Of a stretch of DNA of 42,878 nt, positions 1 through 42,878 are shown piece by piece; the stretch's first letter is position 1; each line of letters starts with the position of its first letter. Source of the stretch: Bryobacter sp. CoA8 C33 (lineage in GTDB: Bacteria > Acidobacteriota > Terriglobia > Bryobacterales > Bryobacteraceae); NCBI GenBank assembly GCA_019931185.1, contig JAINDK010000029.1, forward strand, positions 1-42,878, read 5' to 3'. The notes beneath the pieces were generated by a model that was given only the letters and a program-made list of their open reading frames with translations, searched no databases and was not told where the DNA came from. The position numbers and the translations under genes were made by a program.

Positions 1-35
1 AAAAGCTGACTGAACATGCTCGTTACTTGAGCCAT
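1..35 (-). CDS. Partial transposase N-terminus, probably IS4 family (DUF4372 type)
   Basis: On the minus strand an ATG at 35-33 is preceded by a good ribosome binding site (GAAGGAG, about 7 nt upstream) and reads MAQVTSMFSQL before running off the left edge. Proteins beginning with a short stretch then S-x-F-S-Q-L are typical of IS4-type transposases with an N-terminal DUF4372 domain, but only 11 residues are visible, so the family call is inference. The noncoding 36-155 stretch would then contain the right end of the element; I could not identify terminal inverted repeats because the other end is outside the window. Confidence 0.35.
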   Translation of the reverse strand, partial: MAQVTSMFSQL

Positions 36-155
36 GGGTGGTCTCCTTCGAAGGCTGAGTGAGTTCTTGCGGGAACTTCCCTAACCTACCAGCAGGCTCC
101 CCTCATGCTCAATTTATAAGGCTAACTTGGACACGTGTGATATAGTACGCTTTCG

Positions 156-2393
156 ATGCAGTTACTCCCCATCTTTCTTTGGTTTCTGTTCTTTTCGCTA
201 ACACTTCAAGCCCAATGCGTCTCAGGCGCCATGGGATTACCGTCCATACCACCGCCGTATAACTTACCCCAAGCCGAGGTCGGCATCGACTACTCCTTCC
301 GCTTTCAGGGCGCCAATGGCCAGCCACCTTATCGTTTCTTTTCCTATCAAAACCGTCCCCTCCCATCCGGCCTAACTTTATCTGAATCGGGCGAACTCTC
401 CGGACGCCCCACGACTGCAAAGCCGGACGAAATCATCTCAATTATCTTGCGCGATACCCGCATGACCGAAGCCAACATCTGCGAGTTCCGCCTGACCGTG
501 ATCTCCAATCGCCTCGCCATCACGTCCACTACGCTGCCCCGCGCCACCGTCGGCGTTGCTTACTCCACGACAATCGCCGTGGCCTTTGGCGTCGCTCCGT
601 TCCGCTTCGAATTACTCGGCGGCGCCGTTCCGCCTGGCATTCAGACTTTCTCCAACGGTCTGATCAGCGGCACGCCCACTAGTCCCGGAGCCTTTCCGCT
701 TCGCTACCGAGTCGCCGACGCCAACAACAACACCGCTACCGCGGAGATCACGCTCCATGTCGACGGCCCGCTTCTGCGATTGGAAACCACGTCCCTCCCC
801 GCCGGTGAAGTCGGCCTCCCTTACTCCGCTGCGCTACGCCTCGCAGGCAACCCCGCGGGCGCCTCCTTCCATCTCACCTCCGGCGCGCTCCCCCCCGGCC
901 TCACCCTTTCCCCAGCCGGCGCGCTTTCCGGCAACCCCACCACCCCTGGCACGTTCAACTTCACCGTTCGCGCCACCACGCCCACCGCTTCCACCGATGC
1001 CGCACTCTCCCTGCGCATCGCCACCTCTTCTCAGCCCCTCACACTCCAGGATCTCCCTGTTGCGCTTTTCCCCATCGGCCTCCCCGTAAACACCCGCTTC
1101 CCCACTATTGGCGCGCGCGGCGCCACCAACTTCCAGCTTCTCGATGGCATCCTGCCAGCCGGCCTTGAGGTCTCCGCAAGCGGTGAACTCACAGGTACTC
1201 CGCGCGGCCTCCCCGGCGTATACCCCCAGCGCTGGCGTGCCGTCGATTCATCCGGCGCAGCGAGCGAACGAGCCTACTCCCTCATCATTCAGGCCCCTAC
1301 TGAGTTAACTCCCGCCATCTCCGGACAGCGCTACACTCACCGCGACTCATCCTCCGCTCGCTTCACGCTCACCCCCACCACCCGCCTCCCCCTCGGCCTA
1401 AATATCAGCCCCGACGGCGCTCTCACCGGCACCCCCTTTGCCGCGGGTGATTATACTTTCGCTCTCCGCCTCGAATCCCCCAACGCTCCCGCCGAAACCC
1501 GCGCCTTCAGCCTGAAGATCAACGCCCCACCCTCCGAACTCGACCTCGACACGCTGGATCTCCCGCCCGCCCCACTGGGCACGCCCTACCGTCAGTCCAT
1601 ATTCAGCACACCGGCCCCCACTAGCGTCAATCTCTTCGACGGCGCACTCCCCCCAGGCCTCTCGCTCCAAAACAACACCATTTCCGGCACTCCCACCACC
1701 CCTGGGTACTTCGAGTTCCTCCTCGATATCCGGGCCGGGATCCTTTCCACCAATCGCCGCTTCGCCATCGCCGTCGAGCCCGCCGGCCGCATCGCCATCG
1801 CCGCCCTAACCAACTCGGCCAGCTACCAAGGTCCCGCCGTTGCCCCCGGCATGATCCTTACTTTGTTCGGCGCCAACCTTGATAACCTCCGCTCCAGTTC
1901 GGCACATATTCTTTACTCCACTCCCAATCAAGCCGCCCTCATTTTGCCCTACAACCTCAACCACGCGCCGAGCTTCCGCTTGGTACTCACGCGTGGCTCG
2001 CGGGAATCGCTGCCGTTCACTCTTCGTGTCATCCCCGCGCTGCCTGGAATCTTCACGCTTGATGGCAGCGGCAGCGGCCCCGCCGCAGCCTTTTATCAGG
2101 ATTCGATCGCAGTCCTTTTTGGCACTGGCCTCGGCGCCCTCGCCCAGACCGTCACCGACGCTCAGCCTGCTCCCGCCGCTAACCTTGCCCTCGCCTTCCA
2201 GTCCGGCGCCCTCGCGGCCACCGTCAACGGGCTGCCCGCCTCCATCGTCTATGCCGGCGCGGCCCCCGGACTCATTGCTGGTGTCGATCAGATCAATGTT
2301 CAGCTTCCGCCCGGTCTCCCGTCCGGTCCCGCCCGCCTCAAGCTCACCATCGGCAGTCGCAGTTCCAACGAAGTCCTCCTTTCGCTTCCCTGA
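156..2393 (+). CDS. Exported putative-Ig repeat protein with TIGR03437 C-terminal domain
   Basis: A 745-residue secreted surface-type protein. An N-terminal hydrophobic signal peptide (about residues 1-19, ending near LQAQC) is followed by six He_PIG-like putative Ig repeats of roughly 85-95 residues. Each has the pattern LPxGLxLxxxGxLSGxPTxPG (clear around residues 70-85, 165-180, 250-265, 335-350, 415-425 and 510-525). From about residue 545 a C-terminal domain starts with a NSASYQGPAVAPGMILTLFG motif, the hallmark of the TIGR03437 domain found in great numbers in Solibacter-like Acidobacteriota. A role in adhesion or extracellular polymer binding is inferred from such Ig arrays; no catalytic motif is visible. 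The start ATG at 156 gives the signal peptide directly. It stands alone, 47 bp before the sialidase-like gene, and its codon use matches the region. Confidence 0.85.
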   Translation: MQLLPIFLWFLFFSLTLQAQCVSGAMGLPSIPPPYNLPQAEVGIDYSFRFQGANGQPPYRFFSYQNRPLPSGLTLSESGELSGRPTTAKPDEIISIILRDTRMTEANICEFRLTVISNRLAITSTTLPRATVGVAYSTTIAVAFGVAPFRFELLGGAVPPGIQTFSNGLISGTPTSPGAFPLRYRVADANNNTATAEITLHVDGPLLRLETTSLPAGEVGLPYSAALRLAGNPAGASFHLTSGALPPGLTLSPAGALSGNPTTPGTFNFTVRATTPTASTDAALSLRIATSSQPLTLQDLPVALFPIGLPVNTRFPTIGARGATNFQLLDGILPAGLEVSASGELTGTPRGLPGVYPQRWRAVDSSGAASERAYSLIIQAPTELTPAISGQRYTHRDSSSARFTLTPTTRLPLGLNISPDGALTGTPFAAGDYTFALRLESPNAPAETRAFSLKINAPPSELDLDTLDLPPAPLGTPYRQSIFSTPAPTSVNLFDGALPPGLSLQNNTISGTPTTPGYFEFLLDIRAGILSTNRRFAIAVEPAGRIAIAALTNSASYQGPAVAPGMILTLFGANLDNLRSSSAHILYSTPNQAALILPYNLNHAPSFRLVLTRGSRESLPFTLRVIPALPGIFTLDGSGSGPAAAFYQDSIAVLFGTGLGALAQTVTDAQPAPAANLALAFQSGALAATVNGLPASIVYAGAAPGLIAGVDQINVQLPPGLPSGPARLKLTIGSRSSNEVLLSLP

Positions 2394-2440
2394 CGATTCG
2401 GCCCGCTGGTCCGCGCCAATCGATATACACTGTTCATTTC

Positions 2441-3427
2441 ATGCCTGTCTTCACTCTGCTTCTCCCCCTTCTGCTCAGCGCACAGATCAAACAGGAGTTT
2501 ATCTATCAGTCCGCTCCCTTCCCCGAGTGCCATGCCTCGACCATCGTCGAAACGGCCCCAGGCGAATTTCTCGCAGCGTGGTTCGGCGGCACGCGCGAAG
2601 GGGCAAAGGACGTCGCCATCTGGGGCGCCCGCCTAAAAGACGGTCAGTGGACCTCTCCCATCGAACTCGCTCGCGAACCCAATTATTCGACTTACAATCC
2701 TGTCCTCTTCCAAACCAAGGACAAGACGCTTTGGCTTTACTACAAATTCGGCCTCAGCCCCAGCACCTGGAACGGCGCCCGCATGAAATCCGTCGACGGC
2801 GGCCGCACCTGGACGAACAAGGAGTATCTCCCCGCTGGTCTCCTTGGCCCCATCAAGAACAAACCACTCGTTCAGGCCGACGGCACTATCCTCTCCGGGA
2901 CCAGTGTTGAATCCGACTTCGCCTGGACGGCCTGGGTCGAGCGCTCCACTGACAACGGTCAGACTTGGTCCAAGATCGGACCCATCGTTCACCCCGCCGA
3001 GCCCCGTGGAATCATCCAACCAACCATTGTGCCCATTGGGAAGAATCTCCTCCGCATGTTCATGCGCTCCACGCAGAAAATCGGCTTCGTTGCCTACGCC
3101 GATTCCCGGGACAACGGCAAAACCTGGTCTTCCGCCAAGATCACCAATCTCCCTAACCCCAACTCCGGCACCGACGCTCTTGCCCTCAAGGACGGCCGCA
3201 TCGTTCTCATCTACAACCACACCCCCAAAGGCCGTTCTCCCCTCAACATCGCCGTCTCCCTGGACGGTGACAAGTGGAGTGATCCCATCATTCTTGAGTC
3301 CGAGCCTGGCGAGTATTCCTACCCCGCCATCATCCAGGCAGCCGACGGCTCCCTTCACGCCACTTGGACCTGGAAGCGCCAGCGCATCAAGCATGCCATC
3401 ATCCCGTTGAGCGCGCTCCCGCGCTAG
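2441..3427 (+). CDS. Sialidase-like exo-glycosidase with Asp-box (BNR) repeats
   Basis: A 328-residue protein with a short N-terminal signal sequence (MPVFTLLLPLLLSAQ). Four Asp-box motifs of the S-x-D-x-G-x-T-W type are visible: SVDGGRTW, STDNGQTW, SRDNGKTW and a degenerate SLDGDKW, as expected for a six-bladed sialidase/BNR propeller. Near the N-terminus, HASTIVETAPGEFLAAWFGG is the typical opening of the bacterial exo-alpha-sialidase-like family, in which many members have other or unknown glycan substrates. The length fits a single catalytic propeller with no extra carbohydrate-binding module. It probably acts on glycans outside the cytoplasm. The stop codon lies only 5 bp before the next gene, suggesting co-transcription. 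The substrate cannot be stated from sequence. Confidence 0.8.
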   Translation: MPVFTLLLPLLLSAQIKQEFIYQSAPFPECHASTIVETAPGEFLAAWFGGTREGAKDVAIWGARLKDGQWTSPIELAREPNYSTYNPVLFQTKDKTLWLYYKFGLSPSTWNGARMKSVDGGRTWTNKEYLPAGLLGPIKNKPLVQADGTILSGTSVESDFAWTAWVERSTDNGQTWSKIGPIVHPAEPRGIIQPTIVPIGKNLLRMFMRSTQKIGFVAYADSRDNGKTWSSAKITNLPNPNSGTDALALKDGRIVLIYNHTPKGRSPLNIAVSLDGDKWSDPIILESEPGEYSYPAIIQAADGSLHATWTWKRQRIKHAIIPLSALPR

Positions 3428-3432
3428 CGCTC

Positions 3433-4038
3433 ATGGATGCCATCCTGATCCCGGGAGGTGGACTCCAGTCCGATGCCACACCCGCCCCCTGGGTTCTCCC
3501 CCGTCTCGACGCCGCCCTCGCAGCCCACTCTTCCTGCCCCATCCTTCTGCTCAGTTCTCATTCCCCGCACAAGCCCTTCGTCCGGCACGAATCCCTCTCG
3601 GGCGCTGAATATCTGCTCTCGCGCGGCTGCCCGCCAGAGCGCCTCTATCTCGATACCTGGTCCCTTGACACCATCGGCAATGCGGTCTTCGCCCGCCTGA
3701 TGCACTGCGATCTTCGCTCCTGGCAACGTCTCCTTGTCATCACCAGCGAATTCCACATGCCCCGCACCGAGGTTATCTTCCGCTGGGTTTTCTCCCTTCC
3801 TCCGCTCCCGATCCCATTCCATCTCAGCTTCCAGGCTGTCCCCAACACCGGCCTCGCCCCCGGTCCGCTCGCCGCTCGTCTCGAAAAGGAATCCGCTTCC
3901 CTGCGCTCGCTTCCCGTGCTCATTCAATCCACCCCGCATCTGCCCGCGCTTCACGAATTCCTCTTCCAGCTCCATGGCGCCTACCGCTTCCCCCCGGCCG
4001 CCCAGTCACCGTTCCTTCCCTGGCTTTCTTCGTACTAA
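3433..4038 (+). CDS. YdcF-like DUF218 domain protein
   Basis: A 201-residue protein matching the DUF218/YdcF family: an opening DAILIPGGGL, a central SGAEYLLSRGCPPERLYLD and NAVFARL segment, then LLVITSEFHMPRTEVIF, which is the conserved TS-x-F-H-x-x-R signature. Family members (YdcF, SanA, ElyC) are linked to envelope functions, but the reaction is unsettled. I chose ATG 3433 because translation from it begins directly with the conserved strand; an upstream in-frame ATG at 3364 would overlap the sialidase gene by 64 nt and add 23 unrelated residues. No transmembrane segment is apparent, so this is a soluble, SanA-less form. It sits 5 bp behind the sialidase-like gene. The protein ends just before a decayed region. 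Confidence 0.75.
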   Translation: MDAILIPGGGLQSDATPAPWVLPRLDAALAAHSSCPILLLSSHSPHKPFVRHESLSGAEYLLSRGCPPERLYLDTWSLDTIGNAVFARLMHCDLRSWQRLLVITSEFHMPRTEVIFRWVFSLPPLPIPFHLSFQAVPNTGLAPGPLAARLEKESASLRSLPVLIQSTPHLPALHEFLFQLHGAYRFPPAAQSPFLPWLSSY

Positions 4039-4205
4039 TCCGCGATCCGGAAGCCTCCCCAAATGGCCCAACCCTCAGCTGGCATTCCCTCCGGCCAATC
4101 GGTCACCGCCCGCCCTCCCCCCGGATCAGGCCTTTTGGGCCGCAAGAGCAAGAGCCTGGCGCACTCTGTTTTCCTCACTCCGCCACCGCCAAGCCCCCCC
4201 CAAAA

Positions 4206-4803
4206 GCCTCGGAAAAAGGACTTCTCCCATCCGCACGGCTGGCGAGAGTGCTGTCACTATTATCGATACGGCTGAAGTCCCCAGCCCCTTCACCAAGGAA
4301 GAAGTGCCCGGCGAAGCGATTACCCCTTTTCGCGGCGAAATCATCCTGGCCGCCAATAGCAGACCGGAGCAAATACGCGCCGTCACCGGCACCGTCAGCC
4401 GTCTCGTCCGCGCCGACGCTCCCCACCCCCTTGCCGTTTTCCCAAGTGAATACTCCCTTTGGTGGCGTGCAAAGGAAGCCGAACACTTTTCCTCTCCTCA
4501 AGAGATTGGCTATCGGATTCGTCCCATTTAGCCCCCGCCGCAAGGGATGCCTCACTGGCAAGCTCCCGGGAACCACTTCCTTCGATACAAGAGACTTTCG
4601 CACTCTTGATTTCCGCTTTTGCACCTAGGCCCTGAATTCATAACGCGCTCTCGTCAACTTTCTCGATTCCATCGCAAGCCGGAATAAGGCCGCTTGCGCC
4701 CAGATCGCCCTCGCTTGGGTTCTGGCTCAATCACCTTGGATCCTGTCGATCTCCGGAACCACCCGGCAAATTCGCCTCCCCATAATTCTCCACGCCTTCC
4801 CCA
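4206..4803 (+). pseudogene. Decayed aldo/keto reductase gene
   Basis: Fragments in two plus-strand frames line up in order with the AKR13-like aldo/keto reductases. From 4229 one frame reads IRTAGESAVTIIDTAEV (the active-site Asp region), then GEAITPFRGEIILA, SRPEQIRAV and, after an internal loss of roughly 40 residues, SEYSLWW, before a stop at 4529. A shift near 4480 moves the match to the next frame, with IGFVPFSP and the KGCLTGK segment. That frame is broken by stops at 4626 and 4641 and then continues with RALVNFLDSIASRNK, AQIALAWVLAQSPW and ISGTT, the C-terminal cofactor-binding end. The N-terminus with the first strand is missing. With one frameshift, two nonsense codons and deletions this is clearly nonfunctional. 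The 4039-4205 stretch before it has no recognisable content. Confidence 0.8.
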
Positions 4804-5655
4804 TCAGCCTCTCCGTGCACAATGTCCCTGAATTCGGCGACATGGCTGCACTCTTTCTGATCGCGGACACCAGCTACCTTGAAGAAATCCAGTGGCGGAC
4901 CGGCCGCATCTTTGCCTCTCCCCTAAACCTCCCTGCGCGGCGGAACCAACTCCGGGCGAATCACTCGACTCCACCCACGAATTGAGTTCTCGCGTAATTC
5001 CGCTTTTGCCCGGCCTCATTACCGCTTGCCGGATGCCAGAAAAAGCTCGCACTTTTTTCGTCCTTCCCGCTCTGGCTTCACCATCTCCGCCGCCCTGATC
5101 GATCGCCTGGAAAGGAACGCACCAGCGGAATCGCAGGTGGGAGAGAAAACATCCCAGGGCGCAGCGTTTTGGCGAGAAAGACTCATCCTCCCAATCTTTC
5201 TTGGCGAAATGGAGCGAGACGGCGCGAGCGCGGGCCGCACAGGTGGCATAGATATTGATCAGCAGGCCGGGCTGGTAGAGGATATTGGGAACGAAACAGC
5301 TAAAGCCCAAAGCGTCCTTCAGGAAGCAATAGCCGCCGAAACCGCAGCAAGAAGGAATCTTTGTCAATTCCAGATCATCGTGTTCGAAAGCCCTGCGAAT
5401 GCCATCGTGATTGGAGTCCACAGCGATGGGGAAGGATTGCGCCACGAGGAGTCCGGAGCCATGGAGAGGGTGTTGTTCACTGCCTTTCACCTCGCAAAAG
5501 GACAAAAGGCCGTGGCCATATGGAAACTCAACTGTAAAGCCGAGGCTGCCGGACTTGGAGCTTAGAGCGGGAGGCTGCTGTATCCACTCGTGAACGGTAG
5601 CGGTGAATTCGCCTTCGGGCCATTTGCACTCTAGTTGACCGGCGGGCACGACCAT
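4804..5655 (-). CDS. Unrecognised minus-strand ORF, possibly decaying
   Basis: I do not recognise this protein. An open frame of up to 365 codons reaches back to 5901; ATG 5655 (MVVPAGQLECKWPEG) follows a GAAAGA stretch and avoids overlap with the CBM9-like gene. Between about 5655 and 5110 the frame has the C-rich third positions typical of coding in this genome and a protein-like composition, with a FPYGHGLLSFCEVKG segment and a Cys-Gly-rich patch CCGFGGYCFLKDALGF. After about 5100 the translation becomes low quality and runs antisense into the end of the aldo/keto reductase pseudogene, so the native C-terminus is probably lost. Either a small unknown cytoplasmic protein or a pseudogene; no frame-disrupting stop is visible in the good part. 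Confidence 0.35.
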   Translation of the reverse strand: MVVPAGQLECKWPEGEFTATVHEWIQQPPALSSKSGSLGFTVEFPYGHGLLSFCEVKGSEQHPLHGSGLLVAQSFPIAVDSNHDGIRRAFEHDDLELTKIPSCCGFGGYCFLKDALGFSCFVPNILYQPGLLINIYATCAARARAVSLHFAKKDWEDESFSPKRCALGCFLSHLRFRWCVPFQAIDQGGGDGEARAGRTKKVRAFSGIRQAVMRPGKSGITRELNSWVESSDSPGVGSAAQGGLGERQRCGRSATGFLQGSWCPRSERVQPCRRIQGHCARRG

Positions 5656-5825
5656 TCTTTCCGCCAGTTCCGCTATCTCGTCAGGTATGGTGCGAGTGCC
5701 ACTTTGGGGGTGGGAACTCACGGCAGGGGGGGCGCAGCGCGGGCGGCAGACCTTTGATGACGACCGCGGCGGACACCCTTGCCTCATACAGTTGCAGAAC
5801 CACGGCAATACTGAGACCCACCGCT

Positions 5826-6587
5826 TCAGTCCACAAATCGCACTTGCCCCCACTTCTCCGGTACGTGCATGTTGATCAACCCCTGCACGCTCCAAACCCA
5901 ATTGTCTTCTTTTAAGTTTTCTTTTTTCCTATACTTACCACCAATAACTTCAAGTCCCCACTCAACCCGCGAAAAGTTCACCCGCCACTGCTGTCCCGGC
6001 TTCGGCGGCACCGCTGCCCGCGGTCCCCGGTCGAATGCCCGCCACGGTATCGCCATTTCTAGCGTCCAGCCCCGGTCCCGGTCTCGTGGGTCGTTGAGAG
6101 TCCCCATTAAATGCACCGCCGTCTTCAATCCCGGCATTTCCCAGTCGTCCTCGGCCTTGCCCCCGTCCTTGTAGGGCTTGGCCAGATACAGATCCCAGCC
6201 CGTGTTTAGGGCGTTCATCTCAAATTCGAAATAATGCAGTCCATCACCATCAGGATCAAGGAATACCTCGAAATCGTTCTCATGGAAAATCACCATGTCG
6301 TGACGGTCATAGCTCGCCCATAGATCAGGCTCCTCCAGTTCCGCCGCCACGTACAAATACTCGTCATCCCACATCATCTTGGCTCGCGTGGCATAGCGCG
6401 GCTTCGGCCGCTGCCCGCCCTCAATGTCGCGAAACTCCTGCGTCCAGCTTACCCGCCTCCACTCCTTCTCATCTATTTTTCCATCTATTTTCAACAGCTT
6501 ACGAATTTTTTTTGCATCGTAACTTTGACGCTCGTCGCCACTCCACGAGATCCCCGCCAGGATCAATAGAAAAAAAAGTCCTCTCAT
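5826..6587 (-). CDS. Exported carbohydrate-binding family 9-like protein
   Basis: A 253-residue protein with a signal peptide (MRGLFFLLILAGISWSG) and one CBM9-like beta-sandwich domain: KIDGKIDEKEWRRVSWT at the start, then ATRAKMMWDDEYLYVAAEL, the NDFEVFLDPDGDG motif and FEFEMNALNTGWDL, ending with WTLEMAIPWRAF and WRVNFSRVEW. This layout is the same as the sugar-binding module of family 10 xylanases, but here it stands alone as the whole protein, a form widespread in Acidobacteriota and Bacteroidota. It likely binds or helps process plant or microbial polysaccharide outside the cell; no catalytic module is attached. ATG 6587 with GGAGG just upstream is preferred to the GTG one codon earlier. 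It is divergent from the zinc-finger gene at 6705. Confidence 0.82.
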   Translation of the reverse strand: MRGLFFLLILAGISWSGDERQSYDAKKIRKLLKIDGKIDEKEWRRVSWTQEFRDIEGGQRPKPRYATRAKMMWDDEYLYVAAELEEPDLWASYDRHDMVIFHENDFEVFLDPDGDGLHYFEFEMNALNTGWDLYLAKPYKDGGKAEDDWEMPGLKTAVHLMGTLNDPRDRDRGWTLEMAIPWRAFDRGPRAAVPPKPGQQWRVNFSRVEWGLEVIGGKYRKKENLKEDNWVWSVQGLINMHVPEKWGQVRFVD

Positions 6588-6704
6588 CACCCTCCGATCT
6601 TATCAGCGGGCCTAAAGCCTTTAAGGGAAAACACCGATTCATTTTTCAGTCCGGGAACCTTATTTTGGTATCGAGCCGGAATAGCGGAGTCTGGCAAACA
6701 TCGC

Positions 6705-7901
6705 ATGACTTGCTTACATTGCAGTAAAAAACTCGGTTTTTTTTCCCGCTACAAAGATACTCCCTTTTGCAGCGAAGAGCATTTGCGCGCCCACCAGGAG
6801 GAACTGGAACGCGCGCTGATGGAACGGCTTGGCTCCAAGGCCAAACCCACTCCGAAACTCCTTCCGGACCTGTTCCCGGCTCAGCCCTCGTCTGCCAGAT
6901 CGCCGCGCAATTCTGATTCCCAAACCCGTCTTGAGACGACGCCTTCCCTCCCGCATCCCGGCCCGGAAGCCCCCCTCCCTCCGATTGCCGCCGCTTCCAG
7001 GCTGCCTGCCCCTGCTCCTCCCACTGCCAAACCAGCCCCCGCCCCGTCCGAACCTCCCTTCAGCGAAGATTATCTGGTCGAGCTGCCGCGGGCTGCTGCC
7101 GCACTCCGCCCCAATCAGCCTCATGCTCCTGCTTCCGCCTTTTCCATTCTCTTGACGGCGGCCTGCTACACTCCCCGCACATCCAGCCCTAAGCTCGACT
7201 TCAACCTCGCCTGCCAAGCTGCGCCCGTCGCCATCGAATCTCCCTTTGATCCACTTTCCGGCGATAATTCTATTCAGCTAGAACCTTATTTAAATGAAGA
7301 GCATAACAACTTTAATTTGAAGCTTCATCTAAAAAATTACTCTCACCCCGCTCCCCTCTCCATCGAGTTTTTCCTGGAAGAAGCAATCCCGCTCGATTAT
7401 GAGCCTGCCATCTCCTTGCTCCCTCACCACGCTCTGGGGGAGAGGAGTGCAATCCCCCCCCGGCCCCGGCTCCGATACCCATATGCGGCCAGCGAACTCA
7501 CTTCCGCGGCCAATGTTCTCTCTTTGGGCTCAGCCTCGGTGGATCTCACCTTCTCCTCCATCTTGTCTGCGGCCCCCCCCAATCCGGTTTCCCCACTCGA
7601 TCCGTCACCGGGTCCGGACACGACCGCCGACGGAGCGGGCAGAAAAGAAGCCTCGCTCCCGGTGCCCCTTGCCGGCCCCTTATTCTCCCCCGCCCAGGTG
7701 AACCTGGATTCCCTTTCGTCCTCACGGGCAATCGACCTTCGGCCCAAATCCTGTTCCGGCGCCTTCCGCTGGACAGCCCTCCAGCCCGCGCCCGCTCTCA
7801 ACCCGCTTCCCGGACCAAGCTATCTCCCGGCCTTATCCTTTCCCTCCGCCTACCAACTGGGGCCGAAACTACCGCCGCGCCCGGAAAGTATGGTCTCTTA
7901 G
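6705..7901 (+). CDS. Unknown Pro-rich protein with N-terminal zinc-finger-like motif
   Basis: A 398-residue protein I cannot assign. Residues 3-26 contain MTCLHCSKKLGFF and FCSEEHLRAH, giving C-x2-C-x15-C-x3-H, a plausible treble-clef or TRASH-like zinc-binding site. The rest, from about residue 48, is a long low-complexity region very rich in Pro, Ala, Ser and Leu with few charged residues, so largely disordered. A less proline-rich stretch around residues 185-235 (FNLKLHLKNYSHPAPLSIEFF) could hold a folded segment. There is no signal peptide or membrane helix. It is followed after 9 bp by the TPR gene and then the roadblock-like gene, which suggests one transcript and a shared function, perhaps as a scaffold; this is inference. 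It is divergent from the CBM9-like gene. Confidence 0.6.
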   Translation: MTCLHCSKKLGFFSRYKDTPFCSEEHLRAHQEELERALMERLGSKAKPTPKLLPDLFPAQPSSARSPRNSDSQTRLETTPSLPHPGPEAPLPPIAAASRLPAPAPPTAKPAPAPSEPPFSEDYLVELPRAAAALRPNQPHAPASAFSILLTAACYTPRTSSPKLDFNLACQAAPVAIESPFDPLSGDNSIQLEPYLNEEHNNFNLKLHLKNYSHPAPLSIEFFLEEAIPLDYEPAISLLPHHALGERSAIPPRPRLRYPYAASELTSAANVLSLGSASVDLTFSSILSAAPPNPVSPLDPSPGPDTTADGAGRKEASLPVPLAGPLFSPAQVNLDSLSSSRAIDLRPKSCSGAFRWTALQPAPALNPLPGPSYLPALSFPSAYQLGPKLPPRPESMVS

Positions 7902-7910
7902 AGAATCACC

Positions 7911-9332
7911 ATGGCCAACGCTGCCCGCGCCCCGAAAATCATCGAAATGCCGCTGAAGCAACACGGCGAACATCCGGAATCTTTCCTCTTTGCCAACCTT
8001 CCCAGCGAATCTCCCGCCGCCATCGCGGCCCGTAAGCTCGAAGCGCTCGCCCACTACCATCTCGCCGTCGAGGAGTATGAAGATGCCCTCAACGCCTTCC
8101 GCCGCCTCCTCAAACTCGTCCCCGCCCGTCCCGACCTCCTCGTGCAGACTGTAGCTTGCATGGAACGCCTCGAGCGCTGGCAGGAAGGCGCCGACCTGCT
8201 CCAACCCGAAGTAGATCTTCATCCCGAATGGATCGAAGCTGCCCTCGCTCTCGGCATCTGCCGTCTCCATCTCAAACAGCCGCGGGAAGCCCTCGCCGCC
8301 TTCCACAGCGTACAGGCCCGCCACCCCGACAACCCCGTGGCTGGCGAAGGTATTCGCGCCGCCCAGTCCCTGCTCGCCGCTTCCCTCGCCCCCGCCCGTG
8401 CCCTCGACTGGGAGATCCATTTGCACGATCTGGCCGCCGCCCAACAATGGGATCGGCTATCCGGGGCCTGTGAGCCCCTGCTCGCCGAGGACGAGCCCGC
8501 TGCTTTCTTCTACCTTGCCTATGCTCTCGAACAGTCCGGCCAACCCCAGCCCGCCCGCCAGCATTACGAAAAATGTCTTGAACTTTCGCCAAACCATCGC
8601 GAAGCACGCTTCAATCTCGCCTGCCTGCTGATCGCCGCCCGGGATCTCACCGCCGCCGCCAGACACCTCGATTACCTCACCAATATCGATAGCGAGAATT
8701 CCCTCGCCTGGTGGAACCTCCTGCTCTGCGCCGAAGCCCTCCACAACCACGAACAGGCTCTCACGGCCGCCCAAAACCGGCTCCGCCTCGAGGGCTTCTC
8801 CCCCGAGCTCCGCTTCCACCTCGGATACAACTGCCTCTCAACCGGCCGCTATGATGAAGCCGCCAGACACTTCGAGCTCTGTTGCGCGGAAAACCCGCAC
8901 TGGCCGGAAGCACGCATCAATCTCGCTCTTTCCTGGACCGCACTTGGCCTCTCCAACCAGGCTCGCGCCATCCTCGAGGCTCTTCTGCGCTCGGTGCCCT
9001 CCTGCCGCGAAGCCGCCGAAGCCCTCCTGAACCTCGAGATCGAACAGGGCCGCCTCGATGCCGCCGCCGCCCTTCTCGATGAACTTCCCAACCGCACCAG
9101 CATCCCCGCACCCCTCTACCTCCGCCTTGCCGGCGCCTTCGCCGCCGCCGGCCAACATCCGGCTGCTCTCGACTTCCTCGAGCGCGCTCTCCGCGCTGAA
9201 CCCGGCTTCGCGGCCGCCTGGCTGGCCCTCGCCGCCCTCTATAACCTCCTCGAGCAGCACGATCACTCCCTCGCCTGCCTCCAGATGGCCCTCCGCATCG
9301 AACCCGCCCTGGCGGCAACCTACTTTGAATAA
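7911..9332 (+). CDS. Tetratricopeptide-repeat protein
   Basis: A 473-residue soluble protein made almost wholly of TPR units. Typical 34-residue repeats can be read throughout: LAHYHLAVEEYEDALNAFRR near residue 45, ALALGICRLHLKQPREALAA near 105, YALEQSGQPQPARQHYEKCL near 205, HLGYNCLSTGRYDEAARHFE near 305 and further units to the C-terminus, about ten to twelve in all. No signal peptide, membrane helix or catalytic domain is present, so it is probably a cytoplasmic protein-interaction scaffold. It begins 9 bp after the zinc-finger/Pro-rich gene and ends 6 bp before the roadblock-like gene; together they look like a three-gene operon. The partner proteins cannot be deduced. Confidence 0.8.
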   Translation: MANAARAPKIIEMPLKQHGEHPESFLFANLPSESPAAIAARKLEALAHYHLAVEEYEDALNAFRRLLKLVPARPDLLVQTVACMERLERWQEGADLLQPEVDLHPEWIEAALALGICRLHLKQPREALAAFHSVQARHPDNPVAGEGIRAAQSLLAASLAPARALDWEIHLHDLAAAQQWDRLSGACEPLLAEDEPAAFFYLAYALEQSGQPQPARQHYEKCLELSPNHREARFNLACLLIAARDLTAAARHLDYLTNIDSENSLAWWNLLLCAEALHNHEQALTAAQNRLRLEGFSPELRFHLGYNCLSTGRYDEAARHFELCCAENPHWPEARINLALSWTALGLSNQARAILEALLRSVPSCREAAEALLNLEIEQGRLDAAAALLDELPNRTSIPAPLYLRLAGAFAAAGQHPAALDFLERALRAEPGFAAAWLALAALYNLLEQHDHSLACLQMALRIEPALAATYFE

Positions 9333-9338
9333 TTCACG

Positions 9339-9800
9339 ATGACAGACTCCAGCATCTCCGCCATCCTCCATGACGCCCTCGGCCAGTATCAGTGCCGCCA
9401 GGCTCTCCTCATCTCCTCGGCCGGCGCCATCCTGTCCTCCACCCACGCAGCCTTCGGCCCCTCACTGCCCCCCAGCATCGGCCCCATCGCCGTCAATGCC
9501 CTGGCTGCCGCGGCCGAACTCGACCGTCTGCTCGGCTTGGGCGAACCCTTTTTCCAGTTGCGCCGTGCTCAATCCCAGGACCTTCTTCTCTGCCATTTGC
9601 GCTCCGGCCTGATTCTCCTCGCCGTCTTCCCGGCCGGAATCGATGAGGACTCCGCCTCCTCCTTCGCCTCCCTCTTGCTCAACCGCATCGAGGCGATCCA
9701 ACCCGGCTTGGATTCCCTTCCCGCCCCGCTCGCCCTCCCCGCCACTCTCCGCGGCGACTCCCTCGCTCTTCTCGACCAACTCTTTGCCCGGTCCGCCTGA
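9339..9800 (+). CDS. Roadblock/LC7-like domain protein
   Basis: A 153-residue protein whose fold pattern resembles the Roadblock/LC7 family: an N-terminal helix (SISAILHDALGQY), a strand CRQALLISSAGAILSST, a helix in NALAAAAELDRLLGLGE, then strands in LLLCHLRSGLILLAVFPAGI and a final helix SFASLLLNRIEAI. In bacteria such proteins (MglB and relatives) act as regulators or activators of Ras-like GTPases and of motility or polarity systems. No MglA-like GTPase is present in this window. Assignment rests on pattern only; sequence identity to known members appears low. It is the third gene in the zinc-finger/TPR/roadblock set and lies 30 bp before the dehydratase gene. Confidence 0.55.
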   Translation: MTDSSISAILHDALGQYQCRQALLISSAGAILSSTHAAFGPSLPPSIGPIAVNALAAAAELDRLLGLGEPFFQLRRAQSQDLLLCHLRSGLILLAVFPAGIDEDSASSFASLLLNRIEAIQPGLDSLPAPLALPATLRGDSLALLDQLFARSA

Positions 9801-9830
9801 ATCCACTTTGCGATAAACTCAAGGTTCTTC

Positions 9831-10730
9831 ATGGCCTCCCAGCTTCGCGATCAACTCCGTGGCGTTTTCGGTTTCCCCATCACGCCCCTCCATCCAGACC
9901 TTTCCCTGAATCTCGCCGCCCTCGAGAAAAATGTGGATGAGATGACCCAACACCCCTATTGCGCCATTGTTGCCGCCGGCGGCACTGGTGAAATCTACTC
10001 CCTCACCCCCGAGGAAGCCGAGCAGGTCGTCGCCACGGCCGTCCGCGCCACCCGCCGCCGCATGCCCGTCGTCGCCGGCGTCGGCTATAACGCGGTCATC
10101 GGCGCCGATATGGCCCGCCGCATGGAGCGCGCCGGCGCCGATGCTCTCCTCGTCATGCCCCCTTACTACATCAATCCCCCAGAAGCCGGCTGGATCGACT
10201 ACTACCGGGCTATCGCCAACTCCACAGGCCTCCCGCTCGCTCTCTACTCCCGCGATTGGGCCGCATTTTCTCCCGATCAGGTCGCCCGCCTCGCCGAGGC
10301 CGTTCCTTCCCTCCAGATCTGGAAAGACGGCCAGGGCAACATCCGTATGTTCCAGCGCATCATGGCCAAACTCGGAGACCGCCTCGCCTGGGTCGGCGGC
10401 CTCGGTGACGATTGCGCCGGCGGCTATTGGTCCATCGGCGTCCAGGCTTACACCAGTTCCATTTCCAACGTCAGCCACAAAATCCCTCTCGCCATCGCCT
10501 CGGCCGGCCAGCAGCAGGACTTCTCCCGCCTCAATCAGATCCTCCTCGACTATGTCCACCCCCTCTATGCCCTCCGCGACAAGCTGCGCGGCTACGAAGT
10601 CGCTGTCATGAAGGAAATGATGGAACTGATGGGAATCACCGCCGGTCCCCCCCGCCCCCCCTTGTGCGCCGTCCGCCAGGAGCACCGCTCCGAACTCGCC
10701 CGCCTCGCCGAACTCTATCGCGCATTTTAA
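9831..10730 (+). CDS. kdgD: 5-dehydro-4-deoxyglucarate dehydratase (DapA superfamily)
   Basis: A 299-residue class I aldolase-fold protein of the DHDPS/NAL superfamily. It reads GVFGFPITP at the start, the substrate-loop AAGGTGEIYSLTP at residues 48-60, Tyr139 and the Schiff-base Lys165 in LQIWKDGQGN. The GGTGE form of the loop with YSRD and WKDGQGN is that of KdgD, which dehydrates and decarboxylates 5-dehydro-4-deoxy-D-glucarate to 2-oxoglutarate semialdehyde in glucarate/galactarate catabolism; DHDPS and neuraminate lyase have GTTGE or GSTGE. Length fits the family. It is followed after 26 bp by an MFS transporter. No other gene of the glucarate pathway is in the window, so the pathway role rests on family resemblance. 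Confidence 0.78.
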   Translation: MASQLRDQLRGVFGFPITPLHPDLSLNLAALEKNVDEMTQHPYCAIVAAGGTGEIYSLTPEEAEQVVATAVRATRRRMPVVAGVGYNAVIGADMARRMERAGADALLVMPPYYINPPEAGWIDYYRAIANSTGLPLALYSRDWAAFSPDQVARLAEAVPSLQIWKDGQGNIRMFQRIMAKLGDRLAWVGGLGDDCAGGYWSIGVQAYTSSISNVSHKIPLAIASAGQQQDFSRLNQILLDYVHPLYALRDKLRGYEVAVMKEMMELMGITAGPPRPPLCAVRQEHRSELARLAELYRAF

Positions 10731-10756
10731 CCCCTCCCCGCTCACGTTAACCTGGA

Positions 10757-12139
10757 GTGTTGCTGCCAAGATCCTTACTGGCTTTCCCCCGCCGCGCCGT
10801 CACCCTCGGCCTCCTCATCGGATCCTTCATGGGCTCCATGGAGGCAACCGTCGTCGCCACCGCCATGCCCAGCATCGTCGCCCAGCTCGGCGGCTTCTCT
10901 CTTTACGGCTGGGCATTTTCCATTTATGTTCTCGCCTCGAGCGCCGGTATCCCCCTGGCCGGGAAACTTTCCGACATTCTCGGCCGCCGCGTCGTCTACC
11001 TCGGCAGCATGCTCCTCTTCCTGGCCGCCAGCCTCTTGTGCGCCTTCGCCCCATCCATGCCCTGCCTGATTGTCTTCCGCGCCCTCCAGGGCCTCGGCGC
11101 CGCTGGTCTCCTGCCCCTCGCCCTCGTCATGATCGGCGATATGTTCACCTTCGCCGAACGCGCCCGCATCCAGGCGCTCTTCTCCGCCGTTTGGGGTGTC
11201 TCGAGTATCGTCGGCCCCCTACTCGGCGGCTTCCTCGTCGACCGCGTCGGCTGGCCCAGCGTTTTCTACATCAATGTCCCTTTCGGCATCCTTTCGGCCT
11301 GGTTCGTCTGGCACTATTGGACCGATCACCACGACCTTTCCGCCTCTTCCCCCCACATCGACTACGCTGGCGCCGCCCTCATCACCCTGTCCACCATCTC
11401 TCTACTGCTTGGTCTGACCGACCTGACCGCTTGGTTCGGCCCTCCTCTGATCCTGCTCTCTGTCCTGCTCGCCGGCCTCCTCTGGCGCGTCGAACAGCGC
11501 AGCCCGGACCCCGTCGTCCCCCTACGGCTCTTCTCCTGGCCGCTTTTCACCCTCTCCCTGCTTCACTCCCTCACCATCGGCTGGGCCCTGAACGGCGTCA
11601 CCGCCTATGTCCCTCTCTACGTCCAGCAAGTTCAGGGAAAATCCGCCACCGAGGCCGGTGCCGCTCTCACTCCCCTGCTGCTCTCCTGGGTCGTATCTAG
11701 CGCCCTTTGCGCCCGCCTCATGCTTCGCACCGGCTACCGCGGCCCCGCCCTCGCCGGCATGAGCTTCGTCATCGCCGGCAGCATCCTGCTTGCCCTCCTC
11801 CAGCCTGATTCCCCACACTCCCTCTTGCTGTCCAGCATGCTCATCATGGGCGCCGGCTTCGGCCTCACTGTTCCCGCACTCCTCATCGCCGTCCAGATGC
11901 TCGTCGACCGGCAGTCCATGGGCGTCGCAACCAGCGCTCTCCAATTCGCCCGCGGCATCGGCGGCAGTATCGGCGTCGGCGTCATGAGTGCCTTCCTCAA
12001 CAGCCGTATCCCGGCCGCCGGTATCGCCTCCGCCCTCCAGTCCACATTCTGGCTCGCCGGCGTTGTCACCCTCCTCGGTCTCGCCTTCACCCTCGCCGCA
12101 CCCCACGTCTCCGCCGCCGAATTGAACCGCCGCCGTTAA
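10757..12139 (+). CDS. MFS drug/solute exporter, DHA2 (14-TM) type
   Basis: A 460-residue inner-membrane permease of the major facilitator superfamily. About fourteen hydrophobic segments can be counted, and the signatures are those of the DHA2/EmrB branch: MEATVVATAMPSIVAQLGG in the first helix, then AGKLSDILGRRVVYLGS (motif A) and FRALQGLGAAGLLPLALVMIGDMF (motif B region), GPLLGGFLVDRVGWPSVFYINVP (motif C). The protein probably works as a proton-driven exporter of drugs or metabolites. The start is a GTG at 10757 with CTGGA just upstream; no ATG is near. It follows the dehydratase by 26 bp, so a link to sugar-acid export or uptake is possible, but the DHA2 type argues for efflux. Confidence 0.85.
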   Translation: MLLPRSLLAFPRRAVTLGLLIGSFMGSMEATVVATAMPSIVAQLGGFSLYGWAFSIYVLASSAGIPLAGKLSDILGRRVVYLGSMLLFLAASLLCAFAPSMPCLIVFRALQGLGAAGLLPLALVMIGDMFTFAERARIQALFSAVWGVSSIVGPLLGGFLVDRVGWPSVFYINVPFGILSAWFVWHYWTDHHDLSASSPHIDYAGAALITLSTISLLLGLTDLTAWFGPPLILLSVLLAGLLWRVEQRSPDPVVPLRLFSWPLFTLSLLHSLTIGWALNGVTAYVPLYVQQVQGKSATEAGAALTPLLLSWVVSSALCARLMLRTGYRGPALAGMSFVIAGSILLALLQPDSPHSLLLSSMLIMGAGFGLTVPALLIAVQMLVDRQSMGVATSALQFARGIGGSIGVGVMSAFLNSRIPAAGIASALQSTFWLAGVVTLLGLAFTLAAPHVSAAELNRRR

Positions 12140-12175
12140 TTCCACTCCCCATCCTGTTTTTTTAAAGATTTGCCC

Positions 12176-12203
12176 TAAAGTTTCACTCTTGCCGAGTCGA
12201 TAA
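12176..12203 (+). promoter_or_regulatory. Sigma-28 (FliA)-like promoter before the TadE-like genes
   Basis: TAAAGTTT at 12176-12183 and GTCGATAA at 12196-12203 match the sigma-28 consensus TAAAGTTT and GCCGATAA with one mismatch, separated by 12 nt (consensus 11). A start site would fall near 12210, which argues that the ATG at 12211 is not used and supports ATG 12232. Part of the element recurs at 14274. Prediction from sequence only. Confidence 0.5.
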
Positions 12204-12231
12204 TTAGCTTATGCTACAAGTGGGCTTGGCC

Positions 12232-12837
12232 ATGGGTTCTGACTCTGATTCTCCCCAACGGTCCAGTTGGCGCCTTCGCCACTCTGCTCGCCGGGGAAAT
12301 AGCTTAGTCGAGTTTTCGCTTTGCTTTCTGCCCCTCTTCGCCCTCTTTCTTGGCATTGCCGATGTCTCCTTCGCCGTTTTCCTCCGCAGCATGATCGAAT
12401 CCGCCGTTCGCGATGGTGTCCGCTTTGCCATCACTTACAGCGTCACTTTACCAGATAGCAATTGTAATTCGATGACCACCTGCATCACCGCCGTCGTTCA
12501 ACGCAATTCCCTTGGCTTCCTCGATAGTCAAGCACGCGCCGAACTCATCGATGTGAACTACTACCAGCCCACCGATCTTTCCTCTCCCATCACGTCTGCG
12601 GATTGCGACCCGAATGGCTCCAAATTCATGCAAAACGACCCTCAAAATCCTCCCCGCGCCCTCCGCTGGGTCAACCAACCCGGCAATCTCATCGAAGTGC
12701 GCATTTCGGATTTTCCCTGGAATTGGATGGCCCCCATTCCCGGCTACTGGTCTACTAATGCAGTTCTTATGTCCGCCTCCGCCACGGACGTCCTCCAGGG
12801 CCTGCCTGCGGGCGCCTTAACCCCCCCCAGCCCCTAG
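12232..12837 (+). CDS. TadE-like pilus assembly protein
   Basis: A roughly 200-residue protein with the TadE-like pattern: a basic stretch SARRGNSLVEFSL leading into a single hydrophobic helix (FLPLFALFLGIADVSFAVF), then the amphipathic SMIESAVRDGVRFAITY. The conserved Glu at fifth position of the mature helix (SLVEF) is the type IV pilin-like processing signature. TadE-like minor pseudopilins belong to Flp/Tad pilus or related secretion systems and sit in the inner membrane with the C-terminal domain outside. ATG 12232 is chosen over 12211 because a sigma-28-like promoter would start transcription near 12210. It is followed by a second TadE-like gene after 17 bp. No Tad ATPase or TadC genes are in the window. 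Confidence 0.75.
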   Translation: MGSDSDSPQRSSWRLRHSARRGNSLVEFSLCFLPLFALFLGIADVSFAVFLRSMIESAVRDGVRFAITYSVTLPDSNCNSMTTCITAVVQRNSLGFLDSQARAELIDVNYYQPTDLSSPITSADCDPNGSKFMQNDPQNPPRALRWVNQPGNLIEVRISDFPWNWMAPIPGYWSTNAVLMSASATDVLQGLPAGALTPPSP

Positions 12838-12854
12838 AGTAGGAGATCTGACCG

Positions 12855-13529
12855 ATGCACCCTGTTTCCACTTCCCGTAAACTCCGCCAAAAGGGCAACA
12901 CCATCTTGGAGTTCGCCCTCATCGCCCCTTTCCTCATGATTCTCCTCGCCGGTGCGTTCACTCTCGGCATGAGCCTGAATCTTTCCATCCAGGCCTCCAA
13001 CGTGGTCCGCAACGCCAATGTTCTGCTGGCCCGCAACATCGATCTCAGTAATTCCGAAAACCAACAGTTGCTCATGCGCTCGGCCGCCGGCCTCGGCCTC
13101 AACACTCCTGGCACTAACATACCTTCCCCCACCGGCAAAGGCATTGTGATTCTTACTAAAGTCGTCAAGGTCGGGCCGGTTCATTGCTCCGTGGGCATTC
13201 CCGGATGGAATGGTAATCCCGCCACTTGTCCGAATCACAATCATTATGTGATCGCCCAGCGCATCTCCCTGGGTAATCCAGAACGCGGCTCCAGTTCGCT
13301 CGGCAATCCCTCAAGCACCCTGAGTTCCGATGGCCGCGTTTCCGATGCCAATATCGCCACGGTATCAACCAACCGCGCCTCCGGCTTCCGTACCACTTCT
13401 GATGGCGAAGGCATCATCTTCCTCGACCTCGACACTTTCACTTATGTTTCCGAAGTTTTCGTTGATATCTCCGAGCTAAGCATGCTTTGGCTGACAGCCC
13501 CGAACATCGCGATTCGAAATGTCAGCTAG
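12855..13529 (+). CDS. TadE-like pilus assembly protein (second copy)
   Basis: A 224-residue protein with the same design as the gene before it: RQKGNTILEFALIAPFLMI, a single N-terminal transmembrane helix with Glu at the fifth position, followed by SIQASNVVRNANVLLARN and an extracytoplasmic domain of about 170 residues. It is probably a pseudopilin-like subunit of a Tad-type system. A TAGGAG ribosome binding site lies 10 nt before ATG 12855. Similarity to the upstream TadE-like protein is confined to the helix region, so this is a distinct subunit rather than a recent duplicate. It is followed by a truncated TadG-like pseudogene and an intact TadG-like gene, giving the order TadE, TadE, decayed TadG, TadG. 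Confidence 0.75.
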   Translation: MHPVSTSRKLRQKGNTILEFALIAPFLMILLAGAFTLGMSLNLSIQASNVVRNANVLLARNIDLSNSENQQLLMRSAAGLGLNTPGTNIPSPTGKGIVILTKVVKVGPVHCSVGIPGWNGNPATCPNHNHYVIAQRISLGNPERGSSSLGNPSSTLSSDGRVSDANIATVSTNRASGFRTTSDGEGIIFLDLDTFTYVSEVFVDISELSMLWLTAPNIAIRNVS

Positions 13530-13553
13530 GCCTCCTTTAGGATAACCTCGATC

Positions 13554-14229
13554 GTGCAAACCCCTCAATCCCAAATTCAGCCGAAGACCCGCGAACGTGG
13601 CATTGCCCCGATGCTTTCAGTCGCTCTCATGTTCTTCACCTTCGGCCCGGTCGGCCTCCCCCTCGATGGCAGCATCGCCCATCTCGTCAATGCCCGCGGC
13701 CCCAATCCCGGCCCCGGCATCGAGCAAGCCAATGAATTCGCCACTCAGGCCACCAGGAATTTCTTCATCGCCAACTTCCCGGATCTCTAAATGCGGACCA
13801 ATCCGGCGAACACGAACATTGCAGTTGCCTTCGAAAACGTGAAAAAACCCGCCTACCCGTCGGTATTCTTCAGGTTTCCGTTACCGCTCAGGTCGTATTG
13901 CCCACCGGCGGCCTCAATTTCTTCGACGTCACCAAGATGCGCGTTTCCGCCCCCAGCACGGCTCCGATACGCGCTGCAACATTCGCTTCGATACCATCTC
14001 CCTCGAACAGCGATACCAATTGGTCGGTCGCGAATTCCTGCAAATCATCGCCAATGTCCACGTCTTCCCGCCCTCCCTCTTCGATGGCATCGGCGCTGGC
14101 GCCCAAGGCAATCACCCCTTTCTCAACCCGGATCACCAGGCAAGCCTCTGGTATTCCACAACCAACCCGGCCGATCTCATCAGCCTCTTCGCTCAGATCG
14201 CTGGCTCACTCCTGCGCCTCAGCAGTTGA
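13554..14229 (+). pseudogene. Decayed TadG/VWA gene lacking the VWA domain
   Basis: A degenerate copy of the intact gene at 14432. The first 78 codons from GTG 13554 (QIQPKTRERGIAPML onward) match the N-terminal pseudopilin helix, with a small in-frame loss around the VSAAVDSASLG segment, and stop with TAA at 13788-13790 where the intact copy has HYM. The match goes on through frame changes to about 13960 (PTGGLNFFDVTKMRVSA), then jumps over some 1.35 kb, including the whole VWA domain with its MIDAS motif. It resumes near 13978 with RFDT, then REFLQIIANVHVF and the tail FAQIAGSLLRLSS ending at the TGA 14227. The junction lies at a shared TCCGATAC word. Clearly nonfunctional. Confidence 0.85.
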
Positions 14230-14273
14230 TCCAAAGGTACTATTGACGACAGCAATTTTCCGCACTTACACTT

Positions 14274-14295
14274 GAGTCGATACTCAGCTTCTGCT
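14274..14295 (+). repeat. 22-bp element repeated from the TadE promoter
   Basis: The 22 bp at 14274-14295 match 12194-12215 with 18-19 identical positions; both contain GAGTCGATA followed by AGCTT and TGCT. The first copy overlaps the -10 part of the sigma-28-like promoter of the TadE-like genes. This copy sits 137 bp before the intact TadG-like gene in a 200-bp AT-richer gap, but lacks a clear TAAAGTTT box. It may be a shared promoter part or regulator site, or a leftover of the duplication. Confidence 0.4.
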
Positions 14296-14431
14296 CATTC
14301 CTTGCTAAATCTAGCGGGTTGAGGAATACAAACAAGATCCGAAATCAATCAACATAGATGTTCTCAAATGCATTAATAGCTGTCAATCAATTGTCTGAAT
14401 TGTCTAAACATGTAGAGGAAGGAACTTTAAG

Positions 14432-16486
14432 GTGCTAATCCCTCAGTCACCCATTCAGCCGAAGACTCGCGAACGCGGCATTGCTGTGCTGTTTTCAGCC
14501 GCTCTCATGTTCTTCACAATCGGCTCGGTCGGCCTCGCCGTCGATGGCGGCATGGCCTATCTCGTCAAAGCCCGCGTTTCCGCCGCCGTCGACTCTGCCA
14601 GTCTCGGCGCCGCCCGCGGCCTCAATCTCGGCGCATCCGTCGATGAAGCCAATCAATTCGCCACCCAAGCCGCCAAGCGTTTCTTCATCGCCAACTTCCC
14701 GGATCACTACATGCGGACCAATCCGGCGGACACGATCATTACAGCTACCTTCGAAAACATACTAAATGCGGGCGCACCATCCGGCATCCTTAAGGTTTCC
14801 GTTACCGCTGAAGTCGTATTGCCCACCGGCTTCTTCAATCTCTTCGGCGTCACCAACATGCGCGTTTCCGCCACCGGCACCGCTACCCGCCGCACCCTCG
14901 TCATGGTCATGATTCTCGACACTTCCGGTTCGATGGGCTTTCGGGCAGTCAACGGCGTCATCCCCACCTCCGTCGATCCCACAACTCAACCTTGCGACGC
15001 GATTGTTTATGCCTCGAGCAAGTTTCTGGATTACTTCAGCTCCTACGATTACGTTGGCTTGGTCACCTTCGACAACCAGGCCCTGCTCCGCTACGCCCCC
15101 AGTACCAACTTCAAGCGTGGCGACTCGGCCGGCTTGAACGCGGTCCTCAAGGACATTACCTGCCCCGGCGGCACCCACACCACCCCTTCTATCAACATGG
15201 CATGGGACGCCATCCGCAATGTGGGCCTGAAAATGGCCATGAATGAAATCATTCTTTTCACCGACGGGGCCCCCAACCGGGGTACAGCCGTTTGGCCGGT
15301 GCGATTTCAACGCGATACCCGCTATGGCCCCGCGGCTTCCTACCCGTCGACGAACGGCACCCCCGACCCTCCTCAGAATAACCCTGCCAATGCGAATCTG
15401 TTTTTCCGGGATTCCAACAATCCCTTCAGCCCCACCACTTACTATCTGAACCCGAACGTCACTCCGACTCTTGATCCTCCCTACACTCCGACCCAACAAA
15501 TGCAGATCAACAATGGCGTTCTGCCACGCTATGGCGATAACAGCTTTCTTCCCCTCACTACGGCTCAGTTCAATAAGTACAACACTCTGCCAGTACCACA
15601 AAGGAATAATTTCGGCTGGTATCTCCATCAGGCCAACGCACCTTCTTACGAAGCCCGCTGGATCGTGGATCCTGCGGTGCCAGCCGGCAATTACTTCGAT
15701 TGCCGCGCCTTGTACAAGAACTGCGTTGCAATGCCCCTCCCGTCGACAACCGGTTCTCCTGCCACCTGGCAGTCAACTTTTTCAGCCTATTACTCCAACG
15801 TGCCAAATTTCACTAATATTTTTAATAGCAAGCCCTACGTTTCCGGTGGGCCAACCTGGACTTCGCCTCCTACCGGCTTTCCTAATCCCACAACTGGCCC
15901 CATGGACTTTGTTTCCCGGCAGTCGATTGCTTACATCGGAGAGCAAGACATGTTGGGTAATTCCAATTACGGCTACCGCGATGATTGGCTCTTCTGGGTG
16001 AATGAGGGCTGCGCCCCCCCGGGAACAATCCTTCCCTTTGGCAGTGAACATCTTTGCCGCATGCGTGGCGCCCCATGGGCGGATTTTCCCGACGTGGGCC
16101 TTGGCTCCAACCGCTTCCCCGCGGGCCATCCCTATGCCGGTAAGCTCCGACCGGATCTCCCACAGGCTTTCATGGCCGCCACATTCAACTCCGCCGTCTC
16201 GGCCGCCAATCGCGCTAAGTCCGATACGGATTACAACATTCGCTTCGATAGCGTCTATCTCACAGGTGGAGACGGATATATAGATCGCGAATTCCTGCAA
16301 ATCATCGCCAATCTCCAGGTCTTCCAGCCCACGATCTTCGATGGCGTCGGCGCTGGCACCCAAGGCAATAACCCCTTTTACAACCCGAATCACCAGCAAG
16401 GCATTTGGTACTTCACAACCAACCCGGCCGATCTCGCCAGCCTCTTCGCTCAGATTGCCGGCTCCCTCCTGCGCCTCAGCGCTTGA
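14432..16486 (+). CDS. TadG-like pilus protein with von Willebrand factor A domain
   Basis: A 684-residue protein. The N-terminus (QPKTRERGIAVLFSAALMFF, residues 9-28) is a pseudopilin-like transmembrane helix, followed by AAVDSASLGAARG, the usual TadG_N signature. From residue 157 a VWA domain begins with MVMILDTSGSMG, whose DTSGS (163-167) is the MIDAS metal site; a Thr-rich HTTPSINMAWDAI and ILFTDGAPNRG complete it. A long Pro/Asn-rich insert (about 290-540) is unlike common VWA proteins. The tail FAQIAGSLLRLSA is repeated in two decayed copies nearby. The start is GTG 14432 with an excellent GAGGAAGGA 8 nt upstream. It is anchored in the inner membrane and likely acts outside it with the TadE-like proteins. 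Confidence 0.8.
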   Translation: MLIPQSPIQPKTRERGIAVLFSAALMFFTIGSVGLAVDGGMAYLVKARVSAAVDSASLGAARGLNLGASVDEANQFATQAAKRFFIANFPDHYMRTNPADTIITATFENILNAGAPSGILKVSVTAEVVLPTGFFNLFGVTNMRVSATGTATRRTLVMVMILDTSGSMGFRAVNGVIPTSVDPTTQPCDAIVYASSKFLDYFSSYDYVGLVTFDNQALLRYAPSTNFKRGDSAGLNAVLKDITCPGGTHTTPSINMAWDAIRNVGLKMAMNEIILFTDGAPNRGTAVWPVRFQRDTRYGPAASYPSTNGTPDPPQNNPANANLFFRDSNNPFSPTTYYLNPNVTPTLDPPYTPTQQMQINNGVLPRYGDNSFLPLTTAQFNKYNTLPVPQRNNFGWYLHQANAPSYEARWIVDPAVPAGNYFDCRALYKNCVAMPLPSTTGSPATWQSTFSAYYSNVPNFTNIFNSKPYVSGGPTWTSPPTGFPNPTTGPMDFVSRQSIAYIGEQDMLGNSNYGYRDDWLFWVNEGCAPPGTILPFGSEHLCRMRGAPWADFPDVGLGSNRFPAGHPYAGKLRPDLPQAFMAATFNSAVSAANRAKSDTDYNIRFDSVYLTGGDGYIDREFLQIIANLQVFQPTIFDGVGAGTQGNNPFYNPNHQQGIWYFTTNPADLASLFAQIAGSLLRLSA

Positions 16487-16532
16487 TCAGAAGCCGGCTC
16501 GCCCAACCGTAACCGATCAGCATCGCCCCCAG

Positions 16533-16570
16533 CGAATCGAGCACCGGCCCTAAGGCCGGTGCTCGATTCG
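16533..16570. repeat. Perfect 17-bp inverted repeat with 4-nt loop
   Basis: CGAATCGAGCACCGGCC (16533-16549) is followed by CTAA and then its exact reverse complement (16554-16570). It lies 47 bp behind the intact TadG-like gene. The stem is strong enough to stop RNA polymerase or protect the 3' end, but no T-run follows on either strand, so it is not a standard intrinsic terminator. Perfect pairing over 17 bp in decayed surroundings may mean a REP-like or mobile repeat. Confidence 0.6.
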
Positions 16571-16639
16571 CATGGTCCGCCATCAGTCCTTTCCGATCCT
16601 GATTTCTTGTTGCAAAAATGTTGCCGGATCCTATGGCTG

Positions 16640-16725
16640 CTTCGATCATGCTTCGCAACCGATCCCACCGGTTTCACCAATCTCCTCGCCCAGATTGCCG
16701 GCTTGCTTCCGCGCCTCAGCCCTTG
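16640..16725 (+). pseudogene. Remnant of a third TadG-like C-terminus
   Basis: The codons ending at TGA 16723-16725 read ATDPTGFTNLLAQIAGLLPRLSP, aligning with the tail TTNPADLASLFAQIAGSLLRLSA of the intact gene. Upstream residues (about 16650-16657, WLLRSC) no longer match well. This shows that at least three tandem TadG-like copies once stood here. Confidence 0.65.
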
Positions 16726-16756
16726 ATGCCATCATGGTCTGTGAGCTTACAGCACC

Positions 16757-18430
16757 ATGCAGCGCCGCACTTTGTTAACTACTAGCCTGACGGGCATCCT
16801 GGGAGCCGCCGCACTGCCGGCGGCTCCTTTGCGTCCACGCGAACTCAAGGCCGATCTCGCCATCCTGGGCGGCGGTACGGGAGGCTGCGCCGCCGCCCTC
16901 GGCGCCTTGCGCGAAGGCCGCCGCGTCATCCTCACCGAACAAACCCGCTGGATCGGCGGCCAGCTCACCAGCCAACTCGTCCCCCCCGACGAACACCCCT
17001 GGATGGAGATGTTCGGTGGCACCCGGGCCTATCGCCAATACCGCGAAGCCGTCCGCGGCTTTTACTACAGCCACTTTCCCCTCACCGGCGAGGCACGGCG
17101 CCGCACCCCCTTCAACCCCGGCGGCGGCTCCGTCTCGGGCCTCACCCACGAGCCCCGCGTCAGCCTGGCCGTTCTCGAGGCGCTGCTCGCCCCCTATGCC
17201 GCCAGCGGCCAACTCACTCTCCTCACGGAATTCAAACCCGTAGCCACCCTTACCTCCGCCGACCGCATCACCGCCGTCACCGTCGAGCATACCGGCGAAA
17301 ATCACCGCATCACCCTCGCGGCCCCCTATTTCATCGACGCCACCGAGCAGGGCGATCTGCTCCCGCTCGCCCGCTGCGAATTCCTGACCGGCGCCGAGGG
17401 CCAGAGCCAGACCGGAGAACCAAGCGCCCCTTCTACCCCCCAGCCGGCCAACATCCAATCCTTCACCGTCTGCTTCGCCGTCTCCCACCACGACGGCGAA
17501 AACCACACGATCGACAAGCCCGAGGATTACGCCTTCTGGCGGGACTACATCCCGCGAATGACCCCCCCCTGGCCCGGCAAACTCCTCGCCTGGCACATGT
17601 CGAACCCGATTACGCTCGAAAAACGCGTTGTCGATTTCGACCCCCGCCAGGACCAGCCTCAGGCCGGGGCGCCGCTCAATCTCTGGCTCTACCGCCGCAT
17701 CCGCCGCCGTCTCAACTTCACCGATCCCCAACTCGACGCCGACATCAGCCTCATCAACTGGCCCCAAAACGATTACTGGCTCGGCAATCTCCACGGCGTG
17801 CCCGAAGCCGAAGCCGCCCGCCACCTCCGCCGCGGCAAACAACTCAGCCTCTCGCTGCTCTACTGGATGCAGACGGAAGCCCCCCGCGCCGATGGCAAGG
17901 CCGGCTGGCCCGGCCTCCGCCTGCGCCACGACCAGTCCGGCACCGAGGACGGCCTCGCCATGTACCCCTACATCCGCGAAAGCCGCCGCATCGCCGCCGA
18001 GTTCACCGTTCTCGAGCAACACGTCGCCACCAAGGGCCGCGAAACAACCGGCGCTGAAAAATTCGCCGACTCGGTCGGCATCGGCTCCTACCGCATCGAC
18101 CTCCATCCATCCTCGGGCGGGGACAATTACATTGACGTCTCGAGCCAGCCCTTCCAGATTCCCCTCGGCGCCCTGCTGCCCCAGCGCCTCGAAAACCTGA
18201 TCGCCGGGGCCAAAAACCTCGGCGTCACCCACATCACCAATGGCTGCTACCGCCTCCACCCCGTCGAATGGAATATCGGCGAATCCGCCGGGGCGCTGGC
18301 CGCCGAAGCCCTCCGCACGGGCGAACCCCCGCGCCAGATCCGCCGCAAACCCAAGCTGCTGGCCGATTTCCAGGCCCGCCTGCGTTCTCATGGAGTTCAA
18401 ACCGAATGGCCCTCGCTCTCTCCTCGCTAG
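16757..18430 (+). CDS. Exported FAD-dependent oxidoreductase
   Basis: A 557-residue flavoprotein of the FAD_oxidored (GidA-like/xanthan lyase-type) family common in Planctomycetes and Solibacter-like bacteria. It starts with QRRTLLTTSLTGILGAAALP, a twin-Arg-like signal peptide, then ADLAILGGGTGGCAAALGA at about residues 32-50, the FAD dinucleotide fold, TEQTRWIGGQLTSQ, and YFIDATEQGDLLPLA. The C-terminal part contains GGDNYIDVSSQPFQIPLGALLP and NLIAGAKNLGVTHITNGCYRLHPVEWNIGESAGALA, the second FAD-binding stretch. The substrate is unknown; relatives are found near sugar-degradation genes. The start codon ATG 16757 gives the signal peptide. Its last 25 bp overlap the start of the PQQ dehydrogenase, suggesting coupled translation of two exported redox enzymes. 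Confidence 0.82.
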   Translation: MQRRTLLTTSLTGILGAAALPAAPLRPRELKADLAILGGGTGGCAAALGALREGRRVILTEQTRWIGGQLTSQLVPPDEHPWMEMFGGTRAYRQYREAVRGFYYSHFPLTGEARRRTPFNPGGGSVSGLTHEPRVSLAVLEALLAPYAASGQLTLLTEFKPVATLTSADRITAVTVEHTGENHRITLAAPYFIDATEQGDLLPLARCEFLTGAEGQSQTGEPSAPSTPQPANIQSFTVCFAVSHHDGENHTIDKPEDYAFWRDYIPRMTPPWPGKLLAWHMSNPITLEKRVVDFDPRQDQPQAGAPLNLWLYRRIRRRLNFTDPQLDADISLINWPQNDYWLGNLHGVPEAEAARHLRRGKQLSLSLLYWMQTEAPRADGKAGWPGLRLRHDQSGTEDGLAMYPYIRESRRIAAEFTVLEQHVATKGRETTGAEKFADSVGIGSYRIDLHPSSGGDNYIDVSSQPFQIPLGALLPQRLENLIAGAKNLGVTHITNGCYRLHPVEWNIGESAGALAAEALRTGEPPRQIRRKPKLLADFQARLRSHGVQTEWPSLSPR

Positions 18431-20118
18431 CCCTCTTGCTCCTCGCCCAGCCCACGGCCATCACCCCGGCCAACGCCGGCCGGCTCACCGTCGCCTGGCG
18501 CTACCATCACGGCGAAAATCCCCCCCAACGCAACCCCGGCGATCGCCTCAGCTTTAACGCAACCCCAGTGCATGCCGAGGGCAAACTCTTCGTCATTACC
18601 CCCCGCGGCTCGGCCATCGCCCTCGACCCCGCCACCGGCAAGGAATTGTGGCGCCGCAACCGCACCGGCCCGGCGCGCCGCTCCTGGGGCGCCGCCTATG
18701 CCCAGGGCCGCCTGCTCTTCGGCACCCCTGACGGCAAACTCGTCTGCCTGCTCGCCCGCAATGGCGAACTGCTTTGGGAAACCGATCTCCGGCTCGGCCT
18801 CGCCGCCGGTCATCTCTCCCTAAACATGCCGCCCACGATCCTCGGCGACCTCGCAATCACCGGAGGCGAATTGCCCGAGGGGACGCCCCACGGCCCGGAA
18901 CCCCTCATCCGCGCCTGGCGCATCGCCAATGGCAAGCTCGCCTGGCAATTCCGCACCATCCCGCCCGACGGCGACCCCGCTGCCCTCACCTGGGCCCCCG
19001 GCTCGCGCACCGGCCGCACCGGCGTCAACGTCTGGGGCCAGTGCGCCGCCGCCCCGGAGGAGAACACGCTCTATTGCCCCACCGGCAGCCCCAGCTATGA
19101 CTTCTATGGCGGCGACCGCCACGGCGATAATCTCTACGCCAACTCCGTGCTCGCCCTCGAAGCGAAGACCGGCCGCCTCAAGTGGCACCGCCAGCTCGTC
19201 CACCACGACATCTGGGATTATGATCTCCCCGCCAAGCCCGTTCTGCTCGATATCGCCGGCCGCCCCGCCCTCCTTCAGGTCACCAAGATGGGCTTACTCT
19301 GGTTTCTCGACCGCCGCACGGGCGAGCCCATCTTTGGCGCCGAGGAGCGCGCCGTCCCCCCCAGCGCCGTCCCTGGCGAAAAAACCGCACCCACCCAACC
19401 CTTTCCTCTCAAACCTCCCCCCCTGGCTCGCATCCGCCTCAGCCCGGACGATCTGAATACGCTCACCCCCGAGTGGGCCGCCGAATGCCAGGCTCTCTTT
19501 GACCAGTCGGGCAACTCCGGCATCTTCGCCCCCTGGCTGTCTGACCGTTACACCATCATGCTCCCCGGCACCCTCGGCGGCGGCGCCTGGTCCGGAGCCG
19601 CGCATGACCCCCAACGCCGCCTCGTCTTCGTCAACATCAATGAACTCGGCATTATCGGCAAGATGACGCGCCGCGGCGACTCCTGGGTGCGCGTCTCCCC
19701 CGGTACACACGCCCGCTTCGCCACGGCGAATCTCGTCCCCTGCACGCTACCGCCCTGGAACACCCTCAACGCCATCGACACCACCACCGGCGAGGTGCGC
19801 TGGCGCGTGCCGCTCGGCGAGCTGCCGCAGGCCAAACAACTCGGCTTCGACAACACCGGCGCCTACGGCCTCGGCGGCGCGCTCGCCCTGCCCGGCGGCG
19901 TGGTCTTCATCGGCGGCGCCGCCGACCAGCACTTCCGCGCCTTCGATGCCGCCACCGGCCGCCTGCTCTGGCAACACCAGGCCGCCGGCAGCTTCTATGC
20001 CACCCCGGCCGTCTTCTCCGATGGCCGCGGCCGCGAAACGATCGTCGTCGCCAGCGGTGGCGGTGGCTTTTTCCCCGGTCCGCTCAACGACGAACTGATC
20101 GCCTTCCGGCTCCCCTAA
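18406..20118 (+). CDS. PQQ-dependent dehydrogenase (quinoprotein glucose/alcohol type)
   Basis: A 570-residue eight-bladed propeller dehydrogenase. A signal peptide (MALALSSLALLLLAQ) leads to ANAGRLTVAWRYHHG, then tryptophan-docking repeats such as AIALDPATGKELWRRN, LLARNGELLWET, LEAKTGRLKWHRQ and FDAATGRLLWQHQ. The signature WDYDLPAKPVL after HHDI, and the closing GGGFFPGPLNDELIAFRLP, are typical of soluble glucose-dehydrogenase-like quinoproteins. PQQ would be the cofactor in the periplasm. No CxxCH heme motif is present, so electrons must pass to a separate carrier. ATG 18406 is preferred over the longer frame from 18268 because it gives the signal peptide; it overlaps the FAD gene by 25 bp. 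No PQQ synthesis genes are in the window. Confidence 0.82.
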   Translation: MALALSSLALLLLAQPTAITPANAGRLTVAWRYHHGENPPQRNPGDRLSFNATPVHAEGKLFVITPRGSAIALDPATGKELWRRNRTGPARRSWGAAYAQGRLLFGTPDGKLVCLLARNGELLWETDLRLGLAAGHLSLNMPPTILGDLAITGGELPEGTPHGPEPLIRAWRIANGKLAWQFRTIPPDGDPAALTWAPGSRTGRTGVNVWGQCAAAPEENTLYCPTGSPSYDFYGGDRHGDNLYANSVLALEAKTGRLKWHRQLVHHDIWDYDLPAKPVLLDIAGRPALLQVTKMGLLWFLDRRTGEPIFGAEERAVPPSAVPGEKTAPTQPFPLKPPPLARIRLSPDDLNTLTPEWAAECQALFDQSGNSGIFAPWLSDRYTIMLPGTLGGGAWSGAAHDPQRRLVFVNINELGIIGKMTRRGDSWVRVSPGTHARFATANLVPCTLPPWNTLNAIDTTTGEVRWRVPLGELPQAKQLGFDNTGAYGLGGALALPGGVVFIGGAADQHFRAFDAATGRLLWQHQAAGSFYATPAVFSDGRGRETIVVASGGGGFFPGPLNDELIAFRLP

Positions 20119-20122
20119 ATGG

Positions 20123-20150
20123 AAAAAAGGGCGCCCCGCCGGGGGCGCCC
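20123..20150 (-). terminator. Intrinsic terminator of the lpdA-lipB-E2 operon
   Basis: Read on the minus strand, GGGCGCCCC (20150-20142), a 4-nt loop and GGGGCGCCC (20137-20129) form a 9-bp GC-only stem, followed by TTTTTT at 20128-20123. It lies 28 bp after the E2 stop codon. The plus-strand PQQ gene ends at 20118 on the other side but would lack a T-run, so the terminator mainly serves the minus-strand operon. Confidence 0.85.
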
Positions 20151-20178
20151 CCTCTCACCTGCTGTCGAGCGGCAGTGC

Positions 20179-21555
20179 CTACAGCACCTGCTCGCTGAAG
20201 TTCTCGAGGATTCCCTTGATCTTCTGGCAGAACTGATCGGCCAGCGCCCCGTCAATCAGACGGTGGTCAAAGGTCAGCGCCAGATGCGCCTGACTGCGAA
20301 TCGCGATCGCGTCATCCACCACCACCGGCACCTTCTCGATCGAGCCGATCCCGAGGATCGCCACATTCGGCTGGTTGATCACCGGCGTCGCGAAGATGCT
20401 GCCAAAGCTGCCAAAGTTCGTCAGCGCGAAGGTACCGCCCGAGATGTCATCCGGCTTCAACTGCTTGCCCCGCGCCCGGTTCGCCAGATCCACGATCGAC
20501 CGCTGCAGACCCACGATGTTCATCTCATCGGCCCGCTTGATCACCGGCACGATCAAACCCATGCCGCCATCAAGCGCCACGGCAACCCCCAGGTTCACTT
20601 CGTTGTGATAAATGATGTTGTCGCCTTCAATCGAGGAGTTCAACAAGGGATAAGCGCGCAGCGCCTCGCCGGCCGCCCGCGCGATAAACGGCAGGAAGGT
20701 CAGCCCGAAGCCATAACGCGCCTGGAACTCGTCCTTGTGCTTGGCCCGCAGCTTGGCGATCTTCGTCATGTCCACCTTGTGCACCGTCGTCACATGCGCT
20801 GAGGTGGACTTCGATTTGATCATGTGCTCGGCGATCTTGCGCCGCATGATGCTCATCGGCTCAACACGTGTCTTGGCCGGGCTGGCCGCAGCCGGGGCCG
20901 GCACGCTGCTGGCCGCCGGAGCCGCGGGCGCGGCAGCGGCAGCGGGAGCTACCGGCGCCGGAGCCGCCGCAGCCGGGCTGGGCGCCGCACTCGCCATCGT
21001 CCGCGCCGCCTGCGCCTCGATGTAGCCTTCAATGTCCTGTTTCGTGATCCGCCCACCGGCCCCCGTACCCGGCACCTGAGCCAGATCAATGTTGTACTCG
21101 CGCGCCATCTTGCGCACCAGCGGCGACAGCGGCCCGTTTACCGGCTCCACTTCAATCGCCGGAGCCGCCGCGGCCGGAGGGGGCGCCGGTGCAGGAGCCG
21201 CCGCGGGAGCCGGTGCTGGCGCGGGAGGCGCAACCGGAGCCGGAGCAACCGGTGCAGGCGGTGCAGGCGGTGCAGGCGGTGCCGCTGCGGCCGCCGCTAC
21301 CGGCGCCGCCGCAGCCGCACCCCCTTCCCCAATCCGTGCCACTACCGTGTTGATGCTCACCGTCGAGCCTTCCTTCACCAACACTTCCACCAGCGTGCCC
21401 GCCGCCGGCGACGGGATCTCCGTGTCTACCTTGTCCGTCGAGATCTCAAACAGCGGTTCGTCCCGCTCCACTTTCTCGCCCGGCTTCTTCAGCCAGCGCG
21501 TCAGCGTTCCCTCGACAATGCTTTCGCCCATTTGGGGCATCACGACGTCAGTCAT
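20179..21555 (-). CDS. 2-oxo acid dehydrogenase E2 (dihydrolipoyl acyltransferase)
   Basis: A 458-residue E2 core enzyme that moves the acyl group from E1 to CoA on a swinging lipoyl arm. The N-terminal lipoyl domain (1-78) carries the lipoylated Lys42 in EISTDKVDTE. A long Ala/Pro linker follows (about 80-140), then the E3/E1-binding domain (SPLVRKMAREYNIDLAQVPG, GRITKQDIEGYI), a second Ala/Pro linker and the catalytic domain with TFDHRLIDGALA: His431 and Asp435. Whether it serves pyruvate, 2-oxoglutarate or branched-chain 2-oxo acids cannot be settled from sequence. The start ATG overlaps the stop of lipB by one base (TGATG). E1 is not in the window; E3 (lpdA) is two genes upstream. A terminator lies directly behind. 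Confidence 0.88.
   Translation of the reverse strand: MTDVVMPQMGESIVEGTLTRWLKKPGEKVERDEPLFEISTDKVDTEIPSPAAGTLVEVLVKEGSTVSINTVVARIGEGGAAAAAPVAAAAAAPPAPPAPPAPVAPAPVAPPAPAPAPAAAPAPAPPPAAAAPAIEVEPVNGPLSPLVRKMAREYNIDLAQVPGTGAGGRITKQDIEGYIEAQAARTMASAAPSPAAAAPAPVAPAAAAAPAAPAASSVPAPAAASPAKTRVEPMSIMRRKIAEHMIKSKSTSAHVTTVHKVDMTKIAKLRAKHKDEFQARYGFGLTFLPFIARAAGEALRAYPLLNSSIEGDNIIYHNEVNLGVAVALDGGMGLIVPVIKRADEMNIVGLQRSIVDLANRARGKQLKPDDISGGTFALTNFGSFGSIFATPVINQPNVAILGIGSIEKVPVVVDDAIAIRSQAHLALTFDHRLIDGALADQFCQKIKGILENFSEQVL
21251..21277. repeat. 9-bp tandem repeat in the E2 Ala/Pro linker
   Basis: Three exact units of GGTGCAGGC stand head to tail and encode part of the Ala/Pro linker on the minus strand. The wider 20880-21310 stretch is compositionally simple for the same reason. 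Slippage here would change linker length without breaking the frame. Confidence 0.7.
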
Positions 21556-22241
21556 CAGTGCGTCTCCTGTAATTGTTCAATCCTAGCCGGTAGCTCGTGT
21601 GCGAAGATCTCCGCCAGATGCCGCGTCAGCCGCTGCATCACTTCCTCCCGTTCCGCCTCGACACCCAATTCGGCCATCGACGTGACCGGTAGCGTCAGTC
21701 CACACGGAACGATCAGTTGAAAATAGCGAAGCTCCGGTTTCCAGTTCAATGCAAAGCCGTGGCTGCTCACCCAGCGGCTCATGTGTATTCCCAGCGCGCA
21801 GATCTTGGCTGGCGCTCCATCCTCCCGCCTCACATACACACCCGTTTCCTTGCCCTCGCGTGTATGCGCCGCAATGCTGTATTCTCCCAGCGTCCGCACC
21901 ACCGCTTCTTCAAGCGCCTTCACGTAAGCCCGCAAATCCTTGCGCCACGCCGCCACGTCAAAAATCGGATAGCCCACGATCTGCCCCGGCCCGTGATACG
22001 TCACATCCCCGCCCCGGTCTGTCTCGAACACCCCGATCCCCTGCCCCGCCAGCCAGTCCCGCCCGGCGAGAATGTGCTGTTCTTCGGCGTTGCGCCCCAT
22101 CGTGATCACATGCGGGTGCTCGGCGAACAGCAGCGTGTCCGGCACCAAGCCAGCCTTGCGCTTCTCGACATAGTCCCGCTGGATGGCCCAGGCCTCGTCC
22201 CAGCGGACTCGGCCCAGATCCACCACCTCCAGTCTACGCAT
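21555..22241 (-). CDS. lipB: Octanoyl-[acyl-carrier-protein]:protein octanoyltransferase LipB
   Basis: A 228-residue LipB that moves octanoate from acyl carrier protein to lipoyl domains, the first step of protein lipoylation in the cytoplasm. The family signature RGGDVTYHGPGQIVGYPI is at residues 76-93. The catalytic pair is visible as Lys146 in PAKICALGI and Cys180 in FQLIVPCGL, and HGFALNW and TSMAEL are also conserved. Length is normal. It lies between lpdA (8-bp overlap) and the E2 gene (1-bp overlap), whose lipoyl domain is its natural substrate. lipA, which would insert the sulfurs, is not in the window. Confidence 0.93.
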   Translation of the reverse strand: MRRLEVVDLGRVRWDEAWAIQRDYVEKRKAGLVPDTLLFAEHPHVITMGRNAEEQHILAGRDWLAGQGIGVFETDRGGDVTYHGPGQIVGYPIFDVAAWRKDLRAYVKALEEAVVRTLGEYSIAAHTREGKETGVYVRREDGAPAKICALGIHMSRWVSSHGFALNWKPELRYFQLIVPCGLTLPVTSMAELGVEAEREEVMQRLTRHLAEIFAHELPARIEQLQETH

Positions 22242-23628
22242 TAATCGCCATTCCGTAGACGGCGCTGAAGGCCTCGCCTACTGCTTCGTATTGCGTCGGG
22301 TGCGCATGGATCGTATTCATGATCGTCTCCACGGTCGCCTCGGCTTCCATCGCCACCACGGCCTCGGCAATCAACTCATAGCCATGATGCCCAATGATAT
22401 GCACGCCGAGTATCTCGCCAAAAGTCTCATCGGCCACAACCTTCACAAACCCTTCGTGATGGCCCACAATCGACGCCTTCGAGTTCGCCGCGAACGGAAA
22501 CTTGCCCACCTTCACTTTGTAGCCCGCCGCCTTGGCCTGCGCCTCGGTCAGCCCGACGCTCCCAATGCCCGGGTCCGTATAGGTCGCCCCGGGAATCCGG
22601 TTCTTCTTGATCGGCGTCACTTCCGTGCCCGCGATGTGACCGATGGCCACCAGCCCCTCGGCCGTCGCCACATGCGCCAACTGCGGCGTACCCAGCACGA
22701 CGTCACCAATCGCATAGACGCCCGGCTCGGCCGTTTGCTGAAATCCATTCACCTTGATGAAGCCACGGTCGGTTTCGATCTTCGTATTTTCGATGCCGAT
22801 CGACTCCGTGTTCGGCTTGCGCCCCACGGCCACCAGCAGCGTCTCCACAGACACCTGCTCCACCTTGCCGTTGGCCAGCGTCGCCGTGAAGCTCACATGG
22901 TCGGCGTGCACCTGCACGTTTTCCACCTTCGCCCCTGTCTCGCAGCGAATCCCTTCCTTCTTGAAACTCCGCTCCAGTTCCTTCGACACTTCCTCGTCCT
23001 CGACCGGAACCAGCCGCGGCAGCATCTCGAAGATCGTCACTTCGCTGCCAAAGCGGCGGAAGATATTGCCAAACTCGACGCCGACCGCGCCCGCACCAAT
23101 AATGCCGAGCGTCTTCGGCACGCTCTGCAACTCGAGGATCTCCACGTTCGTCACGATCCGCGGCGATTGCGGCTTGAGCCCCGGTATCATCCGCGCCTCC
23201 GAGCCCGTCGCGATTACGATCGCCTTGGCCTCGATTACCTTCTTCTGCCCGTTCTGATCCACTTCCACCTTGCCGCCGCCAAGCAGCCGCCCGTAGCCGG
23301 GGATCACTTCCACCTTGTTTTTCTTCATGAGGAAGTCAATGCCCTTGGCGTGCTTGGAAACGATCTTCGCCTTGCGGTCGATCACGTTCGGGAAGTGCAG
23401 CACCGGTTGCTGGCAACTGATGCCTTCCTCTTCCGGATGCATGAAGTAATTCCACACGCTCGCCGTATGCAGCAGCGCCTTCGTCGGCACGCAGCCCACA
23501 TGCAGGCACGTCCCGCCCAGCTTCGGAGCCTTTTCAATAATCGCGGCCTTCAGGCCGAATTGCCCGGCGCGCACCGCCGCTGAGTAGCCTCCCGGGCCAC
23601 TGCCGATAATCACTACGTCGTAAGACAT
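22234..23628 (-). CDS. lpdA: Dihydrolipoyl dehydrogenase (E3)
   Basis: A 464-residue flavoprotein that reoxidises dihydrolipoamide with NAD+. It opens with YDVVIIGSGPGGYSAAVRAG (FAD site) and carries the redox disulfide in GGTCLHVGCVPTKALL, Cys41 and Cys46. The NAD site is GIIGAGAVGVEFGNIF, the second FAD segment GVYAIGDV, and the C-terminal HAHPTQYEAVGEAF supplies the catalytic His-Glu pair to the partner subunit. Start ATG 23628 has AAAGGGA 6-7 nt upstream. It begins the lpdA-lipB-E2 block but stands only 43 bp behind the HNH nuclease gene on the same strand, so it may share the upstream transcript or use a promoter inside ptuB-like DNA. Confidence 0.93.
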   Translation of the reverse strand: MSYDVVIIGSGPGGYSAAVRAGQFGLKAAIIEKAPKLGGTCLHVGCVPTKALLHTASVWNYFMHPEEEGISCQQPVLHFPNVIDRKAKIVSKHAKGIDFLMKKNKVEVIPGYGRLLGGGKVEVDQNGQKKVIEAKAIVIATGSEARMIPGLKPQSPRIVTNVEILELQSVPKTLGIIGAGAVGVEFGNIFRRFGSEVTIFEMLPRLVPVEDEEVSKELERSFKKEGIRCETGAKVENVQVHADHVSFTATLANGKVEQVSVETLLVAVGRKPNTESIGIENTKIETDRGFIKVNGFQQTAEPGVYAIGDVVLGTPQLAHVATAEGLVAIGHIAGTEVTPIKKNRIPGATYTDPGIGSVGLTEAQAKAAGYKVKVGKFPFAANSKASIVGHHEGFVKVVADETFGEILGVHIIGHHGYELIAEAVVAMEAEATVETIMNTIHAHPTQYEAVGEAFSAVYGMAINA

Positions 23629-23671
23629 GGGTTCCCTTTCAGTGTAACAATGCCCGCCGCTCGAACCTGTT

Positions 23672-24613
23672 TCAAAATCTCAGTTTCTCCACCTCCACCC
23701 GGCACCCCGCTTCCTCCCAACGCTGCTCGAGCCAGCCGCGGACCGCCGCTCCACTCAACTCCCATAATGTCCGCAGCACCCACAGCCGCTCTTCTTCTCC
23801 TGGCTCGATTTCCAGTTCGGCCAGAACCTCGATCGCCATGCTCTGCCGCTCCTCATCGGCGCTGGGAATCAGTTCCTCCCGGTTATACTGCTTCAACCGT
23901 TGCACCACCAGCAGACTGTGGCGGCTGTGGCGGCTTGCCATCACGCGCACGGCATCCTCGCGGCCATCCTCGACGTAGCGCAGAGCCTCGGAGATTACGC
24001 GGCGACGGTCTTGAACCAGTAGCCCGTCCCGGTTCCAGCGGAAGAACTCGCCGATCGCCTCGACCCGGCGCCGCTGTTCCGCGTCGAGGCCCGGCGCCGG
24101 CTCGAGGATTCCATTCTCCAGATCGGCGATCACCCAGTCCTCCAGATCCTCCCATGCCGGATGCGCCAGCACCGGATCCTCAGCCGCCAGATCCTTCCGG
24201 GTGTCATAGCGCAAGCGCCGCGCCTCGTCGCGCAGGGGAAACTTCGTTCGCTTGAGCGTCCGATTGCAACGGCTGCAACTAAGTAAATAATTGCCGAGTT
24301 CATAAGCCAACCACCAGTAGCCCCCATTGGGCGCTTCGATTCGGGCGCCCGACTTGACGGAGTTCTTCGGGCGGTAATGCTCAACATCCCCCCGGTCATT
24401 CTGCGGCAAAAGTGAACCGCAAAATCCACACACCCGTCCCTGACTGGCGTACAGCACGCCCCGCACATCGGCCTCGTTCCCGTGATCGGGAAAATGGAGC
24501 GGCGCCCCCGGGTCAGCCTCCCGCTGCTGCCGGTGCTCACCCCGTTTCAAGCCCCCCTTACCCGCTTGCGCCAACGTCGGCGGTTCCACTGCCGCCATCC
24601 GGTACCGTCTCAT
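23672..24613 (-). CDS. ptuB: HNH endonuclease, Septu PtuB-like
   Basis: A 313-residue nuclease of the HNH type. Cys62 and Cys65 (RVCGFCGS) and Cys113 and Cys116 (LLSCSRCN) form a zinc ribbon around the active site. The catalytic His79 lies in DVEHYRPKN, and Asn108 and Asn117 complete the HNH fold. The order CxxC, VEHYRPK, WLAY, NYLLSCxxCN, K-x-x-FPL is that of the HNH effectors paired with AAA ATPases in Septu and retron-linked systems (TIGR02646-like). From residue 130 to the end lies a helical extension with no known motif. It starts 4 bp behind the ATPase gene, and such pairing is the Septu hallmark. The name ptuB is by analogy; activity is inferred. Confidence 0.7.
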   Translation of the reverse strand: MRRYRMAAVEPPTLAQAGKGGLKRGEHRQQREADPGAPLHFPDHGNEADVRGVLYASQGRVCGFCGSLLPQNDRGDVEHYRPKNSVKSGARIEAPNGGYWWLAYELGNYLLSCSRCNRTLKRTKFPLRDEARRLRYDTRKDLAAEDPVLAHPAWEDLEDWVIADLENGILEPAPGLDAEQRRRVEAIGEFFRWNRDGLLVQDRRRVISEALRYVEDGREDAVRVMASRHSRHSLLVVQRLKQYNREELIPSADEERQSMAIEVLAELEIEPGEEERLWVLRTLWELSGAAVRGWLEQRWEEAGCRVEVEKLRF

Positions 24614-24617
24614 GCCG

Positions 24618-25808
24618 CTACTTCTTGAGCCGCCTCAATCGCTCGCCAATTTCGACCGGGCTCAGAATCGGCTCCTGCTGGCTCAGCAGCGAGACCACGC
24701 GCCCGCGCTGCCCGCGGTCAGCCTCGGCCTCCGCCAACATATCCTCCAAGGCGGCCCCGCTCGCGCGCGCCCCCATCAGGCGCTCCATTACCTGATTCAC
24801 CGGCAGGCCAAACACCTGATGCTCCAACCGCTCCACTCCCCCTTCGCGATCCCGGTCGAGAAGAATAATTTCGTTCTTGTCAAAGCAACTCAACACCAGC
24901 GGACTGTGTGTCGTCACAATCCATTGCACACCCGGAAACACCTTGCGCAGTCGCGGGACCAGCGTCCGCTGCAGTTGCGGATGCAGATGCGGATCGATCT
25001 CATCGATCAGCACCAGGGCCTCAATCTCGCTGGCGCTCCCTCCTTCGGGCCGCATCTTCGTCCAGTTCCACACCAGATCCGCCAGCCACGCCACTGTCGA
25101 GCGGTACCCGTCCGGCAACTCCTCCGCTCCCACCACCGCACCGTCCTGCGTGAAGTTCAAGCCCTCCCCCAGCGCCAGTTCCTCCTTCAGCACGCCCCGG
25201 ATCACCTCCGAAAACAGCCGCTCAAAGCCCGCCGGCGCCTCCCCGCCACGCTGCATGAACTGCTGCTGGCTTACCAGCGGCGTCAGCGTCTCAAACAGAC
25301 TGTACACCCGCGCGCACTCCAAACTCAGATTCGCCAGTCCTTCGTTTGCTTGCCTCGCGAAGGTCCGCGATGGCCCATAACCCAGAATCAGGTATTTCTC
25401 CGCAATTCCCTTGTTTCTGGACCATCCCCCGTCCGAGTAGAACTGTAATTCTTGCCTGCTGCCCCCCGTTTCCACATCCGCTCTCAAGGCAAAGGAGCCG
25501 ACTGGCTCCATTCCCTGTCTCCAGGTAAAGCCAAACAACCTGGTCCGGCCCAACTCAACGGAAAAGTAGTCACCCAGTCCCAGCAACGCTATCGCCTGCA
25601 GAATACTCGACTTCCCTGCCCCATTGATTCCCGCGATGCAAGTCCAATTCCCACCCAACTCCGTTCCCCGGTCAAAGTCCAGCCGGAGATTCTCGAAGCA
25701 CTTGAAGTGGTTCAGTTCAATGCTCTTGACACGAAATCGCGATGCCAACTGATTCACGCCGCTAGTATGGAGCCAGCGCCTCAGGCCCCGAACCCAACTT
25801 TTCTGCAC
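24618..25808 (-). CDS. ptuA: AAA ATPase, Septu PtuA-like
   Basis: A 396-residue ABC/SMC-related AAA ATPase. It begins VKSIELNHFKCFENLRLDF, the typical RecF/OLD-like start, then Walker A GINGAGKS at 60-67. The second half holds LPDGYRSTVAWLADL (signature-like, about 231-245), Walker B ALVLIDE (264-270) followed by DPHLHPQLQ, and the H-loop TTHSPLVLS with His301. No TOPRIM domain follows, so it is not an OLD nuclease; with the neighbouring HNH gene it fits PtuA, which forms a complex with PtuB and, on infection, releases nuclease activity. The first 25 residues are not conserved-looking; GTG 25757 is an alternative start. The divergent gene begins only 12 bp away from ATG 25808. Confidence 0.7.
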   Translation of the reverse strand: MQKSWVRGLRRWLHTSGVNQLASRFRVKSIELNHFKCFENLRLDFDRGTELGGNWTCIAGINGAGKSSILQAIALLGLGDYFSVELGRTRLFGFTWRQGMEPVGSFALRADVETGGSRQELQFYSDGGWSRNKGIAEKYLILGYGPSRTFARQANEGLANLSLECARVYSLFETLTPLVSQQQFMQRGGEAPAGFERLFSEVIRGVLKEELALGEGLNFTQDGAVVGAEELPDGYRSTVAWLADLVWNWTKMRPEGGSASEIEALVLIDEIDPHLHPQLQRTLVPRLRKVFPGVQWIVTTHSPLVLSCFDKNEIILLDRDREGGVERLEHQVFGLPVNQVMERLMGARASGAALEDMLAEAEADRGQRGRVVSLLSQQEPILSPVEIGERLRRLKK

Positions 25809-25820
25809 TCTCCCGCGCCC

Positions 25821-26348
25821 GTGAGGAATCTCCGAGCTGTCGTGACATCACTCGTGGCGCTCTCTCTCCTGCTCTCCCTTTCCCCAGGCCAACCCTTGCC
25901 CGCCCTCAAGGGCGAATTCCTCTCCGGCAAGAAAGCCACTCTGCCCGACGCCGCGCGCGGCAAAATGGCGCTCTACCTCATCGGCTTCTCTTACGATTCC
26001 CGCTTTCCCGTCGAAGCCTGGGCCGCCCGCTTCAAACAGGACTTTCTGTCCCACTCGGGTATCACCTTCTTCGAGGTGCCGGTCATCGGTGGCCTCGGTA
26101 TGCTCGGCAAACCCTTCATCGATTCCGGCATGCGCCGCGGCACCCCGGCCGGCTTTCATGAAAACGTCCTCACCGTCTATGGCGGCGTCGGCCCCCTGCG
26201 CAAGGCCTTCGCTCTCAAGAACGAAAAGCACGCCGTCGTCGTCTTGTGTGACCGCCAGGGGAACGTGCAGTGGTCCTATGAGGGGCCCTTCGACGCCAAT
26301 CAATACGCCGCGCTCAAGACCACCATCGACCGCCACTTGTCTCATTAG
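25821..26348 (+). CDS. Exported thioredoxin-fold-like protein (ATP10-like pattern)
   Basis: A 175-residue protein with an N-terminal signal sequence (TSLVALSLLLSLSPGQP) and then PALKGEFLSGKKATLPDAARGKMALYLIGFS, the opening of a thioredoxin-like fold, but with no CxxC redox site. FEVPVIGGLGMLGKPFIDSGMRRGTP and VVVLCDRQGNVQWSYEGPF continue the pattern, which is reminiscent of the ATP10-like family. The match is by eye only and the function unknown. I used GTG 25821; GTG 25842 would also keep most of the signal peptide and would leave more room for a promoter, since the ptuA-like gene starts 12 bp away on the other strand. It is probably periplasmic. Confidence 0.55.
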   Translation: MRNLRAVVTSLVALSLLLSLSPGQPLPALKGEFLSGKKATLPDAARGKMALYLIGFSYDSRFPVEAWAARFKQDFLSHSGITFFEVPVIGGLGMLGKPFIDSGMRRGTPAGFHENVLTVYGGVGPLRKAFALKNEKHAVVVLCDRQGNVQWSYEGPFDANQYAALKTTIDRHLSH

Positions 26349-26409
26349 CGCCCCACGCTCCCGGCAACCCCACGGCCCCCCCGCCGTCCCTCACAATAGT
26401 CATAGCCCC

Positions 26410-27690
26410 ATGCTTGCCGCCCTCGCCTTAGCCCCTCTGCTGCTTGCCCAGGCCCCCACAGGCCCCTTCCCCGTCAAAGCTGTCCTCGTCAAAGGCAACC
26501 GCCTTCTCACCGCCGCCCAGGTGACGCAAGCCGCCGGCATCCTCCCCGGCCAGTCCGTCCGCCCCGCCGACATGGACCGCGCCATGCAAAAACTCCTCTC
26601 CTGCGGCTACTTCGATCGCGTCTCCTACCGCTACGAGCCCCGCGACTCCGGCTACGCCCTCGAATGGGACATCACCGAAGTCACCGTCTTCTACCCCGTC
26701 GCCTTTGAAGACCTTCCGCTCAAAACCCCCGCCGCCAAACTACTTCTTCTGCAGCTCGACCCGCTCTTCGGCGACAAGATCCCCGCCACCCAGGAAGTCC
26801 TCCGCCGCTACGAAGACGCCCTCAACCAGGCCATCCAGCCGCCGACGCCCGAAGACCGCATCCGCGCCGCCCTCGCCCCCAACGACAAAGGCGAACTCGT
26901 CGCCACCTTCCGCCCCCGCCGGCCCCTACCCTCGGTCTACCAGGTCGATTTCACCGGCAACAAACTCATCCGCTCGGAGGAATTGCGCCCCATTCTCGCC
27001 GGCGCCGCCACCGGCGTCATCTATAAGGAAAGTGATTTCCGCGACATCCTCGACATCAAGATCCGCCCGCTCTATGAGGCCCGCGGTCGCCTGAAAGTCG
27101 CTTTTCCGGAGATCACGACGGCCAAAGCCCCCGAAAACTTCGGCCTCAACGTCACCGTGCGCGTGCTCGAAGGCGAGGAGTACAACCTCGGCGAAATCCG
27201 CTTTGCCGGCGAGGAAGGCCGCGCGGAAGACTGGCTCAAGATCGGCAACTTCCGCCAGGGTGTCACCGCAAATATGAACGAGGTCGAGGAGGGCCGCCGC
27301 CGTATGGAACTCGCCATCAAACGCACCGGCTTTCTCGATGCCAAGGTGTCGGCCCGCCGCACCCTCAACGAAGAACGAAAAACGGTCGACATGGACTTCT
27401 CCTTCTCCCCCGGCCCCCGCTACAGCTTCGACAAACTCCTCATCCGCGGCCTCGATATCATCTCCGAGCCCGAAATCCGCAAGATCTGGGGCCTCCAACC
27501 CGGCGCCCCCTTCAATCCCGAATACCCGGACTTCTTCCTCAATAAAATCCGCGAGGACGGCGTTTTCGACAACCTCGGCGAGACCAAGGCCCTCGCCGCC
27601 GTCAATGCCCAAACCCACACCGTCGAGGTGACACTGGTTTTCAAGGGCGCTCCCCCTCCTCCCGCAAGAAAGCCCCGCACCCGTCCTTGA
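26410..27690 (+). CDS. POTRA-domain protein resembling BamA without a beta-barrel
   Basis: A 426-residue exported protein with a signal peptide (MLAALALAPLLLAQ) and consecutive POTRA-like units. VKAVLVKGNRLLTAAQV opens the first, VYQVDFTGNKLIRSEEL a second, YNLGEIRFAGEEGRAEDWL a third and YSFDKLLIRGLDIISEPEI a fourth, each with the beta-alpha-alpha-beta-beta pattern of FtsQ/BamA POTRA domains. The protein ends right after the last POTRA with a Pro-rich tail, where BamA or TamA would have about 380 residues of barrel. It is probably a periplasmic accessory of outer-membrane assembly, or a remnant of duplication; no stop or frameshift is visible. ATG 26410 is chosen for the signal peptide. It is followed by scpA after 23 bp. 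Confidence 0.75.
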   Translation: MLAALALAPLLLAQAPTGPFPVKAVLVKGNRLLTAAQVTQAAGILPGQSVRPADMDRAMQKLLSCGYFDRVSYRYEPRDSGYALEWDITEVTVFYPVAFEDLPLKTPAAKLLLLQLDPLFGDKIPATQEVLRRYEDALNQAIQPPTPEDRIRAALAPNDKGELVATFRPRRPLPSVYQVDFTGNKLIRSEELRPILAGAATGVIYKESDFRDILDIKIRPLYEARGRLKVAFPEITTAKAPENFGLNVTVRVLEGEEYNLGEIRFAGEEGRAEDWLKIGNFRQGVTANMNEVEEGRRRMELAIKRTGFLDAKVSARRTLNEERKTVDMDFSFSPGPRYSFDKLLIRGLDIISEPEIRKIWGLQPGAPFNPEYPDFFLNKIREDGVFDNLGETKALAAVNAQTHTVEVTLVFKGAPPPPARKPRTRP

Positions 27691-27713
27691 GTTCCCTGCC
27701 CTGGGCCCGGCCC

Positions 27714-28514
27714 ATGGTAATTTCAAGATTAGTGTCCTCGTTCCAAATCCAGCTTCAGCAATACGAGGGCCCCCTGGACCTCTTGCTGGACCTGATCCGC
27801 AAACAGCAGATCAACATCTACGACATCCCGATCGCCCGCATCACCTCCCAGTACCTCGATTACATGCAAAAGGCGATGGCTCTCGACATCGAACTTGGCT
27901 CGGAATTCGTCTACATGGCCGCCACGCTCATCCACATCAAGAGCAAGATGCTGCTGCCGCGCGATCCCGAACTCGAGAAAATCTCTCCCGAAGAGGACCC
28001 GCGCAAGGAACTCGTCGACCGCCTCATCGAACACGAACGCTTCAAGGGCGCCGCCCAGATGCTCGAGCAGAAACGCATCATCGAGGAGGCCATCTGGACC
28101 AACCCCCAGATCAACAAACTCCTCGGCGAGGAAGCCGAACCCGCCCTCGCCGTCACCCTCTTCGATCTCGTCAAAACACTCGAAACCGTCCTTGATCGCG
28201 CCAAAAACCGCCCGATTTACGAGATCACCGGCGAGGACGTCACCGTCCCGGAGATGATCCAGCAATTGCGCGGCGTCTTCGAGCGTGTCTCCACCGGCCA
28301 GCGCTTCTCGGCCCGCGAACTCTTTGAAAAACAAAAATCCCGCCGCGCCATGATCTGCCTCTTCCTCGCTATCCTGGAAATGGTGAAGCGCCAAGCCATC
28401 GAACTCGCCCAGGACGAACTCTTCGGCGAAATCGTTCTCGCCCGCTCCGCCCAGTTTCAGGAAGCCTTCCCCAGCGAGGCCGATCTCACCGCGGTCGACC
28501 AGGAATACAAGTAG
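27714..28514 (+). CDS. scpA: Segregation and condensation protein A
   Basis: A 266-residue kleisin that bridges the SMC heads in the SMC-ScpAB condensin. The N-terminal SMC-neck-binding part is clear: FQIQLQQYEGPLDLLLDLIR, then INIYDIPIARITSQYLDYM and LGSEFVYMAATLIHIKSKML, all standard ScpA motifs. The C-terminal winged helix is TGQRFSAREL through ICLFLAILEMVKRQAIELAQDELFGEIVL. ATG 27714 was chosen; a TTG at 27687 would overlap the POTRA gene by 4 nt. The gene for ScpB follows with one base between the stop and the TTG, so the two are cotranslated. Smc itself is not in the window. Confidence 0.93.
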   Translation: MVISRLVSSFQIQLQQYEGPLDLLLDLIRKQQINIYDIPIARITSQYLDYMQKAMALDIELGSEFVYMAATLIHIKSKMLLPRDPELEKISPEEDPRKELVDRLIEHERFKGAAQMLEQKRIIEEAIWTNPQINKLLGEEAEPALAVTLFDLVKTLETVLDRAKNRPIYEITGEDVTVPEMIQQLRGVFERVSTGQRFSARELFEKQKSRRAMICLFLAILEMVKRQAIELAQDELFGEIVLARSAQFQEAFPSEADLTAVDQEYK

Positions 28515-28515
28515 A

Positions 28516-29247
28516 TTGAACAAGATGGAAGATCAGATTCAGGTAACGGAAGAATCCCCTCTCGACGCCAATCAGTTTGTCGAGGAGAAAGCAACTCTCA
28601 GCGAGGAAGACCGCCTCAAGCCCGTCATCGCGGCGATCCTCTACGTCACCCCCGAGCCCATGAGCCCGATCGATATCGCCCGCGGCCTCGGCCGCGATCC
28701 CGAACTCATCGAACGCCTCATCAACGAACTCGCCGCCTTCTACGAGGAGCCCGCCTTCGGCTTCCAGATTCACTCCAAGGCCGGCGGCTTTTACTTCGGC
28801 ACCAAACCCGAATTCGATGAACAGCTTCGCCAATTCTTCGAATCCCAAAAGCCCGCCCTCAAGCTCTCCTCGGCTGCCCTCGAGACCCTCTGCATCATCG
28901 CCTACAAGCAACCTGTCACCGCTCCCGAAATCGCCCAAATCCGCGGCACCCAGGGCGTCGGCTCACTCAAGCCCCTGCTCGACCGCCGGCTCATCACCAC
29001 CGCCGGCCGCAAGGACGTCGTCGGCAAACCCGTTCTCTACAAGACCACCCCGGAATTCCTCGTCCAGTTCGGCCTCAAGGACCTCAAGGAACTTCCTACC
29101 CTCAAGGAATTCGAAGAACTCCGTCGCCTCGCCATCGAGGACGATCTCGTCCCGCCGGCCGAACCCATCAGCCCCAAGCCCGAGACCGAACCGGTCGAAG
29201 CCCCCCCGGCGGCCGCCGCCCCAGCCTCAGAAACGGAATCCGCCTAG
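28516..29247 (+). CDS. scpB: Segregation and condensation protein B
   Basis: A 243-residue ScpB, the winged-helix partner of ScpA in chromosome condensation. VIAAILYVTPEPMSPIDIA opens the first winged helix, and ALETLCIIAYKQPVTAPEIAQIRG with VGSLKPLLDRRLI is the strongly conserved second one; YKTTPEFLVQFGLKDLKELP ends the core. The last 35 residues are Pro, Glu and Ala-rich and probably disordered. The start may be TTG 28516 or ATG 28525, three codons later. The stop codon directly touches the TTG start of the pseudouridine synthase, the usual scpA-scpB-rluB order. Confidence 0.93.
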   Translation: MNKMEDQIQVTEESPLDANQFVEEKATLSEEDRLKPVIAAILYVTPEPMSPIDIARGLGRDPELIERLINELAAFYEEPAFGFQIHSKAGGFYFGTKPEFDEQLRQFFESQKPALKLSSAALETLCIIAYKQPVTAPEIAQIRGTQGVGSLKPLLDRRLITTAGRKDVVGKPVLYKTTPEFLVQFGLKDLKELPTLKEFEELRRLAIEDDLVPPAEPISPKPETEPVEAPPAAAAPASETESA

Positions 29248-30291
29248 TTGCCCCTCGAACGCCTTCAGAAAATCATCTCCCAGGCCGGCATCGCCAGCCG
29301 CCGCCACGCCGAGGAAATGATCCTCGAGGGCCGCGTTCGCGTCAATGGCCAGACCGTCTCCACTCTCGGCGCCAAAGCCGACCTCGCCACCGATCACATC
29401 AAGGTCGACGGCAAACTCCTCCACGCGCCCCGCCATCTCCTCTACCTCGCCATGAACAAGCCCCACGGCGTCGTCACCACCATGAGCGACCCCCAGGGCC
29501 GCCCCACCGTCACCAACTACCTCCAGGGCATCAAGGAGCGCGTTTACCCCGTCGGCCGTCTCGATTATCACTCCGAAGGCCTCCTGCTGTTTACCAATGA
29601 TGGCGACTTCGCCAATGCCATCATGAACAAACACTCCAATATCGTCAAAACCTACGTCGTCAAGGCCAATGGCGCTCTGTCGGAAAAACAGATCGAGGAG
29701 TTCCGCGCCGGCATCCCCCTTTTCGGGATCCGTACCAAGCCCGCCGGACTCAAGGTCCTCTCGCGCTCGGCCAACCCCTGGTACGAGGTACAGCTCACCG
29801 AAGGACGCCAGAACCAGATCCGCATGATGTTCAAGCACTTCGGTTTCCTCGTTGAGAAACTCAAGCGCGTCCGCATCGGTTTTCTCGAACTCGCCACCCT
29901 CAAGCCCGGTCAAACCCGACACCTCACGCGCGAGGAAGTTGCCCGCTTCCAACAGATTTTTGCCTCATGCGCTCCCTCGAAGAAATCCTCCGCCAATCCC
30001 GCTCCATCGCCATCGTCGGACTCAGCTCCGACCCCGCCCGCCCCAGCTTCGGCATCGCCCAAGCCCTTCAAAAAATCGGCTACCAGATCATCCCCGTCAA
30101 CCCCAAGGAGAAAGAGGTTCTTGGCCAAACGGCCTACCCCTCGCTTCTCGACATTCCCGGCCCCGTCGACCTCGTCAACGTCTTCCGCCGCCCCAACCAA
30201 ACCCCGGAAGTCGCCCGCCAAGCCGTCCAAATCCGCGCCCAAGCGCTCTGGCTCCAACTCGGCATCGAAAACGAAGAAGCCGCGCAAATAG
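29248..30291 (+). CDS. rluB: 23S rRNA pseudouridine synthase RluB type with long basic tail
   Basis: A 347-codon frame. Residues 1-60 are an S4 RNA-binding domain (RLQKIISQAGIASRRHAEE), followed by the RsuA/RluB catalytic domain with catalytic Asp in VYPVGRLDYHSEGLLLFTND, then KTYVVKANG and EGRQNQIRMMFKHFG. The core ends near residue 240. From there an 108-residue tail rich in Ser, Pro, Ala, Lys and Arg continues to TAG 30289-30291 and overlaps the CoA-binding gene for 325 nt in another frame. Basic Pro-rich tails are common in RluB, so the overlap may be real, or an ancestral stop has been lost. The start is TTG 29248, needed to keep the S4 domain. Confidence 0.85.
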   Translation: MPLERLQKIISQAGIASRRHAEEMILEGRVRVNGQTVSTLGAKADLATDHIKVDGKLLHAPRHLLYLAMNKPHGVVTTMSDPQGRPTVTNYLQGIKERVYPVGRLDYHSEGLLLFTNDGDFANAIMNKHSNIVKTYVVKANGALSEKQIEEFRAGIPLFGIRTKPAGLKVLSRSANPWYEVQLTEGRQNQIRMMFKHFGFLVEKLKRVRIGFLELATLKPGQTRHLTREEVARFQQIFASCAPSKKSSANPAPSPSSDSAPTPPAPASASPKPFKKSATRSSPSTPRRKRFLAKRPTPRFSTFPAPSTSSTSSAAPTKPRKSPAKPSKSAPKRSGSNSASKTKKPRK

Positions 30292-30362
30292 CCTCCGCCG
30301 CCGGCCTCGACGTTATCATGGATCGCTGCATCATGGTCGAACTCCGCAAGCTCGGCCTTTAG
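29967..30362 (+). CDS. CoA-binding domain protein (YccU-like)
   Basis: A 131-residue single-domain Rossmann protein: SIAIVGLSSDPARPSFGIAQ is the nucleotide-binding loop, followed by IGYQIIPVNPKEKEVLG, the PSLLDIPGPVDLVNVFRR strand-turn and LWLQLGIENEEAAQIASAAG, then VIMDRCIMVE with the conserved Cys. Relatives such as YccU bind CoA, but the biological role is unknown. The start ATG 29967 lies inside the rluB frame, so this gene is read in a different frame through 325 nt of the rluB tail. Its own composition and conserved motifs show that this is the primary coding frame of the shared segment. Confidence 0.85.
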   Translation: MRSLEEILRQSRSIAIVGLSSDPARPSFGIAQALQKIGYQIIPVNPKEKEVLGQTAYPSLLDIPGPVDLVNVFRRPNQTPEVARQAVQIRAQALWLQLGIENEEAAQIASAAGLDVIMDRCIMVELRKLGL

Positions 30363-30366
30363 TCAG

Positions 30367-30492
30367 CTACGATCCCCCACGCTCCCCTTGGCTCTCTTCG
30401 TAGCGGTCTTCGATCTCCCGCTCCCGGTTCTCCCGCCGCCCACTCTCCCGCCGGTACTCCTCGTATTCCCGCTCTTCCCGTCCGTCGCTCAT
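30367..30492 (-). CDS. 41-residue Arg/Glu-rich small protein behind msrB
   Basis: ATG 30492-30490 through TAG 30369-30367 encodes 41 residues: MSDGREEREYEEYRRESGRR at the start, ending with QGERGGS. About half the residues are Arg or Glu, in an alternating pattern that suggests a highly charged single helix. A near-perfect ribosome binding site, GAGGAGG, lies 6-7 nt before the ATG and overlaps the msrB stop codon. No such small protein is known to me in this place. Its end lies 4 bp from the end of the convergent CoA-binding gene. It could be a real small protein cotranscribed with msrAB, or a chance frame in GC-rich DNA; the ribosome binding site favours the first. Confidence 0.5.
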   Translation of the reverse strand: MSDGREEREYEEYRRESGRRENREREIEDRYEESQGERGGS

Positions 30493-30502
30493 GCCGCCCT
30501 CC

Positions 30503-31030
30503 TCACTTCCCCTTCGCCCGTGGCACGAACTTCAACGACGCCGAATTCATGCAATAGCGCAAACCCGTCGGCTTCGGCCCATCCTCGAACACATGCCCCA
30601 AATGCGCATCACACCGCGCGCACTGGTTCTCGATCCGCACCATCCCGTAGGAGCTGTCATTCACGTTCTTCACGTTCTGCTTGGCGATCGGCCCCCAGAA
30701 ACTCGGCCATCCGGTCCCGGAATCAAACTTCGTCTTCGAATCAAACAACGCCGTCCCACAACAAATGCACCGGTATATTCCATCCGCGTAATTCTTGTTC
30801 AACGGCCCCGTAAAGGCCCTCTCCGTCCCGTGCTTACGCGTCACCTCAAACTCGATCGGCGATAACTCCTTCTTCCACTCCCCCTCGAGCTTCACCACCT
30901 TATCCACCTCAATCACGCCCTTCTGGTTGCCCGCATCGTCAAAGTCAACAATCTTCACTTTTTGCGGCGCCGCGCTCATCCCAAATGCGCTCAGTGTCAA
31001 CATAAATGTCCTTCTCTTCGTGCTCTTCAT
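30503..31030 (-). CDS. msrB: Peptide methionine (R)-S-oxide reductase MsrB, exported
   Basis: A 175-residue MsrB that reduces the R-form of methionine sulfoxide in proteins. KSTKRRTFMLTLSAFGMSAA at the N-terminus looks like a signal peptide with a twin-Arg-like start, so the enzyme is probably outside the cytoplasm. Zinc ligands Cys88, Cys91, Cys137 and Cys140 are present (YRCICCG, ENQCARC), as are GTGWPSFW and the catalytic Cys160 in LRYCMNSASL. The domain is complete. The ATG follows the TAA of msrA with no gap, so both enzymes are made together, giving repair of both sulfoxide forms. A small ORF follows after 10 bp. Confidence 0.9.
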   Translation of the reverse strand: MKSTKRRTFMLTLSAFGMSAAPQKVKIVDFDDAGNQKGVIEVDKVVKLEGEWKKELSPIEFEVTRKHGTERAFTGPLNKNYADGIYRCICCGTALFDSKTKFDSGTGWPSFWGPIAKQNVKNVNDSSYGMVRIENQCARCDAHLGHVFEDGPKPTGLRYCMNSASLKFVPRAKGK

Positions 31031-31696
31031 TTACTTCCTCTTTCTCACACATCCAGGAAATTGCTTTTTCAGTTTCTCCACCTTCGGATCGCTCACATAC
31101 ACGATGTACGGCGTCTTATTTTGCGACGCATAGTTCTGGTGATAACCCTCGGCCACATAGAACTTATCGAGCGCCCCCACCGTCGTCACAATCGGCTTCT
31201 TAAACACCCCCGCCGCCCCCAATTGCGCGATATACGCCTCGGCGATCTTCTTCTGTTCTTCGCTCGTGTAAAAAATCGCACTGCGGTACTGTGGGCCCAC
31301 ATCGTTGCCCTGCCGGTTCAGCGTCGTCGGATCATGCGCCACGGCAAAGAAAATCTTCAAAAGTTGTCCGTATGTCACCTTCGACGGATCATATGTGATC
31401 AGAATCGCCTCGGCGTGCTGTGTCCGCCCGGTCGAGACGACGTCGTATTTCGCCGTTTCCTTCGTGCCCCCCGAATAACCCGAAACCACGTCCTCGACTC
31501 CCTCCATGATTTCAAACACCGCCTCCGTGCACCAGAAACACCCCCCCGCCAACACGACCGTCGCCCGGCCGCTGGCCGCCGCCAGCTTCTGATCCACTAC
31601 TGGATCCGGAAAATCAGCTCCCATCGCTTCGTCTCCTTTTATGGCAAACAGCGCGCCAAGCGCGGCGGGCATCAATTTCAGCATCAGTTTTCGCAT
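31031..31696 (-). CDS. msrA: Peptide methionine (S)-S-oxide reductase MsrA, exported
   Basis: A 221-residue MsrA reducing the S-form of methionine sulfoxide. The catalytic motif is AGGCFWCTEAVFE with Cys53; Glu and Tyr partners follow in GYSGG and HDPTTLNRQGNDVGPQYRS. The N-terminal part, RKLMLKLMPAALGALFAIKG, is a likely signal peptide, not present in cytoplasmic MsrA. A resolving Cys appears in the C-terminal FPGCVRKRK. It is directly joined to msrB, with AAGGTGG before ATG 31696. The 224-bp gap to the divergent Gfo/Idh gene would hold both promoters. Confidence 0.92.
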   Translation of the reverse strand: MRKLMLKLMPAALGALFAIKGDEAMGADFPDPVVDQKLAAASGRATVVLAGGCFWCTEAVFEIMEGVEDVVSGYSGGTKETAKYDVVSTGRTQHAEAILITYDPSKVTYGQLLKIFFAVAHDPTTLNRQGNDVGPQYRSAIFYTSEEQKKIAEAYIAQLGAAGVFKKPIVTTVGALDKFYVAEGYHQNYASQNKTPYIVYVSDPKVEKLKKQFPGCVRKRK

Positions 31697-31828
31697 ACGG
31701 CCACCTTGTCTTTACTCTAATTGATGACGCTCTCTAGCCCCGCGATGGAGCATTCTTTACACCACCCGGCAAAGTTCGCCTCACAATCCCACCCAAAAAG
31801 CCGAAATGTATTTTGAGAAGAAGTGGAT

Positions 31829-31848
31829 TGCACAACCTGGTTTGTGCA
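31829..31848. promoter_or_regulatory. Inverted repeat TGCACAA-N6-TTGTGCA
   Basis: A perfect 7-bp inverted repeat (31829-31835 and 31842-31848) with a 6-bp centre stands in the 224-bp divergent gap between msrA and the Gfo/Idh gene. The size fits a dimeric regulator site. No regulator is named by the sequence. Confidence 0.35.
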
Positions 31849-31851
31849 CTC

Positions 31852-31887
31852 GGGGATGGCCTCGCAAGGGGTCGTCCCCATTTTTTT
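31852..31887 (+). terminator. Hairpin plus T-run in the leader of the Gfo/Idh gene
   Basis: GGGGATG (31852-31858) can pair with CGTCCCC (31873-31879), with one G-U pair and a 14-nt loop, or locally GGGG with CCCC round TCGT. TTTTTTT follows at 31881-31887. The layout is an intrinsic terminator read on the plus strand, 34 bp before ATG 31921, and could act as an attenuator or a stop for antisense transcription from the msrA promoter region. Confidence 0.35.
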
Positions 31888-31920
31888 CTCCCGCGGCATA
31901 TACTTTCTAGCAACATCCCT

Positions 31921-33264
31921 ATGCTGCGCCGCTCCTTTCTCGCCTCCTCGGCCGCCTCGCTCGCCTACGACATCTCCGCCCAATCCTTCGACGTTCAGAA
32001 AATACGCCGCGTCGGCCTCATCGGCTCCGGCTGGTACGGCAAGAGCGACATCCTCCGCCTCGTCCAGGTCGCCCCCATCGACATCGTCTCCCTCTGCGAT
32101 GTCGATTCCGTCATGCTCGAAAAAGCCGCCGACCTCATCGCCTCCCGCCAGGCCAGCCACAAACGCCCCCGCCTCTTCACCGACTACCGCAAGATGCTCG
32201 CCGAAGGCGACCTCGACCTCGTCGAAATCGCCACCCCTGACCACTGGCACGCCCTCCCCATGATCGAAGCCGCCCGCGCCGGCTGCGACATGTACGTCCA
32301 GAAACCCATCGGCGTCGATGTCATCGAAGGCGAAGCCATGCTCGCCGCCGCCCGCAAATACAACCGCGTCGTCCAAATCGGCACCCAGCGCCGCTCCACC
32401 CCACACCTCATCGAGGCCAAACAACGCTACCTCGACACCGGCGCCCTCGGCCAGATCGGCCTCGTCGAAATCTACTGCTACTACCACATGCGCGCCAAGG
32501 AAAATCCCCCCGACACGACGCCCCCATCCAACCTCGATTACCAAATGTGGACCGGACCGGCACCCCTCCGCCCCTACAACCCCCTCGTCCACCCCCGCCG
32601 CTGGCGCGCCTTCGAGGAATACGGTAACGGCATCATGGGCGACATGTGCGTCCACATGCTCGATATGGTCCGCTGGATGATGGACCTCGGCTGGCCCACC
32701 CGCATCTCCTCCTCCGGCGGCATTCTCATCGACAAAGCCTCCAAAGCCAATATCCCCGACACCCAGGAGGCCAGCTTCGATTTCCCCAATGTCAAAGTCG
32801 TCTGGACCCACCGCAGTTGGGGCGCTCCCCCCGACCCCAAATACCCCTGGGGCGCTACCTTCTACGGCGACAAAGCCACCCTCAAGGCCTCCGTCATGAG
32901 CTACGACTTCCTTCCCCTCGCCAAAGGCGCCGAAGCCGTCCACAAAGACGTTACCTACGAATTCGACCAGTTCCCCGAAGACCGCACCGAACAGGACCTC
33001 GAACGCCACGTCGCCCCCGCCATCCGCGGCCACATGCGCGATCTCCTCGCCGCCATCGACCGCCGCTCCCAGCCTGTCGCCGACATCGAACAGGGCCACA
33101 TCTCCACCACCGCCTGCATCCTCGCCAACCTCTCGCTCAAACTCGGCCGCACCCTCTCCTACGACCCCGTCCGCCGCATCATCCCCAACGACCCGCAAGC
33201 CACCCGCCTCCTCCGCCGCCCCTACCGCGCCCCCTGGGTCCACCCGGACCCCAGCAACGTCTAA
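31921..33264 (+). CDS. Gfo/Idh/MocA family oxidoreductase, exported type
   Basis: A 447-residue NAD(P)-dependent sugar dehydrogenase-like protein. The N-terminus (LRRSFLASSAASLAYDISAQ) resembles a twin-Arg signal. The Rossmann motif VGLIGSGWYGKSD comes at about 29-41, DLVEIATPDHWHALPMIEAA near 100, and MYVQKPIGVD holds the family's Lys-Pro catalytic loop. The C-terminal domain includes WTGPAPLRPYNPLVHPRRWR and NGIMGDMCVHMLDMVRWMM. These are typical of secreted Gfo/Idh enzymes that are very numerous in Planctomycetes and Solibacter, whose substrates are mostly unknown. ATG 31921 was used since the in-frame 31813 start would give a poor leader. The stop overlaps the convergent BON gene by 4 nt. 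Confidence 0.85.
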   Translation: MLRRSFLASSAASLAYDISAQSFDVQKIRRVGLIGSGWYGKSDILRLVQVAPIDIVSLCDVDSVMLEKAADLIASRQASHKRPRLFTDYRKMLAEGDLDLVEIATPDHWHALPMIEAARAGCDMYVQKPIGVDVIEGEAMLAAARKYNRVVQIGTQRRSTPHLIEAKQRYLDTGALGQIGLVEIYCYYHMRAKENPPDTTPPSNLDYQMWTGPAPLRPYNPLVHPRRWRAFEEYGNGIMGDMCVHMLDMVRWMMDLGWPTRISSSGGILIDKASKANIPDTQEASFDFPNVKVVWTHRSWGAPPDPKYPWGATFYGDKATLKASVMSYDFLPLAKGAEAVHKDVTYEFDQFPEDRTEQDLERHVAPAIRGHMRDLLAAIDRRSQPVADIEQGHISTTACILANLSLKLGRTLSYDPVRRIIPNDPQATRLLRRPYRAPWVHPDPSNV

Positions 33265-33578
33265 CGCTCCGGCATCCTCACCGCCACGCGCCGCGGCGCC
33301 GCCCCTGACCCCCCGTTCACCATAATCCGGTTCAATACCTTCCGCGCCCCCGCGCTCCTCGCCATTCGCGTCGCCGCCCCCTTGCGCTGCGGCGTCCCCA
33401 CCTTCCCCGTCCACTCCACCACCCCATCCTTCACCCGGTATTGCAGCCCATCCCCCCGCAGCTTCGACCGCGTCAGCTTACTCTTCAGCCGCGCCTCGAT
33501 CCCCGCATCATCCTCCCCTCCCCCCGCCCACAACGCCATGCTCAGCCACAGCACCCAAATGCAATAGAATTTCTTCAC
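33261..33578 (-). CDS. Exported BON-domain protein
   Basis: A 105-residue protein with a signal peptide (KKFYCIWVLWLSMALWAGG) and one BON domain: GIEARLKSKLTRSKLRGDGLQYRVKDGVVEWTGKV, the typical alpha-beta-beta with the conserved glycine, followed by a helix RKGAATRMARSAGARKVLNRIMV. BON domains bind phospholipids and occur in periplasmic proteins such as OsmY. GTG 33578 is preferred to GTG 33599 because it starts the signal peptide; its AAGGGGG stretch is rather close. It is convergent with the Gfo/Idh gene, whose stop overlaps by 4 nt, and 34 bp after the LacI gene on the same strand. Confidence 0.75.
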   Translation of the reverse strand: MKKFYCIWVLWLSMALWAGGGEDDAGIEARLKSKLTRSKLRGDGLQYRVKDGVVEWTGKVGTPQRKGAATRMARSAGARKVLNRIMVNGGSGAAPRRVAVRMPER

Positions 33579-33612
33579 TCCCCCTTCTAGTGGCCCCACG
33601 CGCCGGAAATTC

Positions 33613-34617
33613 TCACACCCCGCGCACGCTCGTTTCCCCTATCCGCAACTCCGTCCCCATCCGTACCAGTTGCGTCTCCCGCCCCGGATTCGCAATCCGC
33701 TCCAACAACAGCTTCACCCCCTGCCGCCCGATCTCATAGCTCGGCTGCGCCACCGCCGTCAGCCGCGGCCGGAACGAATCGAGAATCACCAGATGATCAA
33801 AGGTCGCCAGCAGCAGATCCCGCGGCGCCGCGAAACCCTTCTCCCCCATCGCCCGCATCCAACCCAACGCCATCGGCAGATTCGCCACGAATACCGCATC
33901 CAGCCTCCGCCCCGCCAGCACCTCCCGCGCTACCCTCCAGGCCGACTCCAGCCGAAAGTCCGCCTCCCACACCAGGTCCGGATCCACGGCCAGCCCCGCC
34001 GCCGCCATCCCCCGCTCATATCCCTCCTTCCGCTCCGCCGAGATGTGCAGCTTCATCTCCCCGCCCAAATAACCGATCCGCCTCGCCCCCTGCTCCGCCA
34101 GATGCACAATCCCCTTCGCCACCCCGCCCACGTTGTCCACCAACACCGCATCCACATCCACCCCCTCCGGCTTCCGGTCGAGGTAAACCACCTTCATCCC
34201 TCGCGCCTGCAATCGCTCCACATGCCCGCTATCCCCACGCTCAAGCGATGGAACCAGCAACAATCCATCCAACCCCCGCGCCGTCAAACTCCGGCAGATC
34301 TGCTGCTCCCGCTCCAAATCGTCGTCCGTATTGAAGATCGCCAGCATGTACCCCTGCCGCGCCGCTTCGTCCTCGGCTCCCCGCACCAGCAATGGAAAAA
34401 ACGGGTTCGTGATGTCGGAGATCACCATCGCCAGCGTCCGCGTCTTTTTCGACTTCAGACTCCGCGCCACCTGGCTCGGCTCATACTGCAACTCCACCAT
34501 CGCCCGCTCCACCCGCTCCCGCAATTCCCCCGCCACGCTCGGCAATCCCGCCAATATGTTCGACACCGTTCCCACGCTCACGCCCGCGCGCTGAGCCACT
34601 TGCTTGATTGTTGCCAT
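33613..34617 (-). CDS. LacI-family transcriptional regulator
   Basis: A 334-residue repressor-type protein. The N-terminal helix-turn-helix and hinge, TIKQVAQRAGVSVGTVSNIL to YEPSQVARSLKSKKT, is standard LacI. The ligand domain follows from TLAMVISDITNPFFPLLVRG (residue 60 on), with GLDGLLLVPS, VDNVGGVAKGIVHLAEQGARRIGYLGG and AVAQPSYEIGRQGVKLLLERI. It would bind a sugar or related effector and repress nearby genes; the target is unknown, and the amidohydrolase, Gfo/Idh or BON genes are possible. It is divergent from the histidine kinase gene, with 79 bp between. Confidence 0.9.
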   Translation of the reverse strand: MATIKQVAQRAGVSVGTVSNILAGLPSVAGELRERVERAMVELQYEPSQVARSLKSKKTRTLAMVISDITNPFFPLLVRGAEDEAARQGYMLAIFNTDDDLEREQQICRSLTARGLDGLLLVPSLERGDSGHVERLQARGMKVVYLDRKPEGVDVDAVLVDNVGGVAKGIVHLAEQGARRIGYLGGEMKLHISAERKEGYERGMAAAGLAVDPDLVWEADFRLESAWRVAREVLAGRRLDAVFVANLPMALGWMRAMGEKGFAAPRDLLLATFDHLVILDSFRPRLTAVAQPSYEIGRQGVKLLLERIANPGRETQLVRMGTELRIGETSVRGV

Positions 34618-34696
34618 GAGCGAAACTCCTCAGCTTAGCATCCGCGCCCCTTCACCATTTTGTAACCCGCCCCTCGATATCCTGTATACCAAGCCT

Positions 34697-36211
34697 ATGC
34701 CCCGACTCACCGGTCGCATCTTCCTCAAACTCATCGCCGCCGTCCTCGCCGTCCTCATCACCTCCCTCGTCGCCGTCGACTTCATGGCCTCCCGCATCGC
34801 CGAGGACACCTACGTCGATACCCTCACCGTCGAACTCACCCAGAAATGCCGCATCCTCGCCCTCGAGGAATCCGACCTCATCGCCCGCCCCTCCCGCCTC
34901 GCCGATTTCGCCCGCGCCGCCGGCGGCCGCATCAGCATCATCCGCCGCGATGGCCTCGTCATCTCTGATACCGAACAACACCCCGCCCGCATGGGCAGCC
35001 ATGCCGACCGTCCCGAAGTCATCCGCGCCCTCTCCGGCCAGGTCGGCTCCGACAAACGCCTCTCCGCCTCCGTCGGCATCAATTACCTCTACGTCGCCGT
35101 CCCCTCCCCCTCCGGCGCTCTCCGCCTCGCCGTCCCCCTCCAGGAAGTCCAGCGCCAGGTCAACATCATCCGCCGCCACCTCCTCACCGCCACCGCCATC
35201 GCCTTCCTCCCCTCCATCCTCCTCACTGCCTTCTTCGCCCGCTGGGTCAGCCGCAAACTCGGCCAGATCATCGACTTCGCCGCCCAACTCGCCCAGGGCA
35301 ACTTCCAGGCCCGCCTCTCCAACACCGGCTCCGACGAACTCGGCGTCCTCGGCAACAAACTCAACGAAACCGGCGAAAAACTCGAGGCCATGTTCGAACA
35401 ACTCGAACGCGAACACGCCGAACTCGAAAAGCTCGAACGCGTCCGCAAGGATTTCATCATCAACGTCTCCCACGAGCTCCGTACCCCGCTTGCCTCCATC
35501 CAGGGCTACACCGAAACCCTCATCGACGGCGCCATTGACGACCCCCTCCACAACCTCAAGTTCCTCAACATCATCCGCGCCAACGCCGAACGCCTCGGCC
35601 GCCTCATCTCAGACCTCCTCACCCTGTCCCGCATCGAGCTCGGCATCACCCGCTTCCAGTTCGGCAGCTACCTCATCGAAAACCTCCTCTACGACTGCCA
35701 GCAATCCCTCGTCCCCATCGCCCGAAAGAAGCAAATCGACATCGTCATCGATCCCGTCCCCAACGAATCCGACGGCGCCCGCGCCGAGGCCTTCTGCGAT
35801 TCCGAAGCCATCCACCAAGCCCTGTCCAACCTCCTCGACAACGCCATCAAATACACCCCGCCCGGCGGCCACATCCACCTCGAAACACGCCTCTTCCCCC
35901 ACCCCGATCACAAAATCGAATTCGTCGAAATCGCCGTCCGCGACACCGGCGCCGGCATCCCCGCCGAGGAACTCAGCCGCCTCTTTGAACGCTTCTACCG
36001 CGTCGACAAAGCACGCTCCCGCGAACTCGGCGGCACAGGCCTCGGCCTCGCCATCGTCAAACACCTTGCCAAGGCCCACGGCGGCGACGTCGGCGTCTCG
36101 AGCGAACTCGGCCAGGGCGCCCGCTTCTGGTTCACCCTCCCCACGCGCGACATCGGCCTCAAGGAAACCCAGTCCATCCAGTCCGAACTCACCGCCTCGG
36201 CCTCCCGCTAG
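34697..36211 (+). CDS. PhoR-like sensor histidine kinase
   Basis: A 504-residue membrane kinase. Transmembrane helix 1 is at about residues 9-29, a periplasmic sensor of about 130 residues follows, helix 2 lies near 163-181 and a HAMP domain at about 182-235. The phosphorylated residue is His259 in DFIINVSHELRTPLASIQGY. The ATPase domain shows the N box LSNLLDNAIKYTP, G1 RDTGAGIP, F box LFERFYRVDKARS and G2 GGTGLGLAIVKHL. The overall order is that of PhoR-type kinases. There is no response regulator gene next to it, so it is an orphan, or its partner (PhoB-like) is elsewhere. ATG 34697 fits helix 1; the 34604 frame would overlap the LacI start. Confidence 0.9.
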   Translation: MPRLTGRIFLKLIAAVLAVLITSLVAVDFMASRIAEDTYVDTLTVELTQKCRILALEESDLIARPSRLADFARAAGGRISIIRRDGLVISDTEQHPARMGSHADRPEVIRALSGQVGSDKRLSASVGINYLYVAVPSPSGALRLAVPLQEVQRQVNIIRRHLLTATAIAFLPSILLTAFFARWVSRKLGQIIDFAAQLAQGNFQARLSNTGSDELGVLGNKLNETGEKLEAMFEQLEREHAELEKLERVRKDFIINVSHELRTPLASIQGYTETLIDGAIDDPLHNLKFLNIIRANAERLGRLISDLLTLSRIELGITRFQFGSYLIENLLYDCQQSLVPIARKKQIDIVIDPVPNESDGARAEAFCDSEAIHQALSNLLDNAIKYTPPGGHIHLETRLFPHPDHKIEFVEIAVRDTGAGIPAEELSRLFERFYRVDKARSRELGGTGLGLAIVKHLAKAHGGDVGVSSELGQGARFWFTLPTRDIGLKETQSIQSELTASASR

Positions 36212-36214
36212 CCC

Positions 36215-37462
36215 CTACTGCATCCGCGCCCCCGGCAGCGTCCCCGGCTTCCATTCCTCCGACGCCATCCCGTTCAGGTCATACAGCACCTTCCCCGCCC
36301 GCACCGTCAGCTCCGTCGTCAACCGCTGGTCCCCGCTCACCCGCTGCCGCCGGTTATCCATATACCCAAACTTCCCCTTCTCCACACGCAACACCGCCAC
36401 ATCCGCCTCCGCCCCCACACTCAGCGTCCCCAATTCCGGCCGCCGGATCGCCTTGGCCGCCTCCACCGTCGACTTCCGGATCACCTCCTCGATCCCCACC
36501 CCATGAATCAGAAATTTCGACATCACATTGTTCATATCCTTCATCCCCTCCATCCAGCTCCGCAAATGCAAGTCCGTCGAGATCGTATCCGGCAAAAACT
36601 TCTCGGCAAACCCCGCCTTGGCCACCGTCCAGAAAAAGCTCCCGTTCCCGTGCCCGAGATCAAACAGAATCCCCCGCTTGCGCGCCTCCCACAACACCGG
36701 ATTCAGCTTCCCCGTCGGCAATTGCTCGTAGCGCAACCCCGAATACAGGTGCGTATAAATGTCGCCCGGCCGCAGCTTTTCCATCAACAGCTTCTCGATC
36801 GGCCGCGCCTCCCGGTGGTGCGTCCCAAAGTCCACCATCACCGGTATATTCGCCAGCCGCCCCGCCTCCACGGCCCGCTCCACCGCCGTCCAGTCCGGCG
36901 CCCCATAATGCGCCGTCTTCACCCCCACCACAATGTCCTTGTGCTTCTTGGCAATCCCGGCCAGCGCCGCCGAATCCATGCCCTTCGTGTCCTGCTCATA
37001 TTGGCTCCCGCTCATGCCCCGGTTCGCGATGTTGATAAACGCCAACACCCGCGTCCGCGACCGGTCAATGATCCGCTTGCGAAAATCCTCGAAATTCTGC
37101 CACCCGCTCGTGCCCGCATCCACGATCGTCGTCACCCCGCTGCGCGGCGCCACCCCATCCGGCACAAACGACGTCTCCCCCGCCAACTCCTTCTCGATCC
37201 CCGTATTCGCATAAACGTGCCCATGGATATCGATCAGCCCCGGCGTCACATACAGCCCCGTCGCGTCCACCACCTTGCAGTCCTTCGCCACTGCGATCTT
37301 CTCGGCCACGCGCGCAATCCGGCTGCCCTCAATTGCCACGTCCATCTTGCGGAAAATCCGGTTCGCCGGGTCCACCACCGTCCCCCCCGCGATCACCATC
37401 TCATACTCACAGGCCGCCCCCAGCTCGAAGGCCGCCATCATCATCAGCATCATTGTCTTCAT
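36215..37462 (-). CDS. Exported amidohydrolase/deacetylase-type metallohydrolase
   Basis: A 415-residue TIM-barrel hydrolase of the dihydroorotase-like amidohydrolase branch. KTMMLMMMAAFELGAA suggests a signal peptide; then YEMVIAGGTVVDPANRI (beta domain), VTPGLIDIHGHVY with the HxH metal pair, IVVGVKTAHYG with the likely carbamylated Lys, DFGTHHREA with the third ligand, and PDTISTDLHLRSW with Asp. The order fits the family called amidohydrolase/deacetylase, which is unrelated to pyrimidine synthesis. Its substrate is unknown; D-amino acid or acylated sugar derivatives are common ones. ATG 37462 is preferred over the frame from 37501 because of the signal peptide. It ends 3 bp from the convergent kinase stop. 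Confidence 0.82.
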   Translation of the reverse strand: MKTMMLMMMAAFELGAACEYEMVIAGGTVVDPANRIFRKMDVAIEGSRIARVAEKIAVAKDCKVVDATGLYVTPGLIDIHGHVYANTGIEKELAGETSFVPDGVAPRSGVTTIVDAGTSGWQNFEDFRKRIIDRSRTRVLAFINIANRGMSGSQYEQDTKGMDSAALAGIAKKHKDIVVGVKTAHYGAPDWTAVERAVEAGRLANIPVMVDFGTHHREARPIEKLLMEKLRPGDIYTHLYSGLRYEQLPTGKLNPVLWEARKRGILFDLGHGNGSFFWTVAKAGFAEKFLPDTISTDLHLRSWMEGMKDMNNVMSKFLIHGVGIEEVIRKSTVEAAKAIRRPELGTLSVGAEADVAVLRVEKGKFGYMDNRRQRVSGDQRLTTELTVRAGKVLYDLNGMASEEWKPGTLPGARMQ

Positions 37463-37553
37463 CGGCGTTAGCATATCTAACAATGGACGACCCGACACCA
37501 TCGGATTTCACACAAACCGTTCCCCGCTCCACTTCCTTCGGCCCCAACCCCCA

Positions 37554-38309
37554 ATGATCCCTTCCTTCTCCCGCATCATCGACCTCGAACAACCCCGCTT
37601 CCCCGGCATGCCCATCCACCCCGCCCACAAGCCCGGTTACTTCTACGCCCTCCACCGCCGCCACTCCGACCCCACCGGCTCCCCCCGCTCCTCCGCCGCC
37701 GGCATGCTCACCATGATGGAACACACCGGCACTCACATTGACGCCCTCTCCCACCAGGCCGCTCACGGCTGCCTCCACGGCGGCGTCCCCGCCCACTCCG
37801 TCGAATCCCCACAGGGCTTCTCCTCCCACGGCGTCGAAACCATCCCGCCCCTGGTCCGCCGCGCTGTTTTCGCCGACCTCTCCCCCCTCCCGCCCCGCCA
37901 TCAGTTCACCGCCTCTGACCTCGAAGCCGCCCTCGGCCCCGTCCGCCCCAACCCCGGCGACGTCCTCCTCGTCCGCACCGGCTTCGACCGGCTCTGGCAT
38001 GACGAAGCCGCTTACCTCGATGCCGCCGGCGCTCACAAATCCGCCACCCTCTGGGCCGCCGATCACCACGTCTCCGCCGTCGGCGCCGACAACATGGCCT
38101 GGGACCTCCCCGGCGTCACCGACCCCGACTCCGGCGTCACCCTCTTCGCCCACTTCTTCCTTCTCCCCCAGAAAGGCATCTACATCATCGAAAATCTCAA
38201 TCTCGCCGAACTCGCCGCCGCCCACGTCCGCGAATGCCTCTTCGTCTGCCTCCCCCTTAAACTCAACGGCGCCACCGGCTCCCCCGTCCGCCCCATCGCG
38301 TTGCTCTAA
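37554..38309 (+). CDS. Cyclase-family (kynurenine formamidase-like) hydrolase
   Basis: A 251-residue metal-dependent hydrolase of the cyclase superfamily. FSRIIDLEQPRFPGMPIHP is the usual opening, EHTGTHIDALSHQAAHG holds the HTGTHID-x3-H metal signature, and VRTGFDRLWH and VGADNMAWDLPG and IIENLNLAELAA complete the family pattern. Members include kynurenine formamidase and hydrolases of cyclic imides or lactones; the exact substrate cannot be read from sequence. ATG 37554 was used, since the frame upstream is antisense to the amidohydrolase. It is divergent from the amidohydrolase (91 bp) and 48 bp ahead of aroC, so it may start that operon. Confidence 0.82.
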   Translation: MIPSFSRIIDLEQPRFPGMPIHPAHKPGYFYALHRRHSDPTGSPRSSAAGMLTMMEHTGTHIDALSHQAAHGCLHGGVPAHSVESPQGFSSHGVETIPPLVRRAVFADLSPLPPRHQFTASDLEAALGPVRPNPGDVLLVRTGFDRLWHDEAAYLDAAGAHKSATLWAADHHVSAVGADNMAWDLPGVTDPDSGVTLFAHFFLLPQKGIYIIENLNLAELAAAHVRECLFVCLPLKLNGATGSPVRPIALL

Positions 38310-38357
38310 TCTCACCCGGTAGCCGCCCCACCGCCTGATAAACTGAAGTCATCCAAG

Positions 38358-39530
38358 ATGTTCCGCTTTGAAACCGCCGGCGAGAGCCACGGCGAGTGTC
38401 TGGTTGCCACGCTCACCGGCCTGCCCTCGGGCATTCCCATCTCCCTCGAAAAAATCGATCGCGAACTCTGGCGCCGCCAGCAGGGCTTCGGCCGCGGCGG
38501 CCGCATGAAGATCGAAACAGACAAGGCCCACATCGTCTCCGGCGTCCGCCACTCCATTACCATCGGCGCCCCCATCGCCATCATCCTCGCCAACAAGGAC
38601 TGGAAGAACTGGACCGAAGCCCTCCCCGTCGAAGACTTCGACCAGTCGAGCGAAAAGTTCAAGGAAGTCAAACGCCCCCGCCCCGGCCACGCCGATCTCA
38701 TCGGCGCCATCAAGTACGGTTTCGATGACGCCCGCTACATCCTCGAGCGCGCCAGCGCCCGCGAAACCACCGCCCGCGTCGCCGTCGGCGCCATCGCCAA
38801 GGCCTTCCTCGCCCAATTCGGCATCGAGGTCTTGAGCCACGTCGTCGGCGTCGGCCAAGCCACCCTCGATCGCGAAGCCACCTGGGAAGAAATCCACGCC
38901 CTCAGCCTCAAGGACGAAGTCCTGCTCAACTGCGTCGATCCCGAAACCGAACTCCGCTTCAAGGCCGTCGTCGACGAGGCCTACCGCACCGGCGACACCG
39001 TCGGCGGCATCTTCGAAGTCCGTGCCCACGGCCTCCCCATCGGCCTTGGCTCCCACATCACCTGGGATTCCCGCCTCGACGGCAAACTCGCCCAAGCCAT
39101 CGTCTCCATGCAGGCCGTCAAGGGCGTCGAAATCGGCTACTCCCTCGACGGCGCCCGCAGCTTCGGCTCCAAGGTCCAGGACACCATCCACTACGACAAA
39201 CAACAGCGCGAGTTCTTCCGCGGCGCCAATCGCGCCGGCGGTCTCGAAGGCGGCATCACCAACGGCCAGGACATCCTCGTCCGCGGCCACCTCAAGCCCA
39301 TCTCCACGCTCCGCCGCCCCCTCGAAAGCGTCGATCTCCCCACGCGTGACTCGGCTCTGGCCGCCTACGAGCGCTCCGATGTCGCCGTCATCCCCGCCGC
39401 CGGTGTCATCGGTGAAGCCATGGTCGCCCTCGTCCTCGCCCAGGCCATGCTCGAAAAGTTCGGTGGCGACTCCCTCGCCGAAACCAAACGCAACTTCGAC
39501 CACTACCAGCAACAGGTTCGGGATTTCTAA
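38358..39530 (+). CDS. aroC: Chorismate synthase
   Basis: A 390-residue flavin-dependent lyase making chorismate from 5-enolpyruvylshikimate 3-phosphate, the last step of the shikimate pathway. The three family signatures are there: RFETAGESHGECLV at the start, RPRPGHADLIGAIKYG with DARYILERASARETTARVA, and GGLEGGITNGQDILVRG plus RRPLESVDL near the end. The length is normal. The stop TAA is followed after one base by the start codon of def, so the gene is in one operon with def, fmt and argJ. Confidence 0.95.
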   Translation: MFRFETAGESHGECLVATLTGLPSGIPISLEKIDRELWRRQQGFGRGGRMKIETDKAHIVSGVRHSITIGAPIAIILANKDWKNWTEALPVEDFDQSSEKFKEVKRPRPGHADLIGAIKYGFDDARYILERASARETTARVAVGAIAKAFLAQFGIEVLSHVVGVGQATLDREATWEEIHALSLKDEVLLNCVDPETELRFKAVVDEAYRTGDTVGGIFEVRAHGLPIGLGSHITWDSRLDGKLAQAIVSMQAVKGVEIGYSLDGARSFGSKVQDTIHYDKQQREFFRGANRAGGLEGGITNGQDILVRGHLKPISTLRRPLESVDLPTRDSALAAYERSDVAVIPAAGVIGEAMVALVLAQAMLEKFGGDSLAETKRNFDHYQQQVRDF

Positions 39531-39531
39531 G

Positions 39532-40053
39532 ATGGTCTACAAAATCGTTCTCTACGGCAACCCCGTCCTTGAAGCCAAATGCGAGCCCGTCGGCCCCGCC
39601 GAGTTCGGCTCCCATGCCCTCAAGCAACTGGTCGCCGACATGTTCGAGACCATGTACGCCGCCAAGGGCGTCGGCCTCGCCGCACCCCAGATCGGCATCA
39701 GCAAACGCCTCACCGTCATCGACGCCTCCGCCGGCGAAAACCCCGCCGAACAAATCCTTCTCATCAATCCCGAAATCCTCGAAAAACAAGGCAAGCTCCA
39801 CGAGGAAGAAGGCTGCCTCTCCATCCCCGGCTTCCGCGAACCCGTTTACCGCGCCCAAAAAACCCGCGTCCGCGCTCAGGATGTCGACGGCAACTGGTTT
39901 GAGCTCGAAGGCGAAGACCTCCTCAGCCGCGCCATCCAGCACGAAAACGATCACCTCGACGGCGTTCTCTTCATCCACCGCATCTCCCCCCTCAAGCGCG
40001 ACCTCATCCGCCGTAAAATCCGTAAACTGCAAAAGGCCGGCGAGTGGGACTAA
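39532..40053 (+). CDS. def: Peptide deformylase
   Basis: A 173-residue metalloenzyme that removes the formyl group from new proteins. All three motifs are seen: GVGLAAPQIG (46-55), EEGCLSIPG with Cys95, and QHENDHLDG with His137 and His141 binding the metal and Glu138 as the base. The length and basic C-terminal helix (RRKIRKLQKAGEWD) fit type I deformylases. Its last 10 nt overlap the GTG start of fmt, the usual def-fmt pairing for addition and removal of the formyl group. Confidence 0.95.
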   Translation: MVYKIVLYGNPVLEAKCEPVGPAEFGSHALKQLVADMFETMYAAKGVGLAAPQIGISKRLTVIDASAGENPAEQILLINPEILEKQGKLHEEEGCLSIPGFREPVYRAQKTRVRAQDVDGNWFELEGEDLLSRAIQHENDHLDGVLFIHRISPLKRDLIRRKIRKLQKAGEWD

Positions 40054-40973
40054 GGTCGGTCTTCCTCGGCACTCCCTCCTTCGCCGTCGCTTCCCTCGAA
40101 GCCATGGTCCGCGCCGGCCACCACGTCCTCTCTGTCTATACGCAACCAGACCGCCCCAAGGGCCGCGGCCAATCTCTCGCCTTCAGCCCCGTTAAACAAT
40201 CCGCCCTCGCCCTCGGCCTTCCCCTCGCCCAACCCGAGCGCATCCGCCACCCCGATTGCGTCGCCGCTCTTTCCGCCCTCGCCCCCGACATCATGGTCGT
40301 CGTCGGCTACGGCCAGATCATCCCCCAAAACATAATCGACATCCCGCGTTTCGGCATCATCAACGTCCATGGCTCTCTTCTGCCGAAGTACCGCGGCGCC
40401 GCCCCCATTCAGTGGGCCATCGCCCATGGCGAATCCCTCACCGGCGTCACCACCATGCGCATCGATGCCGGCCTCGATACCGGCGACATGCTCCTCAAGG
40501 CCGAAACCCCCATCGACCCCAACGAGAACGCCGTCACCCTCGGCGAGCGCCTCGCCCTCCTCGGCGCCGAGATCCTCCTCCAAACCCTGGCCGATCCCGC
40601 CATGCCCGGCACTCCGCAAAATAGCGCCCAGGCCACCCACGCCCCCATCTTGAGCAAACTCGACGCCGCCATCGACTGGTCCTGGCCCGCCTCCCTCATC
40701 CACAACCGCTGCCGCGGCTTCTACCCCTGGCCCGGCGTCGCCACCCAGTTCCGCGATCAAACTCTGCGCCTCTGGCGCACCTCTCTGCCCGATGAGTCCA
40801 CTACCTTCCCCCCGGGCCGCATCCTCGGCTCCCGCGGCCCACTCCGCGCCGCCTGTGGCCAGGGCACTGTCCTCCAGTTAGAAGAAGTCCAGCAGGAGGG
40901 CCGCAAGCGCGTCTCCAGCGCCGACTTCCGCAACGGCCTCCGTATCGCCGAAAATGAAATCCTGGGAGCATAA
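40044..40973 (+). CDS. fmt: Methionyl-tRNA formyltransferase
   Basis: A 309-residue enzyme that formylates the initiator methionyl-tRNA with 10-formyltetrahydrofolate. VFLGTPSFAVASLEAMV starts the domain; the catalytic Asn107, His109 and Asp145 lie in IINVHGSLLPKYRGAAPIQ and MRIDAGLDTGDML. The C-terminal tRNA-binding domain includes RCRGFYPWPGVAT. The start is a GTG within the end of def (10-nt overlap), so translation is coupled. The stop TAA directly precedes the ATG of argJ. Confidence 0.95.
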   Translation: MGLRSVFLGTPSFAVASLEAMVRAGHHVLSVYTQPDRPKGRGQSLAFSPVKQSALALGLPLAQPERIRHPDCVAALSALAPDIMVVVGYGQIIPQNIIDIPRFGIINVHGSLLPKYRGAAPIQWAIAHGESLTGVTTMRIDAGLDTGDMLLKAETPIDPNENAVTLGERLALLGAEILLQTLADPAMPGTPQNSAQATHAPILSKLDAAIDWSWPASLIHNRCRGFYPWPGVATQFRDQTLRLWRTSLPDESTTFPPGRILGSRGPLRAACGQGTVLQLEEVQQEGRKRVSSADFRNGLRIAENEILGA

Positions 40974-42158
40974 ATGTCCAACGAGCTGCCTTTTGGCTAC
41001 CAATACAGCACCGTCTACGCCGGCATCCGCAAAGCCGCCAAGGATGACCTCAGCCTCATCGTCAGTGAGCCGGCCGCCAACGGCGCCGCCGTCTTCACCC
41101 GCAATCTCGTCGCCGCCGCGCCCGTCGTCCTCTCGCGCGCCCATCTGAAGGCCTCCCGCGGTAAAGTCCGCGCCCTGCTCATCAACGCCGGTAATGCCAA
41201 CTGCGCCACCCGCACCGGCATGAAGGTCGCCGAAGCTACCGTCAAGGCCACCGCCAAGCTCTTCGCCTGCCCCCCGGCCCAGATCCTCCCCTCCTCCACC
41301 GGCGTCATCGGTGTCGAACTCGACCCCCGCAAAATCACTACCGCCCTCCCCGCCCTCTACGCCGGCCTCTCCACCGAACGCTTCGGCGATGTCGCCCGCG
41401 CCATCATGACCACCGACCTCGTCCCCAAAACCGCCCAGGCCAACCTCGACCTCTCCCAGGGCCGCATCCGCATCGCCGGCATGACCAAGGGCTCCGGCAT
41501 GATCCATCCCAACATGGCCACCACCCTCGGCTACATCCTAACCGACGCCACCATCTCCCCCAAAGACTGCGCCGCCATCCTCAAGCGCGCCACCGAACTC
41601 AGCTACAACCGCCTCACCGTCGATGGCGACACCTCCACCAATGACACCGTCGTTCTCCTCGCCAACGGCGCCAGCGGTGTCAAGCCCACCCCCGCCGAAC
41701 TCAAGCAGGTCGCCGATGCCATCACCAGCGTCATGAAGAATCTCGCCGCTCAAATCGCCCGCGACGGCGAAGGCGCCAAAAAGCTCGTCCGCGTCCTCGT
41801 CTCCGGCGCCCGCTCCGAACACGACGCCAACCTCATCGGCCGCGCCATCGCCAATTCCCCCCTCGTCAAAACCGCTATCGCCGGCTCGGACGCCAACTGG
41901 GGCCGCATCATCTGCGCCGCCGGCTACTCCGGCGCGCAATTCGACCCCACCCAGGTCGACATCTACCTCCAGGGCAAACGCGTCTGCAAAGCCGGCCTCG
42001 CCGCCCCCTTTGATGAACCCAAACTCAAAGCCCGCCTCGATGAGAAAGACGTCCTGATCGATCTCCGCATCGCCGGCTCCGGCAAAGGCTCGGCCGAGTT
42101 CTGGACCTGCGACCTCACCGAAGGCTACATCGAAATCAATGGCAGCTATCGCACGTAG
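40974..42158 (+). CDS. argJ: Glutamate N-acetyltransferase/amino-acid acetyltransferase
   Basis: A 394-residue self-cleaving enzyme of arginine synthesis; it moves acetyl from N-acetylornithine to glutamate and often also uses acetyl-CoA. TKGSGMIHPNMATTLGYILT contains the cleavage site between Ala182 and Thr183, which becomes the N-terminal nucleophile of the beta chain. LLINAGNANCATRTG, SSTGVIG and VDGDTSTNDTV are further signatures, and SGKGSAEFWTCDLTEGYIEINGSYRT is the standard end. Its place with aroC, def and fmt is a housekeeping operon arrangement. The next ORF overlaps its last 20 nt. Confidence 0.95.
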   Translation: MSNELPFGYQYSTVYAGIRKAAKDDLSLIVSEPAANGAAVFTRNLVAAAPVVLSRAHLKASRGKVRALLINAGNANCATRTGMKVAEATVKATAKLFACPPAQILPSSTGVIGVELDPRKITTALPALYAGLSTERFGDVARAIMTTDLVPKTAQANLDLSQGRIRIAGMTKGSGMIHPNMATTLGYILTDATISPKDCAAILKRATELSYNRLTVDGDTSTNDTVVLLANGASGVKPTPAELKQVADAITSVMKNLAAQIARDGEGAKKLVRVLVSGARSEHDANLIGRAIANSPLVKTAIAGSDANWGRIICAAGYSGAQFDPTQVDIYLQGKRVCKAGLAAPFDEPKLKARLDEKDVLIDLRIAGSGKGSAEFWTCDLTEGYIEINGSYRT

Positions 42159-42543
42159 ATCCCTTCTCGCCCTCTTCTTCGTCCCCCCGGAAACCGCGAT
42201 CCGCGATACCCTCGCCCTCCTCGCCTCCGACCTATCCGAAGGGAATCTCTCCGGCTTCCTCCGCCACTTCTCCCGCGACTTCCCCGGCCGTGAGCAGCTC
42301 CGCTATCAGGTCGCGGCCCTCCTGAACGCCCACGACCTCACCTCCAGCATCGCCATTCAATCCTCCTCCGGCGACTCCTCCCGCCAGTCTGCCCAACTCG
42401 ATTGGTACCTCGCCGGCCGCTCCAAATCCGATAACTCCATTGCCTTCCAGCGCCGCGAAGTCCTCACCCTCGACTTTTCCCGCCAAGGCAACCGCTGGCT
42501 CATCACGAAAGCCGATTCCCTCAAGATCTTTGCCCCCCTCTGA
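42139..42543 (+). CDS. Small NTF2/SnoaL-like protein
   Basis: A 134-residue protein with a short hydrophobic start (ARRSLLALFFVPP) followed by a single domain that resembles the NTF2-like cone fold: helices ETAIRDTLALLASDLSEGNLSGFLRHFSRDF, then strands in TSSIAIQSSSG, QSAQLDWYLAG, REVLTLDFSRQGNRWLITKADSLKIFAP. The final W-L-I-x-K-A-D pattern is typical of such domains in bacterial lipoprotein-like exported proteins. The function is unknown. The ATG lies 20 nt inside argJ, so it is probably cotranslated. Signal peptide status is unsure. Confidence 0.6.
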   Translation: MAAIARRSLLALFFVPPETAIRDTLALLASDLSEGNLSGFLRHFSRDFPGREQLRYQVAALLNAHDLTSSIAIQSSSGDSSRQSAQLDWYLAGRSKSDNSIAFQRREVLTLDFSRQGNRWLITKADSLKIFAPL

Positions 42544-42741
42544 TCCCCCGTCCGCGCGCCCCCCGCCTTTGCCGCACCAGCCTGCTCCCGGCCACCCGTT
42601 CACGCAAATTCCAAAATCTTTATCTCCCCTCCCCTCAATCACTTCCCCCCAATTCCCGCAATCTCCCGTTCCGCCCCATGCCACGCTCTCCCCCGTGGGA
42701 GTCCTCTCCCCACCCAAAACCAATTTCACTGGAGCAACCTC

Positions 42742-42878
42742 ATGGCTCACGCCCAACCCATCACCCTTCCCGATCTCCCCGCTCAACTCCTCGACGAGCA
42801 ACCGCACGAACGAACCCAATTCCTCGCCCTCCGCCAGCGCCTCTTCGCCGAATGTCTCCCCGGCACCCAAATCGAAGC
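42742..42878 (+). CDS. Partial unknown ORF at the right edge
   Basis: ATG 42742 has CTGGAGC about 8 nt upstream and opens a frame without stops to the window edge (MAHAQPITLPDLPAQLLDEQ and on, 45 residues seen). C-rich third positions fit coding in this genome. The fragment is too short to name. The 198 bp before it (42544-42741) are C-rich and hold no gene or terminator I can support. Confidence 0.4.
   Translation, partial: MAHAQPITLPDLPAQLLDEQPHERTQFLALRQRLFAECLPGTQIE

Follow-up and report, generated by a model that had tools for sequence, protein, structure and literature searches.

A predicted type I Septu pair acquired next to lpdA in Bryobacter sp. CoA8 C33 and a clade of its relatives with N-terminal fusions to PtuA

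Introduction

Septu has so far been known either as a bare gene pair or as the effector of a retron. The type I systems, represented by the pair of ATCC 25922 (structures 8ee4 and 8eea) and by EcB88, consist of a PtuA ATPase followed by a PtuB HNH nuclease and lack a reverse transcriptase, and retrons of type I-A, among them Ec78 and Ec83, employ the same two effector proteins. The latter arrangement, ptuAB plus a reverse transcriptase, is described as Septu type II (PMC8565338). The E. coli Septu PtuA-PtuB complex is reported to be 6:2, and msDNA to keep Ec83 PtuAB inactive until infection (PMC12948488). As for the target, Septu of ATCC 25922 is reported as DNA-targeting, and according to the same source PtuAB of retron Eco7 depletes tRNA-Tyr and that of retron Eco4 probably does not (PMC11555353). 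EcB88 is described as cutting host tRNA-Tyr, and changing its own Walker residues PtuA K43/D316 or HNH residues PtuB H75/N91 as abolishing defence (PMC13096335).

Here, we analyzed a stretch of 42,878 nucleotides of Bryobacter sp. CoA8 C33 (contig JAINDK010000029.1), referred to below as the window. It very probably carries an anti-phage Septu pair of type I in complete form, an ATPase-gated nuclease encoded by a cassette of approximately 2.1 kb that lies between a YtfJ-like gene and lpdA and has left the lpdA promoter in place.

Results

Two adjoining minus-strand genes with intact ATPase and HNH motifs

An earlier note on this sequence had pointed out an SMC/RecF-like ATPase and an HNH protein with two CxxC pairs, encoded side by side just ahead of a lipoate operon, and had read them as Septu or a related module. 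Both frames are open and lie where they had been placed, with 4 bp between ptuA and ptuB and 43 bp between ptuB and lpdA, all on the minus strand:

24618..25757, minus strand: ptuA, ABC-type ATPase of 379 aa (PADLOC and PDB sequence matches)
25608..25631, minus strand: PtuA Walker A, GINGAGKS, residues 43-50
24999..25016, minus strand: PtuA Walker B, LVLIDE (within ALVLIDE), residues 248-253
24906..24908, minus strand: PtuA H-loop histidine H284 (invariant in both PtuA alignments)
23672..24613, minus strand: ptuB, HNH nuclease of 313 aa with an ATG start (PADLOC, structure model, Foldseek)
24263..24430, minus strand: PtuB zinc/HNH region, C62, C65, H79, N108, C113, C116 and N117 (alignment)

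The ptuA frame is open from 24618 up to a GTG at 25808, the upstream limit. The GTG at 25757 is the likelier start because homology with the relatives begins just past it; at most 17 residues could precede it, and the window PtuA thus carries no additional N-terminal domain. The Walker A, Walker B and H-loop motifs noticed earlier are intact, and a signature-like LPDGYRS is also present. In PtuB, both CxxC pairs (C62/C65 and C113/C116) are conserved: C62, H79, N108, C113 and N117 are invariant among 85 aligned PtuBs, and C65 and C116 nearly so.

Profiles and gene content place the pair in Septu type I

The best PADLOC family was PtuA for the ATPase (PDLC00292, E value of 2.1e-47) and PtuB for the HNH protein (PDLC00339, 7.5e-38). 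The PDLC00292 model spans 726 positions and matches the HNH protein as well (1.4e-22), and it therefore seems to describe a PtuB-PtuA fusion. Of the profiles proposed in the earlier note, the PtuA and PtuB families were thus borne out as the best ones, while TIGR02646 matched far under its cut-off in the NCBIfam search. Pfam assigned the ATPase to AAA_21/AAA_15 and gave no match for PtuB. Among PDB sequences, the top match of PtuA was the Septu PtuA 8ee4 (2.9e-25), and all of its 12 best matches bear the name PtuA, retron ATPase or simply AAA ATPase; PtuB had no match up to an E value of 1. Identity to the ATCC 25922 proteins (8ee4/8eea) is nevertheless low, and the window PtuA, at 379 aa, is shorter than the 465 aa of 8ee4. 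A generic OLD/AbiEii ATPase next to an unrelated HNH protein was considered and rejected, as those models score far below PtuA.

PADLOC at 1e-5 gave no match in the ten neighbouring frames (16757-30291), and hence no reverse transcriptase model there. By content, the window pair is Septu type I: a PtuA-family ABC/AAA ATPase with intact Walker A and B adjoins an HNH nuclease of the PtuB family whose HNH and zinc residues are intact, and the assignment to type I follows because those ten frames hold no reverse transcriptase. One could instead see here a type I-A retron (Septu type II) that has lost its reverse transcriptase, since the ATPase_I-A model matches PtuA (1.3e-41) and HNH_I-A matches PtuB (1.5e-10). 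The Septu PtuA and PtuB models outscore these retron models, however, and the curated NCBIfam Ec78 equivalogs stay below their cut-offs (136.7 of 500 bits for PtuA and 37.3 of 150 bits for PtuB). The four other members of the clade described below, in surroundings partly scanned for a reverse transcriptase, moreover carry N-terminal domains of other kinds. Taken with the lack of a reverse transcriptase model in those ten frames, this makes a decayed retron highly improbable.

PtuB has the Septu nuclease fold and a long helical C-terminal part

We compared PtuB by fold because the PDB sequence search had given nothing. With 10 sequences, modelling reached a low pLDDT of 62.8, whereas the AlphaFold2 model from 85 aligned sequences had a mean pLDDT of 90.1 and a pTM of 0.87. 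Foldseek ranks 1-10 were chains of 205-250 residues, here taken to be PtuB by their size; the titles of their entries name retron Ec78/Eco7, Septu, retron IA or Ec83. Their probabilities were 0.99-1.00, E values ran from 1.1e-5 to 0.088, with only six matches reaching 0.001, and query TM scores were moderate (0.39-0.46); from rank 11 onward the matches were noise, the sole exception being rank 28, where an Ec83 chain matched weakly. The best of these folds came from the type I-A retrons, and the type I Septu chain 8eea_G also matched (1.3e-3, probability of 1.00). Together with the profiles and the gene order, the fold bears out the Septu reading.

The window PtuB had been noted as longer than most PtuBs, with a helical C-terminal half, and both observations hold. 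It has 313 aa compared with 234 in 8eea_G, and 79 of 86 relatives measure 240-290 aa and three at least 313 aa, as counted among frames within a filter of 220-345 aa.

23675..23986, minus strand: PtuB C-terminal part, residues 210-313, helical (model and nearest PtuBs)

Model confidence falls past approximately residue 260. The helical part is common to the nearest relatives: the residues that the window protein shares with the PtuBs of loci L072, L071 and L056 include A226, R228, H232, S233, L234, P250, E255 and W278, and in the clade to which these belong PtuB lengths are 313 (window), 326, 335, 307 and 321 (L158).

The pair occupies a site that is empty in related genomes

The cassette is flanked by two genes that read away from each other:

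22234..23628, minus strand: lpdA, dihydrolipoamide dehydrogenase type, the downstream insertion edge (Pfam Pyr_redox_2, 4.4e-73)
25821..26348, plus strand: YtfJ-like gene, divergent, the upstream insertion edge (weak Pfam match, below cut-off)

In same-genus genomes G001, G003, G004 and G007, these genes are direct head-to-head neighbours. The YtfJ-like in-frame ATG nearest residue 8 lies 54-58 bp from lpdA in these four, and the window GTG at 25821 lies 2,192 bp from it; measured from residue 8 to the lpdA ATG, the distance is 69-70 bp in the four genomes versus 2,231 bp in the window. LpdA is 84-90% identical in five same-genus genomes. In G006, lpdA adjoins a bamA-like gene instead and ptuAB is absent; the junction reading left out G002 (lipB in two pieces) and G005 (lipB unmatched). 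The insertion in the window is unusually clean. Sequence divergence at both edges keeps its borders from being fixed at single-base precision, and tRNA and repeat searches found nothing that marks them.

The distribution is patchy. PtuB matches were found in 8 of 101 relatives' genomes at 1e-5 and in 8 of 396 genomes phylum-wide at 1e-10, the own genome being counted in both, and in none of the seven same-genus genomes at 1e-5, two of which are less than 90% complete. Nothing in phage records matched at 1e-5; in plasmid records there were 32 matches, all with coverage under 80%. GC3 is 0.75 for ptuA and 0.74 for ptuB, near the 0.75-0.82 of eight other window genes, so that base composition does not point strongly to any origin. 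On this comparison, ptuAB is an acquisition, and its apparent gain is dated within the genus because the site is empty in sister species. The suggested mobile defence module can accordingly be called mobile or at least acquired, and the universal conservation at this place that might have spoken against it was not observed: the site is empty in four same-genus genomes, and none of the seven has a PtuB match.

These data also bear on a housekeeping role, in which a RecF/SMC-like ATPase and an HNH nuclease would serve repair rather than defence. The ATPase does match the SMC_N and RecF models, weakly, and the GC3 of the pair is only slightly under that of most neighbours. A repair function is nonetheless very hard to reconcile with so sparse an occurrence and an empty site in the same genus, and the Septu models match far better.

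lpdA appears to have retained its own promoter

The earlier note had also proposed that the defence genes could share a transcript with lpdA-lipB-E2. Being on the same strand and only a short gap away, ptuAB might be cotranscribed with these genes and so tie defence to lipoate-dependent metabolism, and within that gap our scan listed nothing resembling a terminator on the minus strand. The gap does contain, however, a promoter-like element:

23641..23649, minus strand: TGTTACACT, extended −10 promoter-like element of lpdA (conserved form in relatives)

In 21 of 28 genomes, most of which lack ptuAB, the extended form TGNTANNNT stands 5-20 nt ahead of the start of lpdA, as against a mean of 0.43 and a maximum of 3 in 1,000 mononucleotide shuffles, and a TANNNT hexamer ends in the same range in 27 of 28 (shuffles: mean of 6.05, maximum of 13); the 28 genomes are related and hence not independent. 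On the minus strand of 23500-26000, TGTTACACT is the only match of the TGNTANNNT type. No TTGACA-like element was found in the same 5-20 nt range before lpdA. An extended −10 can function without a −35, and a two-hexamer scan listed nothing in the 43-bp gap because TGTTACACT lacks one. Promoter scans recognised no promoter for ptuA.

Relatives with the empty site necessarily express lpdA without ptuAB, and a shared transcript is not needed given the extended −10 in the gap. Cotranscription therefore seems unlikely and is not favoured; lpdA would have been left with its own core promoter after the insertion, with read-through from ptuB possible.

In most of the genomes, TGNTANNNT lies 7-12 nt from the lpdA start codon, which would imply near-leaderless lpdA transcripts across the order.

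The nearest relatives carry N-terminal domains fused to PtuA

A scan of a genome collection with the PtuB alignment, of which the best 80 of 340 relatives were kept, returned two outstanding matches, L071 from a Planctomycetaceae MAG (PtuB residues 1-269, 1e-57) and L072 from an Acidobacteria MAG (residues 1-303, 2e-57); among these best 80, the next match was at 1e-25. In a tree of 88 PtuA cores, the window, L056, L071 and L072 were united with 100/100 support. Applied at 1e-40 to 399 class genomes, a profile of these four members retrieved four, namely that of the window itself, G030 (L056), G709 (L158) and G642 (L159). The second tree, of 47 rows, placed L158 within a clade of five (100/100), and the window branched first (97/84), on a long branch for which the program warns that joins may be false; the 100/100 clade support carries such warnings in both trees. 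L159, although it passed the profile threshold, was rejected as a member, since the second tree places it outside, if weakly. When 392 genomes around the Planctomycetaceae member were searched, no further clade member turned up.

The PtuA cores of L072, L071 and L056 are 36-42% identical to that of the window, and their PtuBs 34-41%, C-terminal part included. All four other clade members (L072, L158, L056 and L071/L151) carry an N-terminal domain fused to PtuA, followed by PtuB, and the window PtuA alone is bare. L158 (2027-4261, 744 aa) and L072 (1818-4004) have a Metallophos domain ahead of PtuA (4.5e-5 and 2.3e-5, scores that are weak yet over the Pfam cut-off). The frame of L056 (3-1607) is cut by the contig end and holds a partial domain matching that of L072 (2e-8, single comparison). 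L151, the full frame of L071 (6017-10792, plus strand, 1591 aa), reads WD40 - Roc/Ras - TIR - PtuA core, with a TIR_2 match of 3.2e-11 and PtuB at 10789-11796. Active metallophosphoesterases read DxH at the first metal motif; L072 and L158 have SDLK in its place, which suggests that the domain is degenerate and perhaps sensing.

More than 150 aa precede the PtuA core in 6 of 90 loci, window counted (L071, L150, L072, L112, L148 and L099), and in 4 of 86 outside the clade, these lengths being upper bounds because starts were set at the first one after a stop; L056 has 143 aa before its frame runs off the contig start. Outside the clade, the N-terminal extensions of L148 (2073-3995) and L150 (602-3784) showed no Pfam domain.

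Several further arrangements were observed outside the clade. L099 (1926-3845) bears TIR_2 (3.8e-7) on the PtuA N terminus, and in L112 (3866-6085) PtuB and PtuA are fused into a single chain of 739 aa, which another PtuB-like frame directly follows. In L159 (3796-5700), from the same family, PtuA is likewise short (370 aa) and bare, and its PtuB has 261 aa. By eye, a radical-SAM-looking protein (CxxxCxYC) lies near ptuAB in L057 (3037-4188) and L059 (2303-3415), from genomes of different families, and in L061 (4062-9668) a ptuAB-like pair is flanked by apparent type I restriction methylase and specificity genes.

Discussion

If the window pair works as its described counterparts do, PtuA ATPases would form a multimer that binds PtuB and holds it in check. 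Infection might then alter a nucleotide or nucleic-acid state read by PtuA, whereupon the zinc-stabilised HNH site of PtuB would cut nucleic acid, either phage DNA or host tRNA, and the infection would stop. Assembly, trigger, target and activity in this host are here inferred by analogy with those systems.

The clade invites a broader reading, which we regard as possible at somewhat less than an even chance: its PtuAB may be a plug-in cutting module joined to interchangeable N-terminal sensors, the window copy being a stripped-down or ancestral form and the PtuB tail serving to dock or regulate. The sensors fused to the N terminus of PtuA would be either a probably degenerate metallophosphoesterase or a WD40-Roc-TIR receptor, and such fusion would parallel the coupling of PtuAB to RT-msDNA in retrons. 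Our literature searches found no title or abstract on these PtuA fusions, which does not establish their absence from print.

The window pair is in itself an ordinary Septu, and the clade deserves follow-up more than the pair does. Its nearest relatives join the PtuAB core to receptor-like domains, and the WD40-Roc-TIR protein recalls immune receptors. If the fusions hold, the way in which PtuAB is switched on would become testable by comparing bare with fused members.
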